Assembly (NCBI GenBank): GCA_028866275.1
Contig: JAGWIK010000012.1
Coordinates: 1-64,000, forward strand
DNA length: 64,000 nucleotides
Direction: 5' to 3'
Origin: Alphaproteobacteria bacterium
Lineage (GTDB): Bacteria > Pseudomonadota > Alphaproteobacteria > UBA9219
Shown here: one piece after another, positions 1 to 64,000 of the stretch
Numbering within the stretch: the first letter of the stretch is position 1
Layout: the number at the start of each line of letters is the position of its first letter
The notes under the pieces: model-generated
Databases searched by the model: none
Told to the model about the DNA's origin: nothing
Seen by the model: only the letters and a program-made list of their open reading frames with translations
Made by a program: the position numbers and the translations under genes

Positions 1-679
1 CAAAATGCCGTTGCGGGATATTTTGCAACGCGGCCCATTCGTCGGCGGGGTTCAACGAACCCGAAAGCGGCAAAACGCCATGCAGTTTTACCCATGTTTC
101 GGTATCGAGGTTCCCCGCGACAGTCACCAATTCGGTTACATCATGCCGCCGCGCTGCAACCAGGGCGGCGATCGCGCCGCCGCCGGAATAGCCGACCAGC
201 ACGACATGGCTTGCTTTATACAAGCGTTTGATCGCGTCCACGGCTGTGGTTTCCGCTTCCACGACTTCCGGCGCGAAACGCCGGCTTGTCCACCATGTAT
301 CGTCACTGCACGCGGCTTCCCTCGCGCTTTCATACTGACAGGGCCGTGCGAGATAGGCCGCATCCGTGTTCTGCTTTAACGCCAGTTCCAGCCCGACCGG
401 CTCTTTGGGGGTGGGGTCGAAAGACGGCGTGGCCGGATCAAGCCATGCCAGCCCGTCGCCTTCGATATAAATAGTCACCGTATCGGCAGGAAAAATGTGC
501 CGCGGCAAAAAAGACTCAAGCCGAAATGCGCCGGTTTCTATCGTCCGGTGCGTCCAGCCGTTCTGTGCCGCCAGCGCATAAGCATGGCTGCTCCTGCTTT
601 CGCCGGAATAGGCGCAGCCGCCGAGCAGAAAGAGGGCGCATAAGACAGGCCCGATAAGCGTTCTTGTGATGTTGCGCAT
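1..679 (-). CDS. Lipoprotein alpha/beta hydrolase, 3' end beyond window
   Basis: This frame stays open from an ATG at 679 to the window edge, giving 226 visible residues. The N-terminus is a lipoprotein signal: a hydrophobic stretch at residues 7-20, then LLGGC with the lipidated Cys at 22. A nucleophile elbow GYSGGG has Ser165, and the upstream EGDG (residues 73-76) fits the oxyanion-strand region of alpha/beta hydrolases. The catalytic Asp and His would lie past the edge. It is probably an envelope-anchored esterase-like protein; the substrate is unknown. It is divergent from the autotransporter, sharing a 106-bp AT-richer spacer. No convincing Shine-Dalgarno is visible. The fold call is fairly safe, the function is not. 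Confidence 0.7.
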   Translation of the reverse strand, partial: MRNITRTLIGPVLCALFLLGGCAYSGESRSSHAYALAAQNGWTHRTIETGAFRLESFLPRHIFPADTVTIYIEGDGLAWLDPATPSFDPTPKEPVGLELALKQNTDAAYLARPCQYESAREAACSDDTWWTSRRFAPEVVEAETTAVDAIKRLYKASHVVLVGYSGGGAIAALVAARRHDVTELVTVAGNLDTETWVKLHGVLPLSGSLNPADEWAALQNIPQRHF

Positions 680-785
680 GACACAGGGGCATATTCAATT
701 GCAGTAAGGTTAACATTTCGCTTGACGAAATATGGCCAAAATATAGAAAAATACATAAAATCAAGGACAACAAGGATTCGCCATT

Positions 786-3431
786 ATGAGCGCCGCCGCC
801 GCCGGACCGAAAAAACAGACGGGTTGCGCCAATAATGCGCTGTTTTTAATGCCTGCCATGCTTTTGGGGCTGGCGGCCGCGCCCGCCTTTGCCGACGACA
901 ACATCACCGGCACCGTCGCCAGCCAGACGCTGGGGACGGGCGTGAACCTGACCGTCGAGAGCGGCGGTCTTATCTCCGACACTTCCTCTGCGAATGGCAT
1001 CAACGTAGTCGGCAGCCCCGCAGGCACGATCACAATCGGCAGCGGCGGCGAGGTCACATCGACCAATCATGGCATTGATATGAGGATCGGCTATTCGTCG
1101 GGCGCGATCACTGTTAATGGCACAATTAACTCCACGCTGCGCGGCATGGAGATTCTGGGGACGGTCGACGGCGGCATCTCCAATACGGGCGATGTTTACG
1201 GCGGCGGCCACGGCATCGAAATCACGAATAACGGTATCGTTAACGCCAACGGCAGCAATCAGGCTATCTACAATAGCGGCACAATTCAGGGCGGCACGAC
1301 TTTCGGAGATTCATCGGGCGTGCGTTTCGACGCGGCGCAGATCAACGGCAATATCGTCAATGCCAGCGGCGGCACGATTAAGGGGGGCGATTACGGCGTC
1401 AACCTGCAGGACTCGACGACCCTCAACGGCAGCATCCTCAACACGGGGAGCATCACCGGCACCGCGCTTGACGGCATCCTTGTTACCGGCCCTTCGACAA
1501 TCAGCGGCTCCATCACCAACAATGGCTCTATTTATGGCGGGGAAAACGGCATTACCGTGCAGGGCGCGTCCCATACCGGCAACATAGACAATTCCGGCAC
1601 CATCACCGGCGCCGCTACGGGGGTGAGCATCAACGCCAGCACCGTGGGCACCATCACCAATAATGCCGGGGGGAAAATCAGCGGCACCAGCTATGCGGTC
1701 AATATCACAAGCCCGGCATCCTCTGTCACCTTTAATAATTACGGCGAACTGGACGGCGCTATCAAGATTCAGGACACCATCTTGAATCTCGACAGCGGCA
1801 CCGTGGCCGCAGGGACTATCGGTGGCGCGGGTGGCATCGTGAATATCAACACCGGTCTCAGCACTACTTCCGATTATGGCGTGGCGGACGGGGCGTTAAG
1901 CCAGATCAATATCGCGTCGGGCCGGACTTTCTCGGCCATGGCCAACAATACCTTCGCCGCGACAACTTTTACCAACAACGGCACCTTCGGCATTAAAAGC
2001 GGCAACACCGTTACCGCCAGCGGCAACTATACGCAATCCTCGTCCGGCACCCTCAGCATCGGCGCGACGTCTGCTTCGAATTACGGCAAACTAAGCATCA
2101 GCGGCACCGGCACATTCGCATCCGGAACCGGCATCTATGTCAATGTCGCCAACAGCAATACGCTGAAGAATGGCGAAAGCCTTTTGAGCGTCGTCTCGGC
2201 GGGCACGCTGGACGCCAGCACTTTCAGCGTTACCGACAATAACGCGCTGGTCGATTTTACATCGCAGATCACCGGCAATCAGGTTAACCTCGTCGCGCAT
2301 GTGGCGACCCTCCAGCAGATCGTCAACCGGCAGGGCAATGCTGCGGCCGGTGGCGCGGGCGGCGCGCTCGATCAGATCATCGCCGGTAATCCCGGCGGCG
2401 ATATGAACAACGTCGTCAACACGCTGACCTCGCTCGGTTCGCAACAGGCCGTTTCCAAGGCCGTAAGCCAGACCTTGCCGGTGCTGACGGGCGGTTCGAC
2501 CACGGCCATCATGCAGACGATGGACACGACCAGCCAGATCATTCAGGCGCGGCAGGAAGAAAATCTCGGCCTCTCGTCGGGCGACGATTTCGTGACCAGC
2601 AATCAATGGTGGTTCAAGCCTTTCGGCACATGGTCGAACCAAAGCGACAAAAACGGCGTCACCGGCTTCGGGGCCGACACTTTCGGCATGATCGGCGGCG
2701 CGGACGGCGTGGTGTCCGACAACTGGCGGCTTGGCGCCGCTTTCGCCTATGCCAACAGCAATATCAACAGCAATGACGGGCTGAACGGCCTCGATGTCAA
2801 CAGCTATCAGGGCATCCTTTACGGCAGCTATCGCATCGATCCGAAAACAGAAATCAATCTTCAGGCCGATTCCGGCGTCAACGCCAACGACAGTTCGCGC
2901 ACGATCAATTTCGGCGGGCTTGACCGCATCGCCAAGGGCAATTTCGACAGCTATGCCTTCCATCTGGGCGCGGGCATCGGGCATACCTATGACGTATCCG
3001 ATATGCTGGACGACACCACGCTGACGCCTTCGGTGCGGGTCGATTACGGCCTCATCGCCAACGACAGTTATACCGAAACCGGCGCGGATGCTTTGAATCT
3101 GCATGTGAATTCACAGACCACCAATCAATTCATTCCGGCGATCGGCGCGAAGTTGAATCATGACTTCGCCAAGGGGGTTTCGGGGGCTGTCGATGCGGGT
3201 CTGGGTTATGATACGCTGAATGGTCGGAACTCTGTGACATCCACCTATGTCGGCGGCGGCCCCGCTTTCACGACCGATGGATTGACGCCATCGCCGTGGG
3301 TCGTTCGCACAGGCCTTGGCCTGACTTATAAACCCGACGACAGCTATGACATGACCCTGCGTTACGACCGCGAGGATCGCGGCGGGTTTGATTCCCAGAC
3401 CGCTTCGTTGAAACTCCGCGTTCCATTCTAG
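786..3431 (+). CDS. Type V (autotransporter) outer-membrane protein
   Basis: This 881-residue protein has a signal peptide (hydrophobic core about residues 18-34, cleavage likely after AFA at 34-36). A passenger at about 37-600 is made of degenerate Gly/Asn/Thr/Ser-rich repeats of roughly 20-25 residues (variants of NxGxIxG), as expected for a right-handed beta-helix. The last 265 or so residues are an autotransporter beta-domain with alternating amphipathic strands, ending in RVPF with the terminal Phe recognised by the BAM machinery. The passenger is exported through the barrel and is likely surface exposed; its role (adhesion, autoaggregation) cannot be read. No protease catalytic motif was seen. 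The gene appears to be monocistronic. Confidence 0.88.
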
Positions 3432-3519
3432 GCATATAAAAAGATTGATCTTTCGGGGCCGATTTGACCTTGGCGGCAAGCGGGGCTATTTACTCCTATC
3501 TTCATCGGAGGGAAATGCC

Positions 3520-4308
3520 ATGCGTCTTGAAAACAAAGTTGCCATTGTCACAGGCGCTGCCAGCGGTATCGGCAAGCAGATCGCGCTGACTTATGTTCAG
3601 GCGGGCGCAAAAGTCGCCATCGCCGATCTTAACCTCGACGCCGCCAACGCCACGGCCAGGGAATTTGAATCCATCGGCGGCAAAGGCGCCGCCATCGGCG
3701 TCGCCATGGATGTTACCAACGAAGCGCAGGTCAATGAACAGGTCGACAAGGTTGCCGCGCAATATGGCCGGCTTGATATTCTGGTCAGCAATGCCGGCAT
3801 CCAGACCATAGCGCCGATCGACGAGTTTGAATTTTCGAAATGGAAGCAGCTGCTTTCCATCCATCTGGACGGCGCGTTTCTGACGACGCGCGCGGCGTTG
3901 CGCCATATGTACAAATTCGGCAACGGCGGCAGCGTCATCTATATGGGGTCGGTGCATTCCAAGGAAGCTTCGCTTCTCAAAGCGCCCTATGTCACGGCCA
4001 AGCACGGCCTTATCGGGCTTGCCAAAGTCGTGGCCAAGGAAGGCGCCAAGCATGGCGTGCGCGCCAATGTCATATGCCCCGGTTTCGTGCGGACGCCGCT
4101 CGTCGACAAACAAATTCCCGAACAGGCCAAGGAGCTGGGCATTTCCGAACAGGAAGTCATCAAGAACATCATGCTTAAAGACACGGTCGACGGTGAATTC
4201 ACCACGGTGCAGGATGTCGCCGACGCCGCGTTGTTCTTCGCGGCCTTCGGCAGCAACGCCCTTACCGGCCAGTCGCTGGTCGTCAGCCATGGCTGGTTCA
4301 TGCAATAA
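3520..4308 (+). CDS. bdhA: 3-hydroxybutyrate dehydrogenase (SDR family)
   Basis: This 262-residue classical short-chain dehydrogenase interconverts 3-hydroxybutyrate and acetoacetate with NAD. The nucleotide-binding glycine motif TGAASGIG is at residues 11-18, NAG at 91-93, and the catalytic Ser144, Tyr157 and Lys161 are present (YVTAK). The stretch around [21 protein letters not shown] and the C-terminal [10 protein letters not shown] are typical of D-3-hydroxybutyrate dehydrogenases. The start at 3520 is chosen because a GGAGGGAA ribosome site precedes it; an in-frame start 75 nt upstream has no such support. A patatin gene follows 17 nt downstream, a pairing seen in PHB-metabolising proteobacteria. 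Confidence 0.9.
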
Positions 4309-4325
4309 CGCGAAAGCCTTTACCC

Positions 4326-5489
4326 ATGCACGATATGCCGTATCCGCGCGTCAAGCCGCCCATGCAGAGAGAGCGTCCGCCGTTTGAATGCATCGCTCTG
4401 GTTTTGCAGGGCGGCGGCGCGCTCGGCGCCTATCAGGGCGGCGTCTATCAGGCGCTGTCCGAGGCCGGCATTCAACCCGATTGGGTTGCGGGCATTTCCA
4501 TCGGCGCCATCAATTCTGCGCTGATCGCCGGTAACGCGCCGGAACAGCGCGTCGAAAAATTGCGCGCCTTTTGGGAGTCCATCACCATCCCGCAGCATGT
4601 CGATATATCGGCCTTTATGCACGGCGATCTGGCGCATGGCGCCGTCAACCAGATGTATGCCGGCGTTTCCGTGATGCAGGGCATACAGGGTTTTTTCAAG
4701 CCGCGCATGGTGTCGCCATGGCTGTGCCCGTCGGGTTCTGTGGGGGCGACCAGCTTTTTCGATACATCGCCGTTAAAATCGACCCTCGAACGGTTTGTCG
4801 ATTTCGACCGGATCAATAACGACGGCATGCGGTTCAGTGTCGGCGCGGTCAATGTCCGTAACGGCAATTTTGTCTATTTCGACAATGCGCGTTATACTAT
4901 TGCGCCGGAACATATCATGGCCAGCGGCGCGTTGCCGCCCGGGTTTCCGCCCGTGGAAATTGAAGGTGAACTTTACTGGGACGGCGGCCTTGTTTCCAAC
5001 ACGCCGCTCGAATGGGTTTTGAGCAGCTTGCCGCAAAAAGACACGCTCGCTTTTCAGGTCGATTTATGGAGCGCGCGCGGTAGCGTGCCCCGCGACATGT
5101 CGCAAGTGCTGACGCGGCAGAAGGAAATCCAGTATTCAAGCCGCACCCGCGCCAGCACCGACCGGTTCCGCGCGCTGCAAAAAAGACGCTATGCCATCGC
5201 CAATCTGCTCGACAAGATGCCGGACGAATTGAAATCGTCGCCGGATGCCCAATTGCTGCATCCGGTTGCGGTGCGCAAGGTCTATAATATCGTCGAGCTT
5301 ATTTATCATTCGCAGGATTACGAAGGCGACTTCAAAGATTACGAATTCTCGCGCGCGAGCATGGAAAATCACTGGCAGGCGGGCTACTACGACACGGTGC
5401 GGACATTGCGTCACGAATCCGTTCTCAAACGCCCAGAAAACGGCGAAAGCGTTCAAACATTTGATATGTCACGCGACGGCAAGGGGTGA
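4326..5489 (+). CDS. Patatin-like phospholipase with DUF3734-type C-terminus
   Basis: A 387-residue serine acyl hydrolase. The oxyanion loop GGGALGAYQGG begins at residue 29, the nucleophile elbow GISIG carries Ser58, and the dyad Asp219 is in DGG. The C-terminal third, rich in charged residues (RQKEIQYSSRTRAS onward), matches the extension found in patatins linked to polyhydroxybutyrate genes. It would cleave lipid or polyester acyl bonds. It probably shares an operon with the upstream hydroxybutyrate dehydrogenase (17-nt gap), which suggests a role in storage-polymer or membrane-lipid turnover. The start could instead be the Met at residue 4; neither has a strong ribosome site. Confidence 0.85.
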   Translation: MHDMPYPRVKPPMQRERPPFECIALVLQGGGALGAYQGGVYQALSEAGIQPDWVAGISIGAINSALIAGNAPEQRVEKLRAFWESITIPQHVDISAFMHGDLAHGAVNQMYAGVSVMQGIQGFFKPRMVSPWLCPSGSVGATSFFDTSPLKSTLERFVDFDRINNDGMRFSVGAVNVRNGNFVYFDNARYTIAPEHIMASGALPPGFPPVEIEGELYWDGGLVSNTPLEWVLSSLPQKDTLAFQVDLWSARGSVPRDMSQVLTRQKEIQYSSRTRASTDRFRALQKRRYAIANLLDKMPDELKSSPDAQLLHPVAVRKVYNIVELIYHSQDYEGDFKDYEFSRASMENHWQAGYYDTVRTLRHESVLKRPENGESVQTFDMSRDGKG

Positions 5490-5579
5490 TTTATCTGGGC
5501 GGGGTGCCGGCACTTCGTTCCTTTATTTCAATACAAGAAAGCCGAAAACAAAAAACCGCAACGACACAAAGAGGTTCCC

Positions 5580-6611
5580 ATGGAGTTCCGTCAATTTGGT
5601 CATTCCGGCCTTAAAGTGCCCGTCCTCAGCTTCGGCACCGGCACGTTTGGCGGCCGCGGCGAGATGTTTGCGAAATGGGGCAAAACGGATGTTCAGGAAG
5701 CGACGCGTCTGGTCGATATTTGTCTCGAACACGGGCTTAATTTTTTCGATACTGCGGATATTTATTCGCAAGGCGCGAGCGAGGAAATCCTCGGCGCCGC
5801 CATCAAGGGGCGCAGATCCGACGTCCTGATTTCGACCAAGGCGACGTTTGCCTTCGGCGACGGGCCGAATGACAAGGGATCGTCGCGCTACCACCTCGTC
5901 AAAGCCTGCGAAGCCAGCCTTAAACGCCTCGGCACCGATCACATCGACATTTATTTCATGCATGGGTTCGATGCGTTGACGCCGGTCGAGGAAACGCTGG
6001 GCGCGCTCGATGATCTTATCCGCGCGGGTAAAATACGTTATATCGGTTGTTCGAATTTTTCGGGGTGGCATGTGATGAAATCGCTGGCCGTGTCTGAAAA
6101 ATACGGCCTCGCGCGCTATGCCGTCTATCAAGGATATTATTCGCTGATCGGACGCGATTACGAGGAAGAACTGATGCCGCTCGGGCTTGACCAGAAACTG
6201 GGCCTTATGGTCTGGAGCCCGTTGGGGTGGGGGCGCCTGACAGGAAAAATGCGGCGTGGACAGAAGCCATCCGAAGGCCGCATCGCTCAGGGCGGTGCCG
6301 CCGCCGGGCCGCAGGTCGATGATGAGTATTTATACAAGGTCGTCGATGCGATCGATGCGGTGGCGCAGGAAACCGGCAAGACCGTGGCGCAGGTGGCGCT
6401 GAACTGGCTTTTGCAACGGCCGACGGTTTGCAACATTGTCGTCGGGGCGCGCAACGAGGAACAACTCAGGCAGAATCTGGGGGCTATCGGCTGGAATCTG
6501 ACGGCCGATCAGGTTGCCAGACTTGATGCGGCCAGTGCCTGCATGCCGCCTTATCCCTATTGGCATCAACGCGGTTTTGCCGATCGCAACCCACCGGCGG
6601 TCGCGCGCTGA
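5580..6611 (+). CDS. Aldo/keto reductase
   Basis: A 343-residue (alpha/beta)8 NADPH-dependent oxidoreductase. The catalytic Asp57 and Tyr62 lie in FFDTADIYSQGASE, the Lys in STKATF, and the His in YFMHGFD. The cofactor-side motif GCSNFSGW and the late IVVGARNEEQL segment complete the family pattern. It resembles the YajO/Tas-like subgroup that reduces small aldehydes or ketones; the physiological substrate cannot be inferred. A purine-rich AAGAGG lies just before the ATG. The 90-nt gap from the patatin leaves it open whether they are cotranscribed. Confidence 0.87.
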   Translation: MEFRQFGHSGLKVPVLSFGTGTFGGRGEMFAKWGKTDVQEATRLVDICLEHGLNFFDTADIYSQGASEEILGAAIKGRRSDVLISTKATFAFGDGPNDKGSSRYHLVKACEASLKRLGTDHIDIYFMHGFDALTPVEETLGALDDLIRAGKIRYIGCSNFSGWHVMKSLAVSEKYGLARYAVYQGYYSLIGRDYEEELMPLGLDQKLGLMVWSPLGWGRLTGKMRRGQKPSEGRIAQGGAAAGPQVDDEYLYKVVDAIDAVAQETGKTVAQVALNWLLQRPTVCNIVVGARNEEQLRQNLGAIGWNLTADQVARLDAASACMPPYPYWHQRGFADRNPPAVAR

Positions 6612-7140
6612 CCGTTGTTGCCGCACGCATCGTCGACGCGGGCGCTGCGCGTGACGCGATATGTTGTTGCGGTCCTTAAGGCGAATCGACACCGATCGGG
6701 CTTGGAAAGAGGGGGGATCGTCAATGCGTCCGCCGGTTTTATCGTTACCTGTCGCAACGACGGGTTGCGTGGCTGCCGCGTTTATTCCACCCATGATTTT
6801 GGTTTGCAAAATCAGAACGTTGTCAGGGGTTAATATGCACAGAAATTTTTCCAAAATGACGTTTCTTTTGCAACGCGCTGTTGACTCCTGCAACTGAACT
6901 GAATGATAATTCACCCATTATGAAGGCTCATAAAAAGTTGTGTGCGCGGGTGCGCTTGTGCATACGACTCTGTGCGGGGACCGAAAGAAATTCGATAACC
7001 CTGCCTGCCTAAACGATCCCCCAAATAGCTGTTCGGCTTAACGGACAATCTGCTCTGCATCGCTCACGGTGAGCGGTAGCGCTTCCCTGTGCGCATAAAC
7101 AGAATGATTACTGCTGTCTTTATTCAAGGAGAATTCTTAT
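6612..7140. other. Non-coding gap, 529 bp
   Basis: No gene is supported here. Short open frames on both strands lack ribosome sites and protein-like composition. The only structure noted is a perfect 7-bp inverted repeat at 7061-7075. The last bases hold an AAGGAGA ribosome site for the next gene. It separates the metabolic genes to the left from the accessory block to the right, so it probably contains that block's promoter. Confidence 0.6.
7061..7075. promoter_or_regulatory. Perfect inverted repeat, possible operator
   Basis: CGCTCAC is followed after one base by its exact reverse complement GTGAGCG. It lies 65 bp before the first gene of the accessory block. No poly-T follows, so it does not look like a terminator. 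A repressor or activator site is possible; chance is not excluded. Confidence 0.3.
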
Positions 7141-7590
7141 ATGTTTCCCAAGCTGGTCGTCAGCAAGACACTTGAACCCCTTCCCCCTGCGGCGAATGAC
7201 AACCTTAAAGCCCCTATCGTCGTCTCCATCCTAGTCGAATGGGAGGATGCAAAAAACATAACAAGAGGGTTTGTCAGCAGGATAAAAGATTCTGCCAACC
7301 TTTCTCGCGAAAGATGTGAGGGCATCGCCCACAGTTCGGCGTATCTGCGTTTGCCCCAGCTTTTGAAGCGCGCGCCAAGAAACAAGCCTTTGATCGTCGC
7401 GTTGCAGATAGCCCGGCCGAGCGAGGGCCTTATGGAAGAAAAACCCGTCGCCACTTTGCCGCCGGACGCCACGCCGGAAGACATCGCGAATCTGACAAAT
7501 AAAATGCATGGCGAGATGCGGGCGCGGTTGTCAGGCAATTATGGCCGAGGCCCTTCGCCTTCGCCTGCGCCGGTCAAGGGGGTTTCCTGA
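7141..7590 (+). CDS. Hypothetical protein, 149 aa
   Basis: I do not recognise this protein. It is soluble, with no signal or membrane segment. The N-terminus holds PPAANDN (residues 15-21), a short motif that recurs in other proteins of this block. The centre has a beta-strand-like IVVSILVEW followed by basic helical stretches, and the C-terminus is Pro/Ser rich and probably disordered. An AAGGAGA ribosome site precedes the ATG. It is the first gene of a same-strand run reaching 21.5 kb; the next gene starts 49 nt later. Confidence 0.6.
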   Translation: MFPKLVVSKTLEPLPPAANDNLKAPIVVSILVEWEDAKNITRGFVSRIKDSANLSRERCEGIAHSSAYLRLPQLLKRAPRNKPLIVALQIARPSEGLMEEKPVATLPPDATPEDIANLTNKMHGEMRARLSGNYGRGPSPSPAPVKGVS

Positions 7591-7639
7591 TGCATCCGGC
7601 GACGGCTGATTTTTTTATCACGACGTTCGGAGGGACTTC

Positions 7640-8788
7640 ATGTCCAAGCCAAGTATATTGATACCTGTCGGATTGCCCGGAGCCGGTCTTCACGGCGTTG
7701 GTTTTGTTCCGTGCAGGGGAAGCGACGCCACGCATCAAAAAATCGAGATGTTGGCTCAGGCCATGCGCGGTCTCGATATGGATGTGGCGGTGGCGCCCAT
7801 CGATGCCGCCGCGTCTTATCAGAAAGTGGATATGGTGATTTTTCCGCTGGCTGCCGATACGCTCGACTCCCCGGCCGCGTTCCGGGATGTGGAGAGGCTT
7901 TATCATATCCCCGCCGGTTTGCGCGTCGGATTGGTGGGGGGAAGTTTTGAAGCCCTGAACTGGCCGCGCCGGGCAGGAACGGCCAATGATAATATGGCCG
8001 CCGATCATGATGCGGGCCTGATTCCTCCGCTCGATGCGATGGTTGTTCTCGGCGACGAACGGCTGGTCAAATTGCCCGCCGCCGTTTGCCGCCGGATGGG
8101 CGCGGCCCATATACATTTTGTCGGCTATGCGTCACGGGATGATTGGGCGGGCATATCGCCGCCGCAAAGCCGGATCGGGGCTGCGCCCGCGCCGGTTATT
8201 GTACATGCCGACAACCCCGATGTCATGGCGGCGGTCGCCGAGGCCTGGCCTTCGACACAGATGGGGCTCATAGGCCGTCCCTGGCATTTTCTTTTCAGGG
8301 ACGCACCGGATCATTCATCCGCGCACAGGTGGTTGCGGCTCGCGTTCGAAATCAGCCGCGACCGCGTAGAAGCACAGCGGGCTGCGTCCGGCTGCTCGTT
8401 TCAGGATGAGCTGAGGGGGGCGTCGAGAGACGAGTTGCGCGACCTGTTGCGCCGCGCCGCGCTTTCAATTTCTTCGGCGGAGCCTGAACGCATCAAGGAC
8501 GCCCTTGCCGCCGCGCGCGTTCGCAGACAGGGCCGTCCTTTGTTGATGCCGGTTGACGCGGTACAGCGCCAATATTGCGCGCAGCTGCAAAAATTGGAAG
8601 CTGCGGCGGTTGTGGGCTTTGAACCGAGAAAGAGAGATTTGGCCGCCGCGATCGATCGCGCATTCGACAGCGCATTCGATACTGGCCCCGCTGTGCCGGT
8701 TCGTTTTGCCACGGTTGAAGACGTCGCCGGATTCTTGCGCGACATGGGCCGCGCAAGACTGCCCAAACCGAGGATGGCGCAGCCATGA
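7640..8788 (+). CDS. Hypothetical protein, 382 aa
   Basis: This protein is not recognised. The N-terminal half shows alternating hydrophobic strands and Gly turns (SILIPVGLPGAG, DMVIFPLAAD, LRVGLVGGSF, AMVVLGDERLV), suggesting a Rossmann-like alpha/beta fold. The C-terminal third is helical and rich in Arg, Glu and Ala. A TANDN element occurs near residue 115. A GGAGGG ribosome site supports the start. Its TGA overlaps the next gene's ATG by four bases (ATGA), so it is translationally coupled to the glycosyltransferase-sulfotransferase fusion and may act in the same surface modification. Confidence 0.65.
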   Translation: MSKPSILIPVGLPGAGLHGVGFVPCRGSDATHQKIEMLAQAMRGLDMDVAVAPIDAAASYQKVDMVIFPLAADTLDSPAAFRDVERLYHIPAGLRVGLVGGSFEALNWPRRAGTANDNMAADHDAGLIPPLDAMVVLGDERLVKLPAAVCRRMGAAHIHFVGYASRDDWAGISPPQSRIGAAPAPVIVHADNPDVMAAVAEAWPSTQMGLIGRPWHFLFRDAPDHSSAHRWLRLAFEISRDRVEAQRAASGCSFQDELRGASRDELRDLLRRAALSISSAEPERIKDALAAARVRRQGRPLLMPVDAVQRQYCAQLQKLEAAAVVGFEPRKRDLAAAIDRAFDSAFDTGPAVPVRFATVEDVAGFLRDMGRARLPKPRMAQP

Positions 8789-10320
8789 CCGGGAACAACA
8801 ACATCAAAACATCGGGTGTAATTGCCATGTCTAAATCCACGCTTCCCCGCATCGCCTTCTGCACCACCTGCAAAGGCCGCGCCCACCATTTGGCCAAAAC
8901 ATTGCCGCAGAATATGCGCAACAATGCCGATTATCCGAATGCCGTCTTTGTCGTGCTTGATTACAACAGTACCGACGGTCTTGGCGATCATATGCGCCGC
9001 ACTTTTGCGGCCCCAATGGCAAGCGGAAGGCTGGCCTATTATCACAATCCGGAACCGCAGCAATTCCATATGGCGCATGCCAAGAATATGGCCGCCCGTG
9101 CCGGGATTAGGGAAGGGGCAGATGTTCTTGTTAATCTCGACGCCGACAATCTGACGGGCGCCGGATTTGCGTCATATGTTGCCGAGGAATTCATACGCGC
9201 GCACGAATCCGAAGACGCCATTTTCCTGAGAGCGGGCGAGAATCATGAAGGGCCCGGTGGCGGTGTAAGCACAAAAATGCCGCAAGGGTGCGGCGGCAGA
9301 ATTGCCATCACGGCACATGCCTTCATGTTGACCGGCGGATATGACGAAGACGAAGCGTTCCGGCGCTGGTCGCCAGATGATAAGGATTTTGCTCTACGTC
9401 TGACTAATCTTGGTTTTGTGCGGCATGGCATGCCGGATCGGTTTAAGAAAGCGATTGGGCATAGTCAGGACTCGCGGCTGGCCGGATATGACATGCTCGA
9501 CAGGCAAAATATGGGGGAAATATTCCACTCCATTATGGAGGGGCGTCAAAATATGACCGTTGCCAACAATGGCCGAATGGGAATGGGCGTCGTCTACAAG
9601 AATTTTGATCCAGATCCTATTATGTTTGACGCTCTGCCCACACGCATATTCGGTGTCGGGATGCACAAAACGGCAACGACCTCCCTGGCTGCCGCTTTGG
9701 GAATTCTGGGATACGACACGGCCCATTGGGAGTCGCCAAGATGGGCGTTCAGAATCCATAGAGAGATGACGGCGCAGGGTCGGTCGCCTATGTTGGAACG
9801 GCATTATGCGCTGTGCGACCTTCCTATGCCTCTTCATTTTAAGGCGCTTGATAACGCCTATCCCGGTTCCAAATTTATTTTGACAACAAGGGATGAAGAA
9901 CCATGGCTGCAAAGCGTCCGCAATCACTGGCAAAGATATAGGAAAAAATGGGACAGGGACGGCTATTCGCACAAAATCCATGAAGCGCTTTATGGCCGCA
10001 CGGATTTTGACGAAGATGTTTTCCGTGCGCGTTATCGGGCGCATAACGAAGCGGTTATGAAACATTTTATGGGCCGTCCCGGCGATCTGGTCGTCATGAA
10101 TATGGATAGAGAGGCTGGGTGGCCGGAATTGTGCAGGTTGCTGGGACGTGCCATGCCCGGGCAACCTTACCCAAGAAAATTTGTTACGCCGCAACCGGAA
10201 CCGCAACCAAAACCCCAATGGAAACCGGCGGCGGCGGTCACGGTGCAAAGATCCGTTCCACCCCGCCCCGCCAACACGAACCTTCCCGCACCAAAGGAAA
10301 AAAACGTCCGCCCCGGTTAA
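8785..10320 (+). CDS. GT-A glycosyltransferase fused to sulfotransferase-like domain
   Basis: This 511-residue protein has two domains. Residues about 20-270 form a GT-A fold glycosyltransferase: IAFCTTCKGR at the start, VVLDYNSTDG, the metal-binding VNLDADN (Asp119 and Asp121), and an RRWSPDDKDFALRL acceptor-side segment. Residues about 288-470 start with IFGVGMHKTATTSL, a PAPS-binding 5'-phosphosulfate loop, and continue as a Sulfotransfer-type domain with ILTTRDEEPW as the likely 3'-phosphate region. The last 40 residues are Pro/Gln/Lys rich. It may glycosylate and sulfate one acceptor. An internal Met at residue 15 is an alternative start, but the 4-base overlap with the preceding gene favours 8785. 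Confidence 0.8.
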   Translation: MTGNNNIKTSGVIAMSKSTLPRIAFCTTCKGRAHHLAKTLPQNMRNNADYPNAVFVVLDYNSTDGLGDHMRRTFAAPMASGRLAYYHNPEPQQFHMAHAKNMAARAGIREGADVLVNLDADNLTGAGFASYVAEEFIRAHESEDAIFLRAGENHEGPGGGVSTKMPQGCGGRIAITAHAFMLTGGYDEDEAFRRWSPDDKDFALRLTNLGFVRHGMPDRFKKAIGHSQDSRLAGYDMLDRQNMGEIFHSIMEGRQNMTVANNGRMGMGVVYKNFDPDPIMFDALPTRIFGVGMHKTATTSLAAALGILGYDTAHWESPRWAFRIHREMTAQGRSPMLERHYALCDLPMPLHFKALDNAYPGSKFILTTRDEEPWLQSVRNHWQRYRKKWDRDGYSHKIHEALYGRTDFDEDVFRARYRAHNEAVMKHFMGRPGDLVVMNMDREAGWPELCRLLGRAMPGQPYPRKFVTPQPEPQPKPQWKPAAAVTVQRSVPPRPANTNLPAPKEKNVRPG

Positions 10321-10340
10321 ATCGACAGGAAAGGATCCGC

Positions 10341-10817
10341 ATGTCTGTCATTTTGTTCGTCGATCACGAACTGACGATACACGAATTTCTGCCTTATGCC
10401 GCGCAGCGTGCCGGACATATTGTCTACAGAGCCGACAGCATCGCGGCGGCATTGGAGCATTTTTCCCGCTATAGGCCCGATCTGATCGTTATCAGCGACC
10501 GCCTGCCTGGTAATGAAATCCCGGACAAAGGCGGTTTCGAGCTGGCGCGCCGCGCCGGTCTTCTCGGTTTCGAGAGCGGCAATATCATCATGCTCAGCGA
10601 TATCGGGGTCAAGGACATGATGTTGTTGAAAGACATGCTCGGCGAAGCCGGCCTTGACGGCGTGCATTTCTGTCAGATCAGGGCCGGCTATCTGCCTTTC
10701 CTGCGTACTATGCAAAATATTCTTGGCGTTTCGTCCGGCGTTGCGCAGCCTCTTTCCTGTCTCGATCCCTTTACCCGATCTGATCTCCTGCAAAACCGTA
10801 AATCACCATGGGCGTGA
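10341..10817 (+). CDS. Degenerate response-regulator receiver protein
   Basis: This 158-residue protein has a CheY-like pattern: ILFVDHE for strand 1 and the acidic pocket, PDLIVISDRLPG for strand 3, and IIMLSD for strand 4. Aligned on the LP that follows the phosphorylation site, the acceptor position is Ser with an Asp one place later. The usual Lys before the final strand turn is not evident (HFCQIRAG). It is therefore probably a pseudo-receiver that binds a partner without normal phosphorylation. No output domain follows. AGGAAAGGA upstream supports this start. A second receiver fragment lies 48 nt downstream. Confidence 0.65.
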   Translation: MSVILFVDHELTIHEFLPYAAQRAGHIVYRADSIAAALEHFSRYRPDLIVISDRLPGNEIPDKGGFELARRAGLLGFESGNIIMLSDIGVKDMMLLKDMLGEAGLDGVHFCQIRAGYLPFLRTMQNILGVSSGVAQPLSCLDPFTRSDLLQNRKSPWA

Positions 10818-10865
10818 GTGTCGCCTGATTTTATCGACCGCCATTCATGAACCGGAGAGAAATCC

Positions 10866-10937
10866 ATGCCGCAAGTTCTTTTAGTCGATGACGAGCCGAG
10901 TTCCCCAATGCTGCGCCCCTTGCCTGTGGTGGTGTGA
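10866..10937 (+). pseudogene. Receiver-domain remnant, 23 codons
   Basis: An ATG preceded by GGAGAGAAAT opens a frame reading MPQVLLVDDEPSSPMLRPL before a stop at 10935-10937. VLLVDDEP is the classic first strand and acidic pair of a response-regulator receiver, but nothing receiver-like follows in any frame before the next gene at 10941. It looks like the surviving 5' end of a second receiver gene, deleted internally. It could still be translated as a coupling leader for the 782-aa gene. Confidence 0.6.
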
Positions 10938-10940
10938 CGC

Positions 10941-13289
10941 ATGACCGCGCAATCAACCTGTTCCCCATCATTTGCGACGACAGCTGCGACCGTGGCCTAT
11001 CCGCCGGGATCCACTATCGTCGATCAGGTATTCAAAACGCTGGCGCGCGAAGCCGGCTATGCCGCCGGCCTTTTCGAATTCACCGGCATCGGCAACGACA
11101 ATGAACAATATTTCGATAAAGACGCGCACCCGGAGTCCGAAGTTATCAAACATCTGGTTGCGCTCGGCACCGCCGTTCTTCTCAATCGGTATCGTGGTCT
11201 CGGCTTGTGGTACAAGCCTGAATCTATTACCAGCGGATTGCTGGCGCACGAAGTCGCCGACGGGATCAATCAGGGCCGCCGTGCCGCGGGGCGTGGCGAT
11301 CTTATCCCGTCGACCTATGACCTTGGTTCCAGAATCGGCAAGGATCGTTTGCGCCACGAAGTGATAGGTCCCAACCGTTTTGTCAATCTGATGCGTTCCC
11401 ATCACGCGCAGAAATTAATGCCTTATGTCTATCTGGTTGTGCCGTTGATGCTGGAAAGCGCGGTGCGCGAACTGGTCAACAATCCCGCGCTCAGCGGCAT
11501 GCAGGAGTATGAAGAAGAAGCCTTTATGCTCGAATGGCGTATGGTTATTCGTCATTGCCGCGGCATGCTGGTCGATGGCGATCCCAGATTCTCGCGCAAT
11601 TCGATTTGGGAAGTCGTGGAAGGCGTGCTGATTCAAGCCGGATTGATGCCGCCGCGCCCCGAGGCCGACATGGACATTCTTGATGCCAATCTCAGGCCCA
11701 TGACCCTGCTTGACCATGCGCGGGATATGGCCGAATGCCTGCGCTATCAGCTCGGCAAGGGGTTCGAGCCGCGCGAGGCCGCCAGCGCTTTGGCGATGTT
11801 TCGTACGATCGACGTTATGTTGCGTGCGAATGATCCGCGTCTTGCGTACGCCAACGCGGCGCTGCGCGACCGTCCGCCTGTCGAATTGGCGGCGATGGAC
11901 GATTTATATGAAGAAATCGATTCGCTGATTTGCGCCTATGCCGCAGGCTGGCTGCGCGACCCCGATGATCTGCTGCCGCTTTACGGCGCGGCTTATTATG
12001 CGGCCCGAAAACGCGAAATGAAGACGGGCGATCTTCATCGGCCTTTAAGCGCCGGCGTGCGGCGCGAGATGAAAAAATATGCCAACGATGTGGTTAAGCG
12101 CAAAGGCGCGATTGTCCGCGGCAAGCTTAGCGACGAAAACCGCTTTCTCTCGAACCATACACAGACGCCGAACCAGCGCCGCTTTGATCCGGATAATGCG
12201 CCCTTTGCGCCGTGCTGGCACGCCGTTATGTTCGAAGACAAATTGTTCGACCGGTTGCAAGCGTGGGAACAAGCGGTTCTGCCGTTTATCATCGGCTATG
12301 CGGAGGCCGTGCAATATCCCGCCGAAGAACCAATGGCGACCATGATCATTGCCGATTTGAAAGGCGGTGAAGCTGCCGCCCAAGCCGCCGCCGAACGCGG
12401 CGTTACCGATATCAATGAATTGCACGGCGTCATGGGGCGCAGCGCGCGCATGATCGAAAGGGCCAATCGTGCATGGGTCGAAAAGACCGAACACGACCTT
12501 ATTAACGACAGGCCCCATCGCGTTTTTATCAGCACGCTTGATCTGCTTCATGACGCGAAACTCATCGACATGTTCCGCAAAGCCTGCCCGAGTTTCATTA
12601 TGGCGCGCGGATCCAATGCAACCAGCCCGTTGTTCCGCCTCGTTTACGCGATGAAAACCCTCGAACGCAACGCCGACGAAGCGATTTTCCAGAAAGGCTG
12701 GGAACATCGCGATTATACGGTGCAGTTGCGGGTGCATGCGCGCCTGATTCAGGCGGGATTGATCGACCGCCCCATCACGGGGGGCATCGCGCTTCAGGTC
12801 TATACTGGCGATAATAAGAATGCACAGGATTCCATGCTGGTCGATGTGTCGGCTTTGACGCGCAAGCTGGAAAAATGCGCCGCCGCCGGTGTGCGCGCTC
12901 CCGAACAGGCATTGGCGCTGATCCGGTTGCTGGCGCTTGACGATCTGATCGTCGATACCCGTCTGGGCGAGGGCGCGGTCAGGATCGACCCCCATGCCGG
13001 TTGCGTCAGCTGGATGGATTATGACAGCGATGCGTTTCTGAAAATACGCGCCCGCGCCATGGATGTGTTGGCGGCGCGCCCCGAATTATGGGCGGTGGAT
13101 CGTGAACGGCTGGTCGCCGAAGCGGGCAAAGACGACGCGCCGCCGCGGCAGCAGGCGATCAAGGTTCAGAACCGGCTTATGGAAAAATATATGCGGGCGA
13201 TGGAGGCCGGATCAGGGCGGCAGGCAGTGCGCAAGGCGCGGCCGGGGATAAGAGGCAGGGCGCATGTTTTTAACGGTCCTCAACAATAA
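10941..13289 (+). CDS. Large unknown protein, first gene of the giant-nuclease triad
   Basis: This 782-residue protein matches no family I know. It is mostly charged and helical, with no signal peptide or transmembrane segment. Acidic and aromatic patches such as EYEEEAFMLEWRM and a late WMDYDSDAF are notable; no nuclease, ATPase or helicase motif was found. A GNDNEQ element near residue 52 echoes the NDN motif of its neighbours. Its stop is 11 nt before the next start, which has a strong AAGGAGGT ribosome site, so it shares an operon with the RNase J-like and ExoI-like genes. A scaffold, RNA-binding or regulatory subunit of a nuclease complex is plausible but unproven. Confidence 0.7.
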   Translation: MTAQSTCSPSFATTAATVAYPPGSTIVDQVFKTLAREAGYAAGLFEFTGIGNDNEQYFDKDAHPESEVIKHLVALGTAVLLNRYRGLGLWYKPESITSGLLAHEVADGINQGRRAAGRGDLIPSTYDLGSRIGKDRLRHEVIGPNRFVNLMRSHHAQKLMPYVYLVVPLMLESAVRELVNNPALSGMQEYEEEAFMLEWRMVIRHCRGMLVDGDPRFSRNSIWEVVEGVLIQAGLMPPRPEADMDILDANLRPMTLLDHARDMAECLRYQLGKGFEPREAASALAMFRTIDVMLRANDPRLAYANAALRDRPPVELAAMDDLYEEIDSLICAYAAGWLRDPDDLLPLYGAAYYAARKREMKTGDLHRPLSAGVRREMKKYANDVVKRKGAIVRGKLSDENRFLSNHTQTPNQRRFDPDNAPFAPCWHAVMFEDKLFDRLQAWEQAVLPFIIGYAEAVQYPAEEPMATMIIADLKGGEAAAQAAAERGVTDINELHGVMGRSARMIERANRAWVEKTEHDLINDRPHRVFISTLDLLHDAKLIDMFRKACPSFIMARGSNATSPLFRLVYAMKTLERNADEAIFQKGWEHRDYTVQLRVHARLIQAGLIDRPITGGIALQVYTGDNKNAQDSMLVDVSALTRKLEKCAAAGVRAPEQALALIRLLALDDLIVDTRLGEGAVRIDPHAGCVSWMDYDSDAFLKIRARAMDVLAARPELWAVDRERLVAEAGKDDAPPRQQAIKVQNRLMEKYMRAMEAGSGRQAVRKARPGIRGRAHVFNGPQQ

Positions 13290-13300
13290 GGAGGTAGTAA

Positions 13301-16300
13301 ATGAGTGAAGGGAATTCCCTGACTCTTTCGAAAAAATACTTCCTGACCCAGCTTGGGTTCGACCACGACTCCGCCGCTAATGGCTGGCCCTCCACGATTA
13401 AACTTGCCGTTGGCGGCGTTGATCCGCGTACGCGCGGCGCGGTGGCGGTTTCTTCCGAACTAACCTACAACGCCGCCGCGCAGCGCATCGAATTGACCAT
13501 AGATCGCTGGCGCATGCGCCCCAACGGCGAACAGTTGCGGCACAATTTGTTTCAATTCACTTTTGTCGAAGCCGCCAACGATAGCATTGTGCCGCAATCT
13601 CTGTGGGTGATGGGGCGGCCGCTTTACGATGCCGGACGCGACGGCGACCCGCTGGCGGTTTCGGCGGGCGTAATGCGCAACGTCGCGACGGGCCGTTCGG
13701 CCGCCAGCTACATCATCCGTGCGCTGCGCCGCGATGAATTGCCCGAAACCGCCAGAATATTCCGGGAAACCGGCCTGCCCGAAGCGATGGGCGAGAATCT
13801 GCCTTTGGTCGGGCAGAGCACGAATGGCGGTTTCGATTTCGACGTGTTCGAAGCTTATGCCAAACCCGCCAATGACGATTTAATCCTGCCCGCCGATATG
13901 GCCAGAGCCTTGCTGGGGGAAGACACCAACAGTATCGATGCGCATCAACGTCTGGGGCGGGAACGCATCACCACTGCCGTTCATCCGCAAAACCGCAGCG
14001 AATTCGCCGCGCGTTATGTGGCAGCCAATGACAATGACGGCGAAAGCGGCGCAGTGGCCAGTTCGATCACCATCGAACCGATCGCCATCCCTGACGATAT
14101 GCGCGCCGTCGCCATTCCCGAATTCTCGTCGATGAGGTTGGAGCCGTCAAGCAACGACAATCGCCGCATTTTGCAGGAATTCAAATTTCTCGGCGTCGAT
14201 ATCCTACGTGTCGATCACGATTTGCGCATGAAGGTCATTGGCGTGGTCAACCGCGCCAAGCAGGCGTTACGCCGTCGCGATTATCCGCGCATTCTGGATT
14301 ACGCCGCCGAATATGATTTGCTGGGCTGGATCGATGCCGTCAATGCCGCCGATCTCGCCGATCCGCCGCCGCCCGAAGGGCGCATGGTGGTGGAATCGAA
14401 AGGCGGCAACAACACGGCCGACGATATCGCCGAAGGATACAGCCACCAGCCCAACGGCAATTGTAAAGTCATCGAGATGCAGTGGCTCGATCGGGAAGGT
14501 CGGCTGCGCCATGTCGGCGCGCTTCACGATATCGGTCTGTTCCTGCCGCCGCATGATGTCGCCAATGAAGGCGCCGTCGCCGATGTCGTCGAGGAACTGG
14601 CTTATATTCGGGATATCTTTCTGACGCATCGCCATCTCGACCATATTGACGGCGCCATTCCTTATATCGCCAAGGGTTATTTCAAGGGCAAAATTATTCA
14701 CGCCGCGCCCGAAGTCCTTCGGGCTTTGCGCGAAAAACTCAACGCATTCGAAATCCCCGCTGAATATCATCCGGCCTATGATGCGCTTCAGGGTCGCGGC
14801 TGGGTGCATATTAAAGATGACGACGGCATTGTCCGGTTGTCCGTCGGTTACAGCGTCGACGGCACGCCGCATACCGCGCGTTCCACGCCTTTCATCTATG
14901 TGGCGCGCAATGGCTCCGAAGTCATTGACAGCTATCTTAACCCGGGTGACATGCGTTTCGGCCGCCACAATGCCGAAGGCTATCGGGGATTCAAGCCTGA
15001 CGCCGATTATCTCGACAAATATTTTTTCCAGCATTGGCAGGAATTATTGCTGGCCGACGATCCCTCGATCGACGCCTCGGTATTGCAGTTTCCCACACTG
15101 CGCATGGATATCGACGGCACCTCGATCCGCAAACCCGGTTTCGCGCCGACCGACTGGGAATGCGAAGAAAATCAATACGAATTATTCGAGGTTCTGAACG
15201 ATATTCTGCCCGGCCGGTTAAATGCCGTTGGCCAGATCAGCACCAATGAAATGGGGTTTGAACATCGCTTGCGTCTGGCCACGCGCTTGGGCCGCGACGT
15301 CACCGCATCCGGCGCCAATATGGAACGAACGGCACGCACCGCCAACGTCATGGGGGTCAACAAATTGCGGGTCGAAGTGCAGAAGACTAAAAACAATCAA
15401 GCCTATCTTGATTACGTTTTCCGTCAACGCATTGATAAACGCTTGCGGGATTTGCGGTCGCAAATAGATGGAACCGCTGAAGGTAAGGAAAGAACGAGGC
15501 TTGAACGCGAATGGGCGGTTGAAACGCGCGTCCTGGATTATTTTGAGCAATTGTGCCTTGTCAAACAGTCCAATCGCCGTTTTGAGATGCGTGATAAGCT
15601 TGAAGCCGCGTTTGCCGGGGAATACGGCGAACACCGGCATCTCGGGTCTATCTATACGGCTATTGCCGCGAAATCCTCGCGCCGCATGCTGCGCCAGCCG
15701 GAATGCTGGTTGACGCTTGAAACCGGAACGCAAGGCACCAATGTTGAAATCGATTCCAGCATGTCAAAGCGGTCTTACGGCGCATCGCGTTTCGATATGC
15801 CGGCCGGCAGCAAGCCGAGCGCGCGCCCCATTCCGCCGCAGAAAACCATTTTATGTTTGTCGCAGGTTGCCATTCCCGGTAATGACAAAAAACAGCGCGA
15901 TCTGGTTTCCCGCCATGTCATGCGCGGCTATGCCGTTGTGCTTGCCACGCATGATGGTTATGAAATCCACGGGCTTTCCCTCCATGATATGAACCGGGTT
16001 TTCCGGGCGTTGAATGCCATCGGCCACGGCGCGGAAATAGAAAACGATGCGTATCTTAAAATAAACGGCAGGCCAATTCACGCTCCCGGCCACGGTTTCG
16101 CGGGGGATACGGAAGAATGGCTCAGGCTGGTCAAACCGATTTTCCCGATGCTGCAACATACCGGCGACCCGCTGGCCTTCCCCGAACTTCGCGAAATGTC
16201 GATGAAGATTCTGGGCCGCACCGCTTATTATTTCGATAATTTCTGTCGCGTGACGACGCAAAGAACGGATGATGCGTTGGGCTGGCTGGTTAAAACCATG

Positions 16301-16699
16301 GGGCGTTCGTGCCCGTCGATTATCCGCTTCATTATCGATCGCAAATCGCGCGAATATCACGGCGGCCATATCGAAGCCGAACGCATCACTAACATGAACG
16401 GCGCGGCAAGCCACCGCCATGACGGATTCATGGCGTCGGTCACGCGTGACGGTGTCTATCGCCGCCAGTTTGCCACCCTCGACGGCGAAGCGGCGCGACG
16501 GCGTGCGGCGCTGCGCAAGGGTGCGCCGCCGCAACCTGTCGCCTACAACCGAAAAGCGCCCGCTCCTGAACAACGTTATCGCGGCCCCGACCGCCCCGGC
16601 GCGCACAGGCGCAATCTGCCGATGAAACCCGGCGCGCGGTTGCGCCTGACGCCGGGTGATTATCTGAAGCTGTTAAAATTATCGGGGCCGAAGCCATGA
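13301..16699 (+). CDS. Giant RNase J-like metallo-beta-lactamase/beta-CASP protein
   Basis: This 1132-residue protein has an RNase J-type core at about 390-960. The metal motif THRHLDHIDG gives His443, His445, Asp447 and His448. GTPHTARSTP supplies His524 (RNase J motif 3), and PGDMRF supplies Asp550 (motif 4). The beta-CASP part follows: ISTNEMG plus LGRDVTASGANMERTAR, then ETGTQG near 807, VAIPGND, and APGHGF with His931. All metal ligands expected of an active enzyme appear present. It differs from the usual length of about 550 by a 390-residue N-terminal extension, a basic insertion at about 690-790, and a basic C-terminal tail. It overlaps the next gene by 4 nt. RNA 5'-end nuclease activity is inferred. 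Confidence 0.8.
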   Translation: MSEGNSLTLSKKYFLTQLGFDHDSAANGWPSTIKLAVGGVDPRTRGAVAVSSELTYNAAAQRIELTIDRWRMRPNGEQLRHNLFQFTFVEAANDSIVPQSLWVMGRPLYDAGRDGDPLAVSAGVMRNVATGRSAASYIIRALRRDELPETARIFRETGLPEAMGENLPLVGQSTNGGFDFDVFEAYAKPANDDLILPADMARALLGEDTNSIDAHQRLGRERITTAVHPQNRSEFAARYVAANDNDGESGAVASSITIEPIAIPDDMRAVAIPEFSSMRLEPSSNDNRRILQEFKFLGVDILRVDHDLRMKVIGVVNRAKQALRRRDYPRILDYAAEYDLLGWIDAVNAADLADPPPPEGRMVVESKGGNNTADDIAEGYSHQPNGNCKVIEMQWLDREGRLRHVGALHDIGLFLPPHDVANEGAVADVVEELAYIRDIFLTHRHLDHIDGAIPYIAKGYFKGKIIHAAPEVLRALREKLNAFEIPAEYHPAYDALQGRGWVHIKDDDGIVRLSVGYSVDGTPHTARSTPFIYVARNGSEVIDSYLNPGDMRFGRHNAEGYRGFKPDADYLDKYFFQHWQELLLADDPSIDASVLQFPTLRMDIDGTSIRKPGFAPTDWECEENQYELFEVLNDILPGRLNAVGQISTNEMGFEHRLRLATRLGRDVTASGANMERTARTANVMGVNKLRVEVQKTKNNQAYLDYVFRQRIDKRLRDLRSQIDGTAEGKERTRLEREWAVETRVLDYFEQLCLVKQSNRRFEMRDKLEAAFAGEYGEHRHLGSIYTAIAAKSSRRMLRQPECWLTLETGTQGTNVEIDSSMSKRSYGASRFDMPAGSKPSARPIPPQKTILCLSQVAIPGNDKKQRDLVSRHVMRGYAVVLATHDGYEIHGLSLHDMNRVFRALNAIGHGAEIENDAYLKINGRPIHAPGHGFAGDTEEWLRLVKPIFPMLQHTGDPLAFPELREMSMKILGRTAYYFDNFCRVTTQRTDDALGWLVKTMGRSCPSIIRFIIDRKSREYHGGHIEAERITNMNGAASHRHDGFMASVTRDGVYRRQFATLDGEAARRRAALRKGAPPQPVAYNRKAPAPEQRYRGPDRPGAHRRNLPMKPGARLRLTPGDYLKLLKLSGPKP

Positions 16700-19600
16700 A
16701 AAAACGCGCGCAAAAGCCCTTGATTGACAGCGCATATTTGCAAAGCCTGCATCGGGCCGAAGATATCGGGCACCGGCTGTCGACAGGGCAATTGCTCGCA
16801 ACCGGCTATGATCTGGAAATGACCGATCTCGACCGGCTGTTTGCTTTTCCCACTCATTTTGCCGCTATATTGACCGGTATTGGTGGGCGCATTCTTGACA
16901 GCATCGACGTCAAGCCGCGCGTGCCCGAATGGGTCGTTGAGGCGCCGGCCGCCGCCGTGATTGTGCAAGCCTCGCCGCAGGAAATTCATTATGGCGAAGA
17001 CCGCGACCCGCCGCATATTGCAGCCGGAAAAATCGCATTCTGGTTTCGCACGCTCTATCGCCGCCTGTGGGACGCGCTGGACGATGAAAAAGAGCAAATC
17101 GCCTTGCAGGACGGCAAGACGGAAGAAGTCCGTCTCTATAAAATCCGCGACAAGGACGGACGAGTCCATATTTTTCGCCTGCATGATCAGGGAAAATGGT
17201 TGTCGATGCGCATCGCCGATGGGGTTCCGGACGATGGCCATGTTTACCGCGATGCCGGCAGGGGAAACGAAAAAGGCGCGCGCTGGAAAAAAATCGCGCC
17301 GCCGGCCATGGCCGGCGGGTTCAATAATATCCGCGCCGATGACATGTGGCTCATGACGCTGGCCTTCATGACCGGCAATGCCGACATCATTGTTTCGTAT
17401 CTCAAGAAAAACCGCCTGTTTCGCGTCGATGTCCGCGCCATCACGCGGGCGGCCGCGACGCTGAATATCAGGGGCGAGAACGGCATTCAGGCCGCCTATA
17501 CCATTAATCCTGCCACCGGACAGCGCTATGTTTCCTCGCGCCTGAGCGATTTGATGCTGGCCAACACGCATCGCGCCAATCCCGGGCGCGGGCTGCAAGA
17601 AGGCATCCGCATGCCAGACGGATCATTTTACGAAGAACGGCTTGGCCACCAGAACCCGCTTTACGATGTGCTGGCGACTGAATCCCTGCTGGCATATAAC
17701 CGCTGGCATGATCCGGAAGTGGTGGCGCAATTCGAAAAAAACGCCGATCTGGAAAAATTAAAAAACTTCCTGATGGGCAATGACGGGTTCAATCCGCATC
17801 CGCTGCGCCTGTTTTTGCGTTCGGTCTATCCCGACCTGCAACAGGCGAATATCGGTATTTGCGCCGTTCTGGGCGAGGAAATCAAGGAAAGGCAGCAAGG
17901 GCTTTTTATCCGCACCGACACCAACGCCGCATTGGCGGCGTATACATATCGCGGCAAGCATCTGCACGATATGGATGCGGATGAATGGCACGCTATGCTG
18001 ACCGAGCAGCGCGGCCAGCCCGATGCCTTGTGCGAAATTATTGATGTGCGCAAAAGCCCGGCGGTTTTCGAATCGTCATTGGGTTTTGCGCGCGGCTTGG
18101 GCGGCGACCCGGACTGGAACGAAACGGTCAACCGTAAATATCTGCTGGAATTGCTGGCCAATCCTGATATCCGTGCGCGCATCAAGAATGCGCTGGAACG
18201 AACAACGCCGGTTTTTTCCGGCGCGGACGATGTGCTGGCCCCGCGCGCCGAGGACCATATCTTTGAGCACTTCCGCGAACTTAAACGGCTTGATTCCGGC
18301 GCGCCGCATGGAAAAATTGTCAATAACGACGATGTCGACAGCCACGCCATGGAAACATTGCGTCGTGCGCGGGATATTCGGCGTACTTTGCTGCAAGCCA
18401 TGGAACCGGATCCGGTTGAATGGTTCGATGAACTGCCCGACGGATGGCGCAGGGAAACGGTGGAAAAATTCGCCGAGAAAATCACCAAGATCAAAAGCTA
18501 TCTGCGCCACCGCCAGACAGATTACGATCCCGAACCCGTGCAATTACCCGACCCGGACAATTCCTATCGCCTGGCGCACAAACGTGACGCGGAAGGCGCC
18601 CCGGTTGAACCCGACGACGAAGCCATACGGAAATGCGCTGATGCGGCGGTCGAATATCTGTGGAAAATGCGCGCCGCGCTGATGCATGCCGCTGACGATT
18701 ATTCGTTGAGTTTCCGCATCACCGATCGTCACGGTCACGAGGTGCCATTCGATGTTCTTGACAAGATGGACGAACATATAAGACGCAACAAGCTGGCCAA
18801 TGGCGAGTTCCGCCCGCGTTTTGAAAACCGCAATTATACCGCGGAAATCATCGCCCGCATGTTCGCGACCACACCCGGGCGCATGGAAAAAACCAAAGAA
18901 GATTTGCAAAAGACCCTGATCGTCGCCGACGCCGCAGGCGATGATAAAGGAAGCCGAATGTTGAGGGATGAATTGCGGGAATGGGACATGTGGGACGCGC
19001 ATTTCGACGCCGTCGCCGCTTTGCACCTCAACGGCCCTCCGCATGTCGATCCCGACGATCATCGCTGGATGAGCGCGCGCAAGGGGCAAAGAGTTATCGC
19101 GCGTATCAGGCGCAATCTCAGGCTCGGGCTTGACGTCCGCGCCGACGCTGGCCAGCTGGGCCTGTGGGAAATCCTGATGACCGATCGCGACAAGAGCGAA
19201 CAAATTCTCGATGCGCTCGCCAAACATTATGATGCCATGCTGGAAAAATACCCCCTGACGGCCGAACGGCTGGACATGATGGGTTATGGCGTCGACGGCT
19301 GGCCTGTCGAGCATATCAAATATACAATTCCCGCCGGTGGGCCTGTGATTCTGGTCGATGTCGCCGATGCTTTTCTCGACCAGCCCCTGCATCATATCGA
19401 CGAAGGCAGTTATCTGGTTCCCGTCGCGACGGCGGATGCACCCGGGTTGCGTGCAGCGATGGCCGTTCTCGACGCCCATGTGTTGCTGCGTGGCCGCGAA
19501 AGCGGCCGCGTGTGCTATGCCGCCCGCGCCAAGATTATCGACGCCATCAAGCCGTCGCCGCATTATAATGTCCTTTATGAGGAAGCGCGCAGCCGCACCG

Positions 19601-20433
19601 CGGATTCCGGCGCGGCATTTCCGTCGAATGATGATCTTCTTTGGCTTAAAATGGAACAAAAGCCGATCGACGCGCCCTTGTCTTTGCGCGCGCCGGAAAC
19701 ATCCGCGCAAACGATCAAGATACGGCAGCGCGATCTTTTCGATGCCACCGTCAGCGAAGTTCTGGGCCGCCGCGCGCGCCTTGTGACCGGGCTTGTCTTC
19801 AAAGATGAAGGTTTCACGCCGCACACGGGCAGGGCGCGGTTGCAGGAAATGAGGCCGAAGAAAAAAGAACCGGCCGCGGCCAACGATAATAGGGCCAGTG
19901 ACGACAGTGCAGGCGCGCCGCGCTGGGTCGAAACCGGATGGGAACGCGCGGCGGAAATAACGACAGCCCGCAGCTATACGTGCGTCGAATTCCAGAACAT
20001 CGTCAGACGGTCGCTGAAATTGCGGCGGCTGGCTGCCCGACTGGGGCTGGACAACATTGATGCGTTGAGAAATTATGTCGTCAACGCGAGCACCGCGCAT
20101 GAAGCCGGGTTCAAGAATCTGGCGCAGGCGAGGCATGAACTGGACGCGCCGCATTTCACGCACGAAGACGCCTTGGCCTGCGGTCATCATAGCCTTGAAG
20201 ATATGGCGAAAAAGACGGCGTTGCTTTTTGTCGAAAATGACCGGAATCCGAATGCCGAAACCGGCATCGTGCATGTGGTGTTTTTCAAACAGGTGGCGCG
20301 CGATGCCACGACCTATTTCCGTCCTGCCGAACGTCACAAGGTGGAACGTCTGATGGCCGGGTTCGATCGTCCATTGACGGAACAGGGGCGCAAAAACTTA
20401 TGGGCGAATGCGGGCAAGGTGTTGAGACTGTAA
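16696..20433 (+). CDS. Giant exonuclease I (SbcB)-like DEDD exonuclease
   Basis: A 1245-residue protein. Residues about 37-570 follow E. coli ExoI by eye: YDLEMTD (Asp39, Glu41; motif I), FAAILT, ASPQEI, NNIRADD (Asp215 or 216; motif II), FRVDVRA, RLGHQNPLYDVLAT (Asp324; motif III), RKSPAVFESSLGFA, ANPDIRARI and a later HFRELKRLD. In motif III the His (318) sits one residue further from the Asp than the usual HxxxxD, so activity needs testing. There is an insertion of about 75 residues before motif II and an unrecognised C-terminal extension of about 650. ExoI degrades single-stranded DNA 3'-5'. The start overlaps the previous stop (ATGA), implying coupled translation. Confidence 0.72.
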   Translation: MKKRAQKPLIDSAYLQSLHRAEDIGHRLSTGQLLATGYDLEMTDLDRLFAFPTHFAAILTGIGGRILDSIDVKPRVPEWVVEAPAAAVIVQASPQEIHYGEDRDPPHIAAGKIAFWFRTLYRRLWDALDDEKEQIALQDGKTEEVRLYKIRDKDGRVHIFRLHDQGKWLSMRIADGVPDDGHVYRDAGRGNEKGARWKKIAPPAMAGGFNNIRADDMWLMTLAFMTGNADIIVSYLKKNRLFRVDVRAITRAAATLNIRGENGIQAAYTINPATGQRYVSSRLSDLMLANTHRANPGRGLQEGIRMPDGSFYEERLGHQNPLYDVLATESLLAYNRWHDPEVVAQFEKNADLEKLKNFLMGNDGFNPHPLRLFLRSVYPDLQQANIGICAVLGEEIKERQQGLFIRTDTNAALAAYTYRGKHLHDMDADEWHAMLTEQRGQPDALCEIIDVRKSPAVFESSLGFARGLGGDPDWNETVNRKYLLELLANPDIRARIKNALERTTPVFSGADDVLAPRAEDHIFEHFRELKRLDSGAPHGKIVNNDDVDSHAMETLRRARDIRRTLLQAMEPDPVEWFDELPDGWRRETVEKFAEKITKIKSYLRHRQTDYDPEPVQLPDPDNSYRLAHKRDAEGAPVEPDDEAIRKCADAAVEYLWKMRAALMHAADDYSLSFRITDRHGHEVPFDVLDKMDEHIRRNKLANGEFRPRFENRNYTAEIIARMFATTPGRMEKTKEDLQKTLIVADAAGDDKGSRMLRDELREWDMWDAHFDAVAALHLNGPPHVDPDDHRWMSARKGQRVIARIRRNLRLGLDVRADAGQLGLWEILMTDRDKSEQILDALAKHYDAMLEKYPLTAERLDMMGYGVDGWPVEHIKYTIPAGGPVILVDVADAFLDQPLHHIDEGSYLVPVATADAPGLRAAMAVLDAHVLLRGRESGRVCYAARAKIIDAIKPSPHYNVLYEEARSRTADSGAAFPSNDDLLWLKMEQKPIDAPLSLRAPETSAQTIKIRQRDLFDATVSEVLGRRARLVTGLVFKDEGFTPHTGRARLQEMRPKKKEPAAANDNRASDDSAGAPRWVETGWERAAEITTARSYTCVEFQNIVRRSLKLRRLAARLGLDNIDALRNYVVNASTAHEAGFKNLAQARHELDAPHFTHEDALACGHHSLEDMAKKTALLFVENDRNPNAETGIVHVVFFKQVARDATTYFRPAERHKVERLMAGFDRPLTEQGRKNLWANAGKVLRL

Positions 20434-20484
20434 GCAAGCGGAAACCAAATATCTGTAACAACCTTCAACCGACAGAGGATGTCT

Positions 20485-21453
20485 ATGACCGATCATGTTG
20501 TTCAACCAAGCCGTGAATCCAAAAATTTATTTTCATTGCCAGAGGGCGGATCGATTGTTTTTGATTTTGACGATGTCTTTTTCCCTTCCGACAACGGTAC
20601 GCACGCGCGGATTAAGGCGTTAATTACGCAGAGCGTCATTCGGGATTTGGGTGATAAATCCATTCTGGCCACGCGGGACGCCCACGGGCATCTTCCATAC
20701 TTCCCGCAATATGTTCTGTATAAATACATTGAAACCGGTCGCGACGCCGACAGCCCGGAATTTATCGAAGCGATGGAAAAATGTTATTTTGGCGACAATG
20801 GAGGCGACCCGGAACATTACAGGAATATCGGCCCGGCTCCGGAACTGTACGAGCAGTTGTCGCGCCTTCAAAGCGAAGGCGTCAATTTTGTTATTTTGAC
20901 AAGCGGGCCATACAACCCCCATGTGCAACGTGTTCTTGCCCGATTATCGACCGAGCGGGAAAACATTGAAGCCTTCTTTCCGCGTGAAAATATTTACGAT
21001 ATTACGCGGATGTGCGCCCTTTACGATGACGTGTCGCTCGATGACTTTCAAAATCCTACGCATGAAAAATTGCTTCGCTGGTTGAAACCTCAAAGGGAAA
21101 ACTACCTTGCCATGATGCATCAGGCGGGCCTTCAACCCGGGGTCAATCTTTATTTCGAGGATAACGATGTCAATGGCAGCAAAGGCAGCACGGCAGCGCC
21201 GATGCCTGAAGGATCTCTGTGCGCCTTTGCGGGCAAGTTCGGGCTGACTTCTGAACAGGCGGCCGATCTTGCCTGCTTATCCGATGCCTGGGGGTGGATT
21301 AATCTCGCAGGCAAGAAACTTCGCGATGGCAGCAGGCCGCCCGCACTTGAAGTGGCGAATGTGGTTGATGCTCTAAAGCTGGTTCGCGGCGGTCGGCCCC
21401 ATGCGCTCGCGCCAAAAATTGCGCGAGGCAGCATGCCCATCTGCCCGTATTGA
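20485..21453 (+). CDS. HAD-superfamily hydrolase
   Basis: A 322-residue protein. Motif I is FDFDDVFFP, motif II VILTSGP, a Lys is available in THEKLLRWLK, and motif IV is YFEDNDVN. The layout recalls pyrimidine 5'-nucleotidase-type HAD enzymes, but the cap region is unusual and the substrate is unknown. The start at 20485 is preferred over the ATG six bases earlier because GACAGAGG is then correctly spaced. It follows the ExoI-like gene by 51 nt and may be the last gene of that transcript; a nucleotide phosphatase after two nucleases would make biochemical sense, but this is inference. Confidence 0.7.
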   Translation: MTDHVVQPSRESKNLFSLPEGGSIVFDFDDVFFPSDNGTHARIKALITQSVIRDLGDKSILATRDAHGHLPYFPQYVLYKYIETGRDADSPEFIEAMEKCYFGDNGGDPEHYRNIGPAPELYEQLSRLQSEGVNFVILTSGPYNPHVQRVLARLSTERENIEAFFPRENIYDITRMCALYDDVSLDDFQNPTHEKLLRWLKPQRENYLAMMHQAGLQPGVNLYFEDNDVNGSKGSTAAPMPEGSLCAFAGKFGLTSEQAADLACLSDAWGWINLAGKKLRDGSRPPALEVANVVDALKLVRGGRPHALAPKIARGSMPICPY

Positions 21454-21493
21454 AGGCTTAACGTCACGCCGCGGCTGCTGCGGCTCTTGAATG

Positions 21494-21622
21494 CTATTTT
21501 TGCTTGCCAACCTGTGGCTTGGCATTTCTTTGGCGGGCGGCTTCACCCTTATGGGCATTTGGGGGCGGTATAGTCAAAGTGCCTTCTTTCTTCTTGGCAT
21601 GTGCTGAGGCAGATTGGCGCAC
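21494..21622 (-). CDS. Possible small basic protein, 42 aa
   Basis: A GTG-started frame encodes a Lys/Pro/Ala-rich peptide whose middle reads KKEGTLTIPPPNAHKGEAA. The composition is protein-like and hydrophilic, and the frame fills the otherwise empty gap. It is back-to-back with the LigB gene. There is no good ribosome site, and an ATG 33 nt upstream in the same frame would overlap the LigB start. Treat it as speculative. Confidence 0.22.
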   Translation of the reverse strand: MRQSASAHAKKKEGTLTIPPPNAHKGEAARQRNAKPQVGKQK

Positions 21623-22426
21623 ATGAAAAGAATGCCGACCCTTTATATCTCTCATGGCGCGGGCCCTTGTTTCTTTATGGAAATGGGCCCTCCCTTTGCG
21701 CCAGACGCCTTTGACAAAATGGCATCCTACCTGCGCGGTATCTCCGGTGCATTGGAACAGCGACCGCGTGCCGTTGTGGTGGTTTCTGCGCATTGGGAAG
21801 AAAAATTGCCGACGGTTACGATGTCGGCACAACCGTCTTTGATTTATGATTATATCGGCTTTCCCGAACATACCTACCATTTGCAATATCCGGCGGCGGG
21901 AGATCCGGCTCTGGCCGCGCAAGTGTGTGCCTTGTTGGGGGACGCCGGTATTGTGTCCGCCGCGGACGCGGTGCGCGGATTTGATCATGGCGTATTCGTG
22001 CCTTTCAAGTTGATCTATCCTCAGGCCGATGTGCCCATCATTCAATTGTCCTTGCAGCGCGGATTGGATCCTGCGGCGCATTTGGCGATTGGCCGCGCGC
22101 TGACTCCCTTGCGGGACGACGGCGTTTTGATCGTGGGCAGTGGATTTTCCTACCATAATCTGCGCGAATTTTTTGACGGTCGCGGTGATGCGGCCCGCCG
22201 GTTCGACGATTGGGTGAATGCAGCCGTCACGAACCCCGATATCGCGATGCGGGACCGGCAATTGCTGGCATGGGAAAATGCGCCATCGGCGCGTGCCTGC
22301 CATCCGCGTGAAGAACATTTGCTGCCCTTGATGGTTGCGGCAGGGGCCGCAGGTTCCGATACCGGCGTGCGGGTATATAAAGATTTTATTCTGGGTAAGG
22401 CGGTATCCGGCTTCCAGTTTGGGTAA
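21623..22426 (+). CDS. LigB-family extradiol dioxygenase (YgiD/DODA-like)
   Basis: This 267-residue protein belongs to the class III extradiol ring-cleavage group related to 4,5-DOPA dioxygenase. Metal-ligand candidates are the His of YISHGAGP near the N-terminus, the His of VVSAHWEE, and FDHGVFVP; SGFSYHNL and the late HPREEHLLPL complete the family signature. It is the usual length for the family (about 260-270). It would cleave a catechol-type ring using a non-haem metal; the true substrate is unknown. The chosen ATG gives MKRMPTL; the Met at residue 4 is also possible. No operon partner is evident. Confidence 0.85.
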   Translation: MKRMPTLYISHGAGPCFFMEMGPPFAPDAFDKMASYLRGISGALEQRPRAVVVVSAHWEEKLPTVTMSAQPSLIYDYIGFPEHTYHLQYPAAGDPALAAQVCALLGDAGIVSAADAVRGFDHGVFVPFKLIYPQADVPIIQLSLQRGLDPAAHLAIGRALTPLRDDGVLIVGSGFSYHNLREFFDGRGDAARRFDDWVNAAVTNPDIAMRDRQLLAWENAPSARACHPREEHLLPLMVAAGAAGSDTGVRVYKDFILGKAVSGFQFG

Positions 22427-22497
22427 ATGCGCAGGTGAAACGCGTTTCGTGCGCGATGATTTCGCCTCGTTCTTGAAAAACGGTTCGTTGGGATGTT

Positions 22498-22539
22498 TTA
22501 AAAGAAAGCCCCCGCACCAGTTTTCAGGTGCGGGGGCTT
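22498..22539 (-). terminator. Rho-independent terminator of the small membrane-protein pair
   Basis: A 13-bp GC-rich stem (AAGCCCCCGCACC with its complement) around an 8-nt loop is followed on the minus strand by TTTCTTTTA. It lies just downstream of the minus-strand gene ending at 22567 and also faces the LigB gene, so it may serve both directions. Confidence 0.8.
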
Positions 22540-22566
22540 GGTATCCATGTCTTGTTTTGCGGGCGC

Positions 22567-22911
22567 TTACTTGCCGGCAGGCGGCTGTCCCGCAGGCGTG
22601 CCCTGTTGTCCGGATGTTTCGGGCTTATCGGAAACATTGATGCCCGATTTTTTCATCAGATCGATGATCTCGGCGGCGTTCTTGTCGCCTTGCTGCGCAA
22701 GCTTCAGCGTGCCGACGGCCAGATTGGTCGCCATGGCTTTGGCTTTTTCAGCCTGTTCCAGCGGCTTGCTCTGCTCGGCGCTAGCCTGCGTCAGGCCGTC
22801 GCGGTCGCTTGCCAGCATTGTCGTCTGGAAACCCAAAAACAGGGCAACGACAAAGGACAGTAGGGTAACGGGGACAAGAATGTGGGCGGCGGTTATTTTA
22901 TCGCTAGCCAT
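22567..22911 (-). CDS. Small membrane-anchored protein, 114 aa
   Basis: This protein has one N-terminal transmembrane helix (about residues 9-29, ILVPVTLLSFVVALFLGF), then a soluble helical part rich in Ala, Gln and Lys. An LMKKSGINV element is near the end, followed by a Pro/Gly/Gln tail. The start at 22911 is set by a GAGGATATC ribosome site; a longer frame upstream would overlap the neighbouring gene. It follows the 103-aa gene by 7 nt, and the two share layout and the GIN(V/I) element, so they look like diverged tandem paralogues. Function is unknown. Confidence 0.7.
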   Translation of the reverse strand: MASDKITAAHILVPVTLLSFVVALFLGFQTTMLASDRDGLTQASAEQSKPLEQAEKAKAMATNLAVGTLKLAQQGDKNAAEIIDLMKKSGINVSDKPETSGQQGTPAGQPPAGK

Positions 22912-22918
22912 GATATCC

Positions 22919-23230
22919 TCACTTCTTCTTTTCGTGCTGTTCGGGGGCGGGGGCGGCTTTGGCAACCGGTTCCTTGATGTTGATGCCGTTGTCGCTCAGC
23001 AGCGTGCGCAGCTTGGCATCGTCATTCTTGACGGCGGATTCGCCCAGAGCCTGAACCAGATTTTGCGCCAGTCTGGCATAGGTCTGTCCGGCGTTGATGG
23101 CGGCGGCGCGGGTCGAGACTTCCTGCTGAAGCGCGCGATTGCCGTTGGAAAGAGAGATGTTGGCAACGATCAGGATCAACGCGATCGCGCTGAACACAAC
23201 CGATCCCCAGTAGGCAAGTTTTTCACTCAT
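22919..23230 (-). CDS. Small membrane-anchored protein, 103 aa
   Basis: An N-terminal transmembrane helix (about residues 8-27, WGSVVFSAIALILIVANI) is followed by a helical soluble region and LLSDNGINI, then a Lys/Glu/Pro tail ending EKKK. A GAGGAAATTAC-type ribosome site precedes it. It is first in a two-gene minus-strand operon that ends at the terminator at 22.5 kb and is divergent from the phosphate transporter gene 91 bp away. Its function is not recognised; the shared GIN element with the next gene suggests duplication. Confidence 0.7.
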   Translation of the reverse strand: MSEKLAYWGSVVFSAIALILIVANISLSNGNRALQQEVSTRAAAINAGQTYARLAQNLVQALGESAVKNDDAKLRTLLSDNGINIKEPVAKAAPAPEQHEKKK

Positions 23231-23320
23231 CGTAATTTCCTCTGGACGCTGTGGGTTTTCTCAATCATGAAGGACTCAAGCGGTAACACGCGTTCCATTG
23301 ATTCGCAAGGAAGCAGGCCT

Positions 23321-24334
23321 ATGCACTTTTTTTCTTTGTTTGTCATAGGGGTAGTTGTCGTCGGGCTGTTTTTTGATTTCGTCAACGGCTTTCACGACGC
23401 CGCCAATTCCATCGCCACGATTGTGGCCACGCGTGTGATGAAACCGTGGCAGGCGGTTTTGTGGGCGGCGTTTTTCAATTTCGCCGCCTTGTTCCTGTTC
23501 GGCACCGGCGTTGCCAAAACAATGGGGGCAGGGCTTATCGCGCTACCCTATGTCACGCCGCAGGTCGTCTTGTGCGGGCTTCTGGGGGGTATCGTCTGGG
23601 GGCTTCTGACCTGGCGGCTGGGATTGCCCACCAGCTCGTCGCACGCGCTGATGGGCGGCTATGCGGGGGCGGCCATGGCCAACAGCGTCGTACAGAACGG
23701 GTGGAGCATGATAAACGCACCGATCATCGCCGCGGGTTGGATCAAGGTCGTGGCTTTCATCGTTATCGCGCCGGTTCTGGGCATGGTGCTGGCGCACGGG
23801 CTGATGGGCGCGCTGGGTTTTGCGGCGCGGCGCGGGCTGGCCGCGGACGGGCTTTTCTATCGCCGCGCGCAACTTGTTTCATCGGCATTTCTCAGCCTTA
23901 TGCACGGCAGCAACGACGCGCAAAAAACCGCGGGCATTATTACCGGAGCGATGGTCGCGGCGGGCGCGTTGCACGACTTTGTCGTTCCCGGCTGGGTGCT
24001 GGCGGCGTCCTATGCGGTGATGGGGCTGGGGACGCTGGCGGGCGGCTGGCGCATCGTGCGCACGATGGGGCACCGGCTGACTTTGCTGCATCCGCAGGGC
24101 GGGGTTTGCGCCGAAGGCGCGTCGGCGCTGTCCATCCTCGCCGCGACATTTCTGGGCCTGCCCGTTTCGACAACGCATGTGACGACGGGCGCCATTCTGG
24201 GCGTCGGCGTGGCGCGCGATGCGTCGCGCGTGCGTTGGGGCGTGGCGCGCCGCATTGCGTGGGGATGGATCTTGACTATCCCCGCCGCGGGATTTGTCGG
24301 CGCGGCGGCGATGGTGATGATGTCGTCACTATAA
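23321..24334 (+). CDS. pit: PiT-family inorganic phosphate transporter
   Basis: A 337-residue inner-membrane permease with about ten predicted hydrophobic helices. The duplicated family signatures are DFVNGFHDAANSIA near residue 18 and LMHGSNDAQKTAGI in the second half, with LPTSSSHAL and LPVSTTHVT as the matching serine/threonine loops. It imports phosphate with protons, probably as a metal-phosphate complex. The start at 23321 is chosen because the transporter begins there, preceded by GGAAGCAGG; the frame is open far upstream only as an accident. The DUF47 PhoU-like partner often found beside PiT genes is absent. Confidence 0.92.
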   Translation: MHFFSLFVIGVVVVGLFFDFVNGFHDAANSIATIVATRVMKPWQAVLWAAFFNFAALFLFGTGVAKTMGAGLIALPYVTPQVVLCGLLGGIVWGLLTWRLGLPTSSSHALMGGYAGAAMANSVVQNGWSMINAPIIAAGWIKVVAFIVIAPVLGMVLAHGLMGALGFAARRGLAADGLFYRRAQLVSSAFLSLMHGSNDAQKTAGIITGAMVAAGALHDFVVPGWVLAASYAVMGLGTLAGGWRIVRTMGHRLTLLHPQGGVCAEGASALSILAATFLGLPVSTTHVTTGAILGVGVARDASRVRWGVARRIAWGWILTIPAAGFVGAAAMVMMSSL

Positions 24335-24416
24335 GACTGCCTCCACCCAAGATGCGCGGATAATCCTGTTTGCGCGCATCCGGAATCCGGCAGCATTTGT
24401 CGAGGCCGGAATAGTT

Positions 24417-25103
24417 TCAGCCGCCGATATCGAATCCCAATCGCGTTAAGGCTCCGGCCAATTCGCCGAAACCGCCGATAACCGCATCCGCGCCCAGCGT
24501 GCCGACATCGCGGCCATAGCCGTGGCCGACGGCGATGCTGGCGATGCCTGCGCCGCGCGCGGCGTTGATGTCGTTGGCGCTGTCGCCGATCATGACGCAA
24601 TGGCCTGGTGGGGTTTTAAGCGCACGGGCGACGCCCAGCACATGGCCGGGGTCGGGTTTGAAAACCGGGAACGTGTCCGATCCCGCAATGAAATCGAACA
24701 AACCCGCAATGCCGATATCGTCCAGAAGTTTCAACGTCGGCAGATACAATTTATTGGTGCACAGCCCGATTTTAATCTGTCGCGCGCGAAAGCCGGCCAG
24801 CATTTCCTCGGCCAGAGGATACAACATGTCGCGCGAAGCTTTTTGCGTTTGATAGGCGCGAAGAAGATCATCCATGGCCGCCCGCTCCGCCGCTTCGGGC
24901 AGAGCCTCGCCGGTGGAGGCAAAAGCGCGGTGCAACAAAATGCGCAACCCGTCGCCGACCATATTTTTAATGTCGCCCAGCGATAAAGCCGCGCGGCCAT
25001 GGGCCGCCAGCACGGTATTGACGGCCTGGCGCAAATCGCCCGCGCTGTCGACCAGCGTGCCGTCGAGATCGAAAATAAGGGCCATAAGCTTGGGCATAGG
25101 CAT
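24417..25103 (-). CDS. gph: Phosphoglycolate phosphatase (HAD family)
   Basis: A 228-residue HAD hydrolase. Motif I is FDLDGTLVDS (Asp12, Asp14), motif II is LCTNK, a Lys lies in FKPDPGH, and motif IV is MIGDSANDINAAR. The helical cap inserted after motif I is typical of phosphoglycolate phosphatase, which removes 2-phosphoglycolate from DNA repair or oxygenase activity. Several Met codons crowd the start; the one at 25103 is taken, and others within 20 nt are equally possible. It is divergent from glmU with a 47-bp spacer. Confidence 0.85.
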   Translation of the reverse strand: MPMPKLMALIFDLDGTLVDSAGDLRQAVNTVLAAHGRAALSLGDIKNMVGDGLRILLHRAFASTGEALPEAAERAAMDDLLRAYQTQKASRDMLYPLAEEMLAGFRARQIKIGLCTNKLYLPTLKLLDDIGIAGLFDFIAGSDTFPVFKPDPGHVLGVARALKTPPGHCVMIGDSANDINAARGAGIASIAVGHGYGRDVGTLGADAVIGGFGELAGALTRLGFDIGG

Positions 25104-25150
25104 CATCCGGGCTATTGGATTATCCGCGCCTTTATGGCAGAAAAGACGGC

Positions 25151-26524
25151 ATGACACAAAAATCTTCTTCAAAATCTTCTTCGCCGGATTCGTCCATGCC
25201 GCCCGTCGCCTGCATTATCCTTGCCGCGGGGCAGGGCACGCGCATGAAATCCGACCTGCCAAAAGTATTGCATCCTGTCGCGGGCACACCGATGATCGCG
25301 CATGTCCTGAACGCCTGCGCCGACCTGCTGCCCGAACAGATCGTGGTCGTCACCGCGCCCGATGCCACGGAAATCGAAAAGGCCGTCGCGCCGCAACGCT
25401 GCGCGGTGCAGGCCAAGCCTCTGGGCACGGGCGACGCGGTCAAGGCCGCGCGCATGGCTTTGGCGGGGTTCACGGGCGATATCATCATTCTGTTCGCCGA
25501 CGGGCCGTTGATCACGGCGGATTCCTTGCGCGCGCTGCGGCGCAAACGCGCCGAAACCAGCGCGGCGATTGTCGTCGCCGGCTTCTCGCCCGAAGACCCC
25601 GCCGCTAACGGACGTCTGGTACTGGATGATCAGGGCCGGCTGGCGGCGATTGTCGAATTGCTGGACGCCACGCCCGAACAACGCGCCATTCGTTTGTGCA
25701 ACGGCGGCGCGATGCTGTTCGATGCGGCGGCTTTATGGCCCCTGCTGGACAAACTGCGCGACGACAACGCGAAAAAAGAATTTTACCTGACCGATTGCAT
25801 CGCGCTGGCGCGTGCCGCCGGCGACGACTGCGCCGTGGCCGAATTGCCCGCCGACGAAGTCTATTGCGTCAATAACCGTGTCGAGCTGGCACAGGCGGAA
25901 AAATTGATGCAACGCCGTTTGCGTGAACGCGCGATGCTGGGCGGCGCGACCATGACCGACCCCGACAGCGTGTTCTTGTCGATGGACACCAAAATCGGCC
26001 GCGATGTGACGATAGGGCCGAATGTGGTGTTCGGCCCCGGCGTCGATATCGGCGACAGGGCCGATATCCGCGCTTTCTGCCATATCGAACAGGCGCGCAT
26101 CGACGCAGGCGCGGTTATAGGGCCGTTCGCGCGCATCCGCCCCGGTTCGACCGTCGGCGCGGGCGCGCATATCGGCAATTTTGTCGAACTTAAAAAAGCC
26201 GATGTGGGGCGCGGCGCGAAAATAAACCACCTGTCCTATATCGGCGATGCCACGGTGGGGGACAAAGCCAATATCGGCGCCGGCACGATTACCTGCAATT
26301 ACGACGGGTTCCGCAAATCGCATACCGATATCGGCGCGGGCGCGTTTGTGGGGTCAAATTCGGCGCTCGTTGCGCCGGTTAAAATCGGCGACGGCGCTTT
26401 TATCGGCGCGGGCAGCGTTATCACCAACGACGTGCCCGCCGATACGCTGGCCGTGGCGCGCGGGCGGCAATCGAATATCGACGGCTGGGCCGGACGCATG
26501 CGCGACGACAAGATCAAGAAATAA
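25151..26524 (+). CDS. glmU: Bifunctional GlmU (uridyltransferase / acetyltransferase)
   Basis: This 457-residue enzyme makes UDP-N-acetylglucosamine from glucosamine-1-phosphate, the precursor of peptidoglycan and lipopolysaccharide. The N-terminal pyrophosphorylase signature LAAGQGTRMKSDLPKVLHP starts at residue 24. The left-handed beta-helix of hexapeptide repeats occupies about 255-440, with KKADVGRGAKINHLSYIGDA and ITCNYDGFRKSHT as the acetyltransferase site. Length and domain order are standard. The first 16 residues are Ser/Lys rich, a short extension over E. coli. The expected neighbour glmS is not here. Confidence 0.96.
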   Translation: MTQKSSSKSSSPDSSMPPVACIILAAGQGTRMKSDLPKVLHPVAGTPMIAHVLNACADLLPEQIVVVTAPDATEIEKAVAPQRCAVQAKPLGTGDAVKAARMALAGFTGDIIILFADGPLITADSLRALRRKRAETSAAIVVAGFSPEDPAANGRLVLDDQGRLAAIVELLDATPEQRAIRLCNGGAMLFDAAALWPLLDKLRDDNAKKEFYLTDCIALARAAGDDCAVAELPADEVYCVNNRVELAQAEKLMQRRLRERAMLGGATMTDPDSVFLSMDTKIGRDVTIGPNVVFGPGVDIGDRADIRAFCHIEQARIDAGAVIGPFARIRPGSTVGAGAHIGNFVELKKADVGRGAKINHLSYIGDATVGDKANIGAGTITCNYDGFRKSHTDIGAGAFVGSNSALVAPVKIGDGAFIGAGSVITNDVPADTLAVARGRQSNIDGWAGRMRDDKIKK

Positions 26525-26526
26525 AA

Positions 26527-27180
26527 TCAGATCGCCGAAGCGTCTTTGTAGTCGACATGCCGGCCTTCGATATCGGAAAATGACGGGCGTTGCATCCCGA
26601 CGCCGGGGGTGAAAATATACCAGCTCAGGTCGCTGCGCTGCAGATTCTGCCAATGCACATCGATGGCAAAACGTTCGCGGAACGCCTCGGCGGGTTGCAT
26701 CGTGCGGAATTTTTGCAGATGGGCGACCGACTCCGCAAAATTGGCCAATAACCGGGGCGCATAGGAACGCCGTACGATATAGCCTGCCGTGGTGCGCGCC
26801 TCAAACACATTGGCCAGAAACGGCAACGATGTCGGGAATTTCAACAACAACGTCGCCGACAGCAGCAAAACATCCCACCGCAGATTGGCCGCCGCGACGG
26901 CGTCGATCTTTTCCTGCAATTGCGACGGCGTCACATTGAAATCGAAATCGTCTTCCAAAATCATGCAATAGTCGCGCGCGTCGTCGGCGATAAATTGTGT
27001 CAGCGCTTTAAGATGCGACTTGGCGCAGCCCAACGCGCCGTTCTCGGCATCGCGCACCGCCGCGAAACGGCGGATGTCCAGCGCGTCGAAACCCGTCGCT
27101 TGGTGGTTGGCGAGGCATTGTTCCCACCGGTCGGCGCGGGCGTCGAGGTTGATCTGGTAAATCGCGATTTTGTCGAGCAT
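26527..27180 (-). CDS. Glycosyltransferase family 25 protein
   Basis: A 217-residue protein starting IAIYQINLDARADRW, the typical opening of LPS-type GT25 enzymes. It continues with GALGCAKSHLKAL and the metal-binding MILEDDFDF. GT25 members add galactose or related sugars to lipopolysaccharide or glycans in the cytoplasm. Its 3' end abuts glmU (3 nt apart, convergent) and it is divergent from the GT11 gene, with which it may form a small surface-glycan locus. The donor and acceptor cannot be told from sequence. Confidence 0.85.
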   Translation of the reverse strand: MLDKIAIYQINLDARADRWEQCLANHQATGFDALDIRRFAAVRDAENGALGCAKSHLKALTQFIADDARDYCMILEDDFDFNVTPSQLQEKIDAVAAANLRWDVLLLSATLLLKFPTSLPFLANVFEARTTAGYIVRRSYAPRLLANFAESVAHLQKFRTMQPAEAFRERFAIDVHWQNLQRSDLSWYIFTPGVGMQRPSFSDIEGRHVDYKDASAI

Positions 27181-27233
27181 GCAGCTTGCCGTTGCGCAAA
27201 TTCTACGGGATGATGACGTAAGGAGATAACAAC

Positions 27234-28112
27234 ATGATCATTATGCGTTTGTCGGGCGGATTGGGCAACCAGATGTTCCAATACGCCCTGGGACGCCGGC
27301 TGGCGGTTAAAAACCGCACGTCCTTGTGGCTCGATCTTGGGTTTTATGACGTGGCGTGGGCCGATGCCACGCCGCGCCATTATGCGCTTGGGGCTTTTTG
27401 CGTCAAACAACGGCTGGTGACCATACAGGACGGCAAAATGGCGGTGAAATCGTTGCCGCCGCGCCTGCAAAAACACCTGTCCGCCAAACCCGGCTGGCCG
27501 GGCCCGATTGTCTCGATTAACGAGCAGGGAACCGGTTTTAATCCGCAAGTCATGGCGGCGACGGGGAATGTCTGTCTGAACGGCTATTGGCAGACGGAAA
27601 AATATTTCGCCGATGTCGCCGATATCGTTCGCGCCGATTTTGCGCTTGCCGCGCCGATGACGCCGCAACGCCAGGCTCTGGCGGCGCATATCCGCGCGGC
27701 CAATGCCGTTTCCCTGCATGTGCGGCGCACGGATTTCCTGACCAATCCGGCCGCCAACGCCGTGCACGGCACGTGTTCGCCCGAATGGTATGGCGAAGCC
27801 ATAGCCCGCATGAACCAATTGGTGGCGGCGCCGCGTTATGTCGTTTTTGCCGACGACCCCGCCTGGGCGCGCGCGGCTCTGCCCGTGCCGCAGGACACGA
27901 TGTTCGTCGATCCGCAACCGGATGGGCGGGATTGCGAAGACATGCATTTAATGGCCGCGTGCCGCCATCACATCACCGCCAACAGTTCGTTCAGCTGGTG
28001 GGGGGCATGGCTTAACCCGGCTCCGGGCAAACAGGTTATCGCGCCCGCGCGATGGGTATTAACCGAAGACGACCAGCGCGACCGGATTCCGGACGGTTGG
28101 ATCAGGTTATAA
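27234..28112 (+). CDS. Glycosyltransferase family 11 (alpha-1,2-fucosyltransferase-like)
   Basis: A 292-residue protein with all GT11 hallmarks: GGLGNQMFQYALGRRLA at residues 8-24, VSLHVRRTDF (the GDP-sugar binding HxRRxD motif), and ITANSSFSWWGAWL near the end. It would transfer fucose from GDP-fucose to a galactose-containing glycan, most likely O-antigen or capsule. AAGGAGATAA precedes the ATG. It is transcribed away from the GT25 gene and followed directly by a terminator. No GDP-fucose synthesis genes are in this window. Confidence 0.92.
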   Translation: MIIMRLSGGLGNQMFQYALGRRLAVKNRTSLWLDLGFYDVAWADATPRHYALGAFCVKQRLVTIQDGKMAVKSLPPRLQKHLSAKPGWPGPIVSINEQGTGFNPQVMAATGNVCLNGYWQTEKYFADVADIVRADFALAAPMTPQRQALAAHIRAANAVSLHVRRTDFLTNPAANAVHGTCSPEWYGEAIARMNQLVAAPRYVVFADDPAWARAALPVPQDTMFVDPQPDGRDCEDMHLMAACRHHITANSSFSWWGAWLNPAPGKQVIAPARWVLTEDDQRDRIPDGWIRL

Positions 28113-28121
28113 ACCGGGCGC

Positions 28122-28159
28122 AAAAAAAACCGGCATCGCCTTGCGGTAATGCCGGTTTT
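28122..28159. terminator. Bidirectional terminator between GT11 and sodB
   Basis: An AAACCGGCAT / ATGCCGGTTT stem surrounds a 12-nt loop, flanked by a run of eight A on the left and TTTT on the right. It sits between convergent genes and can terminate both. Confidence 0.8.
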
Positions 28160-28174
28160 ATGGCGACGGTTTTT

Positions 28175-28774
28175 TTAGCCCAGGCGTTCGTTGGCGCGAT
28201 CCCAGTCCAGAAGCTTGTCGATCACCGCATTGGCGAAATCGGCGCGGCGGTTCTGGTAATCCAGATAATAGGCGTGTTCCCACACATCGATGGTCAGAAG
28301 AGGCACAGCCGAACCCGACACCGGCGTTTCGGCATTGCCGGTCTTGCGGATGGCCAGTTTGCCCTGATCGGCGACCAGCCACGCCCAGCCGCTGCCGAAT
28401 TGAGTCACCGCGGCCTGCGCGAAGTCGGTTTTGAATTTGTCATAGCCGCCCAGATCGCGGTCGATCAGCTCGGCAATCTTGCCGGTCGGCTTGCCGCCGC
28501 CGTTCGCCTTCATGCTTTCCCAGAAGAACGTGTGGTTCCATATCTGCGCGGCATTGTTGAAAACGCCCGCCTTGTCGGCGACGCCCGCGGTTTTTTTGAT
28601 GACGTCGACCAGGGACATCGCGGCAAAATCGGTGCCGTCGGCCAGCTTGTTCAAATTGTCGACATAGGTTTTGTGATGCTTGCCGTAATGGAATCCCATC
28701 GTGTTCGACGAAATAACGGGCGCGAGCGCGTCGTCGGCGTAGGGCAGGGGCGGCAGGATGAATGGGGTGGACAT
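28175..28774 (-). CDS. sodB: Superoxide dismutase, iron type
   Basis: A 199-residue enzyme dismutating superoxide in the cytoplasm. Metal ligands are His29 (FHYGKHH), His81 (WNHTFFW), Asp163 and His167 (DVWEHAYYLDYQNRR). FGSGWAWLV and the sequence around the active site favour the iron form over manganese, although cambialistic enzymes exist. The start at 28774 follows a strong GGAGGTTCCC ribosome site; a longer frame of 13 more codons is not supported. It stands alone between a terminator and smc. Confidence 0.94.
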   Translation of the reverse strand: MSTPFILPPLPYADDALAPVISSNTMGFHYGKHHKTYVDNLNKLADGTDFAAMSLVDVIKKTAGVADKAGVFNNAAQIWNHTFFWESMKANGGGKPTGKIAELIDRDLGGYDKFKTDFAQAAVTQFGSGWAWLVADQGKLAIRKTGNAETPVSGSAVPLLTIDVWEHAYYLDYQNRRADFANAVIDKLLDWDRANERLG

Positions 28775-28856
28775 GGGAACCTCCATTGTCATGAATGGGA
28801 AAGAACGGATCAAGGACTAATCCGGTCGCACAATAGGACAAAGCGGCTTAAAGCTA

Positions 28857-28880
28857 AAGGGTAAAATACCCTTCTTTTTT
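28857..28880. terminator. Weak hairpin at the smc 3' end
   Basis: AAGGGTA and TACCCTT pair around AAA. The T-run (CTTTTTT) lies on the plus-strand side, so it is a better terminator for rightward than for leftward transcription; smc is leftward. It may be only a partial terminator for smc. Confidence 0.35.
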
Positions 28881-31800
28881 ACGCCGCCTGAACGTCCTGC
28901 AATGCCTGTTCCGCCGTTGTCGCGGCGGGGGCTTTGCCGCCGTCGCGGATCGACACCGCGCTTTCCAGATCGACGGAAACAAGCTGCGACACGCCTTTTT
29001 CCCCCATGGTGACGCCGAACAAACGGTCCATGCGGGCCATCGTCAGACGTTGATGGGTGATGACAAGAAAGCGCGTGCTGGTTTCCCGCGAAATCGCTTC
29101 GACCAGATCGCAGAAACGGCCGATATTGCTTTCGTCGAGCGCGGCTTCGGCTTCGTCGAGCACGCAGATCGGCGACGGGTTGGTCTGGAACACGGCGAAC
29201 AGCAAAGCCAGCGCGGTCAGCGTGCGTTCGCCGCCCGACAGCAATGTCAGCATCTGCATTTTCTTGCCCGGCGGCGCGGCAAAGATTTCGAGGCCCGCAT
29301 TCATGGGGTCTTCGTTGTCGATCAGCTCCAGATGCGCCTTGCCGCCCGTGAATAATTTTTGGAACAACGCCTGAAACCGTTCGTTGACCTGCGAAAACGC
29401 GTTTTGCAAACGGTCGCGCGCTTCCTTGTTCAATTGCGAAATGCCTTGACGCAATTTGGCAATCGCGGCCACCAGATCGTCTTTTTCCTTTTGCAGCGTA
29501 TCGATTTGCGTCTGCATCGTCTCCGCTTCGGTTTCGGCGCGCAGATTGACCGGCCCCATATTGTCGCGTTCGCGCATATAGCGCGCCAGCGTTTGTTCAA
29601 GATCGAACACCGCGGGCAAGGCGTCGCCGTCGGCCAGTTCGGCAATCGCGGGCAATTCTTCCGGCCCGCAATTCAATTTTTCCGTCATGCGTTCGCGCAA
29701 CACGTTGAAATGCTCGGTGGCGGCCTGTATCGCGCCTTCGGCGCGCACGCGGGACTCGCGCGCGTCCGTCAATGCCGCTTCGTCGCGCCGCACCTGCGTT
29801 TCGATGTCGGTGGCCTTGGCTTCGGCGGCGATCAACGTGTCGGCGGCTTCCTTGCGCGCGGCCTCGGCGGACGACAGTTCCGTCAACAACGCCCCGCGGG
29901 CGGAATCCAGATCGGCGGGCTTGGCGCGCAATGTTTCCAGCTGCGCCTCCAATTCGCCGATGCGTTGCGTCAACGCGTCGATCTGCTGCCGCGCATTCGC
30001 CAGACGCGATTGCCACGCCGCGATTTCCGTCGCCACGGCCTGCGCGCGCGCCGCGCCCATGTCGCGTTCGCGCGACAGGCGCGCGCATTCGCCCTTCTTT
30101 TCCGCCTGCGTGCCGCGCAATTCGGCCAAAGCCGCGCGTTTTTCGTTGATCGTCGCCCGTGCGGCATCAAGGTCGGGCAGAGTCTGCCGTTCTTCCTCGA
30201 TCGCGGCCATGCGCACGCGCACCTGTTCGTAATCCTCGCCCATCTGGCGTAATGCGGCATCAACGGTTTCCAGCTTGGCCGTGATGGCGGTGGTTTCTTT
30301 TTCCTGACGCGCATAGGTGTTGCGGGCGTCGTTCAGCGCGGCGAATGCCGCCTTCAACGCGTCGCGCGATTTGCGGTCTTCGTCCTGACGCTGGGCAAAG
30401 AAAGCATTGGCGTCGGCCAAGGCCGTTTCGGCCTGCTGCGTCGCCGCCGCCGCCGCCGCGATTTCGGTTTCCAATGCCGTGGCGCGGTTGCGTTGCTGCA
30501 AACGCTGGGCGGTTGCCGTTTTGGCTTGCGGGGTCAAGGTGAACCCGTCCCACCGCCACGCCCACCCGTCGCGGCTGACGATAATCTGTCCGGCGCGCAA
30601 ATCCCGCGCGGCGGCTTCGCCCGTGGCCGCATCTTCGGCCAGACCGATTTGCGACAGGCAACGCGCCAGCGCGGGCGGCGCCTGCACATGCGCGGCCAGC
30701 GGCGACACGCCGGACGGCAGCGCAGGCGCGTCGGCCAAGGCATCCAGCGTGCGCCAATATTGCGCGGCGGCAGTGTCGAGGCCCGCGGTCAATGTCTCGC
30801 CCAGCGCGACGGCCAGCGCATGCTCAAAACCCGGCGCGACGGTGACAAGATCGATAATCTTTTCGGCGGTGTCGTCGTCGATATGCAGCAAGCCGATCAA
30901 CGCGTCATATTCGGCGCGCAATTTGGTTTCTTCGGCTTGTCTGGCTTGCGCGATATCGCGCGCCGACGCCTGAATCTGTTCGGCTTCGCGATAAAATTGC
31001 TCGGCCTGCTGCGCCTGTTCCTGGCGCTTGGCCAGTTCGGTTTCGGTGGCGTCGACCATGGCGGAAGCCAGCGCCAGATCGGGGCGCGACGCCGCTTCGG
31101 CGGCCAAGGCCACGCGTTCACTATCCAGTTGTTCGCGGCGGGCGTGGAGCTGTTTATGGCGGGCATCCAGCGTGTCGGCTTCGCGTTGCAGCGCGTTTTT
31201 ACGCGCTTCGGCGCTGGCCGTTTCCTGCATCAATTGCGCCAGGGCGGCGTCCAGCGCATCGACTTCGAGGCTGACGCTTGCCAGAATCTCGCTGGCTTTG
31301 GGCAGGGCTTCGGCGATGGCGGCCTGCGCGATGTCCAGCTGGGCGGACTCTTCGGTCAATTTGACGATCGCCTGTTCGCCGTCGGCCATGCGCGCCTGTT
31401 CGCGGTCGTGATCGGTTTTGGCCTGATTCAACCTGTTTTCATGCGCACGGGTGTCGTCGGCGACGCGACGGGCCTCGGCGTCGATTTGCTCGCGCGCCAG
31501 GGTCAGCTTCTGCACCACGGCGGCGGCCGCGGCTTCGGCCTGTCGCAGGCCCGGCAAGGCGGCGGCGGTTTCGGCGCGCGCGGTGTTGCCCTGGGTAACG
31601 ATGGCCAGCAATTCGGTGACCCGCGCTTCGGCCTCGGCCATCGCGGCTTTGGCGTCTTCGGCGCCCTGTCCGGCTTCGATCCAGCGCAAATGCAGCAAGG
31701 CCGCTTCGGTTTTGCGGATATGGTCGGCCAGATTGCGATAACGCGACGCCTGCCGGACTTGGGTCTTGAGCCCGCGCAATTGCGCGTCATAGCTTTGCAA

Positions 31801-32391
31801 AACATCGTCAACGCGGGTCAGATTCTGTTCCGCGCCTTTTAATTTCAATTCGGCTTCGTGCCTGCGGGCATGCAGGCCTGCCGTGCCCGACGCTTCTTCC
31901 AGAATGGTGCGGCGATCCTGCGGCTTGGCGCGGATCAATGCGTCGATCTGCCCCTGTCCGACGATGTTGGTCGAATGCGCGCCTGTCGCCTGATCGGCAA
32001 ACAACAACTGCACGTCGCGGCGGCGCACCGGCTTGCCGTTGACCTTGTAATCCGACCCGTTGCCGCGCTCGATCTGGCGCGTGACCTGCAGCGTATCCTC
32101 ATTGTTGAATTCAGCCGTGGCCGTGCGCTCGCTGTTGTCCATTTCCAGCGTAACCTCGGCGACGTTGCGCGACGGGCGGGTCGCAGTGCCGCCGAAAATG
32201 ACATCGTCCATTTCCGATCCGCGCATGCTTTTGGCGGAATTTTCGCCCATGACCCAGCGCAACGCTTCGACCAGATTCGATTTGCCGCAGCCATTAGGCC
32301 CGACAATGCCGGTCATGCCGGATGCGATATGCAGGTCGGTCGGTTCGACAAAAGATTTGAATCCGTGAAGACGCAAGCGTTTGAAATGCAC
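28879..32391 (-). CDS. smc: Chromosome segregation protein SMC
   Basis: This 1170-residue ATPase compacts and segregates the chromosome as a dimer with ScpA/ScpB. Walker A GPNGCGKSN is at residues 31-39. Two long Ala/Glu/Gln-rich coiled coils flank a hinge at about 490-650, and the C-terminal head has the signature LSGGERTLTALALL, Walker B CVLDEAEAALDESN and a late His switch region ITHQRLTMARMD. Size and layout are standard for alphaproteobacteria. It ends the dciA-dsbA-smc minus-strand operon, 22 nt after the thioredoxin-fold gene. Confidence 0.97.
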   Translation of the reverse strand: MHFKRLRLHGFKSFVEPTDLHIASGMTGIVGPNGCGKSNLVEALRWVMGENSAKSMRGSEMDDVIFGGTATRPSRNVAEVTLEMDNSERTATAEFNNEDTLQVTRQIERGNGSDYKVNGKPVRRRDVQLLFADQATGAHSTNIVGQGQIDALIRAKPQDRRTILEEASGTAGLHARRHEAELKLKGAEQNLTRVDDVLQSYDAQLRGLKTQVRQASRYRNLADHIRKTEAALLHLRWIEAGQGAEDAKAAMAEAEARVTELLAIVTQGNTARAETAAALPGLRQAEAAAAAVVQKLTLAREQIDAEARRVADDTRAHENRLNQAKTDHDREQARMADGEQAIVKLTEESAQLDIAQAAIAEALPKASEILASVSLEVDALDAALAQLMQETASAEARKNALQREADTLDARHKQLHARREQLDSERVALAAEAASRPDLALASAMVDATETELAKRQEQAQQAEQFYREAEQIQASARDIAQARQAEETKLRAEYDALIGLLHIDDDTAEKIIDLVTVAPGFEHALAVALGETLTAGLDTAAAQYWRTLDALADAPALPSGVSPLAAHVQAPPALARCLSQIGLAEDAATGEAAARDLRAGQIIVSRDGWAWRWDGFTLTPQAKTATAQRLQQRNRATALETEIAAAAAATQQAETALADANAFFAQRQDEDRKSRDALKAAFAALNDARNTYARQEKETTAITAKLETVDAALRQMGEDYEQVRVRMAAIEEERQTLPDLDAARATINEKRAALAELRGTQAEKKGECARLSRERDMGAARAQAVATEIAAWQSRLANARQQIDALTQRIGELEAQLETLRAKPADLDSARGALLTELSSAEAARKEAADTLIAAEAKATDIETQVRRDEAALTDARESRVRAEGAIQAATEHFNVLRERMTEKLNCGPEELPAIAELADGDALPAVFDLEQTLARYMRERDNMGPVNLRAETEAETMQTQIDTLQKEKDDLVAAIAKLRQGISQLNKEARDRLQNAFSQVNERFQALFQKLFTGGKAHLELIDNEDPMNAGLEIFAAPPGKKMQMLTLLSGGERTLTALALLFAVFQTNPSPICVLDEAEAALDESNIGRFCDLVEAISRETSTRFLVITHQRLTMARMDRLFGVTMGEKGVSQLVSVDLESAVSIRDGGKAPAATTAEQALQDVQAA

Positions 32392-32413
32392 GAAATACCC
32401 CTGTTTTTATAAA

Positions 32414-33043
32414 TTATTTCTTGGCGGCCAGAATCTGGTCGAACGCGGCGGCAAAAGTCTGCGCATTTTGCGCGCCCTCGATAACCTTGGCGCCGTCATT
32501 GATGACAAAGGTCGGCGTGGCGTTGACCTTGTATTTGTCGGTCGCTTCGGTGCGTTCGGCAACGATGGCATCCTGCAATTTGCTGTCATTGGCGCAGGCC
32601 TTGGCCTGATCGGCAGGCAGACCGCCCAATTCGGCATATTGCGCCACGCTGGCGACGGGGTCGGCGCTGCCATAGGCCCATGTCATCTGGTTTTTGTATA
32701 ACACCTTGATAAAGGGGAAATATTCATCGACGGGCATGCACCGCGCCACGGCGGCGGCCTTCAGGCTGATGCCATCCAACGGAAAGTCATGCATCACGAA
32801 CTTAACCTTGCCGGTATCAATATAATCTTTTTCGATGGTGGGGAGCGTTTCGTTGGTAAAATCGGCGCAATGGGGGCAGGTCAGCGACACGAATTCATCG
32901 ACCTTGATCGGGGCATTGGGGTTGCCCAATACGCGCGCCGCCATGCGCGGGTCTGCCGGCGCGGCGGCGGGGGCTGCAGAAGCCGCGGAAACCGTGCCCA
33001 GCAACAATGCCGCCAGCAGGAAAGCTTTGCCAAAAAATCTCAT
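32414..33043 (-). CDS. DsbA-family thiol:disulfide oxidoreductase
   Basis: A 209-residue periplasmic protein with a signal peptide (hydrophobic residues 7-20, cleavage likely after ASA at 21-23). A thioredoxin fold carries the redox motif Cys56-Pro-His-Cys59 in SLTCPHCADF and the cis-Pro loop NATPTFV. The insertion is helical, as in DsbA and Com1-like proteins. It introduces or isomerises disulfides in exported proteins. Its place between dciA and smc is the conserved alphaproteobacterial arrangement. Confidence 0.9.
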   Translation of the reverse strand: MRFFGKAFLLAALLLGTVSAASAAPAAAPADPRMAARVLGNPNAPIKVDEFVSLTCPHCADFTNETLPTIEKDYIDTGKVKFVMHDFPLDGISLKAAAVARCMPVDEYFPFIKVLYKNQMTWAYGSADPVASVAQYAELGGLPADQAKACANDSKLQDAIVAERTEATDKYKVNATPTFVINDGAKVIEGAQNAQTFAAAFDQILAAKK

Positions 33044-33133
33044 AAGCCTCGCCCTTCATTCGAATCATGAACCGGTAAATTATACGGGAAAGGCGATGGT
33101 TAACACAAGGTTAACAAACAGGGTCTGGCGCAT

Positions 33134-33610
33134 TTAACGCGAAGCCATTGCCTTGCCAAAACTCTCAAGAACATCCTTCAATTCATTGTTTTCAATTGAC
33201 GATACTTGTTCTTGTATAGCTTTAAGCGCGGCAGGGGCGATGGGTTTGGGTTGCTTCGCGGCGACAGGCACGCCCGCCGCCGCCGGGGCCAGCGCGATGC
33301 GGGCGAAGGCTTCATAGCCCAGATAAGCATTAATGCGGCGGCGGATGATGTCGGCCTTAAAGCTGAATTCCATCGCCAGCCCTTTGGGCAGCCGTACGGT
33401 CAGGACGCCGTCCTTGCGTTGGGCTTCACCGGGTTGATAGGGAAAGGCGATTTTGACCGGCGTCGTGACGCGGGCATAATCGGCGCCGACGATTTCCGTC
33501 CAATGGCTTAACAATCCCGCATATAATCCCCAATCCTTGCCGGCGGACTGGCGCGCGACCTTGTCGACGGCGTCGGCCAATGTGCGCGGTTTGGGGAAAT
33601 AAGCGGTCAT
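33134..33610 (-). CDS. dciA: DciA-like DUF721 protein
   Basis: A 158-residue protein of the DUF721/DciA family, whose members load the replicative helicase DnaB where DnaC is absent. The N-terminal half has the family pattern of a helix ending in HWTEIVG followed by strands carrying the DGVLTVRLP motif; the C-terminal tail is Ala/Lys rich and then helical. The start at 33610 is only 10 bp from the mutY start on the other strand, so the two genes must use overlapping promoters. The longer frame upstream would run into mutY. Confidence 0.82.
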   Translation of the reverse strand: MTAYFPKPRTLADAVDKVARQSAGKDWGLYAGLLSHWTEIVGADYARVTTPVKIAFPYQPGEAQRKDGVLTVRLPKGLAMEFSFKADIIRRRINAYLGYEAFARIALAPAAAGVPVAAKQPKPIAPAALKAIQEQVSSIENNELKDVLESFGKAMASR

Positions 33611-33620
33611 AGGGGGAATT

Positions 33621-34706
33621 GTGGCGGTAAAAGGCGGCAAAGTCAAAAAACATCCGAAACCCGATCCGGCATCCTTGCTGCGCTGGTATGACCGCCATCG
33701 CCGGGTTATGCCTTGGCGCGCCGCGCCGGGTGAAAAACCCGATCCGTATCGCGTCTGGCTGTCGGAAATCATGTTGCAACAAACCACGGTGGCAACGGTC
33801 GGGCCGTATTTCCGCCAATTCGTCGAACGCTGGCCGACTCTCGATGATCTCGCCGCGGCATCGCTTGACGATATTCTGCGCCTGTGGGCGGGACTTGGTT
33901 ATTACCGGCGGGCGCGATTGCTGCATCAATGCGCCGCGGTCGTTCATGCCGATTACGGCGGCGTTTTCCCGCGCGACGAGGACGCTTTGCGCGCCTTGCC
34001 CGGCTTCGGGCCTTACACTGCCGCCGCCGTGGCCGCCATTGCTTTCGATAAACCGGCCAATGTCGTCGATGGCAATGTCGAACGCGTGATGGCGCGCATT
34101 TTTGCGATTAAGACTCCATTGCCTGCGGCCAAGGCGGAACTGCGCGCGGCAGCGGCGACATTGGTGCCGCAAAAACGCTGTGGCGATTACGCGCAGGCCC
34201 TGATGGATCTGGGCGCGACCGTTTGCACGCCGCGCGCGCCTAAATGCGGCATTTGCCCGTGGCGCGACGCCTGTCAGGCGCACGCGCAAGGCATTGCGGA
34301 AACTTTGCCGCGCCGCACGAAAAAAGCCGCACGGCCTACACGCCGTGCCGTAGCGTTTGTTCTGTGTAATGAGCAGGGGGATATTCTTCTGCGCCGCCGC
34401 CCGTCGCACGGCCTGCTGGCCGATATGATGGAAATTCCCAGCAGCCCGTGGGGCGAAACCCCGCTGCCCGCCTTGGATGATGTCGCTGTTTATGCGCCTG
34501 CCAAGGCGAAATGGCGGGCTATTCCCGGCCTTGTGACGCATGTTTTTACCCATTTTACGTTGGAAATCGCGGTGGCTTCCGCCGTCATCGGTGCTTCGGC
34601 CGCGCGTAAAACCGCCGGACAATGGGTGCGGCCCGACAAAATACAGGACGAAGCCCTGCCCAGCGTGATGAAGAAGATTGTCCGCCACGCTTTGGCGAAG
34701 CTATAA
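33621..34706 (+). CDS. mutY: A/G-specific adenine glycosylase MutY
   Basis: This 361-residue base-excision enzyme removes adenine opposite 8-oxoguanine. Catalytic Glu49 lies in SEIMLQQT; the helix-hairpin-helix ALPGFGPYT is near 125-133, with catalytic Asp150 in NVVDGNV. The 4Fe-4S cluster uses Cys202, Cys209, Cys212 and Cys218 (C-x6-C-x2-C-x5-C). The C-terminal NUDIX-like 8-oxoG recognition domain follows (from about residue 245). The start is a GTG at 33621 with GGGGGAA upstream. It shares a 10-bp intergenic region with dciA. Confidence 0.95.
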   Translation: MAVKGGKVKKHPKPDPASLLRWYDRHRRVMPWRAAPGEKPDPYRVWLSEIMLQQTTVATVGPYFRQFVERWPTLDDLAAASLDDILRLWAGLGYYRRARLLHQCAAVVHADYGGVFPRDEDALRALPGFGPYTAAAVAAIAFDKPANVVDGNVERVMARIFAIKTPLPAAKAELRAAAATLVPQKRCGDYAQALMDLGATVCTPRAPKCGICPWRDACQAHAQGIAETLPRRTKKAARPTRRAVAFVLCNEQGDILLRRRPSHGLLADMMEIPSSPWGETPLPALDDVAVYAPAKAKWRAIPGLVTHVFTHFTLEIAVASAVIGASAARKTAGQWVRPDKIQDEALPSVMKKIVRHALAKL

Positions 34707-34735
34707 TGGCTTGTCCTGTTCCGGAGTTTCGCCCC

Positions 34736-35479
34736 ATGTTTCTTCGCGCGCTTTTTGTGGTTCTGCTGTTGCTGCCCGCCGTGGCGCGCGCCGACGATTA
34801 TGCGAAACCTGACTGGCCCAGCCTGACGCGCACCATGGTGCGTTTCAATGCCATCGACCTGTCGGATCCGGCCATTCTCGACGAATATGCCATCGTCACC
34901 GAATGCGATTTGTACAAGGCTTTTTACAGCAATGATTTTAAATGGCAGCAGGTGCGCCAGGCAGTGTTGCAGGCGGCCAGAAACGACATCGCAACATTTC
35001 CGACCGCCTATTATTACGACACCAAGCTACAGCTCGACCGCTACGATTTCGGCGCGAATCTGTTCCGTTTTACCGATAAATCGACCATACGCAATGTCAA
35101 CGCCTTCACGATCTATTCAGTGGCCGGCACAGGGTGCGGCGGTGCGCATATCAAAATTCTGCCGCGCACTTTCCGTGTCGTCATCGGCGTGCCCGTCACG
35201 ATGGATGGCATTCCCTTGGGGGAAAAAGACGCGCAGACTTTATTAGGCAATATGGACAAGGACGGCAATATAAGCCGCATCGTCTATGCGCGCTTTAATT
35301 TGCGCATCACCTATATAGATCCGATGCGGAAAATGCCGGGCGGGCAGGGCGAAGCGGATATCTATCATCAATCCAACGCGCCGGATAATGAGTCTGTACG
35401 ACTTGACGCGCATCTCGACTCGATCGATTTTTACGAAGATCCGCAGATGCAGAAGCTGATCTACGAAGCGCAGATGTAA
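34736..35479 (+). CDS. Secreted hypothetical protein, 247 aa
   Basis: The N-terminus is a clear Sec signal (MFLRALFVVLLLLPAVARA, residues 1-19), placing the protein in the periplasm. The mature part is not recognised. It mixes helices with beta segments, and has two Cys, in ECDLY near 60 and GCGGAH near 135, that could form a disulfide. The start at 34736 is chosen for the signal peptide; an in-frame ATG at 34706 overlapping the mutY stop would add 10 residues. It sits 29 nt after mutY and abuts the convergent ccrM gene directly. Confidence 0.68.
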   Translation: MFLRALFVVLLLLPAVARADDYAKPDWPSLTRTMVRFNAIDLSDPAILDEYAIVTECDLYKAFYSNDFKWQQVRQAVLQAARNDIATFPTAYYYDTKLQLDRYDFGANLFRFTDKSTIRNVNAFTIYSVAGTGCGGAHIKILPRTFRVVIGVPVTMDGIPLGEKDAQTLLGNMDKDGNISRIVYARFNLRITYIDPMRKMPGGQGEADIYHQSNAPDNESVRLDAHLDSIDFYEDPQMQKLIYEAQM

Positions 35480-36628
<1,149 letters not shown>

Positions 36629-36672
36629 TCAGAAGATTTAATAACTGGTAAAGAATCAAAAAAGTCAGTCGG

Positions 36673-38097
36673 TTACGCCGGTTCCCGGTGTGTGGGCTGT
36701 TCGGGCTTATAGCGGTGGCCGCTGACCTGATGCCCTGCATTGCGGGGCAGCGGCACAAAGGCCGCCAACGGCACCAGGCACAAAACCGCAATGACGACAT
36801 AAGCGGGCCAGAAATAATCGGCGCGTAAATCATGGCTGCCGTGCCAGCGCAGGACGAGGTTCAACAACATGGCGCCTACGGCGACACCCAGGCTCAGGGT
36901 CAATTGCTGCATCATGTTATAAAAAGTATTGGCGCGCGACAGCAGCCGTTCCGGAATTTCGGCAAAGGCCAGCGTGTTGAGCGCGGTGAATTCCAAAGAC
37001 CGGAAAAAACCGCCCAGCAGCAAGACGATAAAAATGACGCCCATCGACGTGGTCGGCGTGAACAAGGCGATCAGGCCCAGAAAGAAACCATTGATGATTG
37101 TGTTGCCGATCATGATGGGGCGGAACCCCACGGCGCGGATAATGGGCGTCGCGGCGATTTTCATCAGCATCGCTCCCGCCGCGCTGGCCAGAGTCAGAAA
37201 GCCGGACATGGCAGGCGACATGCCGAACCCATATTGCAGCATCAGCGGCAACAAAAACGGCAAAGCCCCGATGGCGACGCGAAAGATAGATCCGCCGGTC
37301 AAGGACGCGCGATAAGTCGGATACTTGAACAGCGTCAAATCGATAATGGGGTGCGCAACGCGCCGCGCGTGGCGCACATAAAACAGCGCGCAGATAACGC
37401 CAAAGCCAAGGAACGCCGCAATTATGGACGGCGCGACCAATTGCCGTCCCAGCGTTTCAAAGGCGAAAACCATGCCCGCCAGCGCCAGCGCGACAAGAAA
37501 GAATCCGTGCAGGTCGAGCGGTTCGCCGGCGTCGCCGCGCACATTTTTGAAATAGCGCCGCGCCATGATGAAGCCCAGAATGCCGATCGGCAAATTCACG
37601 AAAAAAATCCACGGCCATGATGCATAGGTCACGATAATGCCGCCGATGGGCGGCCCCAGCACCGGGCCGATCAGGGCGGGCGCCGTCACCCACGCCATGG
37701 CGTCGACCAATTGCGCCTTGGGAATGGTGCGCAGCAGGGCCAATCGCCCGACCGGAACCATCATGGCGCCGCCCATGCCTTGAAAAATACGCGCCAGCAC
37801 GAGTTGCGGCAAATCCTGCGACAGGCCGCAGGCGATGGAACCAAGGGTAAAGACGACGATGGCGGCGGTAAAAACCGTGCGCGCGCCGAAACGGTCGGCA
37901 ACCCACCCGCTTAACGGGATGAAAATCGCCAGGCTGAACATATAGGATGTGATGGCAAGATTCAGATGCAACGGATCGGTATGCAGCGACTGCGCGATGC
38001 GGGGCAGGGCGGTGGCGATAATCGACCCGTCCATCTGTTCCATGAACAGGGCGCAGGCGACGACCAGCGGTACAATCGTGTTGCGCGACATTTTCAT
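36673..38097 (-). CDS. MFS drug exporter, DHA2 (14-TM) family
   Basis: A 474-residue inner-membrane transporter with about 14 hydrophobic helices. Family motifs are MDGSIIATALPRIAQSL in helix 1 (the DHA2 pattern), GWVADRFGART (motif A), and GPVLGPPIGGIIV (motif C, drug/H+ antiporters). It probably extrudes toxic compounds using the proton gradient. Its ATG overlaps the rnhB stop by four bases (ATGA), so it is translationally coupled to rnhB. No membrane-fusion partner (EmrA) is adjacent. Confidence 0.87.
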   Translation of the reverse strand: MKMSRNTIVPLVVACALFMEQMDGSIIATALPRIAQSLHTDPLHLNLAITSYMFSLAIFIPLSGWVADRFGARTVFTAAIVVFTLGSIACGLSQDLPQLVLARIFQGMGGAMMVPVGRLALLRTIPKAQLVDAMAWVTAPALIGPVLGPPIGGIIVTYASWPWIFFVNLPIGILGFIMARRYFKNVRGDAGEPLDLHGFFLVALALAGMVFAFETLGRQLVAPSIIAAFLGFGVICALFYVRHARRVAHPIIDLTLFKYPTYRASLTGGSIFRVAIGALPFLLPLMLQYGFGMSPAMSGFLTLASAAGAMLMKIAATPIIRAVGFRPIMIGNTIINGFFLGLIALFTPTTSMGVIFIVLLLGGFFRSLEFTALNTLAFAEIPERLLSRANTFYNMMQQLTLSLGVAVGAMLLNLVLRWHGSHDLRADYFWPAYVVIAVLCLVPLAAFVPLPRNAGHQVSGHRYKPEQPTHREPA

Positions 38098-38720
38098 GAT
38101 GCGTGCGCCATCTTTTCTTGCGCCGCGCGAATGGGGGCAAAGGACAGGCGATGCCATTGCGTGATGCCATGCCGCGAGACGGCATCCAGATGTTCGCGCG
38201 TGCCGTATCCGGCGTTGCGTTCCCATCCGTAAACCGGAAAATCTTCGGCCAGCTTTTTCATCAACCGGTCGCGGTAAACCTTGGCGATAATCGACGCCGC
38301 GGCGATGGAATAGGACATATCGTCGCCCTTGATGATCGTCCGCGCCGCGCAGGGCAGAACCGGCGCGCGGTTGCCGTCGATCAGGGCCGCATCCGCCGCG
38401 CCCAGACGCAAAACCGCGCGTTTCATAGCCAGCAGGCTGGCCTGCAGAATGTTGAACCTGTCTATTTCCTCGACGCTGGACTCCTCAATCGCGTGCGGGC
38501 ACAGCGCGGTCAACGGCGCGAATAGGGATTCGCGCGCCGCTTCGGTCATTTTTTTGCTGTCGCGGATTTGCGCCAGAAGCGCGGGCGGGAAATCATGCGG
38601 TATGATCGCGGCCGCCGCGACCACCGGCCCGGCCAAAGGGCCGCGTCCGACTTCGTCGACGCCGCAAATAACCTTGCCGCTATCGCGTCCGCATTGTATT
38701 TCGTGTGAAAAATCCGGCAT
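38094..38720 (-). CDS. rnhB: Ribonuclease HII
   Basis: A 208-residue enzyme that nicks RNA in RNA-DNA hybrids and at single ribonucleotides. ICGVDEVGRGPLAGPVVAAA carries catalytic Asp22 and Glu23; DSKKMTEAAR and LIDGNRAP supply the remaining conserved regions, and a Tyr in SYSIAAASIIAKVYRD marks the type 2 family. The start at 38720 is the first ATG; upstream codons are non-ATG. It heads a minus-strand rnhB-MFS-ccrM run, close to the usual rnhB-ccrM pairing of alphaproteobacteria with the transporter inserted between. Confidence 0.94.
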   Translation of the reverse strand: MPDFSHEIQCGRDSGKVICGVDEVGRGPLAGPVVAAAAIIPHDFPPALLAQIRDSKKMTEAARESLFAPLTALCPHAIEESSVEEIDRFNILQASLLAMKRAVLRLGAADAALIDGNRAPVLPCAARTIIKGDDMSYSIAAASIIAKVYRDRLMKKLAEDFPVYGWERNAGYGTREHLDAVSRHGITQWHRLSFAPIRAAQEKMAHAS

Positions 38721-39027
38721 GACCAAACCTGTCCTGATTGCCTAGATTTAGCAAGAACCACCCTAAAACCAAGGGTAAAAAATCTGTTGTGTCCTGCGGC
38801 GCGGATGGACTAGGATTGCCTCCGCGTTGCACATCGCGGCCGATAAAAAAACAGCCGCGGTGCAGAACAAAGTGCCAAGGCGCATGTGAAAGCATGTGAA
38901 CAGAAAATCGCCCTGAATGAATCAGGCGGCGAAAAAGACCGGCAGCAAAGACCGGCATGGATGGCACGGCAAACGTAAAAGAAGCGAGCGTCAACAAACG
39001 CAACTATAACCCAGGAACGGTTTATTC
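38721..39027. other. Divergent intergenic region rnhB / DUF4167 gene
   Basis: This 307-bp spacer should hold both promoters; I cannot place them confidently. A 30-codon very basic open frame inside it lacks a ribosome site. No terminator, repeat or RNA gene was recognised. Confidence 0.4.
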
Positions 39028-39603
39028 ATGAGACAAGGTCCGAACAACAGGCGTCCCCGCAACCGTCATCATAACGGCGGCGGCAACGGCGGTAATGGCG
39101 GTAATGGTGGCGGCGCATCCGGCGGCAATAACCGCCCGCGTTCGGCGGCGTCGTTGCGCCACCAATCCTTCGACAGCAATTGCGGCGATCTGCGCGTGCG
39201 CGGCAACGCCTGGCAGGTTTGCGAAAAATACCAAGGTCTGGCGCGCGACGCGACATCCGCGGGCGACCGCGTCGGGGCGGAAAATTACCTGCAGCATGCC
39301 GAACATTACCTGCGCGTCATCGCGGCGATCGAAGAAGCGACCGCCGCCGAACAACGTCAGCGCGGCGTTCCCTATGACGGCCAACCGGCGGTTCCCGCCA
39401 ATTATTACGGCACCGACGGCGTGGCTCAACCGCAGACCCAGCCTCAGGCCCAACCCAACGGCAATGTAGCGGCTGTGCCGGAACAACAACCGGTTCAGGC
39501 CGAGGCAACGGTACAGCAGCGCACGCCGCCCGCGCCGTTTTATACGCAGGAAGAAATCGACGCGCATAACGCGGAACAGCCGTCGCTGGCCGCCGCGCGC
39601 TAG
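39028..39603 (+). CDS. DUF4167 domain protein
   Basis: A 191-residue protein typical of alphaproteobacteria. The first 40 residues are a low-complexity Arg/Asn/Gly-rich tail, likely nucleic-acid binding or disordered. The DUF4167 core follows: SFDSNCGDLRVRGNAWQVCEKY, then the near-invariant SAGDRVGAENYLQHAEHYLRVI. The rest is Gln/Pro/Ala rich. The biochemical role is not established to my knowledge; the basic Gly/Asn-rich N-terminus suggests RNA contact, which is inference. It sits 6 nt before dapF. Confidence 0.88.
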   Translation: MRQGPNNRRPRNRHHNGGGNGGNGGNGGGASGGNNRPRSAASLRHQSFDSNCGDLRVRGNAWQVCEKYQGLARDATSAGDRVGAENYLQHAEHYLRVIAAIEEATAAEQRQRGVPYDGQPAVPANYYGTDGVAQPQTQPQAQPNGNVAAVPEQQPVQAEATVQQRTPPAPFYTQEEIDAHNAEQPSLAAAR

Positions 39604-39609
39604 GGTGCC

Positions 39610-40455
39610 ATGCAGGGCGTGCCCTTCATTAAAATGCACGGCCTCGGCAATGACTTTGTCATTATCGACGGCCGTTCCCACGCGGTGAAGGTCAATAAGG
39701 CGTTTTTGCGCGCCGTCGCCGATCGCAAGCGCGGCGTCGGTTTCGACCAGCTTGTGATTTTGCGCCCGCCCGCATCGCCGCAAGCCGATATTTTTATGGA
39801 AATATATAATGCCGATGCCAGCACTGTGCGCGCCTGCGGCAATGCGACGCGTTGCGTGGCGCGGTTGATGTTCGACGAAACAGGGCGCGCGCAGGGCGTC
39901 ATCGAAACCGTGGCGGGATTGTTGCGGGTATGGGAAGAAAACCCGGGTCTTATCTCCGTCGATTTCGGCGCGCCACGCCTTGAATGGCAGCAAATACCCT
40001 TGGCGCGCGATACCGACACGCTGCATGTGCCCGTGTCGTGCGGGGGGATAAGCGACGGATGCTGTGTCAATGTCGGCAATCCGCATGCCGTTTTCTTTGT
40101 GCCCGATATTCATGCCGTTCCGTTGCATGATGTCGGCCCGGCGCTTGAAAACGACGCGCTGTTTCCCGACAGATGCAACATAGAAATCGCCCAGATTCTT
40201 GCGCCCGATCATATTCGCATGCGGGTATGGGAACGCGGCGCCGGTATTACCGAAGCCTGCGGTTCGGGGGCCGTCGCCACGCTGGTTGCCGCCGTGCGGC
40301 GTGGCCTGACCGATCGCCGCGCGACAATCACGCTGGACGGCGGCGATCTGGCGGTCGAATGGCGGGATGACGGGAGCGTTGTGATGACAGGCGCGGCGTC
40401 TTTAAGCTATCGCGGGATTTTGTCCGATGAATTGATGGGGCTTTTGTCTTCATGA
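39610..40455 (+). CDS. dapF: Diaminopimelate epimerase
   Basis: A 281-residue PLP-independent racemase converting LL- to meso-diaminopimelate for lysine and peptidoglycan. The two catalytic Cys are Cys76 in TVRACGNATR and Cys217 in EACGSGAVAT. MHGLGNDFVIID opens the fold at residues 9-20. The length is normal. It overlaps ftsY by four bases (ATGA), and the dapF-ftsY order is common in this class, usually with mtaB between, which is missing here. Confidence 0.95.
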   Translation: MQGVPFIKMHGLGNDFVIIDGRSHAVKVNKAFLRAVADRKRGVGFDQLVILRPPASPQADIFMEIYNADASTVRACGNATRCVARLMFDETGRAQGVIETVAGLLRVWEENPGLISVDFGAPRLEWQQIPLARDTDTLHVPVSCGGISDGCCVNVGNPHAVFFVPDIHAVPLHDVGPALENDALFPDRCNIEIAQILAPDHIRMRVWERGAGITEACGSGAVATLVAAVRRGLTDRRATITLDGGDLAVEWRDDGSVVMTGAASLSYRGILSDELMGLLSS

Positions 40456-41396
40456 CGATTGAAGAAAAACCAGACCCGGAAAAAACGAACTGGCTGTCGC
40501 GTCTGCGGCATGGCTTGGGACGCAGCTCGGCCAAACTGGCCGACGGCATCACGGGCGTTTTTACCAAGCGCAAGCTCGACGACGACGTCTTGCGCGAACT
40601 CGAAGACATGCTGATTGCCGCCGATCTTGGCCCCGCGGTGGCGGCGAAGCTTGTCGCCGATTTCGGCAAAACCCGTTTCGGCAAGGATGTATCGGATATC
40701 GAAGTCAAAACCGCGCTGGCCGAACAAATCGCCGCCATCCTGCGGCCCGTCGCCGCGCCGCTGCAGGTTGACTTCGCGCGCAAACCATTTGTCATTCTGG
40801 TGGTCGGCGTCAACGGCACCGGCAAAACCACGACCATCGCCAAATTCGCGCAAAATTATATCGATCACGGCTTGCGCGTCACGCTGGCGGCGGGCGACAC
40901 GTTCCGCGCCGCGGCCGTCGAACAACTGCGCATCTGGGGCAACCGCGTCGGCGCCGACGTGGTCGCGGGCGAACAAGGCGGCGATGCCGCCGCGCTGGCC
41001 TATCGCGCGTTCGAACAGGCGCGCGCCGACGCCAGCGATATTTTGCTGATCGACACGGCGGGCCGCCTGCACAATAAAAACGACCTGATGCAGGAACTCG
41101 CCAAAATCGTGCGCGTCATCAAAAAAATCGACGACACCGCGCCGCATGCGGTGATGCTGACGCTCGACGCCACCACGGGGCAAAACGCCCACGCGCAGGT
41201 CGACGCGTTCCGCCAGATGGTCAATGTCACGGGGCTGGTGGTGACGAAACTCGACGGCTCGGCCAAAGGCGGCGTGGTCGTGGCACTGGCCGATAAATTC
41301 GCGCTGCCGATCTATGCCGTCGGCGTCGGCGAAAAAGCCGAGGATTTACAGCCTTTTTCCGCCGAAGATTTCGCCAAAGCCCTGACCGGCGGCTGA
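40452..41396 (+). CDS. ftsY: Signal recognition particle receptor FtsY
   Basis: This 314-residue SRP GTPase docks ribosome-Ffh complexes at the inner membrane. An N domain occupies residues 1-105, then the G domain with the P-loop GVNGTGKTTT at 119-128, DTAGRLHN, and TKLDGSAKGG. The acidic A domain of E. coli is lacking, as usual in alphaproteobacteria. Its start overlaps the dapF stop, indicating coupled translation. Confidence 0.97.
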   Translation: MTIEEKPDPEKTNWLSRLRHGLGRSSAKLADGITGVFTKRKLDDDVLRELEDMLIAADLGPAVAAKLVADFGKTRFGKDVSDIEVKTALAEQIAAILRPVAAPLQVDFARKPFVILVVGVNGTGKTTTIAKFAQNYIDHGLRVTLAAGDTFRAAAVEQLRIWGNRVGADVVAGEQGGDAAALAYRAFEQARADASDILLIDTAGRLHNKNDLMQELAKIVRVIKKIDDTAPHAVMLTLDATTGQNAHAQVDAFRQMVNVTGLVVTKLDGSAKGGVVVALADKFALPIYAVGVGEKAEDLQPFSAEDFAKALTGG

Positions 41397-41453
41397 CCGC
41401 CTCAAGCCTTTCTTAACCCATTGCGGCGACAATGACGGGCAGAGGTTTTTCGT

Positions 41454-42965
41454 ATGTCCATCCAGCCGTTTTCCCCGACCCGGCCCCACCAAGCGCAAAC
41501 TTTCACCGATGCCGCCGCCGCCGTGGCGCGCGTGCGCGAAATTTACGAAACCAACACCGGCTATTTGCGCGAACAATTCCAACGCATGGCGGCGGGCGAG
41601 GCCACCGAAAAACGCGTTTCGGCCCATTACCCCTATGCCGCGATCACGACAACCTTTCCCACCAAAATCGACACGCGCCTGTCGTTCGGTTTTGTGCCGT
41701 CGCCGGGGCGATACGCCACCACGCTGACGCGGCCCGATTTATTTGAATCCTACCTGATGCAGCAATTCGACCTGCTGTTGCAAAACCACAAAGTGCCTAT
41801 TGAAATCGGTGTCAGCGCGACGGCCATTCCCATCCATTTTGCCTTCAACGACGGCATGCATGTCGAAGGCCAACTGGACATGGCGCGCGTCGCCTTGTTG
41901 CGTCAGATTTTCGACATGCCGAATCTCGGCGAAATCGACGACAGCATCGCCAACGGCACCTATCCCTATCTTGCGGGCGAAGAAAGCCCGCTCGCCCTGT
42001 TCACCGCGCCGCGCGTCGATTATTCGCTGCACCGCCTGCGGCATTATACCGGCGGCGACCCCGGGCTGTTCCAGAATTTCGTTATTTTCACCAACTACCA
42101 ATTCTATGTCGACGAATTTCTGCGGCTGGGACAGGAATATATGACCCGCACGACAGATCCGGTTCAGGCCGACGCGCGGCGGCACTATCTGAAACTCGTC
42201 GAACCGGGCGGCTATACCATTTTCAACGCCAACCGCGGCGATCACAGGCCGCAGGGCGAACGCGCGTCGCGCCTGCCGCAAATGCCCGCCTATCATCTGG
42301 TCGGGGAAAACCGCATGGGCATTTCCATCGTCAATATAGGGGTCGGCCCGGCGAACGCGCGCACCATATCCGACCATGTCGCCGTCGTTCGCCCGCATGC
42401 GTGGATCATGCTGGGCCATTGCGCGGGGCTGCGCGACACGCAAAAACTCGGCGACTATGTGCTGGCCCACGGCTATGTCCGCGACGACCACGCGCTCGAC
42501 GCCGAATTGCCGTTATGGGTTCCCGTGCCCAATCTGGCCGAGGTGCAACGCGCGCTCGAAGACGCGGTGGCCGGCGTCACGGGGCTTGACGGCTATGATC
42601 TGAAATCCGTCATGCGCACCGGCACGATCGTCACGACCGACAACCGCAATTGGGAAATCGGCGGCTATGCCAAAGTCGTCGAACGGTTTAACCAAAGCCG
42701 CGCCATTGCGCTCGACATGGAATCCGCCGTCATCGCCGCCAACGGGTTCCGCTATCGCGTGCCCTATGGCACGTTGCTGTGCGTGTCCGACCGCCCGCTG
42801 CACGGCGAAATAAAACTGCCCGGCATGGCCAACAGTTTTTACCGCCAGCAGGTCGATCAGCATCTGCAAATCGGCATCCGCGCGATGGAATTGCTCCGCC
42901 TGACCGGCCCTGAGACGCTGCACAGCCGCAAATTACGCGGCTTTTCCGAAACGGCGTTTCAATAA
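41454..42965 (+). CDS. amn: AMP nucleosidase
   Basis: A 503-residue enzyme hydrolysing AMP to adenine and ribose-5-phosphate. The N-terminal AMP nucleosidase domain (to about 190) precedes a nucleoside-phosphorylase-like domain in which NIGVGPANARTISDHVAVVRPHAWIMLGHCAGL and ALDMESAVIAANGF form the purine site. Length and order match E. coli Amn. It begins 57 nt after ftsY and its 3' end overlaps the convergent TPR gene by 33 bp. Confidence 0.93.
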   Translation: MSIQPFSPTRPHQAQTFTDAAAAVARVREIYETNTGYLREQFQRMAAGEATEKRVSAHYPYAAITTTFPTKIDTRLSFGFVPSPGRYATTLTRPDLFESYLMQQFDLLLQNHKVPIEIGVSATAIPIHFAFNDGMHVEGQLDMARVALLRQIFDMPNLGEIDDSIANGTYPYLAGEESPLALFTAPRVDYSLHRLRHYTGGDPGLFQNFVIFTNYQFYVDEFLRLGQEYMTRTTDPVQADARRHYLKLVEPGGYTIFNANRGDHRPQGERASRLPQMPAYHLVGENRMGISIVNIGVGPANARTISDHVAVVRPHAWIMLGHCAGLRDTQKLGDYVLAHGYVRDDHALDAELPLWVPVPNLAEVQRALEDAVAGVTGLDGYDLKSVMRTGTIVTTDNRNWEIGGYAKVVERFNQSRAIALDMESAVIAANGFRYRVPYGTLLCVSDRPLHGEIKLPGMANSFYRQQVDQHLQIGIRAMELLRLTGPETLHSRKLRGFSETAFQ

Positions 42966-44456
42966 ACCAATCGCACTGCCCCAATCGCCATAACGCGGCT
43001 GGCGCAATAATGTCATCGACGGATACCACGCCGTCGTGTCGCCTTCGCATCCCCACCGCCAATCGGGACAATAGGGCAACAGCAAATATGTTTTAACGCC
43101 CATCGCGCCGGCCAGATGGGCGACGGCGGTGTCGACGGTGATAACGCAATCCATCTGCGCAATCAGCGCGGCGGTATCGGCAAAGTCGCCGATCAAATGG
43201 TCAAGGCGGGCGATAGGCAAGTCGCCGATATCGTTCAGCGCGTCGCCGGTAAAGGGCGCGTAAAAATCGACATCCGTTTCGCGCACGAACGGCGCCAGCA
43301 ACGACAATGGAACAGATCGTTCGTAATCGCGCTCATGCGTGCGCGACCCTGCCCATATGATGCCGATTTTGCGCGTGCGCGTTCCCGCGGGCAGGGCGGG
43401 CGTCGCGTGCGCGCGCCAAGGCGACGCCATCGGTTCGGGCAATATATGGCCCGTCAACAAGGGCAGTGAAAAAACCGGCGCATAAAAATCGCAATCGGGC
43501 AGGGGCGATGTCTCGCTCACGACCGCGCCGCGCATCCGGCCCGTCAGCAACCGCACCATATTATCCGGCACGGCCCATACCACATTGCCCTCCCGCGGCA
43601 GGAAAGATTCATAACGGCACATATGAACGACATCGCCGAAACCCTGTTCGGCGAGGATAAGAAGTTTTTTGCCGCGCAAATCTTCCCCGCGCCATAAGGG
43701 ACATGCCGGCCTCCCGCGCAAAGCCCCGGGCACATCAAGCCGCGCCTGATACAATTCCCACCCGCGCGCCCAATCGCCCGCCAATAAACGCGCCAATCCC
43801 TCGTCGCGGCGAATAATCGCGCGGTCGGTAATAGCCTGCGCCTGGGCGAATAACGGCCACGCTTCGTCGAACCGCCGCGTGTCGACCATCAAATTCGCCA
43901 TGTTCGACAACACGAACGGGTTCGGTGGCGCGCCTTCCGGCGTGGCGCGCATCGCTTCATGAAACGCCGCTTCGGCGTCGATGAATTTTCCCTGCTTGTG
44001 CAGGGCCAGCCCCAAACTGTTGCAGGCATCCCCCCGCGCCGCGCCCAGTTCCACCGCGCGCCGCGCCATTTTTTCCGACAAGGCAAAGCGTTTGACCTTG
44101 CGATACAGATTGGCAAGATTGCCATGCGCTTCGGCTTGATCGGGGTCGATACCCACGCATTTCTGCTGGCTCGCGATCGCGGCATCGGTCAGGCCCATAT
44201 TTTCTTCGGCAATACCGCGATTAAGCCATAACAAAGCCTCATCCGGAAAAACCGCCGTTGCGGCGGCAAAGGTCGCGCGCGCGGCGGCCCAATCGCTCAA
44301 CGCTAATTCAGCCAGTCCTTTGATCAAAAAATGCGGTACGGCAAAACCGCCCATGTCTTCGCCCGCCATCGCATCGCGCGCGGCGGCAAAGTCCTTGCGT
44401 TTCAAGGCTTCGAAAGCCGCTGTGACATTGGCGGCGACGGGGGCGGGAACAGGCAT
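42933..44456 (-). CDS. TPR protein with GT9-like glycosyltransferase domain
   Basis: A 507-residue protein. Residues about 5-230 are tetratricopeptide repeats (patterns such as ALLWLNRGIAEENMGLTDAAIA and AHGNLANLYRKVKRFA). Residues about 260-505 form a GT-B domain ending like ADP-heptose-type family 9 enzymes: IGIIWAGSRTHERDYERS, then CVITVDTAVAHLAGAMG and a TYLLLP turn. It may glycosylate a protein or envelope glycan bound by the TPR array. It overlaps amn convergently by 33 bp. The donor sugar is unknown. Confidence 0.82.
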   Translation of the reverse strand: MPVPAPVAANVTAAFEALKRKDFAAARDAMAGEDMGGFAVPHFLIKGLAELALSDWAAARATFAAATAVFPDEALLWLNRGIAEENMGLTDAAIASQQKCVGIDPDQAEAHGNLANLYRKVKRFALSEKMARRAVELGAARGDACNSLGLALHKQGKFIDAEAAFHEAMRATPEGAPPNPFVLSNMANLMVDTRRFDEAWPLFAQAQAITDRAIIRRDEGLARLLAGDWARGWELYQARLDVPGALRGRPACPLWRGEDLRGKKLLILAEQGFGDVVHMCRYESFLPREGNVVWAVPDNMVRLLTGRMRGAVVSETSPLPDCDFYAPVFSLPLLTGHILPEPMASPWRAHATPALPAGTRTRKIGIIWAGSRTHERDYERSVPLSLLAPFVRETDVDFYAPFTGDALNDIGDLPIARLDHLIGDFADTAALIAQMDCVITVDTAVAHLAGAMGVKTYLLLPYCPDWRWGCEGDTTAWYPSMTLLRQPRYGDWGSAIGLLKRRFGKAA

Positions 44457-44502
44457 GTGTCTTTCTTTACCTTATTTGGGCGGGTAGGCCTATTCTTTGT
44501 TG

Positions 44503-44531
44503 TTGACCGGCTTTTGCTTTCATTCTTTATG
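44503..44531 (+). promoter_or_regulatory. Candidate sigma-70 promoter
   Basis: TTGACC (44503-44508) is followed after exactly 17 bp by TTTATG (44526-44531). A transcript from here would begin around 44538, downstream of the first in-frame ATG at 44529, which supports translation from 44571 instead. Confidence 0.4.
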
Positions 44532-44570
44532 GAACAATATTCAAATCCATATTTATCAGGAATAACGAAA

Positions 44571-45164
44571 ATGTATGTTATGCCGCGCCCGGGCGAAGGG
44601 AAGACGTTGCTCGCATTGGCCAAATCATGGCTCGATCAGGCGATATTGCAGGATTATAACCCTGTGGCTTTCGAAAAAGCCGATGCCCACGCCGCCGAGG
44701 AATATGCGATTCTAGTCCAGCTCAGGCAATTGGCCCTGCGCCGGCCGGGGGCGGCAATCATATCTGCCCTTCACGATATCGAAGCCCGCCCCAGCGACGT
44801 TTGGGTGCGCGACATCATAGCGCCTTGGGCGCCGAGACTGGATGATACCGATCTTTTGCGTGCCGCCGCCGCCGCGATGCTGGGGCATGTTCTGTTTTAT
44901 ACTTTAAAGAAAGAAATGGTCGATGCGCAGGTCATCTCCGGGTTAACCCTGACGTTGAAAAATCTGGCGGCGCGCAAGGGACAGGCCGCGCAGGTTGCCG
45001 AGGCCGTCGGCCATGTCTGTGAGAAATATACGGCATTTCAAGGTGTTGACGGCAATGTCGAAGGGGTGGGGCCTTTATTGGAGCTGGCCTATGACCTGCA
45101 GGCCGGCGATCTGGTTCGCGGCGTGTTTGTTTCGCGGAAACCGAATGTGGCGTTAATCAAATGA
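44571..45164 (+). CDS. Hypothetical protein, 197 aa
   Basis: This protein is not recognised. It is soluble, largely helical and Ala/Leu rich, opening MYVMPRPGEGKTLLALAKSW. The GEGKT stretch resembles a P-loop fragment but lacks the surrounding strand and a Walker B, so I do not call it an ATPase. The start at 44571 has AGGAA nine bases upstream and a promoter-like pair just before it; a start at 44529 would add 14 residues. It stands alone upstream of the ribosomal genes, where secE-nusG would normally be. Confidence 0.6.
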   Translation: MYVMPRPGEGKTLLALAKSWLDQAILQDYNPVAFEKADAHAAEEYAILVQLRQLALRRPGAAIISALHDIEARPSDVWVRDIIAPWAPRLDDTDLLRAAAAAMLGHVLFYTLKKEMVDAQVISGLTLTLKNLAARKGQAAQVAEAVGHVCEKYTAFQGVDGNVEGVGPLLELAYDLQAGDLVRGVFVSRKPNVALIK

Positions 45165-45373
45165 AACGCTGGACAAAAGGCTGATATTCCGCCTATAAAC
45201 CGCGCGTGAAATCGGTGTGGCAGGCGTTTTCCGTTTCCAACATACCCCGGAAAAGCCGCACCACGCCAGCCTGACGATCTCGGGCCGGGGGACGAAATTC
45301 CCGCTCACATAACAGGAACTGCCCGCGTGTCTTGTGACGCGTCGGGGTTATTTTAATTTGCGAGGAGCAACCA

Positions 45374-45805
45374 ATGGCAAAGAAAGAAGTTGTCGGCCTT
45401 ATCAAGCTGCAAGTGCCGGCCGGCGCGGCCAACCCGTCGCCGCCGATCGGCCCGGCGCTGGGCCAACGCGGCCTGAACATCATGGATTTCTGCAAGCAGT
45501 TCAACGCCAAGACGCAAGGCCTGGAAAAAGGCATGCCGATTCCGGTCGTCATCACGGCTTTTTCCGATCGTACCTTCACCTTTATCACCAAGCAGCCGCC
45601 TAACACCTACTTCATTAAAAAGGCTGCCAAGATCGAAAAAGGCGCGAACACCACGGGCACGCAAAGCGTTGGCACGGTGACGATGGCGCAGATCCGCGAA
45701 ATCGCGAAACAGAAAATGGCCGATTTGAACGCCAATGACATCGACGCCGCGTGCCAGATGCTCATCGGTTCCGCCCGTTCCATGGGCGTCAAGGTTGTGG
45801 AGTAA
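45374..45805 (+). CDS. rplK: Ribosomal protein L11
   Basis: A 143-residue 50S protein of the GTPase-associated centre. [34 protein letters not shown] is the conserved N-terminal domain, with the rRNA-binding C-terminal domain ending MGVKVVE. The GCGAGGAG ribosome site is well placed. It is followed 3 nt later by rplA; secE and nusG, usually upstream, are not in the window. The 209-bp leader may hold an L1-autoregulated site, but I could not define it. Confidence 0.98.
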
Positions 45806-45808
45806 GTC

Positions 45809-46513
45809 ATGACAGCAGGAAAAAAAATCCGTAACGTTTCGAAAAACGTCGATCGCAACAAGCATTACGCTTTGCCCGACGCCGTTAAACTGGTTTTGGC
45901 GAACAGCAAGCAAACCGCGCGCAAATTCGTGGAATCCGTCGAAGTTTCGATCAATCTGGACATCGACACCAAGCAGTCGGATCAGGCCGTGCGCGGCATG
46001 GTTCAATTGCCGCACGGCACGGGCAAGACCGTCCGCGTTGCCGTGTTCGCCAAAGGCGAAAAAGCCGATGCCGCCAAGGCGGCGGGGGCCGATATCGTCG
46101 GCGCCGACGATCTTAAGGAAAAAATCATCGGCGGCTTCAGCGCGTTTGATCGTGTTATTGCCACGCCGGACATGATGGGCGTCGTCGGCCAATTGGGCAA
46201 GGTTCTGGGCCCGCGCGGCCTGATGCCGAACCCCAAACTGGGCACGGTCACGCCCAACGTCGCCGACGCGGTCAAGGCTGCCAAGGCGGGGTCGATCGAA
46301 TTCCGCGCCGAAAAAGCCGGCATCGTTCAGGCGGGCGTCGGCAAGGTCAGCTTTGCCGAAACCGACCTGCTCGCCAACGTCAAGGCGTTTATCAGCGCGA
46401 TCGCCAAGGCGCGTCCCGCGGGCGTCAAAGGCACCTATATGACCCGCGTGACCCTGTCCTCGACAATGGGGCCGGGCGTCAAGGTCGATATGGCGTCGCT
46501 AAGCGGCGAATAA
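45809..46513 (+). CDS. rplA: Ribosomal protein L1
   Basis: A 234-residue 50S stalk protein that also represses its own L11-L1 mRNA in other bacteria. Signatures are [30 protein letters not shown] and the family core [27 protein letters not shown]. The length is standard. It is followed by a strong terminator and an opposite-strand gene instead of rplJ, so this L11-L1 unit is a separate operon. Confidence 0.98.
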
Positions 46514-46538
46514 TCGGAAACGTCCGGTTCAAAAATAA

Positions 46539-46575
46539 ACGGCATCATGGGGGCGACCGCATGATGCCGTTTTTG
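46539..46575. terminator. Terminator ending rplK-rplA
   Basis: ACGGCATCAT pairs with ATGATGCCGT around a 12-nt loop, followed by TTTTTG on the plus strand and preceded by AAAAATA, so it can also stop the convergent minus-strand gene. Confidence 0.85.
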
Positions 46576-46588
46576 TTGAGACGTTTTT

Positions 46589-46990
46589 TTACCCTGCGTG
46601 CGGCGTTTGGGCGCGCGATTGCCGGGATTGCATCACTCTTCTGAAGCCGTCATCGGTTATGTAGTAATAAGAGATAGTGGAACCATCGCCCGGGTCTGTC
46701 TTTCTATAGTAATCGATCAGCCCCATGCGTTGCATCTTGCCTAACGTAACGCCGTCCTTTTGTATGTCGAGAAAGAGCTTGTGCGTTTTGACGTAATTCA
46801 GGATCGCCGTGGGAGCCCAGAAAATTCTGGCGACAATCCCCTGATGCGCGGGCGGCCTGTATCTGGCGCAAAGATGGCTGGCAGCCCCCCATATAAGGCT
46901 GACTTCATTCATTTGCCCGCGGGTTTCCCCCGGTTTCGGCGCCAGTATTTCCAATATGGCCTGTTCCAGTATTTTCCGGTCTGTTTTCAT
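46589..46990 (-). CDS. Hypothetical protein with winged-helix-like C-terminus, 133 aa
   Basis: The family is not recognised. The N-terminal half is helical (MKTDRKILEQAILEIL). The C-terminal half, GVTLGKMQRMGLIDYYRKTDPGDGSTISYYYITDDGFRRVMQ, has the helix-wing-helix look of small transcriptional regulators. The start at 46990 is the first Met of the protein-like region; upstream the same frame stays open but is Arg/Cys rich and unlikely. It lies in opposite orientation between rplA and rplJ, an unusual insertion into the ribosomal cluster. Confidence 0.6.
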   Translation of the reverse strand: MKTDRKILEQAILEILAPKPGETRGQMNEVSLIWGAASHLCARYRPPAHQGIVARIFWAPTAILNYVKTHKLFLDIQKDGVTLGKMQRMGLIDYYRKTDPGDGSTISYYYITDDGFRRVMQSRQSRAQTPHAG

Positions 46991-47340
46991 GGCTTTTAAT
47001 AATCTTTTTGGTTTCAAAATGCGCCTTGTGTGCTGGCAAAATAACAGCCGGCAGAGGGCGTCTGCAAACAAAAGCCGCATATAAATACTTTCATCGCATT
47101 TTTGTGCTTGATTTCCATCCGTTGCCTCGCCTATAAACCGGCGTCCCGTTTCGGCGGGACATACCTGTCCGAGACTGCGGGGGCCTTCCAAGGCTTAAAA
47201 AACCAGCAATAGACGGGATAGACGGCCAGCATCGCGGCATTCCCGCTTGATGGGTTCGCTCTTTCTCTTCTCCTCGGACAATTCGGATTTTATCAGGCGA
47301 TGTTCGCCTGAGGTTTTTTGTTTGTCTCGAAGGAGGACAC
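46991..47340. other. rplJ leader and divergent promoter region
   Basis: This 350-bp stretch lies between the divergent 133-aa gene and rplJ. It must carry the rplJ-rplL promoter and the L10 leader RNA, where L10 or L10-L12 binding normally regulates translation. The only element I can place is the hairpin with a T-run at 47293-47320. Confidence 0.5.
47293..47320 (+). terminator. Attenuator-like hairpin in the rplJ leader
   Basis: TCAGGCGA / TCGCCTGA forms a perfect 8-bp stem with a 3-nt loop, followed by GG and six T. It ends about 10 nt before the AAGGAGGA ribosome site of rplJ. In form it is an intrinsic terminator upstream of an essential gene, so it should act as an attenuator or be overcome by L10-dependent control. 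Confidence 0.6.
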
Positions 47341-47868
47341 ATGAACGCGCACAGCCCCAACCGGGTCGAAAAAGAAAAGCTCGTCGCCGAAATCAGCGAA
47401 GAGATCAAAGGTTCCGAAATCATCGTCGTGACGCATCAGCTCGGCCTTGACGCCGACCAGACGCGTAACCTGCGCGTCGATATGCGTAAGAACGGCGTCG
47501 GCCTTAAGGTCGCCAAGAACAAGCTGATCAAGCACGCGATCAAGGACACCAAATTTGCCGTTCTGGAAAAATTCCTGACCGGCCCCACGGTTCTGGCTTT
47601 TTCAAAAGATCCCGTGGCCGCTGCCAAATCTGCCGCCGACTTTGCCAAAGCCAACGAAAAATTCAAAATCGTCGGCGGCGTGATGGGCGACCAGATTCTG
47701 GAAGAAGCGCAAGTCAAGGCGCTGGCCATGTTGCCGTCGCTGGATCAGCTGCGCGCCAAACTTCTCGGCCTGCTGCAAGCGCCCGCGACCAAGATCGCCG
47801 GCGTGCTGCAAGCGCCCGCCGGACAGGTCGCCCGTGTTATCGCGGCGAGATCGAGGCAAGATGCCTAA
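47341..47868 (+). CDS. rplJ: Ribosomal protein L10
   Basis: A 175-residue base of the L7/L12 stalk. NRVEKEKLVAEISEEIKGSEIIVVTHQLGL opens the rRNA-binding domain, MRKNGVGLKVAKNKLIKHAI is conserved, and the C-terminal helix that binds L12 dimers is long and Ala rich. A strong AAGGAGGA precedes it. Its last eight bases overlap the start of a small Phd/YefM-like gene, which separates it from rplL. Confidence 0.97.
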   Translation: MNAHSPNRVEKEKLVAEISEEIKGSEIIVVTHQLGLDADQTRNLRVDMRKNGVGLKVAKNKLIKHAIKDTKFAVLEKFLTGPTVLAFSKDPVAAAKSAADFAKANEKFKIVGGVMGDQILEEAQVKALAMLPSLDQLRAKLLGLLQAPATKIAGVLQAPAGQVARVIAARSRQDA

Positions 47869-48073
47869 GGAGAAGAGTATAACGACCCGTTTGGGAACAC
47901 GGGTAGAAATCGAGGTAACAACAGTTGAGGCAAGGCAGGCCTTTTCCGACACCGTTAACCACGCCGTCTATGGCGGTAAGTGGGTTACTTTGACAAGACG
48001 TGGAAGGCCGCTGGCTCGCATTATCCCGGTAGGGGATTTTGAGGCATTGCGGAAATTAACAGGCCCCAACTAA
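47861..48073 (+). CDS. Phd/YefM-family antitoxin-like protein, orphan
   Basis: A 70-residue protein. EVTTVEARQAFSDTVNHAVYGGKWVTLTRRGRPLARIIPVGDFEALRKL has the Phd/YefM DNA-binding fold pattern: an EAR-x-F-SD helix, a Gly turn, and the VTLTRRGRPLARIIP strand pair. There is no toxin gene (Doc, YoeB or VapC type) beside it; the next gene is rplL. It overlaps the rplJ stop by eight bases, so it should be co-translated with L10. It may be a stranded antitoxin, or a regulator that autoregulates the ribosomal operon. Confidence 0.7.
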   Translation: MPKEKSITTRLGTRVEIEVTTVEARQAFSDTVNHAVYGGKWVTLTRRGRPLARIIPVGDFEALRKLTGPN

Positions 48074-48156
48074 GGGGGGCGAAGCCAAAGGGCGGGGTTC
48101 CTGTACCCGCTTCAGGTTAAACAGACAACCAGGAACCAACCTAAGGAGAAAGTAAC

Positions 48157-48534
48157 ATGTCGAAACTTGAAAAACTGGTCGAAGAACTGTCAACCCTGTC
48201 GGTGCTCGAAGCCGCCGAACTGTCGAAGCTGCTGGAAGACAAGTGGGGCGTCAGCGCCGCCGCGCCTGTCGCCGTTGCCGCTGTCGCCGGTGGTGCCGCT
48301 GCCGCTCCGGCCGGTGAAGCCCAGACCGAATTCACGGTCGTGCTTGCCAAAGCGGGCGACAAGAAGATCGAAGTCATTAAGGAAGTCCGCGGCATCACCG
48401 GCCTCGGCCTCAAGGAAGCCAAGGATCTCGTCGAAGGCGCGCCCAAAACCATCAAGGAAGGCGCTTCCAAGGACGAAGCCGAAAAGATCAAGAAGGCTCT
48501 GGAAGCCGTCGGCGCCGCTGTCGAACTCAAATAA
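48157..48534 (+). CDS. rplL: Ribosomal protein L7/L12
   Basis: A 125-residue stalk protein. The N-terminal dimerisation helix [24 protein letters not shown] is followed by an Ala/Pro/Gly hinge and the factor-binding domain with [40 protein letters not shown] is its ribosome site. It is normally followed by rpoB; here a terminator and unrelated genes follow, so rpoBC must be elsewhere. Confidence 0.98.
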
Positions 48535-48556
48535 AGTTCGCGTCGGATATCATGAG

Positions 48557-48586
48557 AAAGGGCGGGGATTTCCCCGCCCTTTTTTT
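48557..48586 (+). terminator. Terminator of the rplJ-phd-rplL operon
   Basis: AAAGGGCGGGGA and TCCCCGCCCTTT form a strong stem with a tiny loop, followed by a run of T. It ends the ribosomal operon. Confidence 0.92.
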
Positions 48587-48600
48587 GTGGCATGTCGCGG

Positions 48601-48846
48601 TTATTTCGCCGTCGGGGCCTGCGGCGCATCGTCATGCGTTTTCAGGCATTTTTTCATGAAGGCGTGATATTGCGATTTGGCAATTTTCTCCGCGTGATAT
48701 TCCGCCGCGCATGTTTTCATGCGGCTTTGCTGCGCGGTCATGGGCTTTGCCGGCGTTGTCGTCGTCGTTGTGGCGGCGTGGGCCGCGCCTGTCATCAAAC
48801 CGCAAATCATCAAACCGCACAGGCTGTGGCGCAGAATTTTTTTCAT
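48601..48846 (-). CDS. PsiF-repeat small secreted protein
   Basis: This 81-residue precursor begins MKKILRHSLCGLMICGLM with cleavage likely after AHA, giving a periplasmic mature part of about 58 residues. The core AQQSRMKTCAAEYHAEKIAKSQYHAFMKKCL matches the PsiF repeat, a short helix pair with two Cys named from a phosphate-starvation-induced E. coli gene. The molecular role is unknown. The start at 48846 follows GGAGAAACGCG; it ends just after the rplL terminator, convergently. Confidence 0.75.
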   Translation of the reverse strand: MKKILRHSLCGLMICGLMTGAAHAATTTTTTPAKPMTAQQSRMKTCAAEYHAEKIAKSQYHAFMKKCLKTHDDAPQAPTAK

Positions 48847-49003
48847 CGCGTTTCTCCATGAATGGGGTAAAGGGAAAACCGCCGCTGTCGCGGAATGCGC
48901 AACGGAATGCATCGAGGCTATACAAGCATGACGCCGCGGTCAAACGCGTCGCAGGCCTCATTTCAAAATTGAAGAATCGTCGTCCTGACCCTAAAATCCG
49001 CCG

Positions 49004-50002
49004 ATGTTTAACGCGCCGCCAGAAATCAACAGCATCGCCGTGATAACCGGGCGCGACCTGATCGGCGATGCGCTCATCAAATTGCCCTTTGCGCGCGCCC
49101 TGCGCCGGGCCTGGCCGAACGCGCGCATTCATTGGGTTACAAGCCAGGATGTCACGGCTTTTTCGACCTTGCTGCGCGCGGAAACGCGCGATCTTATCGA
49201 CGAAATCCACGAAATGCCCGCATGGCTCGGCACGCCGGTCAGGGCGGCGACGCAGCCGGCCCCGTCTTTCGACCTTGTTCTCGACCTGCGCAACCGTTGG
49301 AAGGAAGCTTTGCACGCCCGCAAGATTCCGCACCGGCTTTTTCTGGCGATGGCCCTGCGCCACGCCTTGTCGGATCGTCACCCGCCTTTGTTCCGTGCCA
49401 AGCCCGCGCATCTGTGCGACCGCCTGCTGTTGATGGTTCGCCTTGCGGCCGGTTATCTGCCGCCTTCGAACGGCGCGTTGCCGGTTCAACCGGATATGCT
49501 GCAAAAAGCGCGGACAATTCTGCCCGAAGGCCCCGTTTACATTGGCTTGGCGCCGGGATGCAGCACGGCCCAGCGCATGTGGCCGCTTGAACGCTTCGTC
49601 GACATTGCCCGCATTCAAACAGCCAAAGGACGCGTGCCGGTTTTTATCCTCGGCCCGCAGGAGCTGCATCTGCATGAACCATTGGCGGCGGCCCTGCCGT
49701 CGGCATTGTTTCCTTTGCAACACCCCGTTTGGCAGAATATGAAAATGGGGCTGGCGCAAACGCTTGCCGTGAACAAATGCCTCGCACTTATCGTCGCGAA
49801 TGACAGCGGCCCCGGCCATATGATGGCCGCGGTCAATGGCGCGGTTGTCAGCCTGTTCGGCCCGACCACGCCGGAAAAAGCCGCGCCGCGCGCCGACAGG
49901 GTCGCCGCCGTCTGCGCGCGCGACTATGGCAGCACGGATATGACGGCCATTCCTGTCGACGCCGTCAGTCGGGCCATCGACGATATGCTGGCGCGCGCCT
50001 GA
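49004..50002 (+). CDS. Glycosyltransferase family 9 (heptosyltransferase-like)
   Basis: A 332-residue GT-B enzyme. SIAVITGRDLIGDALIKLPFARALRRAWP is the opening Rossmann half with the GD-x-L-P pattern. The C-terminal half holds YIGLAPGCSTAQRMWPLERF and the nucleotide-sugar site IVANDSGPGHMMAAVNGAVVSLFGPT. It would add a heptose or related sugar to the lipopolysaccharide core on the cytoplasmic face. No other core-assembly gene is adjacent; the TPR/GT9-like protein 4.5 kb away is the nearest relative. Confidence 0.87.
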   Translation: MFNAPPEINSIAVITGRDLIGDALIKLPFARALRRAWPNARIHWVTSQDVTAFSTLLRAETRDLIDEIHEMPAWLGTPVRAATQPAPSFDLVLDLRNRWKEALHARKIPHRLFLAMALRHALSDRHPPLFRAKPAHLCDRLLLMVRLAAGYLPPSNGALPVQPDMLQKARTILPEGPVYIGLAPGCSTAQRMWPLERFVDIARIQTAKGRVPVFILGPQELHLHEPLAAALPSALFPLQHPVWQNMKMGLAQTLAVNKCLALIVANDSGPGHMMAAVNGAVVSLFGPTTPEKAAPRADRVAAVCARDYGSTDMTAIPVDAVSRAIDDMLARA

Positions 50003-50057
50003 AGGTTCTTCCTTTGTTCTTTACAGGGCAGAAATGTTCCTGTATTGTTCTTTCATG

Positions 50058-51152
50058 GATTATGAATTACCCTCCCTTCCGCATCACGGACGCGGCGCGG
50101 TCAGCGCACCGGCCGGACGCTTCGAACGGCTGGAAACTTCTGCGGTCGATGACGGCTGGCGTCAGACGGGCAGGGCGGCCGACGATCTCGACGAAACGCC
50201 CAGGCTTTTAACCCACCTGCACACGGATACGTCGCGCAGCGTTATCAATCATGTCGATTCACCCGATATAGGCTTCTTGCGATCGATCAACCCCTATCGC
50301 GGCTGCGAACATGGCTGCATTTACTGCTTTGCGCGGCCGTCCCATTCTTATTTGGGGTTTTCTGCGGGACTGGATTTCGAAACGGAGATTTTCCACAAAC
50401 CCGACGCGCCGGAAATTCTGAAACGCGAACTTGCGGCGCGCGGCTATAAACCCTATCCGATCATGCTGGGCAGCAATACCGATTGTTACCAACCGGTCGA
50501 ACGCGACTTGAAACTGACGCGCGCGATTATTGAAATTCTGGCCGAGGCCCGGCATCCCGTTGCCATTATCACCAAATCGGCGTTGGTGGCGCGTGACATT
50601 GACATCCTCGCGCCGATGGCCGAACAGGGGCTGGTGCGCGTCAATATTTCGGTCACGACGCTTGACCCCACGCTGGCGCGGGCGATGGAACCGCGCGCCG
50701 CCGCGCCCTATAAAAGGCTTGAAACCATCGCCGCGCTGGCCAAGGCCGGCATTCCCGTTCATGTCATGACGGCGCCGATGATACCGGGGCTCAACGACAT
50801 GGAAATGGAACGCATCATGCAGGCCGCGCGCGAAGCCGGCGCGGCCGGCGCGCATTATAATGTGGTGCGCCTGCCTTATGAATTGAAACATTTATTCGAA
50901 GAATGGCTGCGCGCGCATTACCCCGATCGCGCCGAGCGCGTGCTGTCGTTGATCCGCCAGACGCGCGGCGGTAAATTATACGATGCCGGTTTTTCGCAAC
51001 GTATGGTCGGGCAGGGGCCCTATGCCGATCTGATCGCGCAGCGGTTCGATCTGGCTCTCAAACGTTATGGCTTTCCCGGCGACAGAACCCCTTTGCGCAT
51101 GGATCTCTTTCGCCCGCCTGAACGCGACGGGCAGTTAGCCTTGGGGTTTTAG
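50058..51152 (+). CDS. PA0069-family radical SAM protein
   Basis: A 364-residue radical S-adenosylmethionine protein. The cluster ligands are Cys84, Cys88 and Cys91 in YRGCEHGCIYCFARP, with the family's HSYLGFSAGLDFE just after, and later NTDCYQPVERDLKLTR and MTAPMIPGLNDMEM. It is related to spore-photoproduct-lyase-like proteins, but its reaction is unknown. The start at 50058 (MDYELP) is favoured; an ATG 24 nt upstream is possible. Its 3' end overlaps the convergent neighbour by 18 bp. Confidence 0.87.
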   Translation, partial: DYELPSLPHHGRGAVSAPAGRFERLETSAVDDGWRQTGRAADDLDETPRLLTHLHTDTSRSVINHVDSPDIGFLRSINPYRGCEHGCIYCFARPSHSYLGFSAGLDFETEIFHKPDAPEILKRELAARGYKPYPIMLGSNTDCYQPVERDLKLTRAIIEILAEARHPVAIITKSALVARDIDILAPMAEQGLVRVNISVTTLDPTLARAMEPRAAAPYKRLETIAALAKAGIPVHVMTAPMIPGLNDMEMERIMQAAREAGAAGAHYNVVRLPYELKHLFEEWLRAHYPDRAERVLSLIRQTRGGKLYDAGFSQRMVGQGPYADLIAQRFDLALKRYGFPGDRTPLRMDLFRPPERDGQLALGF

Positions 51153-51581
51153 GATAGGTCGGCCCTGGCGTCGTCTCTGTAAAATCATCGCCATGGTTCG
51201 TCCGGCCTGCGCGGCCATGGCGGGAAGATCGCCTTCAAATGCCTCTATATCATCGAAATAGGAAGGTTCGTCTGGATGCTGTGGCGGAAAACTGTCAAAC
51301 AGCATCCAATAGTCGGTACTGTATGTCCCGTTCGGATAGAATGTTATAGCAACGCCCTCATTCGTGGGGACGCTCTTCATGACAAGGCGCGCGGCGCCGC
51401 CGCAAAGCAGATGTAGGGCGGCCGAATAGCCGGCGCCGGCGATCTTTATTTCGTCGTAATCGACATGCGCTATAAAGCGAACGCCTTGCTCGCTCCAGTG
51501 GTCGCGGACAATGCCCAATATGCCGTAAAAAGGCTCGGCATCCGGTCCCTTGATAACATCTTGTTCTAAAATATCGGTCAT
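51135..51581 (-). CDS. Hypothetical protein, 148 aa
   Basis: This protein is not recognised. It is acidic, soluble and mixed alpha/beta. The middle (VRFIAHVDYDEIKIAGAG, then VAITFYPNGTYSTDYWMLFDSFPP) is beta rich, and the C-terminus is a basic helix with MILQRRRQGRP. There is no signal peptide. The ATG lacks a strong ribosome site. It is convergent with the radical SAM gene and lies upstream of the 5S terminator region; no functional link is evident. Confidence 0.55.
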   Translation of the reverse strand: MTDILEQDVIKGPDAEPFYGILGIVRDHWSEQGVRFIAHVDYDEIKIAGAGYSAALHLLCGGAARLVMKSVPTNEGVAITFYPNGTYSTDYWMLFDSFPPQHPDEPSYFDDIEAFEGDLPAMAAQAGRTMAMILQRRRQGRPILKPQG

Positions 51582-51667
51582 AATGATAAAGCTGATAATA
51601 AAGTGATCGACGGTCAGATTAGAGCATCTTTTTTCCTGAAAGCAATTGTCGATGCATTCGTGCCAGC

Positions 51668-51701
51668 AAAAAACCCCATTCCGTCAGGAATGGGGGTTTT
51701 T
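51668..51701 (-). terminator. rRNA operon terminator
   Basis: On the minus strand a CCCCCATTCC / GGAATGGGG stem with a short loop is followed by TTTTTT, about 40 nt beyond the 5S 3' end. No tRNA-fMet gene lies between 5S and this terminator. Confidence 0.85.
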
Positions 51702-51741
51702 GAACAGTGCGAATTTTGATGAAGGATGTCCGCCCTGAAGA

Positions 51742-51855
51742 CCTGGCAGCGACTTACTCTCCCGGGCCTTAAGGCACAGTACCATCAGCGCTGGAGGCTT
51801 TCACGTCCGAGTTCGGGATGGGATCGGGTGCAGAACCACCGCTATAACCACCAGG
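51742..51855 (-). rRNA. rrf: 5S ribosomal RNA
   Basis: The minus strand starts CCTGGTGGTTATAGCGG and ends GCTGCCAGG, with the conserved CCGAACTCGGACGTGAAAG internal segment, giving 114 nt. It lies downstream of 23S in the operon, separated by a spacer of about 80 nt. Confidence 0.95.
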
Positions 51856-51935
51856 TCGTCAGGACGGACATCGTAAAATCGTAAAAGCGTGTTGTCGGAA
51901 GAAGAGGGCGGTTTTACGCCTTCGACCTCTGATAA

Positions 51936-54690
<2,755 letters not shown>

Positions 54691-55160
54691 AGCCAAACCC
54701 GAAGGGTTTGATACCGGCGAAGGCCGGTACCTAATCTTCAAAGAACGGTTTTCCTGTCGACAAGGGCAGGGGGTGAACCATTCAAGTTTGCGTCACGGGC
54801 TGACAACCTTAATCGCTACGAGAACGCCTTCGGGGCGTAGAATAGCGAAAGTGACTTTCTTCCGACACGTCCTGTTCCGTTTTCCCGCGTTTCAAAACTC
54901 AGCAGATTTGAAACAAAACGCAACAAGACACACTTTTACTTCTTCAACCAGCCATACGCCTATTGTCTGTTAATTGTGCCGCTGCTTGCGCATTGGCGAC
55001 GGAAAACAGACCGCATGACTGGTCGATGTCATCATCAAAATTCTTCACTATGTCCAAGAACATCCACAATCTTGCGACTGTGGAAACCGCTTTCTTCTTC
55101 AGGAAACAATCACGTCGCGTCCAATGTCGCGCCATAAAACAGCAGGGCAGGCCGGTCGAG
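54691..55160. other. 23S-tRNA-Ala internal transcribed spacer
   Basis: A 470-bp spacer of the rRNA operon. It should contain RNase III processing stems around the 23S ends. No further tRNA gene was found in it. Confidence 0.75.
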
Positions 55161-55236
55161 TGGTGGAGCCTATCGGGATCGAACCGATGACCTGAAGCTT
55201 GCAAAGCTACCGCTCTCCCAGCTGAGCTAAGGCCCC
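55161..55236 (-). tRNA. tRNA-Ala (TGC)
   Basis: The minus strand starts GGGGCCTTAGCTCAGC, has the anticodon TGC within CTTTGCAAG, the T-loop GGTTCGATCC and an encoded CCA, giving 76 nt. It lies in the 16S-23S spacer after tRNA-Ile. Confidence 0.97.
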
Positions 55237-55257
55237 GAACGCGCACCGCGAAAAAGG

Positions 55258-55334
55258 TGGTGGGCCTGGTAAGATTTGAACTTACGACCTCACGCTTATC
55301 AAGCGCGCGCTCTAACCAGCTGAGCTACAAGCCC
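55258..55334 (-). tRNA. tRNA-Ile (GAT)
   Basis: The minus strand starts GGGCTTGTAGCTCAGC, has the anticodon GAT within CTTGATAAG, the T-arm AGTTCAAATCTT and an encoded CCA, giving 77 nt. It is the first tRNA of the rRNA spacer. Confidence 0.97.
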
Positions 55335-55516
55335 GTTACGATACTTGCGCATGGGCGCAAGCCCGCTTAATAGCCCTAAGCTATTTTTGTTTCCTGAGAA
55401 GGGATACGACGACGGCGAACCGGAAGACAGAAGCTGTATCTGCCAACATAATATCAATAATCTGTTTCAGCGAAGAAGAGCTAAAGCTTGCGCCTGCCTT
55501 CTATTCTCTGAAATCC

Positions 55517-57008
<1,492 letters not shown>

Positions 57009-57670
57009 ATCTAGTTTTTTCAGAACAGCTTTAAAGCTTGTTCAAACTACTTGGTATTGCCGAAGCAACACCTTGAATTTAGGGTTATCATGTACGCGCA
57101 TCCTTGCGGATGCGTACCATAGTAACTATCAAGGATGCGTTTCGGCAAACCGTATACCATTGCTTAACCATTTCTGGCTAAGAAGGTTTTGGATATCATC
57201 GGCCAGTTCCCTATGCCCGAAAGCACGAGTTCCCACCGCGGATCGCCGTCTGCGCATCCCTTCTCATCATTTTTACAATGTCCAAGAACAACGCGTTCAT
57301 TTCTGAACGGACGGGGCTTTTAGACCCCATCGCACCGTTTGGCAAGCGAAAAAAAATCCTTGCGGTAAATCTGCTTTTTTGCAGAATTGGCCGCTTGGCT
57401 TATCGCAGTGTCAACAGTGCTGCTTTCGTCGGTCAGGCTTTGACCGCCGACAGGAAGGAACTTACTGATTCTCCCCAAAGATGTCTAGAGGAAAATTTAA
57501 AATTTCTTCATTATTTTTTCTTGACTCGTATCGGGTGCGGAATAGCGCGCGCCCAAGACTATAAAACCCCACCTTTTCTTGTGAAAAAAACGGCACAACC
57601 CGTAGAATAAAACGGGCATGAGAGACGCCTGCATGACTGTGCAGGGCTGCCTGTCCGGTGCGGGGACAAT
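57009..57670. other. rRNA operon upstream region
   Basis: This 660-bp region holds the leader and promoters of the rRNA operon (minus strand), bounded on the right by the tRNA-Tyr terminator. Open frames on either strand here are not protein-like. A weak promoter candidate is listed separately. Confidence 0.6.
57459..57487 (-). promoter_or_regulatory. Possible rRNA promoter
   Basis: On the minus strand TAGACA (57482-57487) is followed after 17 bp by TAAGTT (57459-57464), in an AT-rich context with AAAATTTTAAATTTT-like tracts upstream resembling an UP element. The match to the consensus is partial. Confidence 0.25.
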
Positions 57671-57697
57671 AAAAAACCCCCATTCAAGAATGGGGGC
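57671..57697 (-). terminator. tRNA-Tyr terminator
   Basis: The minus strand CCCCCATTC / GAATGGGGG stem is followed by TTTTTT, starting three bases after the CCA end of tRNA-Tyr. Confidence 0.88.
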
Positions 57698-57699
57698 GG

Positions 57700-57785
57700 T
57701 GGTGGAAGGGGGCGGATTCGAACCGCCGTACTCGTGAGAGGGCAGATTTACAGTCTGCTGCCATTAACCACTCGGCCACCCTTCC
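57700..57785 (-). tRNA. tRNA-Tyr (GTA)
   Basis: The minus strand starts GGAAGGGTGGCCGAGTGG, has the anticodon GTA within GACTGTAAATC, a long variable arm, the T-arm GGTTCGAATCC and an encoded CCA, giving 86 nt. The long variable loop with GTA fits bacterial tRNA-Tyr. Confidence 0.96.
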
Positions 57786-57834
57786 AGATAGCGCATACAG
57801 GAAGCGGGGAAGTAACTGAATCCGCACGTTTCTG

Positions 57835-58956
57835 TCAATCTTTTCTTTCCGCCAGCCATGCGGCGATCGCGGGCCAGTTTTCCTTAAGCGCGCGCGTGCC
57901 CATAAACAGCCCGATATGGCCACCTTCGGCCAGCGTTTGGACGGTTTTTTCCGGCGGCGTGCCGAAAAATTGTGTCGCGTTGAATACCTGGGGCGCAGGC
58001 GTGATGTCGTCGCGCGAACCGGCCAGCAGGTACAAAGGGCAGGTGATGCCTTGTGGTTTGACGGTGCGGCCCAGCGCGACGAATTCGCCTTTGGCAAAGC
58101 GGTTTTCCTTGAATAACTGCTGCACCGCCTGCAAATACCACCGGCCCGGCAAATTGAGGGTATATTCGTACCAGCGTTCGAAATTTTCGTTGCGTTGAAC
58201 GAAGCCGGGATCGTCGATATTTTCGTACAAGGTCACATATTTTTTGACCATATGTTCTTCGGGATGCATGCTTTTGAAACCTTCGAGCATGAAGGCCCCT
58301 TTCAACAGGCCGCCGCCCGCCGCCACCAGATTTTCATAAAAATGCATCGGCAAATCGTCGGCCAGTTCGCGGATGCCGCCATTGCCCGCTTGCGTATCCA
58401 GCGGCGATCCGGCGCAAACCAGCGCTGTAACCTGTTGCGGGAATCGCGCGGCATACAGCGACGCCATCCACCCGCCCTGACACAAGCCGATCAGATTCGC
58501 GCGCCCGCCGATTTCACCGACCGCGACATGCAGTTCGGCTAGATAATTGTCGATGTCGTAATCTTTCATCGCCATATCGGCGCTGCGCCAATCGGTGGCG
58601 TAAACTTTTGTCAGCCCGTTATTTAAAAGAGTTTCGATCAGGCTTTGTCCTTGATGAAAATCGGCGATGACGGAGGTGTGTCCGGCATAGGGCGGCAATA
58701 CCAAAGTCGGCACTTCATCCGCGCGCGGCGTTATGGAGAAATCGCGCAACGTATGGGTGTGCAGATCACAAACAATTTTATTGGCCGTCGCCCATTCCGG
58801 TTTGGGCCTGACGATTTCCGTCTGCACGACTTCCCGAAAGAATTTCAGGTTTTTCTCGGCGATGCCGACGCTTTCCTTTTCCATCGCCAACGCCATGCCG
58901 ACAGGCCAGAAAAACGGGCTTTCGATGCCGGAAAAGGGATTTTCTTGCGTGGTCAT
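57835..58956 (-). CDS. PhaC-like alpha/beta hydrolase
   Basis: A 373-residue protein. The nucleophile elbow GLCQGGW carries Cys159 in place of Ser, the lipase-box variant of polyhydroxyalkanoate synthases. The downstream Asp lies in AGSRDDITP and the His in EGGHIGLFMG. LVLPPYAGHTSVIADF and VYATDWRSADMAMKDYDIDNYL also match the PhaC pattern (the segment after strand 5). It may be a short class III-like PHA synthase or a PHA-related depolymerase/acyltransferase. The bdhA and patatin genes at 3.5-5.5 kb fit a PHB-making cell. No phaE or phaR partner is adjacent. Confidence 0.78.
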   Translation of the reverse strand: MTTQENPFSGIESPFFWPVGMALAMEKESVGIAEKNLKFFREVVQTEIVRPKPEWATANKIVCDLHTHTLRDFSITPRADEVPTLVLPPYAGHTSVIADFHQGQSLIETLLNNGLTKVYATDWRSADMAMKDYDIDNYLAELHVAVGEIGGRANLIGLCQGGWMASLYAARFPQQVTALVCAGSPLDTQAGNGGIRELADDLPMHFYENLVAAGGGLLKGAFMLEGFKSMHPEEHMVKKYVTLYENIDDPGFVQRNENFERWYEYTLNLPGRWYLQAVQQLFKENRFAKGEFVALGRTVKPQGITCPLYLLAGSRDDITPAPQVFNATQFFGTPPEKTVQTLAEGGHIGLFMGTRALKENWPAIAAWLAERKD

Positions 58957-59044
58957 GACAAAACTCCTGTGACAGGAAGGGCGGGGACGGCATCTTGCGC
59001 CTGTTCGGCGTGCTTTTTCAAGTTGCGTCGGCTATAACAGGCAA

Positions 59045-59896
59045 ATGAACATGCAACCCTACACATTGATCGAATCGTCCGGCGCGCCGTTGCCGCTGGT
59101 TGTCGATTCGCCGCATAGCGGGCGCATCTACCCCGTCGATTTCGAATTTTCCTGCCCTCTGCCATTGTTGCGGCAGGCCGAAGACGCCTTTGTCGACGAA
59201 CTTGTCGCGGGCGCGGCGACGGCGGGGGCCGCCGTGCTGATGGCGGAATTTCCGCGCGCGATGATCGACCCTAATCGCGCGGCCGATGATATCGACCCTT
59301 CCATTGTCGACGGCGCGTGGGACGCGCCCTTGTCGCCGACGCCGATGACGCTGCAGGGCTATGGCCTTGTGCGCCGCCTGTGCCGCAACGGCGTCGTCTT
59401 GTACAAAGCGCCGTTGCCGGCGGCGGAAATAAAACGGCGTATCGATGTTTATTACCAACCCTATCATGATTGTTTGCGCGGTCTGGTCGCGGCGCGGCTG
59501 GCGGCGCACGATCTCTGTTATCTTGTCAACGCGCATTCGATGCCTGATCGTGTGGATAACGGCGTGGCCCGCGCCGATTTCATTCTCGGCGACCGCGACG
59601 GGACAAGCTGCGACCCTGCCTTCACGCGCCGCGCGCAAAAACTGTTACAGGATATGGGCTATCGCGTTGTTTTGAACGATCCGTATAAAGGCCGCGAAAT
59701 CGTGCAACGCTATGGCCGCGCGGGGCAGGGGGCGCAGGCCTTGCAGATCGAAATCAACCGCCGCCTTTATCTGAACGAAAAAACAGGCGAAAAAAACAAC
59801 CTGTTCGACCGGTTGCGTGTCGATATGGACGCGTTTTTCCGCGCATTGGCCGATTCGATCGCGGACGAAAACCGCGATCGTCTGGCCGCGGAATGA
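59045..59896 (+). CDS. N-formylglutamate amidohydrolase family protein
   Basis: A 283-residue protein starting PLPLVVDSPHSGRIYPVDFEF, the family's metal-binding opening (SPHSG). AEDAFVDELV follows, then a conserved NAHSMPD, and a DPYKGREIVQRYGRAGQGAQALQIEINRRLYLNE block near the end. These zinc hydrolases release glutamate from N-formylglutamate in histidine breakdown (HutG), but many alphaproteobacterial members are stand-alone. No hut genes are nearby, so the pathway is uncertain. It is divergent from the PhaC-like gene. Confidence 0.88.
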   Translation: MNMQPYTLIESSGAPLPLVVDSPHSGRIYPVDFEFSCPLPLLRQAEDAFVDELVAGAATAGAAVLMAEFPRAMIDPNRAADDIDPSIVDGAWDAPLSPTPMTLQGYGLVRRLCRNGVVLYKAPLPAAEIKRRIDVYYQPYHDCLRGLVAARLAAHDLCYLVNAHSMPDRVDNGVARADFILGDRDGTSCDPAFTRRAQKLLQDMGYRVVLNDPYKGREIVQRYGRAGQGAQALQIEINRRLYLNEKTGEKNNLFDRLRVDMDAFFRALADSIADENRDRLAAE

Positions 59897-59967
59897 TTTT
59901 TTGGTGTTTCCCCCGTTCGTGAAGCGGGCTACAAGAAAAAGCCGTATTCTTGTCTTGCAAGGCTGCC

Positions 59968-62544
59968 ATGCGTCTTTTGTCCACCATCCTGTCTTTATTG
60001 CTGCTCGTCGCCGGTATCGGCGCCGTGGCCGCTATCGAGATTTATGATCATTACAGCCAGAACCTGCCCGACTACGCCTATCTGAAAACCTATCAGCCGC
60101 CGACGCTCAGCCGCATCTATGCCGACGATGGGCGCATGATGGCCGTGGTGGCGGAACAGCAACGGCTGTTCGTGCCTATCGCCGCCATCCCGACGCTGGT
60201 CAAGGGCGCGTTCCTGTCCGCCGAAGACGCCGATTTCTATCATCACGGCGGGGTCGATCCTTCCGGCATCATCCGCGCGGCTTTTATCGACTTCATCAAT
60301 CTGGGGCGCGGACGGCACCCGATGGGCGCGTCGACCATCACGCAGCAGGTTGCCAAAAACATGCTGCTGACCAACGAAGTGTCGATTGCGCGCAAAATCC
60401 GCGAAGCGATCCTTGCGACGCGGCTGGAAAAGATACTCAGCAAAGACCGCATTCTTGAAATTTACCTGAATGAAATTTTTCTCGGCGACCATTCCTATGG
60501 CGTCGCTGCGGCTGCTTTGAATTATTTCGGCAAATCGCTGGATGAATTGACGGTGGCGCAGGCTGCCTATCTGGCGGCGTTGCCCAAGGCGCCCAATAAC
60601 TACAACCCGGTGCGCGACCACGCCGCCGCGGTGGCGCGCCGCAACTGGGTCATTCAACGCATGGCCGATAACGGCTATATTACGCAGGAACAAGCGGTGG
60701 AAGCGCAGGCCGATCCATTGGTTGCGCAAACGCCGCAGGATGACGATTCCGTTTCCGCCGATTATTTTTCGGAAGAAGTGCGCCGCGAGCTCATCGCCAA
60801 ATTCGGCGAAGATGAAGTGATGGGCGGCGGCCTCGCGGTCAAGACCAGTTTGAACCCGTATCTGCAAGCTGCGGCGACCAAGGCATTGCGCGACGGGCTT
60901 ATCGCCTATGACCGGCGCGAACAGGGATGGCGCGGGCCGGTGGCGCATCTGGACGGTTTTGCCGACTGGCAGAATAAGTTGAAACATATTGTCGCGCCGC
61001 CGGGCGGCGAAGCGTGGAAACTCGCCCTGGTGACGGATTTGAAACGCGACAAAGCCGACATCGCCTTCGCCGACGGCACGCGCGGCTTTATGCCGTGGAG
61101 CGAATTAAGCTGGGCGCGCCGCCAGACAGGCGACGATACGTTCGGGCCGCCGGTACATAGCCCCGCCGATGTGCTGCAAAAGGGCGACGTCGTGATGGTC
61201 GAAGCGGTCAAAACCGACGCCAAGGGCAAAGCCTATCCGGCGGATGCCTATACGTTGCGGCAAGTGCCGGTGGTCGAAGGCGCGATTGTCGCGCTTGACC
61301 CGCATACGGGCCGCGTTTTCGCGCTCAGCGGCGGGTTCAGCGATAAAATCAGCCAGTTCGACCGCGCCACGCAAGCGTTGCGCCAACCGGGGTCGTCCTT
61401 CAAGCCGTTCGTCTATATGGATGCGCTGGATCACGGCTTTACGCCGGCCAGTCTGGTGATGGATGCGCCCTTCAGCCTGCCGCAAGGGCCGGGCCTGCCG
61501 TTATGGCATCCGGAAAATTATGATGATGAAGATTTCGGGCCGACGCCGTTGCGCGTGGGCTTGGAAAAATCGCAAAATGTCATGACCGTGCGCATCGCCA
61601 ACGCCATCGGCATGGACTCCGTCATCGCCTATGCCAAGAAATTCGGCATTGTCGACGATATGCCGCCTTATCTGTCTTTCGCGCTGGGGGCCAAGGAAAC
61701 CACGCCTTTGCGCCTTGTCACCGCCTATGGAATGATCGTCAACGGCGGCAAGAAAATCACGCCGACGCTGATCGACCGCGTGCAGGATCGCGACGGCAAA
61801 ACGATCTGGCGCGCCGACAACCGGGATTGCACCGGCTGCCAATCGGCGGGGTGGACGCCGCAATTATTGCCGCCCGATATTCCCGACACCCGCGAACAGA
61901 TCGAAGACCCGCGGACGGCGTACCAGATGGTGCATATTCTGGAAGGCGTGGTCCAGCGCGGCACGGGGCGCAGCCTGCGCGACATCGACTTTCCGCTGGC
62001 AGGCAAAACGGGCACGACCAACGACAGCAAGGACGCGTGGTTCATCGGCTTCACGCCTGATCTGGTGTGCGGCGTTTATGTCGGGTTTGATAACCCGCGC
62101 ACGCTGGGCAAGCACGAAACCGGGGCCAGCGTCGCCATACCGATTTTCCGCGCCTTTATCACGCAGGCAATCAAGGGCAAAGCGCCGATTCCGTTCCGCG
62201 AACCGCCGGGGCTGCGCATGGTGCGCGTCGACCCCGAAACCGAAAATCTGGCCCCGCCATCCGACAAGAACGCGATTTGGGAAGCCTTTATCCCCGGCAC
62301 GGAACCCAAACCGGGCGAAGTCCGCCCCGTGCTGGACGGCAGCGTGACCGACGCCAACGCGACGATACCGTCGGGCATGCCGGCGGTGGCCACGCCGGTT
62401 GCCGGCATGACAGCCGGTTCCGGCGGAGGAAGCGGCGAAAATACCGCCCCCCCCGACGCCATGACCCCTGCTACGGCTCCGGCCATGCCGCCGCCCGCCA
62501 CGGCGCCCCAGCCTTCAATCACGGGCACGGGCGGGTTGTATTAA
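59968..62544 (+). CDS. mrcA: Penicillin-binding protein 1A (class A)
   Basis: An 858-residue bifunctional peptidoglycan synthase with one N-terminal transmembrane helix (residues 4-23). The glycosyltransferase has catalytic Glu86 in SAEDADFYHHGG, with MGASTITQQVAKN and RKIREA following. An OB-like insert (about 335-410) is typical of PBP1a. The transpeptidase has Ser476-x-x-Lys479 (GSSFKPF), LEKSQN and Lys680-Thr-Gly. The C-terminal 70 residues are Pro/Ala/Gly/Thr rich. The start at 59968 gives the proper membrane anchor. The ponA-prfB neighbourhood is conserved in this class, with one gene inserted here. Confidence 0.96.
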   Translation: MRLLSTILSLLLLVAGIGAVAAIEIYDHYSQNLPDYAYLKTYQPPTLSRIYADDGRMMAVVAEQQRLFVPIAAIPTLVKGAFLSAEDADFYHHGGVDPSGIIRAAFIDFINLGRGRHPMGASTITQQVAKNMLLTNEVSIARKIREAILATRLEKILSKDRILEIYLNEIFLGDHSYGVAAAALNYFGKSLDELTVAQAAYLAALPKAPNNYNPVRDHAAAVARRNWVIQRMADNGYITQEQAVEAQADPLVAQTPQDDDSVSADYFSEEVRRELIAKFGEDEVMGGGLAVKTSLNPYLQAAATKALRDGLIAYDRREQGWRGPVAHLDGFADWQNKLKHIVAPPGGEAWKLALVTDLKRDKADIAFADGTRGFMPWSELSWARRQTGDDTFGPPVHSPADVLQKGDVVMVEAVKTDAKGKAYPADAYTLRQVPVVEGAIVALDPHTGRVFALSGGFSDKISQFDRATQALRQPGSSFKPFVYMDALDHGFTPASLVMDAPFSLPQGPGLPLWHPENYDDEDFGPTPLRVGLEKSQNVMTVRIANAIGMDSVIAYAKKFGIVDDMPPYLSFALGAKETTPLRLVTAYGMIVNGGKKITPTLIDRVQDRDGKTIWRADNRDCTGCQSAGWTPQLLPPDIPDTREQIEDPRTAYQMVHILEGVVQRGTGRSLRDIDFPLAGKTGTTNDSKDAWFIGFTPDLVCGVYVGFDNPRTLGKHETGASVAIPIFRAFITQAIKGKAPIPFREPPGLRMVRVDPETENLAPPSDKNAIWEAFIPGTEPKPGEVRPVLDGSVTDANATIPSGMPAVATPVAGMTAGSGGGSGENTAPPDAMTPATAPAMPPPATAPQPSITGTGGLY

Positions 62545-62630
62545 CGCGCTTAATGGCTCGTAAACAAACAATATTTCTCGGTTCTTTGCGTTGATTGGCG
62601 GTTTATCAACGTGAAATTAATTTTGCCGTG

Positions 62631-62636
62631 TATAAT
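62631..62636 (+). promoter_or_regulatory. TATAAT -10 element upstream of the 410-aa frame's inner start
   Basis: A perfect TATAAT preceded by GCCGTG lies 34 nt before the ATG at 62670. A -35 is not obvious. Because it falls inside the longer open frame, it favours the shorter protein start. Confidence 0.4.
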
Positions 62637-62669
62637 GCCCTATATTTTATTAAATATGGGCGTCGCGGT

Positions 62670-63827
62670 ATGGGCAGATATTCTCGACCAAAAGACTCTT
62701 ATCCGGGAACGACAGCGTTGCCGCCGGGTTTGTTTCCGCCGCCTTTTTTCAGTTCCGGCGGCAATATTTTCGGCGCGCCCTGGAAAAATCATTTCGAAGA
62801 GGCGAGAAACCTTCATCTGCACATAGCGCCGGAACGGGAATGGATCCAGTCCAGCCGCGAGAGCCGCCGGGAAGCCATCGGCGAATCTTTCCCCGATGTT
62901 CGCGATTATGTAGTGCCGCGCCTTATATCCTCCGTTAACGCTGCGGTGATGCTGCGGCCTTTATGGGACTTCCAGTCCGTCGCCTGCCTGCCGGAAATCG
63001 CCGCCGATATCGGCGTTTTGATGTCGGCCATCACTAAGACATTCGATGCGGAAAGAAACGGGGGTGCCCCGGCATTCAAACATGTGCGTTCCGATTTTCG
63101 CGAAGTTTGCGAAGGAATCGACGGGCATAAACGCCGGCATGTGCATTTGGCGGGATGGTACGCCAAGTGCCAGACTTTTCTGGCGCATCAGGAAAGACGC
63201 GCGCGTTCTCAAAAACCCGGCGAAGAATACAAGCAGGCCAAATGGGTTTATCACCAGATTGTGACCGAGGAACCTCGCGCCGGCGGCGGGGTCAGGAAAA
63301 TTCTTACGCCTCAATTTGAATTGCGGTGCAGGGACACGGAGCAAGTCGTGTTCCGTTCGCACATTATGCTGGGACGGCGCGAGCATATCGCCGCCGTCGG
63401 CGTTTTCGGCAAATTGCTGGCCGACACCGTCGGCGTTATGCGCAAATTGAATTATGACGCCGCGCACGATCTGCCGATCGATTTTGCCGCTGCCGTGCGC
63501 GCGCTCGCCCCGCATTTGCCGGGGCCCGAAATCCCGGGCGTGCCGACACCGCTGACCCTGTTGAATGAACGCATAGAAATAATGCGCGTAGCGGCCAAGT
63601 CGATTGACGAGAGCGTTTTAGACGAGCTTCAGCAGTCGATTGCGCGGTTGCGCGCCCATTTCATGGTTCTGGGCGAACCTGCCGACAGGTTGAGCCCGGT
63701 GTTGGGGATGCCGGCGCATGAAAGGCACGATTTTTATAAGGCCGTCTACGCGCCGTTAAAAAAATCAGCCCGCCCCGGTGCCGACCCGTCACTTGGGCGC
63801 GTCCCCGGGCAGCTTTCGCTGCTATAA
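62670..63827 (+). CDS. Hypothetical protein, about 385 aa
   Basis: This protein is not recognised. It starts MGRYSRPKDSYPG, then has a Pro/Phe-rich segment PPGLFPPPFFSSGG, followed by a long, mostly helical and basic body with ARNLHLHIAPEREW, HKRRHVHLAGWYAKCQTFLAHQERRARSQK and a terminal QLSLL. There is no signal peptide or membrane helix. A longer reading from 62595 adds 25 residues but would overlap the TATAAT element. It sits between PBP1A and prfB, genes that are normally neighbours. Confidence 0.6.
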   Translation: MGRYSRPKDSYPGTTALPPGLFPPPFFSSGGNIFGAPWKNHFEEARNLHLHIAPEREWIQSSRESRREAIGESFPDVRDYVVPRLISSVNAAVMLRPLWDFQSVACLPEIAADIGVLMSAITKTFDAERNGGAPAFKHVRSDFREVCEGIDGHKRRHVHLAGWYAKCQTFLAHQERRARSQKPGEEYKQAKWVYHQIVTEEPRAGGGVRKILTPQFELRCRDTEQVVFRSHIMLGRREHIAAVGVFGKLLADTVGVMRKLNYDAAHDLPIDFAAAVRALAPHLPGPEIPGVPTPLTLLNERIEIMRVAAKSIDESVLDELQQSIARLRAHFMVLGEPADRLSPVLGMPAHERHDFYKAVYAPLKKSARPGADPSLGRVPGQLSLL

Positions 63828-63888
63828 TCCTTGCCCTTGACGCGGAAATCGGGCATGCATGCGGCCTGTTTTGATCTGGATATGATTC

Positions 63889-64000
63889 ATGCGCGCCGAA
63901 ACCCAATCAGCCATAGCAGCCATCGAAAAATCGATGAACCTGCTGAGGAGGCATCTTTGACTATGATGTCGCCGTTACCCGCCTCGACGAACTGAACGCG
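63889..64000 (+). CDS. prfB: Peptide chain release factor 2, 5' part, with programmed frameshift
   Basis: The zero frame reads MRAETQSAIAAIEKSMNLLRRHL and stops at TGA 63958-63960. Shifting +1 at CTT-TGA-C continues as DYDVAVTRLDELNA to the window edge, which is the RF2 N-terminus (helix pair, then DWD-type segment). RF2 recognises UGA and UAA stop codons; low RF2 lets ribosomes pause and slip, completing the protein, so it autoregulates. The gene is cut by the window end after 37 codons. Confidence 0.93.
63946..63961 (+). promoter_or_regulatory. prfB +1 programmed frameshift site
   Basis: AGGAGG (63946-63951) acts as an internal Shine-Dalgarno three bases before CTT (63955-63957), followed by TGA C. 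The spacing and the CTT TGA C slip sequence equal those known for E. coli prfB (AGGGGG TAT CTT TGA C). Confidence 0.93.

Follow-up and report, generated by a model that had tools for sequence, protein, structure and literature searches.

Three adjacent genes in the window (the whole stretch of DNA that was analysed, 64,000 nucleotides in length, from an uncultured alphaproteobacterium) make up a conserved unit that has not been described before. It pairs a predicted RNase J-type nuclease with a predicted exonuclease I (ExoI)-type nuclease. RNase J and ExoI are housekeeping RNA and DNA enzymes for which no joint action is known in bacteria. Because the operon is conserved and the two nucleases also occur as a natural fusion, a shared job is very likely, and it is directly testable in the culturable Micavibrio aeruginosavorus. 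With moderate confidence, the operon is read as a unit that disassembles RNA and DNA in the cytoplasm and supplies the products to nucleotide catabolism.

Operon structure

The unit comprises gene 1 (P0001, 782 aa, positions 10941–13289), gene 2 (P0002, 1132 aa, 13301–16699) and gene 3 (P0003, 1245 aa, 16696–20433), all on the forward strand. The three same-strand reading frames of the preliminary description (782, 1132 and 1245 codons) were thus recovered exactly at the positions claimed. Chance reading frames were excluded, because the longest stop-free run in 20 shuffles of the window was only 295 codons, and the three frames were accepted as genes because homologues keep a similar order and spacing. 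Genes 1 and 2 are separated by 11 nt, a gap holding a perfect Shine-Dalgarno sequence AAGGAGG for gene 2 (13288–13294, forward strand), which, as read from the sequence, overlaps the stop codon of gene 1. Genes 2 and 3 overlap by 4 nt (ATGA), with the start codon of gene 3 lying within the overlap. Genes 1–3 form one operon. A gene for a HAD hydrolase (324 aa, 20479–21453, forward strand) begins 45 nt past gene 3 and is a probable fourth member, judging from this spacing and from HAD, DeoC or 5'-nucleotidase genes at the equivalent place elsewhere. It is followed by a weak terminator-like stem-loop (21505–21524, forward strand), a kind of match that is no commoner here than in shuffled sequence; promoter and terminator scans likewise gave nothing better than shuffled sequence.

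The two nucleases

Gene 2 is predicted to encode an extra, enlarged RNase J-type nuclease, consisting of a duplicated N-terminal extension (repeats at about residues 39–165 and 226–346), a nuclease core (about 385–960) and a C-terminal extension. The metallo-beta-lactamase (MBL) zinc ligands (HxHxDH, H, D) are complete (H443, H445, D447, H448, H524 and D550), and all six are invariant across 23 homologues. The beta-CASP set is also complete and near-invariant in homologues, with motif A (TGTQG, near E816), the IPGNE-type signature of RNase J (here IPGND), motif B (H931) and motif C (H953). The profile matched Bacillus subtilis RNase J1 (PDB 3zq4) at 3e-14, and together with the presence of every catalytic motif this upholds the earlier RNase J-like call. 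Compared with RNase J (B. subtilis J1/J2; TIGR00649), the protein is twice as long, having a duplicated N-terminal extension of 370 residues, an insertion within the beta-CASP region and the C-terminal extension. Against TIGR00649 it scored 12.8 bits (cut-off 400), with neither a full-length RNase J match nor the architecture of about 555 aa. The fusion protein of Micavibrio reached 93 bits against TIGR00649. A histidine in motif C is typical of RNA-acting beta-CASP enzymes, not of DNA-acting ones of the SNM1 type, and an SNM1/Artemis-type DNA nuclease was ruled out by this residue and the IPGNE signature. An ordinary RNase J (about 563 aa) was additionally present in 18 of 18 genomes tested; the gene 2-type copy is therefore taken to be specialised, and the reading of the locus as generic housekeeping RNase J and ExoI genes was discarded.

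Gene 3 encodes a putative DEDDh exonuclease in which the nuclease domain and the accessory region of ExoI (about residues 33–520) precede about 600 unassigned C-terminal residues. The DEDDh set (D39, E41, D215, H318 and D324) is invariant in 24 homologues, and the profile matched ExoI (PDB 1fxx and 4jrp) at 5e-13 over ExoI residues 15–359. With these two results the by-eye ExoI-like assignment was substantiated. The alignment includes the ExoI-specific accessory region (ExoI residues 179–359), whereas the C-terminal helical domain of ExoI (PF08411) is faint, being matched by 2 of 24 gene 3 members (best value 0.0026). Gene 3 differs from exonuclease I/SbcB in its long C-terminal part and in its linkage to RNase J by operon or fusion. 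DEDDh enzymes can act on RNA as well.

Gene 1

The product of gene 1 contains two copies of one domain (about residues 84–354 and 465–756) and gave no match in searches of Pfam, NCBIfam or PDB. W199, S218, E224 and G234 are invariant, with S218 and E224 retained in repeat 1 of all 20 homologues. Each repeat independently aligned to the same S-x5-E region of DUF4406, a family of nucleoside 2-deoxyribosyltransferase-like proteins, with hhalign E values of 4e-4 to 1e-3 (best of 38 unrelated control windows, 0.054). The match is weak (hhalign probability 20–37%, 25–44 columns only) and lies below Pfam detection, and, in contrast to DUF4406, repeat 2 has no glutamate at this site. No member of a set of true deoxyribosyltransferases matched gene 1. 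AlphaFold gave low pLDDT values, 36 for gene 1 (3 sequences) and 43 for its repeats (6 sequences). That gene 1 acts on (deoxy)nucleotides as a glycosidase or transferase is no more than a lead. By hhalign, gene 1 has no similarity to the extensions of gene 2 or gene 3, so that a module common to them was ruled out.

Distribution and fusion

The three-gene unit recurs across 24 genomes, most of which belong to a single family, probably the Micavibrio family. Genes 1-2-3 are adjacent wherever the contig permits, with gene 1 relocated to the end in three genomes, and the three genes co-diverge (r = 0.97–0.985); homologues were thus found together across genomes when the co-occurrence check proposed earlier was carried out. 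Another 13 genomes, M. aeruginosavorus ARL-13 among them, encode the RNase J and ExoI parts as a single fused protein of about 1570 residues, which was seen whole in 11 loci, plus a 12th found later. The ARL-13 fusion occupies L083:6292–11106 on the minus strand, about 2390291–2395105 of G450 C1. No gene 1 was seen near the fusion loci. By hhalign, the fusion corresponds to the separate genes in the N-terminal extension (2e-25), the MBL core (6e-36) and the ExoI part (2e-42). The conserved operon, the co-divergence and the natural fusion of RNase J with ExoI, found in about 13 other genomes, accordingly support the suggested joint working of the genes.

The unit is not general in alphaproteobacteria: the third gene was carried by 4 of 385 genomes of the class Alphaproteobacteria, and the unit was present in 4 of 33 genomes of the order and in only about 30% of the family containing Micavibrio. 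The fusion occurs in each of the five g307 genomes seen. The gene trees disagree with kinship (AU p 1e-6 to 4e-53), so that the unit either passes from lineage to lineage or persists as ancient paralogous lines. A phage, plasmid or viral origin was rejected, as gene 2 had no phage relatives and gene 3 no plasmid relatives, and none were found in viral contigs.

Neighbouring genes

The neighbours and their co-occurrence across genomes suggest a link to nucleotide breakdown. The HAD protein of the window resembles the TIGR01993 pyrimidine 5'-nucleotidases weakly (1.7e-7; 31 bits vs a cut-off of 143) and is assignable to the HAD superfamily only; a HAD gene lies directly 3' of gene 3 at two loci (the window and L070). 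DeoC (PF01791) flanks the unit as a cluster in seven loci, in two arrangements, and a PF06189 5'-nucleotidase gene directly follows the fusion in four. The earlier idea that the HAD neighbour could act on released nucleotides is consistent with this resemblance and with the 5'-nucleotidase or DeoC genes in the equivalent place at other loci. Genome-wide within one family, DeoC was found in 8 of 26 genomes with the unit and in 1 of 38 without it (p 0.002). The 5'-nucleotidase, often encoded at a distance from the fusion, was found in 7 of the 9 genomes with a fusion and in 4 of the 55 others (p 2e-5). These p values ignore shared ancestry and become 0.014 and 0.003, respectively, at the genus level. 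The underlying scan for unit presence misses some fusions: in one supposedly unit-negative genome, the DNA around the nucleotidase gene contained an adjoining 1568-aa fusion missed by the first search. Other neighbours of the unit are genes for a ribosomal protein, a rhodanese, an adenylate cyclase and a peptidase, and a nucleotide-metabolism neighbour is not seen at every locus.

Proposed role and alternatives

In the proposed disassembly unit, the accessory RNase J (expected to be a 5'-3' exo- and endoribonuclease) would degrade RNA, and the ExoI-type enzyme (expected to be a 3'-5' exonuclease of single-stranded DNA) would act beside it, probably in one complex, so that RNA and single-stranded DNA would be converted to 5'-nucleotides. 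These would then be taken apart by gene 1 and by the neighbours that vary between loci (HAD/5'-nucleotidase, DeoC aldolase), and the cell could draw phosphate, sugar or bases from nucleic acid. Sequence inspection revealed no signal-like hydrophobic stretch at the N-termini. For obligate predators, Micavibrio among them, this nucleic acid would probably be that of the prey. M. aeruginosavorus has no known nucleotide transporters and many hydrolases thought to digest prey (PMC3189940), and the catabolic reading, if true, would help to explain how such epibiotic predators use prey nucleic acid. Counting against this reading, the organism of the window is not known as a predator. A more detailed and distinctly tentative version is a dedicated nucleic-acid-to-sugar line of predatory alphaproteobacteria and their relatives, in which RNase J and ExoI would release NMPs and dNMPs, gene 1, as a double deoxyribosyltransferase-like protein, would split these into base and (deoxy)ribose-5-phosphate, and the last steps would fall to DeoC or nucleotidases, prey RNA and DNA being eaten as carbon, phosphate and bases.

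The motif C histidine (H953) and the capacity of DEDDh enzymes to act on RNA would also suit a lineage-specific machine for maturation or turnover of the cell's own transcripts, in which the ExoI part would have taken RNA as its substrate. This is quite improbable: every genome tested keeps an ordinary RNase J, and an essential maturation role would hardly fit a unit missing from most relatives. An anti-phage module, with the paired nucleases degrading the RNA and DNA of phages and the duplicated gene 1 protein sensing or supplying a nucleotide trigger, fits the patchy distribution in the order and the conflict between gene trees and kinship. The ExoI part weakly matches the reverse transcriptase-associated SbcB of DRT systems (PADLOC RTasSbcB; 1e-5), and gene 1 the candidate single-gene family PDC-S44 (0.0016). 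PADLOC model PDC-S08 matches three neighbouring proteins (1.4e-58). Unlike DRT systems, however, the locus has an RNase J, and no reverse transcriptase was detected beside the unit among the top 25 of 140 Pfam families of 108 neighbours, in single-protein scans or by PADLOC. The PADLOC matches are only scattered among these neighbours, several being to generic families (cyclases, sigma-54 activators), the neighbours are mostly housekeeping genes, and the locus does not lie in an evident defence island. Given also the constant carriage of the fusion in the g307 genomes seen, the absence of relatives in phages or viral contigs and the association with DeoC and 5'-nucleotidase, defence appears unlikely, and nothing points specifically to the RNA-DNA hybrids, phage nucleic acid or retroelement intermediates previously put forward as targets.

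Comparably unlikely is a complex for DNA repair or RNA-DNA processing, serving damage survival or R-loop turnover, by analogy with the RecJ3/RecJ4-aRNase J complex of Haloferax volcanii, which combines RNase J with a 3'-5' exonuclease on ssDNA/RNA and has a repair phenotype (PMC10470531). The likeness is one of outline; the DEDDh and MBL active sites are complete, and the fusion implies close spatial coupling. Like defence, a repair role would make the unit a new two-nuclease system. The Haloferax complex, however, is archaeal and based on RecJ, to which ExoI is unrelated, and has neither gene 1 nor a fusion. The present unit is moreover accessory and patchy, whereas housekeeping RNase J was universal in the genomes tested, and its neighbours are nucleotide-catabolism rather than repair genes.

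Gene structure and protein identity

The preliminary description had called, by eye, three coupled genes encoding an unknown, an RNase J-like and an ExoI-like protein. The three ORFs, all on the plus strand, are real genes (gene 1, 10941-13289, 782 aa; gene 2, 13301-16699, 1132 aa; gene 3, 16696-20433, 1245 aa); the longest stop-free stretch in shuffled window sequence was 295 codons. A perfect Shine-Dalgarno sequence for gene 2 lies within the 11-nt gap after gene 1, and the start codon of gene 3 within the ATGA overlap with gene 2.

As a single sequence, gene 2 gave only sub-threshold MBL matches, and a Pfam search with genes 1 and 3 returned no match. Gene 3 alone produced an SbcB-like PADLOC match (1e-5), and nothing beyond weak matches of this kind was obtained when PADLOC systems were searched with all three proteins. 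Profiles bore out both likenesses: a 23-member profile of gene 2 matched RNase J1 at 3e-14, plus many further RNase J chains, and a 24-member profile of gene 3 matched ExoI at 5e-13 over ExoI residues 15-359. The catalytic residues of both are invariant or almost so across homologues. Judged by sequence, gene 2 encodes an RNase J-type enzyme, although it falls outside the curated full-length definition of RNase J, and the first half of gene 3 is ExoI-like. The N-terminal extension of gene 2 is duplicated (hhalign 95%, 2e-8).

Gene 1 is a tandem duplication (hhalign 97%, 1.5e-11); family searches matched it to no known family, and it is not filed in any. Both repeats align with DUF4406 at the same place with E values of 4e-4 to 1e-3, compared with 0.054 for the best of 38 unrelated windows and >=0.27 for reversed controls (local alignment). 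Kinship to DUF4406 is taken as a lead, not an assignment.

Gene order, fusion and distribution

Wherever the contig permits, gene 1 is followed by the RNase J gene and then by the ExoI gene, most gaps falling between -40 and +78 nt; gene 1 is placed last in three genomes (G002, G031 and G032), separated from gene 2 by 749 nt at locus L028 and broken at locus L073. An RNase J-ExoI fusion of about 1550-1605 residues, combining an N-terminal extension as in gene 2 with the RNase J core and ExoI region, was found in eleven fetched genomes, and one more (L088) runs off the edge of the fetched stretch. In 5/5 Micavibrio genomes, the fusion gene is preceded, at a distance of 7-48 nt, by a gene for a conserved hypothetical protein of 210-310 aa (L083:11119-12048, without a Pfam match; equivalents in L081, L082, L085 and L089). 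A 1426-aa hypothetical protein (L037:12628-16905) adjoins a diverged copy of the unit and has a shorter relative in L080.

Between-locus identity is correlated across genes 1-3 (r 0.97-0.985). The ExoI tree conflicts with kinship (AU p 1e-6 for window versus G002 and <1e-40 for the splitting of two genera), so the unit has moved or persists as several old lineages. A distinct RNase J (about 563 aa) was present in 18/18 genomes tested, whether or not they carry the unit; the RNase J of the unit thus comes on top of it.

Of 33 genomes in the window's own order, four carry gene 2, and these four also carry gene 3, which was found in no others. Gene 1 was detected in 4/385 genomes sampled from the class and, among 398 drawn from the phylum, in the window's own genome only. 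Members were found in 31/104 genomes of one family that includes Micavibrio; phage, plasmid and viral collections contained no detectable relative.

Nucleotide-catabolism neighbours

A HAD phosphatase gene lies immediately beside the unit in the window and at L070. A DeoC aldolase gene adjoins the unit in others, its protein cluster spanning seven loci, and lies either downstream on the same strand or divergently upstream, the divergent copies being assigned through BLAST clustering alone. The fusion can have a PF06189 5'-nucleotidase as its immediate neighbour, and RNB exonuclease and SLOG genes are additional neighbours in G167. Genome-wide in the Micavibrio-containing family, DeoC was found in 8/26 genomes with the unit versus 1/38 without it (p 0.002). 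The 5'-nucleotidase was present in 7/9 fusion genomes, frequently at a distance from the fusion, versus 4/55 others (p 2e-5). Neither p value takes ancestry into account; they become 0.014 and 0.003, respectively, when computed on genera. As a check, the nucleotidase of G431, a genome initially scored fusion-negative, was found to adjoin a 1568-aa fusion overlooked by the initial search; around the nucleotidase of G460, also scored negative, no fusion was recognised over about 9 kb.

Besides its PF06189 gene, G460 (L112) contains large ORFs of 1002 and 1418 codons. Near the fusion in L029 (14195-16411), a 739-aa protein combines a C-terminal SLOG/LOG (LDcluster4) domain with a long N-terminus that has no assigned domain and resembles, by eye, an RdgB/Ham1-type nucleotide pyrophosphatase.

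Proposed function

In the simplest reading, the unit would form a cytoplasmic machine in which RNase J degrades RNA and ExoI degrades ssDNA, both to nucleotides, which would be passed to enzymes that dismantle nucleotides. The analysis shows the active sites, the linkage, the fusion and the neighbouring genes, whereas enzymatic activity, complex formation, substrate and purpose are inferred. Micavibrio would suit a feeding role: M. aeruginosavorus reportedly has no known nucleotide transporters and encodes many hydrolases (PMC3189940). The unit may instead be a defence module, as suggested by its patchy and mobile occurrence, its SbcB-like part and candidate PADLOC matches among neighbouring proteins, or, by analogy with Haloferax RecJ3/4-aRNase J (PMC10470531), it may act as a repair complex.

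Other features of the window

A complete rRNA operon on the minus strand (16S, two tRNAs, 23S, 5S), plus one further tRNA, lies at 51741-57785. A 511-aa protein encoded at 8785-10320 contains the sulfotransferase domain PF17784 (1e-30) and also matches glycosyltransferases weakly; the third-position G+C of its gene (0.57) is lower than that of other sampled window genes.

Follow-up and report, generated by a model that had tools for sequence, protein, structure and literature searches.

A large RNase J-like protein encoded beside, and elsewhere fused to, an exonuclease I relative in Alphaproteobacteria

What would a bacterium with a normal-size RNase J do with a second RNase J-like protein of twice the length? 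The question is raised by a 64,000-nucleotide stretch of alphaproteobacterial DNA (hereafter the window), in which one open reading frame, here called J, had been read from the sequence as an oversized RNase J with intact metal ligands. The frame does span 1132 codons from an ATG, and the motifs lie at the residues named by that reading, i.e., H443-R-H445-L-D447-H448, H524, D550, ISTNEMG at 646, TGTQG at 808, IPGND at 858 and H931 within PGHG (929), to which further RNase J positions can be added (D410, D605 of beta-CASP motif A, and H953). The proposed insertion near 690-790 and the basic tail were both recovered, with slightly shifted limits for the insertion; a long part precedes the core as claimed, only that the core starts near residue 353-360 and not after 390 residues. 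J is followed by a gene that we call Y and preceded by one that we call X; loci where J and Y are separate genes are termed split, and those where a single chain carries both are termed fusions. The layout of J is as follows:

13301-16699, plus strand: J, 1132-aa predicted metallo-beta-lactamase (MBL)/beta-CASP nuclease, RNase J-like (open reading frame with ATG, model, structure matches, residue alignment)
13301-14356, plus strand: J residues 1-352, strand-rich conserved N-terminal region that is not in RNase J (aligned in relatives, strands in the model)
14357-16330, plus strand: J residues 353-1010, MBL/beta-CASP core (range of the VIA-align match to RNase J)
14627-14644, plus strand: HRHLDH metal ligands, J residues 443-448 (all four kept in 7/7 split J and 10/10 normal RNase J rows)
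15395-15700, plus strand: J residues 699-800, helical basic insertion, pI 9.7 (alignment, model, composition)
16331-16696, plus strand: basic tail of J (residues 1011-1132), of pI 11.2 and modelled with low confidence (model, composition)

Fold, active site and lineage of J

Sequence profiles alone barely detect J: it matches Pfam Lactamase_B_2 at 1.6e-4 and an RNase J1 model at 0.0028, and reaches 12.8 bits on TIGR00649, below the curated cut-off of 400 bits. The fold call comes from structure prediction and overlay on RNase J, as had been suggested for this protein. In the AlphaFold model (mean pLDDT 59.5) most of the core has values of 70-90, with values under 50 throughout the tail and in some stretches of the insertion. 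RNase J structures took the top 32 places when this model was compared with the PDB by Foldseek (best E 9.4e-15), and ranks 1-24 when the core was aligned with VIA-align (Z 21.4, 3.6 Å, 401 residues), whereas archaeal and eukaryotic beta-CASP proteins of the CPSF type reached a Z of at most 18.4. Since both methods put RNase J first, we consider it firm that the modelled J has the MBL and beta-CASP fold of the RNase J type. The structural alignment ends near residue 1010, before the low-confidence tail, and an RNase J C-terminal domain is not seen in it.

The active site was followed in an alignment of 30 rows (seven split J including that of the window, 13 fusions, and 10 normal-size RNase J, two of them identical). 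H443, H445, D447, H448, H524 and D550 are present in all seven split rows; H931 and H953 occur in 6/6 readable split rows, 13/13 fusions and 10/10 RNase J rows, and D605 in 6/7, 12/13 and 10/10, respectively. In the window protein, all RNase J metal and catalytic positions (D, HxHxDH, H, D, motif A, GH, H) align with each of the 10 RNase J rows, and by alignment to solved RNase J the named residues would meet at one metal site. Foldseek, VIA-align and the active-site alignment together rule out that the motifs are chance matches. At the D447 position one fusion has an unread residue. A separate observation is that two related fusions, G866 and G867 (loci L091 and L090), carry Glu at the position of the first metal His, i.e., H443 (2/13 fusions); their J site is perhaps altered or inactive, and their DEDDh site is intact.

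With the same fold and motifs, J could simply be an elaborated form of the housekeeping RNase J, an explanation that we regard as ruled out by a normal RNase J elsewhere in the genome and by the separate tree branch, found in few relatives, on which J lies. The host assembly, of 2.19 Mb in 78 contigs and with a listed completeness of 100%, was checked for a normal-size RNase J, as had been advised, and does encode one of 561 aa (G000:C45), which scores 398.6 bits on TIGR00649, slightly below the cut-off of 400, and has its HxHxDH motif at position 82 instead of 443; J is thus an extra protein of a separate lineage. In an unrooted tree of the core, six split J form their own branch (100/97) apart from normal-size RNase J, and the J parts of the fusions form another (88/89). 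The seventh protein counted as split J, of 834 aa (G101), has a long branch that was placed with normal RNase J, and the split branch is given without it. This protein (L054:333-2837, minus strand) is RNase J-like with HxHxDH intact and unsure in its placement; it lies on a contig of 4542 bases (4.5 kb), on which no Y is visible beside it. The sequence-only reading had described a heavily elaborated RNase J. The elaboration stands, and the implied enlargement of an ordinary RNase J does not, given the separate branch, the 12.8 bits against a cut-off of 400, and an N-terminal region of ~350 residues that is itself conserved across the J family.

A probable partner of J: neighbour or same chain

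The same reading also suggested a specialised substrate or partner for J. It missed the probable partner encoded directly downstream, a protein related to exonuclease I that occurs elsewhere in one chain with an RNase J-like part. The genes around J are these:

10941-13289, plus strand: X, protein of 782 aa with an internal duplication at E 2.8e-8 (third gene conserved in the J-Y loci)
16696-20433, plus strand: Y, DEDDh protein of 1245 aa that resembles exonuclease I, SbcB (4-bp overlap with J; hhalign, RTasSbcB match at 1e-5, residues)
20479-21453, plus strand: 324-aa HAD phosphatase, pyrimidine 5'-nucleotidase-like (TIGR01993 1.7e-7, 31.2 bits against a cut-off of 142.9; 45 bp after Y)

The window Y has no match in Pfam or NCBIfam, including the exonuclease I model NF008746 (curated cut-off 260 bits). 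A profile of the six-row Y family nevertheless aligns with E. coli SbcB by hhalign colinearly over 335 columns (score 64, E 3.2e-7), against scores of at most 20.1 in 17 controls (one reversed, 10 shuffles and six other E. coli proteins). Y residues D39, E41, D215, H318 and D324 align with D15, E17, D108, H181 and D186 of SbcB and are kept in 6/6 Y and 13/13 fusions, and the PADLOC model of the reverse transcriptase (RT)-associated SbcB (RTasSbcB) matches the window Y at 1e-5. Profile comparison and PADLOC together identify Y as a predicted remote homologue of exonuclease I. The two proteins share the DEDDh residues and the colinear ~335 columns, but Y has 1245 aa and not 475, with a long C-terminal extension, and stays outside the curated family.

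A link between the two proteins is provided by another genome (G167, locus L053), where one chain of 1575 aa matches both the RNase J model TIGR00649 (2.4e-19, over residues 579-863) and the exodeoxyribonuclease I model NF008746 (3.7e-9, over residues 1099-1350; 35.7 bits against the 260-bit cut-off). It also matches the PADLOC RTasSbcB model and, weakly, RTasMBL. In another alphaproteobacterial order, 13 of the 142 genomes, from three families, carry such a fusion in open frames of 1542-1636 aa, and all 13 fusion regions are single open reading frames (1539-1610 aa). As J and Y are neighbours in one lineage and a single chain in another, it is very likely that they work together. The tree does not show the split and the fusion branches to be sisters, and the fused and split forms may be of separate origin.

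Gene order, spread and neighbourhood

J starts 11 bp after X and overlaps Y by 4 bp. J and Y are adjacent in each of the six split loci, with -4 to 58 bp between them, and X stands beside them clearly in five and weakly in one (G267), with two gene orders overall. G249 has X-J-Y as in the window, and so has G267, where the X match is weak (hhalign E 0.0017, probability 15%); G024 and G028 have J-Y-X with overlaps of 1 and 4 bp, and in G015 a J broken over two contigs is followed by Y and X. The two halves of X match one another at E 2.8e-8 with a score of 66, compared with at most 24.3 in 11 controls. None of five X members matches a Pfam family even at E up to 10, X has no match among PDB sequences, and its model has a mean pLDDT of 34.1; by eye, its repeat may resemble DUF4406/NDT-type Rossmannoid proteins.

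The gene set is patchy, J being present in 4/33 genomes of the host's order and in none of nine other genomes of the genus. A search of a phylum sample (398 genomes) returned the host genome only, and one of a class sample returned 13 of 385 genomes: three with a full-length split J (the host, G024 and G249), three with long, weak matches (G267, G167 and G101) and seven with only normal-size frames (502-612 aa). The fusion protein as query found, in the class sample, G167 itself and three genomes with normal-size frames. Scanning a contig collection with a single protein as query gave no match, and with the profile two loci, both being those of G024 and G015. Bit scores of the window proteins against G249, which belongs to another family, are 481 for J, 342 for Y and 165 for X, compared with 194-231, 65-117 and 50-85, respectively, against G015 (same family), G024 and G028 (same order), and the tree agrees on the closeness of the window and G249 (97/89 and 98/96). 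This history contradicts the taxonomy. As all three genes are closest to G249 and share its gene order, the pattern fits transfer as a unit, and differential loss could also have produced it. In an empty-site comparison with genomes of the same genus, G002 and G007 had in common with the window locus only the SDR and patatin genes and not the borders of the island.

One family of 5'-nucleotidases lies directly downstream on the same strand (-4 to 33 bp) in six of the 13 fusion loci and is missing from the other seven. The L053 member is of the cN-I type (PF06189 4.2e-37), the other five being assigned by blastp linkage, and a profile built from the six found no other match among the 362 open reading frames examined. 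The HAD phosphatase of the window is a possible accessory; it was not seen beside Y in the other split loci and is unrelated to the fusion-locus 5'-nucleotidase by hhalign (E 0.036). A deoC-like gene adjoins the G267 cluster (5.2e-6, 26.1 bits against a cut-off of 117.3), and beside the fusion of L053 lie a divergent RNase R (L053:11999-14182, plus strand; 188.9 bits against 597.85) and, after it, a 739-aa LOG-like protein (L053:14195-16414, plus strand; TIGR00730 4e-15, 56 bits against 96.35), to which X shows no relation (E 0.52). These neighbours are suggestive of a link to nucleotide catabolism.

Other genes of the window deserve a mention. Just upstream of X-J-Y, a 511-aa protein (8785-10320, plus strand) unites a weak glycosyltransferase-like part with Sulfotransfer_4 (1.1e-30), an unusual pairing. 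Directly before X, a 141-aa reading (10392-10817, plus strand) resembles a response-regulator receiver by eye, and no Pfam family matches it at 0.01; a true receiver gene lies near the Y of G249 (L050, 17553-17990). An 881-aa protein (786-3431, plus strand) appears autotransporter-like by eye, with a repeat-rich passenger and a beta-barrel end. By hhalign, a 382-aa gene of the window is unrelated to the 321-aa gene that precedes J in G024 and G028.

Possible roles of J and Y

We consider it reasonably probable that J and Y constitute a cytoplasmic nuclease of two polarities that reduces single strands of RNA and/or DNA to mononucleotides, the cytoplasmic place being assumed because no obvious signal peptide was seen by eye in J. 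J, with its RNase J-type two-metal site, would attack the strand from the 5' end and probably also internally, and Y, as an ExoI-type DEDDh exonuclease, would degrade it from the 3' end; X would be a structural or regulatory partner, and the mononucleotides released by J and Y together would be dephosphorylated by the attached 5'-nucleotidase in those species that encode one. If this two-polarity reading holds, J is very probably active as a nuclease and just as probably works together with Y, and salvage or turnover as the main role is a plausible case that falls a little short of even. The activity, polarity and substrate of the pair, the physical complex of the split form and the turnover or salvage role are all what we infer. 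More tentatively, the set may be an undescribed, horizontally moving shredder of Alphaproteobacteria, in which the RNase J-like and ExoI-like nucleases form one machine, as separate chains in one lineage and as one giant polypeptide in another. The machine would attack a shared strand at both of its ends and pass mononucleotides to a dedicated 5'-nucleotidase, with X as a gate that protects the RNA and DNA of the cell from the split form.

A mobile defence module, in which J, Y and X destroy phage or plasmid nucleic acid and X acts as sensor or switch, would account for the patchy presence, for the closeness of all three genes to those of another family, as expected for a transferred unit, and for the RTasSbcB match of Y. 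We think it unlikely, as PADLOC offers no match for J and a weak one for X (PDC-S44, 0.0016), and no relatives of J, Y or X were found in viral contigs, of J in phages or plasmids, or of Y in plasmids. The L053 fusion matched 7 phage and 14 plasmid records by its RNase J part only (<=38% of the query), so that no fusion was seen there. No recognised defence gene was identified among the neighbours covered by an unsystematic scan, and several fusion loci lie, by eye, among housekeeping-like genes. Defence-associated reverse transcriptase (DRT) systems, to which the PADLOC models RTasSbcB (matched by Y and L053) and RTasMBL (matched weakly by L053) belong, differ from the J-Y loci in sizes and architecture, and no reverse transcriptase was recognised in the part of the neighbours scanned at split and fusion loci.

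Somewhat less likely still is a pair that processes DNA ends in repair, with J as a 5'-3' single-strand DNA exonuclease in the role of RecJ and Y standing in for a missing exonuclease I. NF008746 has no match in the host genome, and SbcB acts as an exodeoxyribonuclease. Haloferax aRNase J is reported to belong to a 3'-5' nuclease complex that acts on RNA and single-stranded DNA and is linked to survival of DNA damage (PMC10470531). However, nearly all relatives are without J and Y and must repair their DNA otherwise, and the divergent RNase R beside L053 points to RNA instead. It is improbable that J is a specialised endonuclease of RNA maturation whose product is trimmed by Y, i.e., processing and not destruction. 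Internal cutting is described for RNase J as well (PMC10989914), and a choice of substrate could lie in the large extra N-terminal region and the basic parts, but the coupling with a 5'-nucleotidase in nearly half of the fusion loci suggests full degradation, and a gene set so patchy is unlikely to mature an essential RNA.

The components of the two-polarity nuclease are of known kinds. J has in common with RNase J (TIGR00649; PDB 5a0t, 4xww, 3bk1) the MBL/beta-CASP fold, metal ligands and motifs, and differs in its doubled size, extra N-terminal region, insertion and basic tail, in a structural match that ends without the C-terminal domain being seen, in scoring far below the family cut-off, and in being encoded with Y and X. 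What appears new is the combination of RNase J and ExoI as one unit, both as operon and as fusion; no such pair or fusion was found in searches of open-access full text in PMC. A precedent is the RecJ3/4-aRNase J complex of Haloferax, in which an RNase J is reported to be joined by a 3'-5' exonuclease (PMC10470531); that complex is archaeal, its 3'-5' partner is RecJ and not ExoI, aRNase J is essential, and it has neither a fusion nor an X. In bacteria, the J-Y pair would correspond to this archaeal association of RNase J with RecJ, and thanks to the single-chain fusions one purified protein would suffice to test directly whether two exonucleases of opposite polarity act on the same strand.
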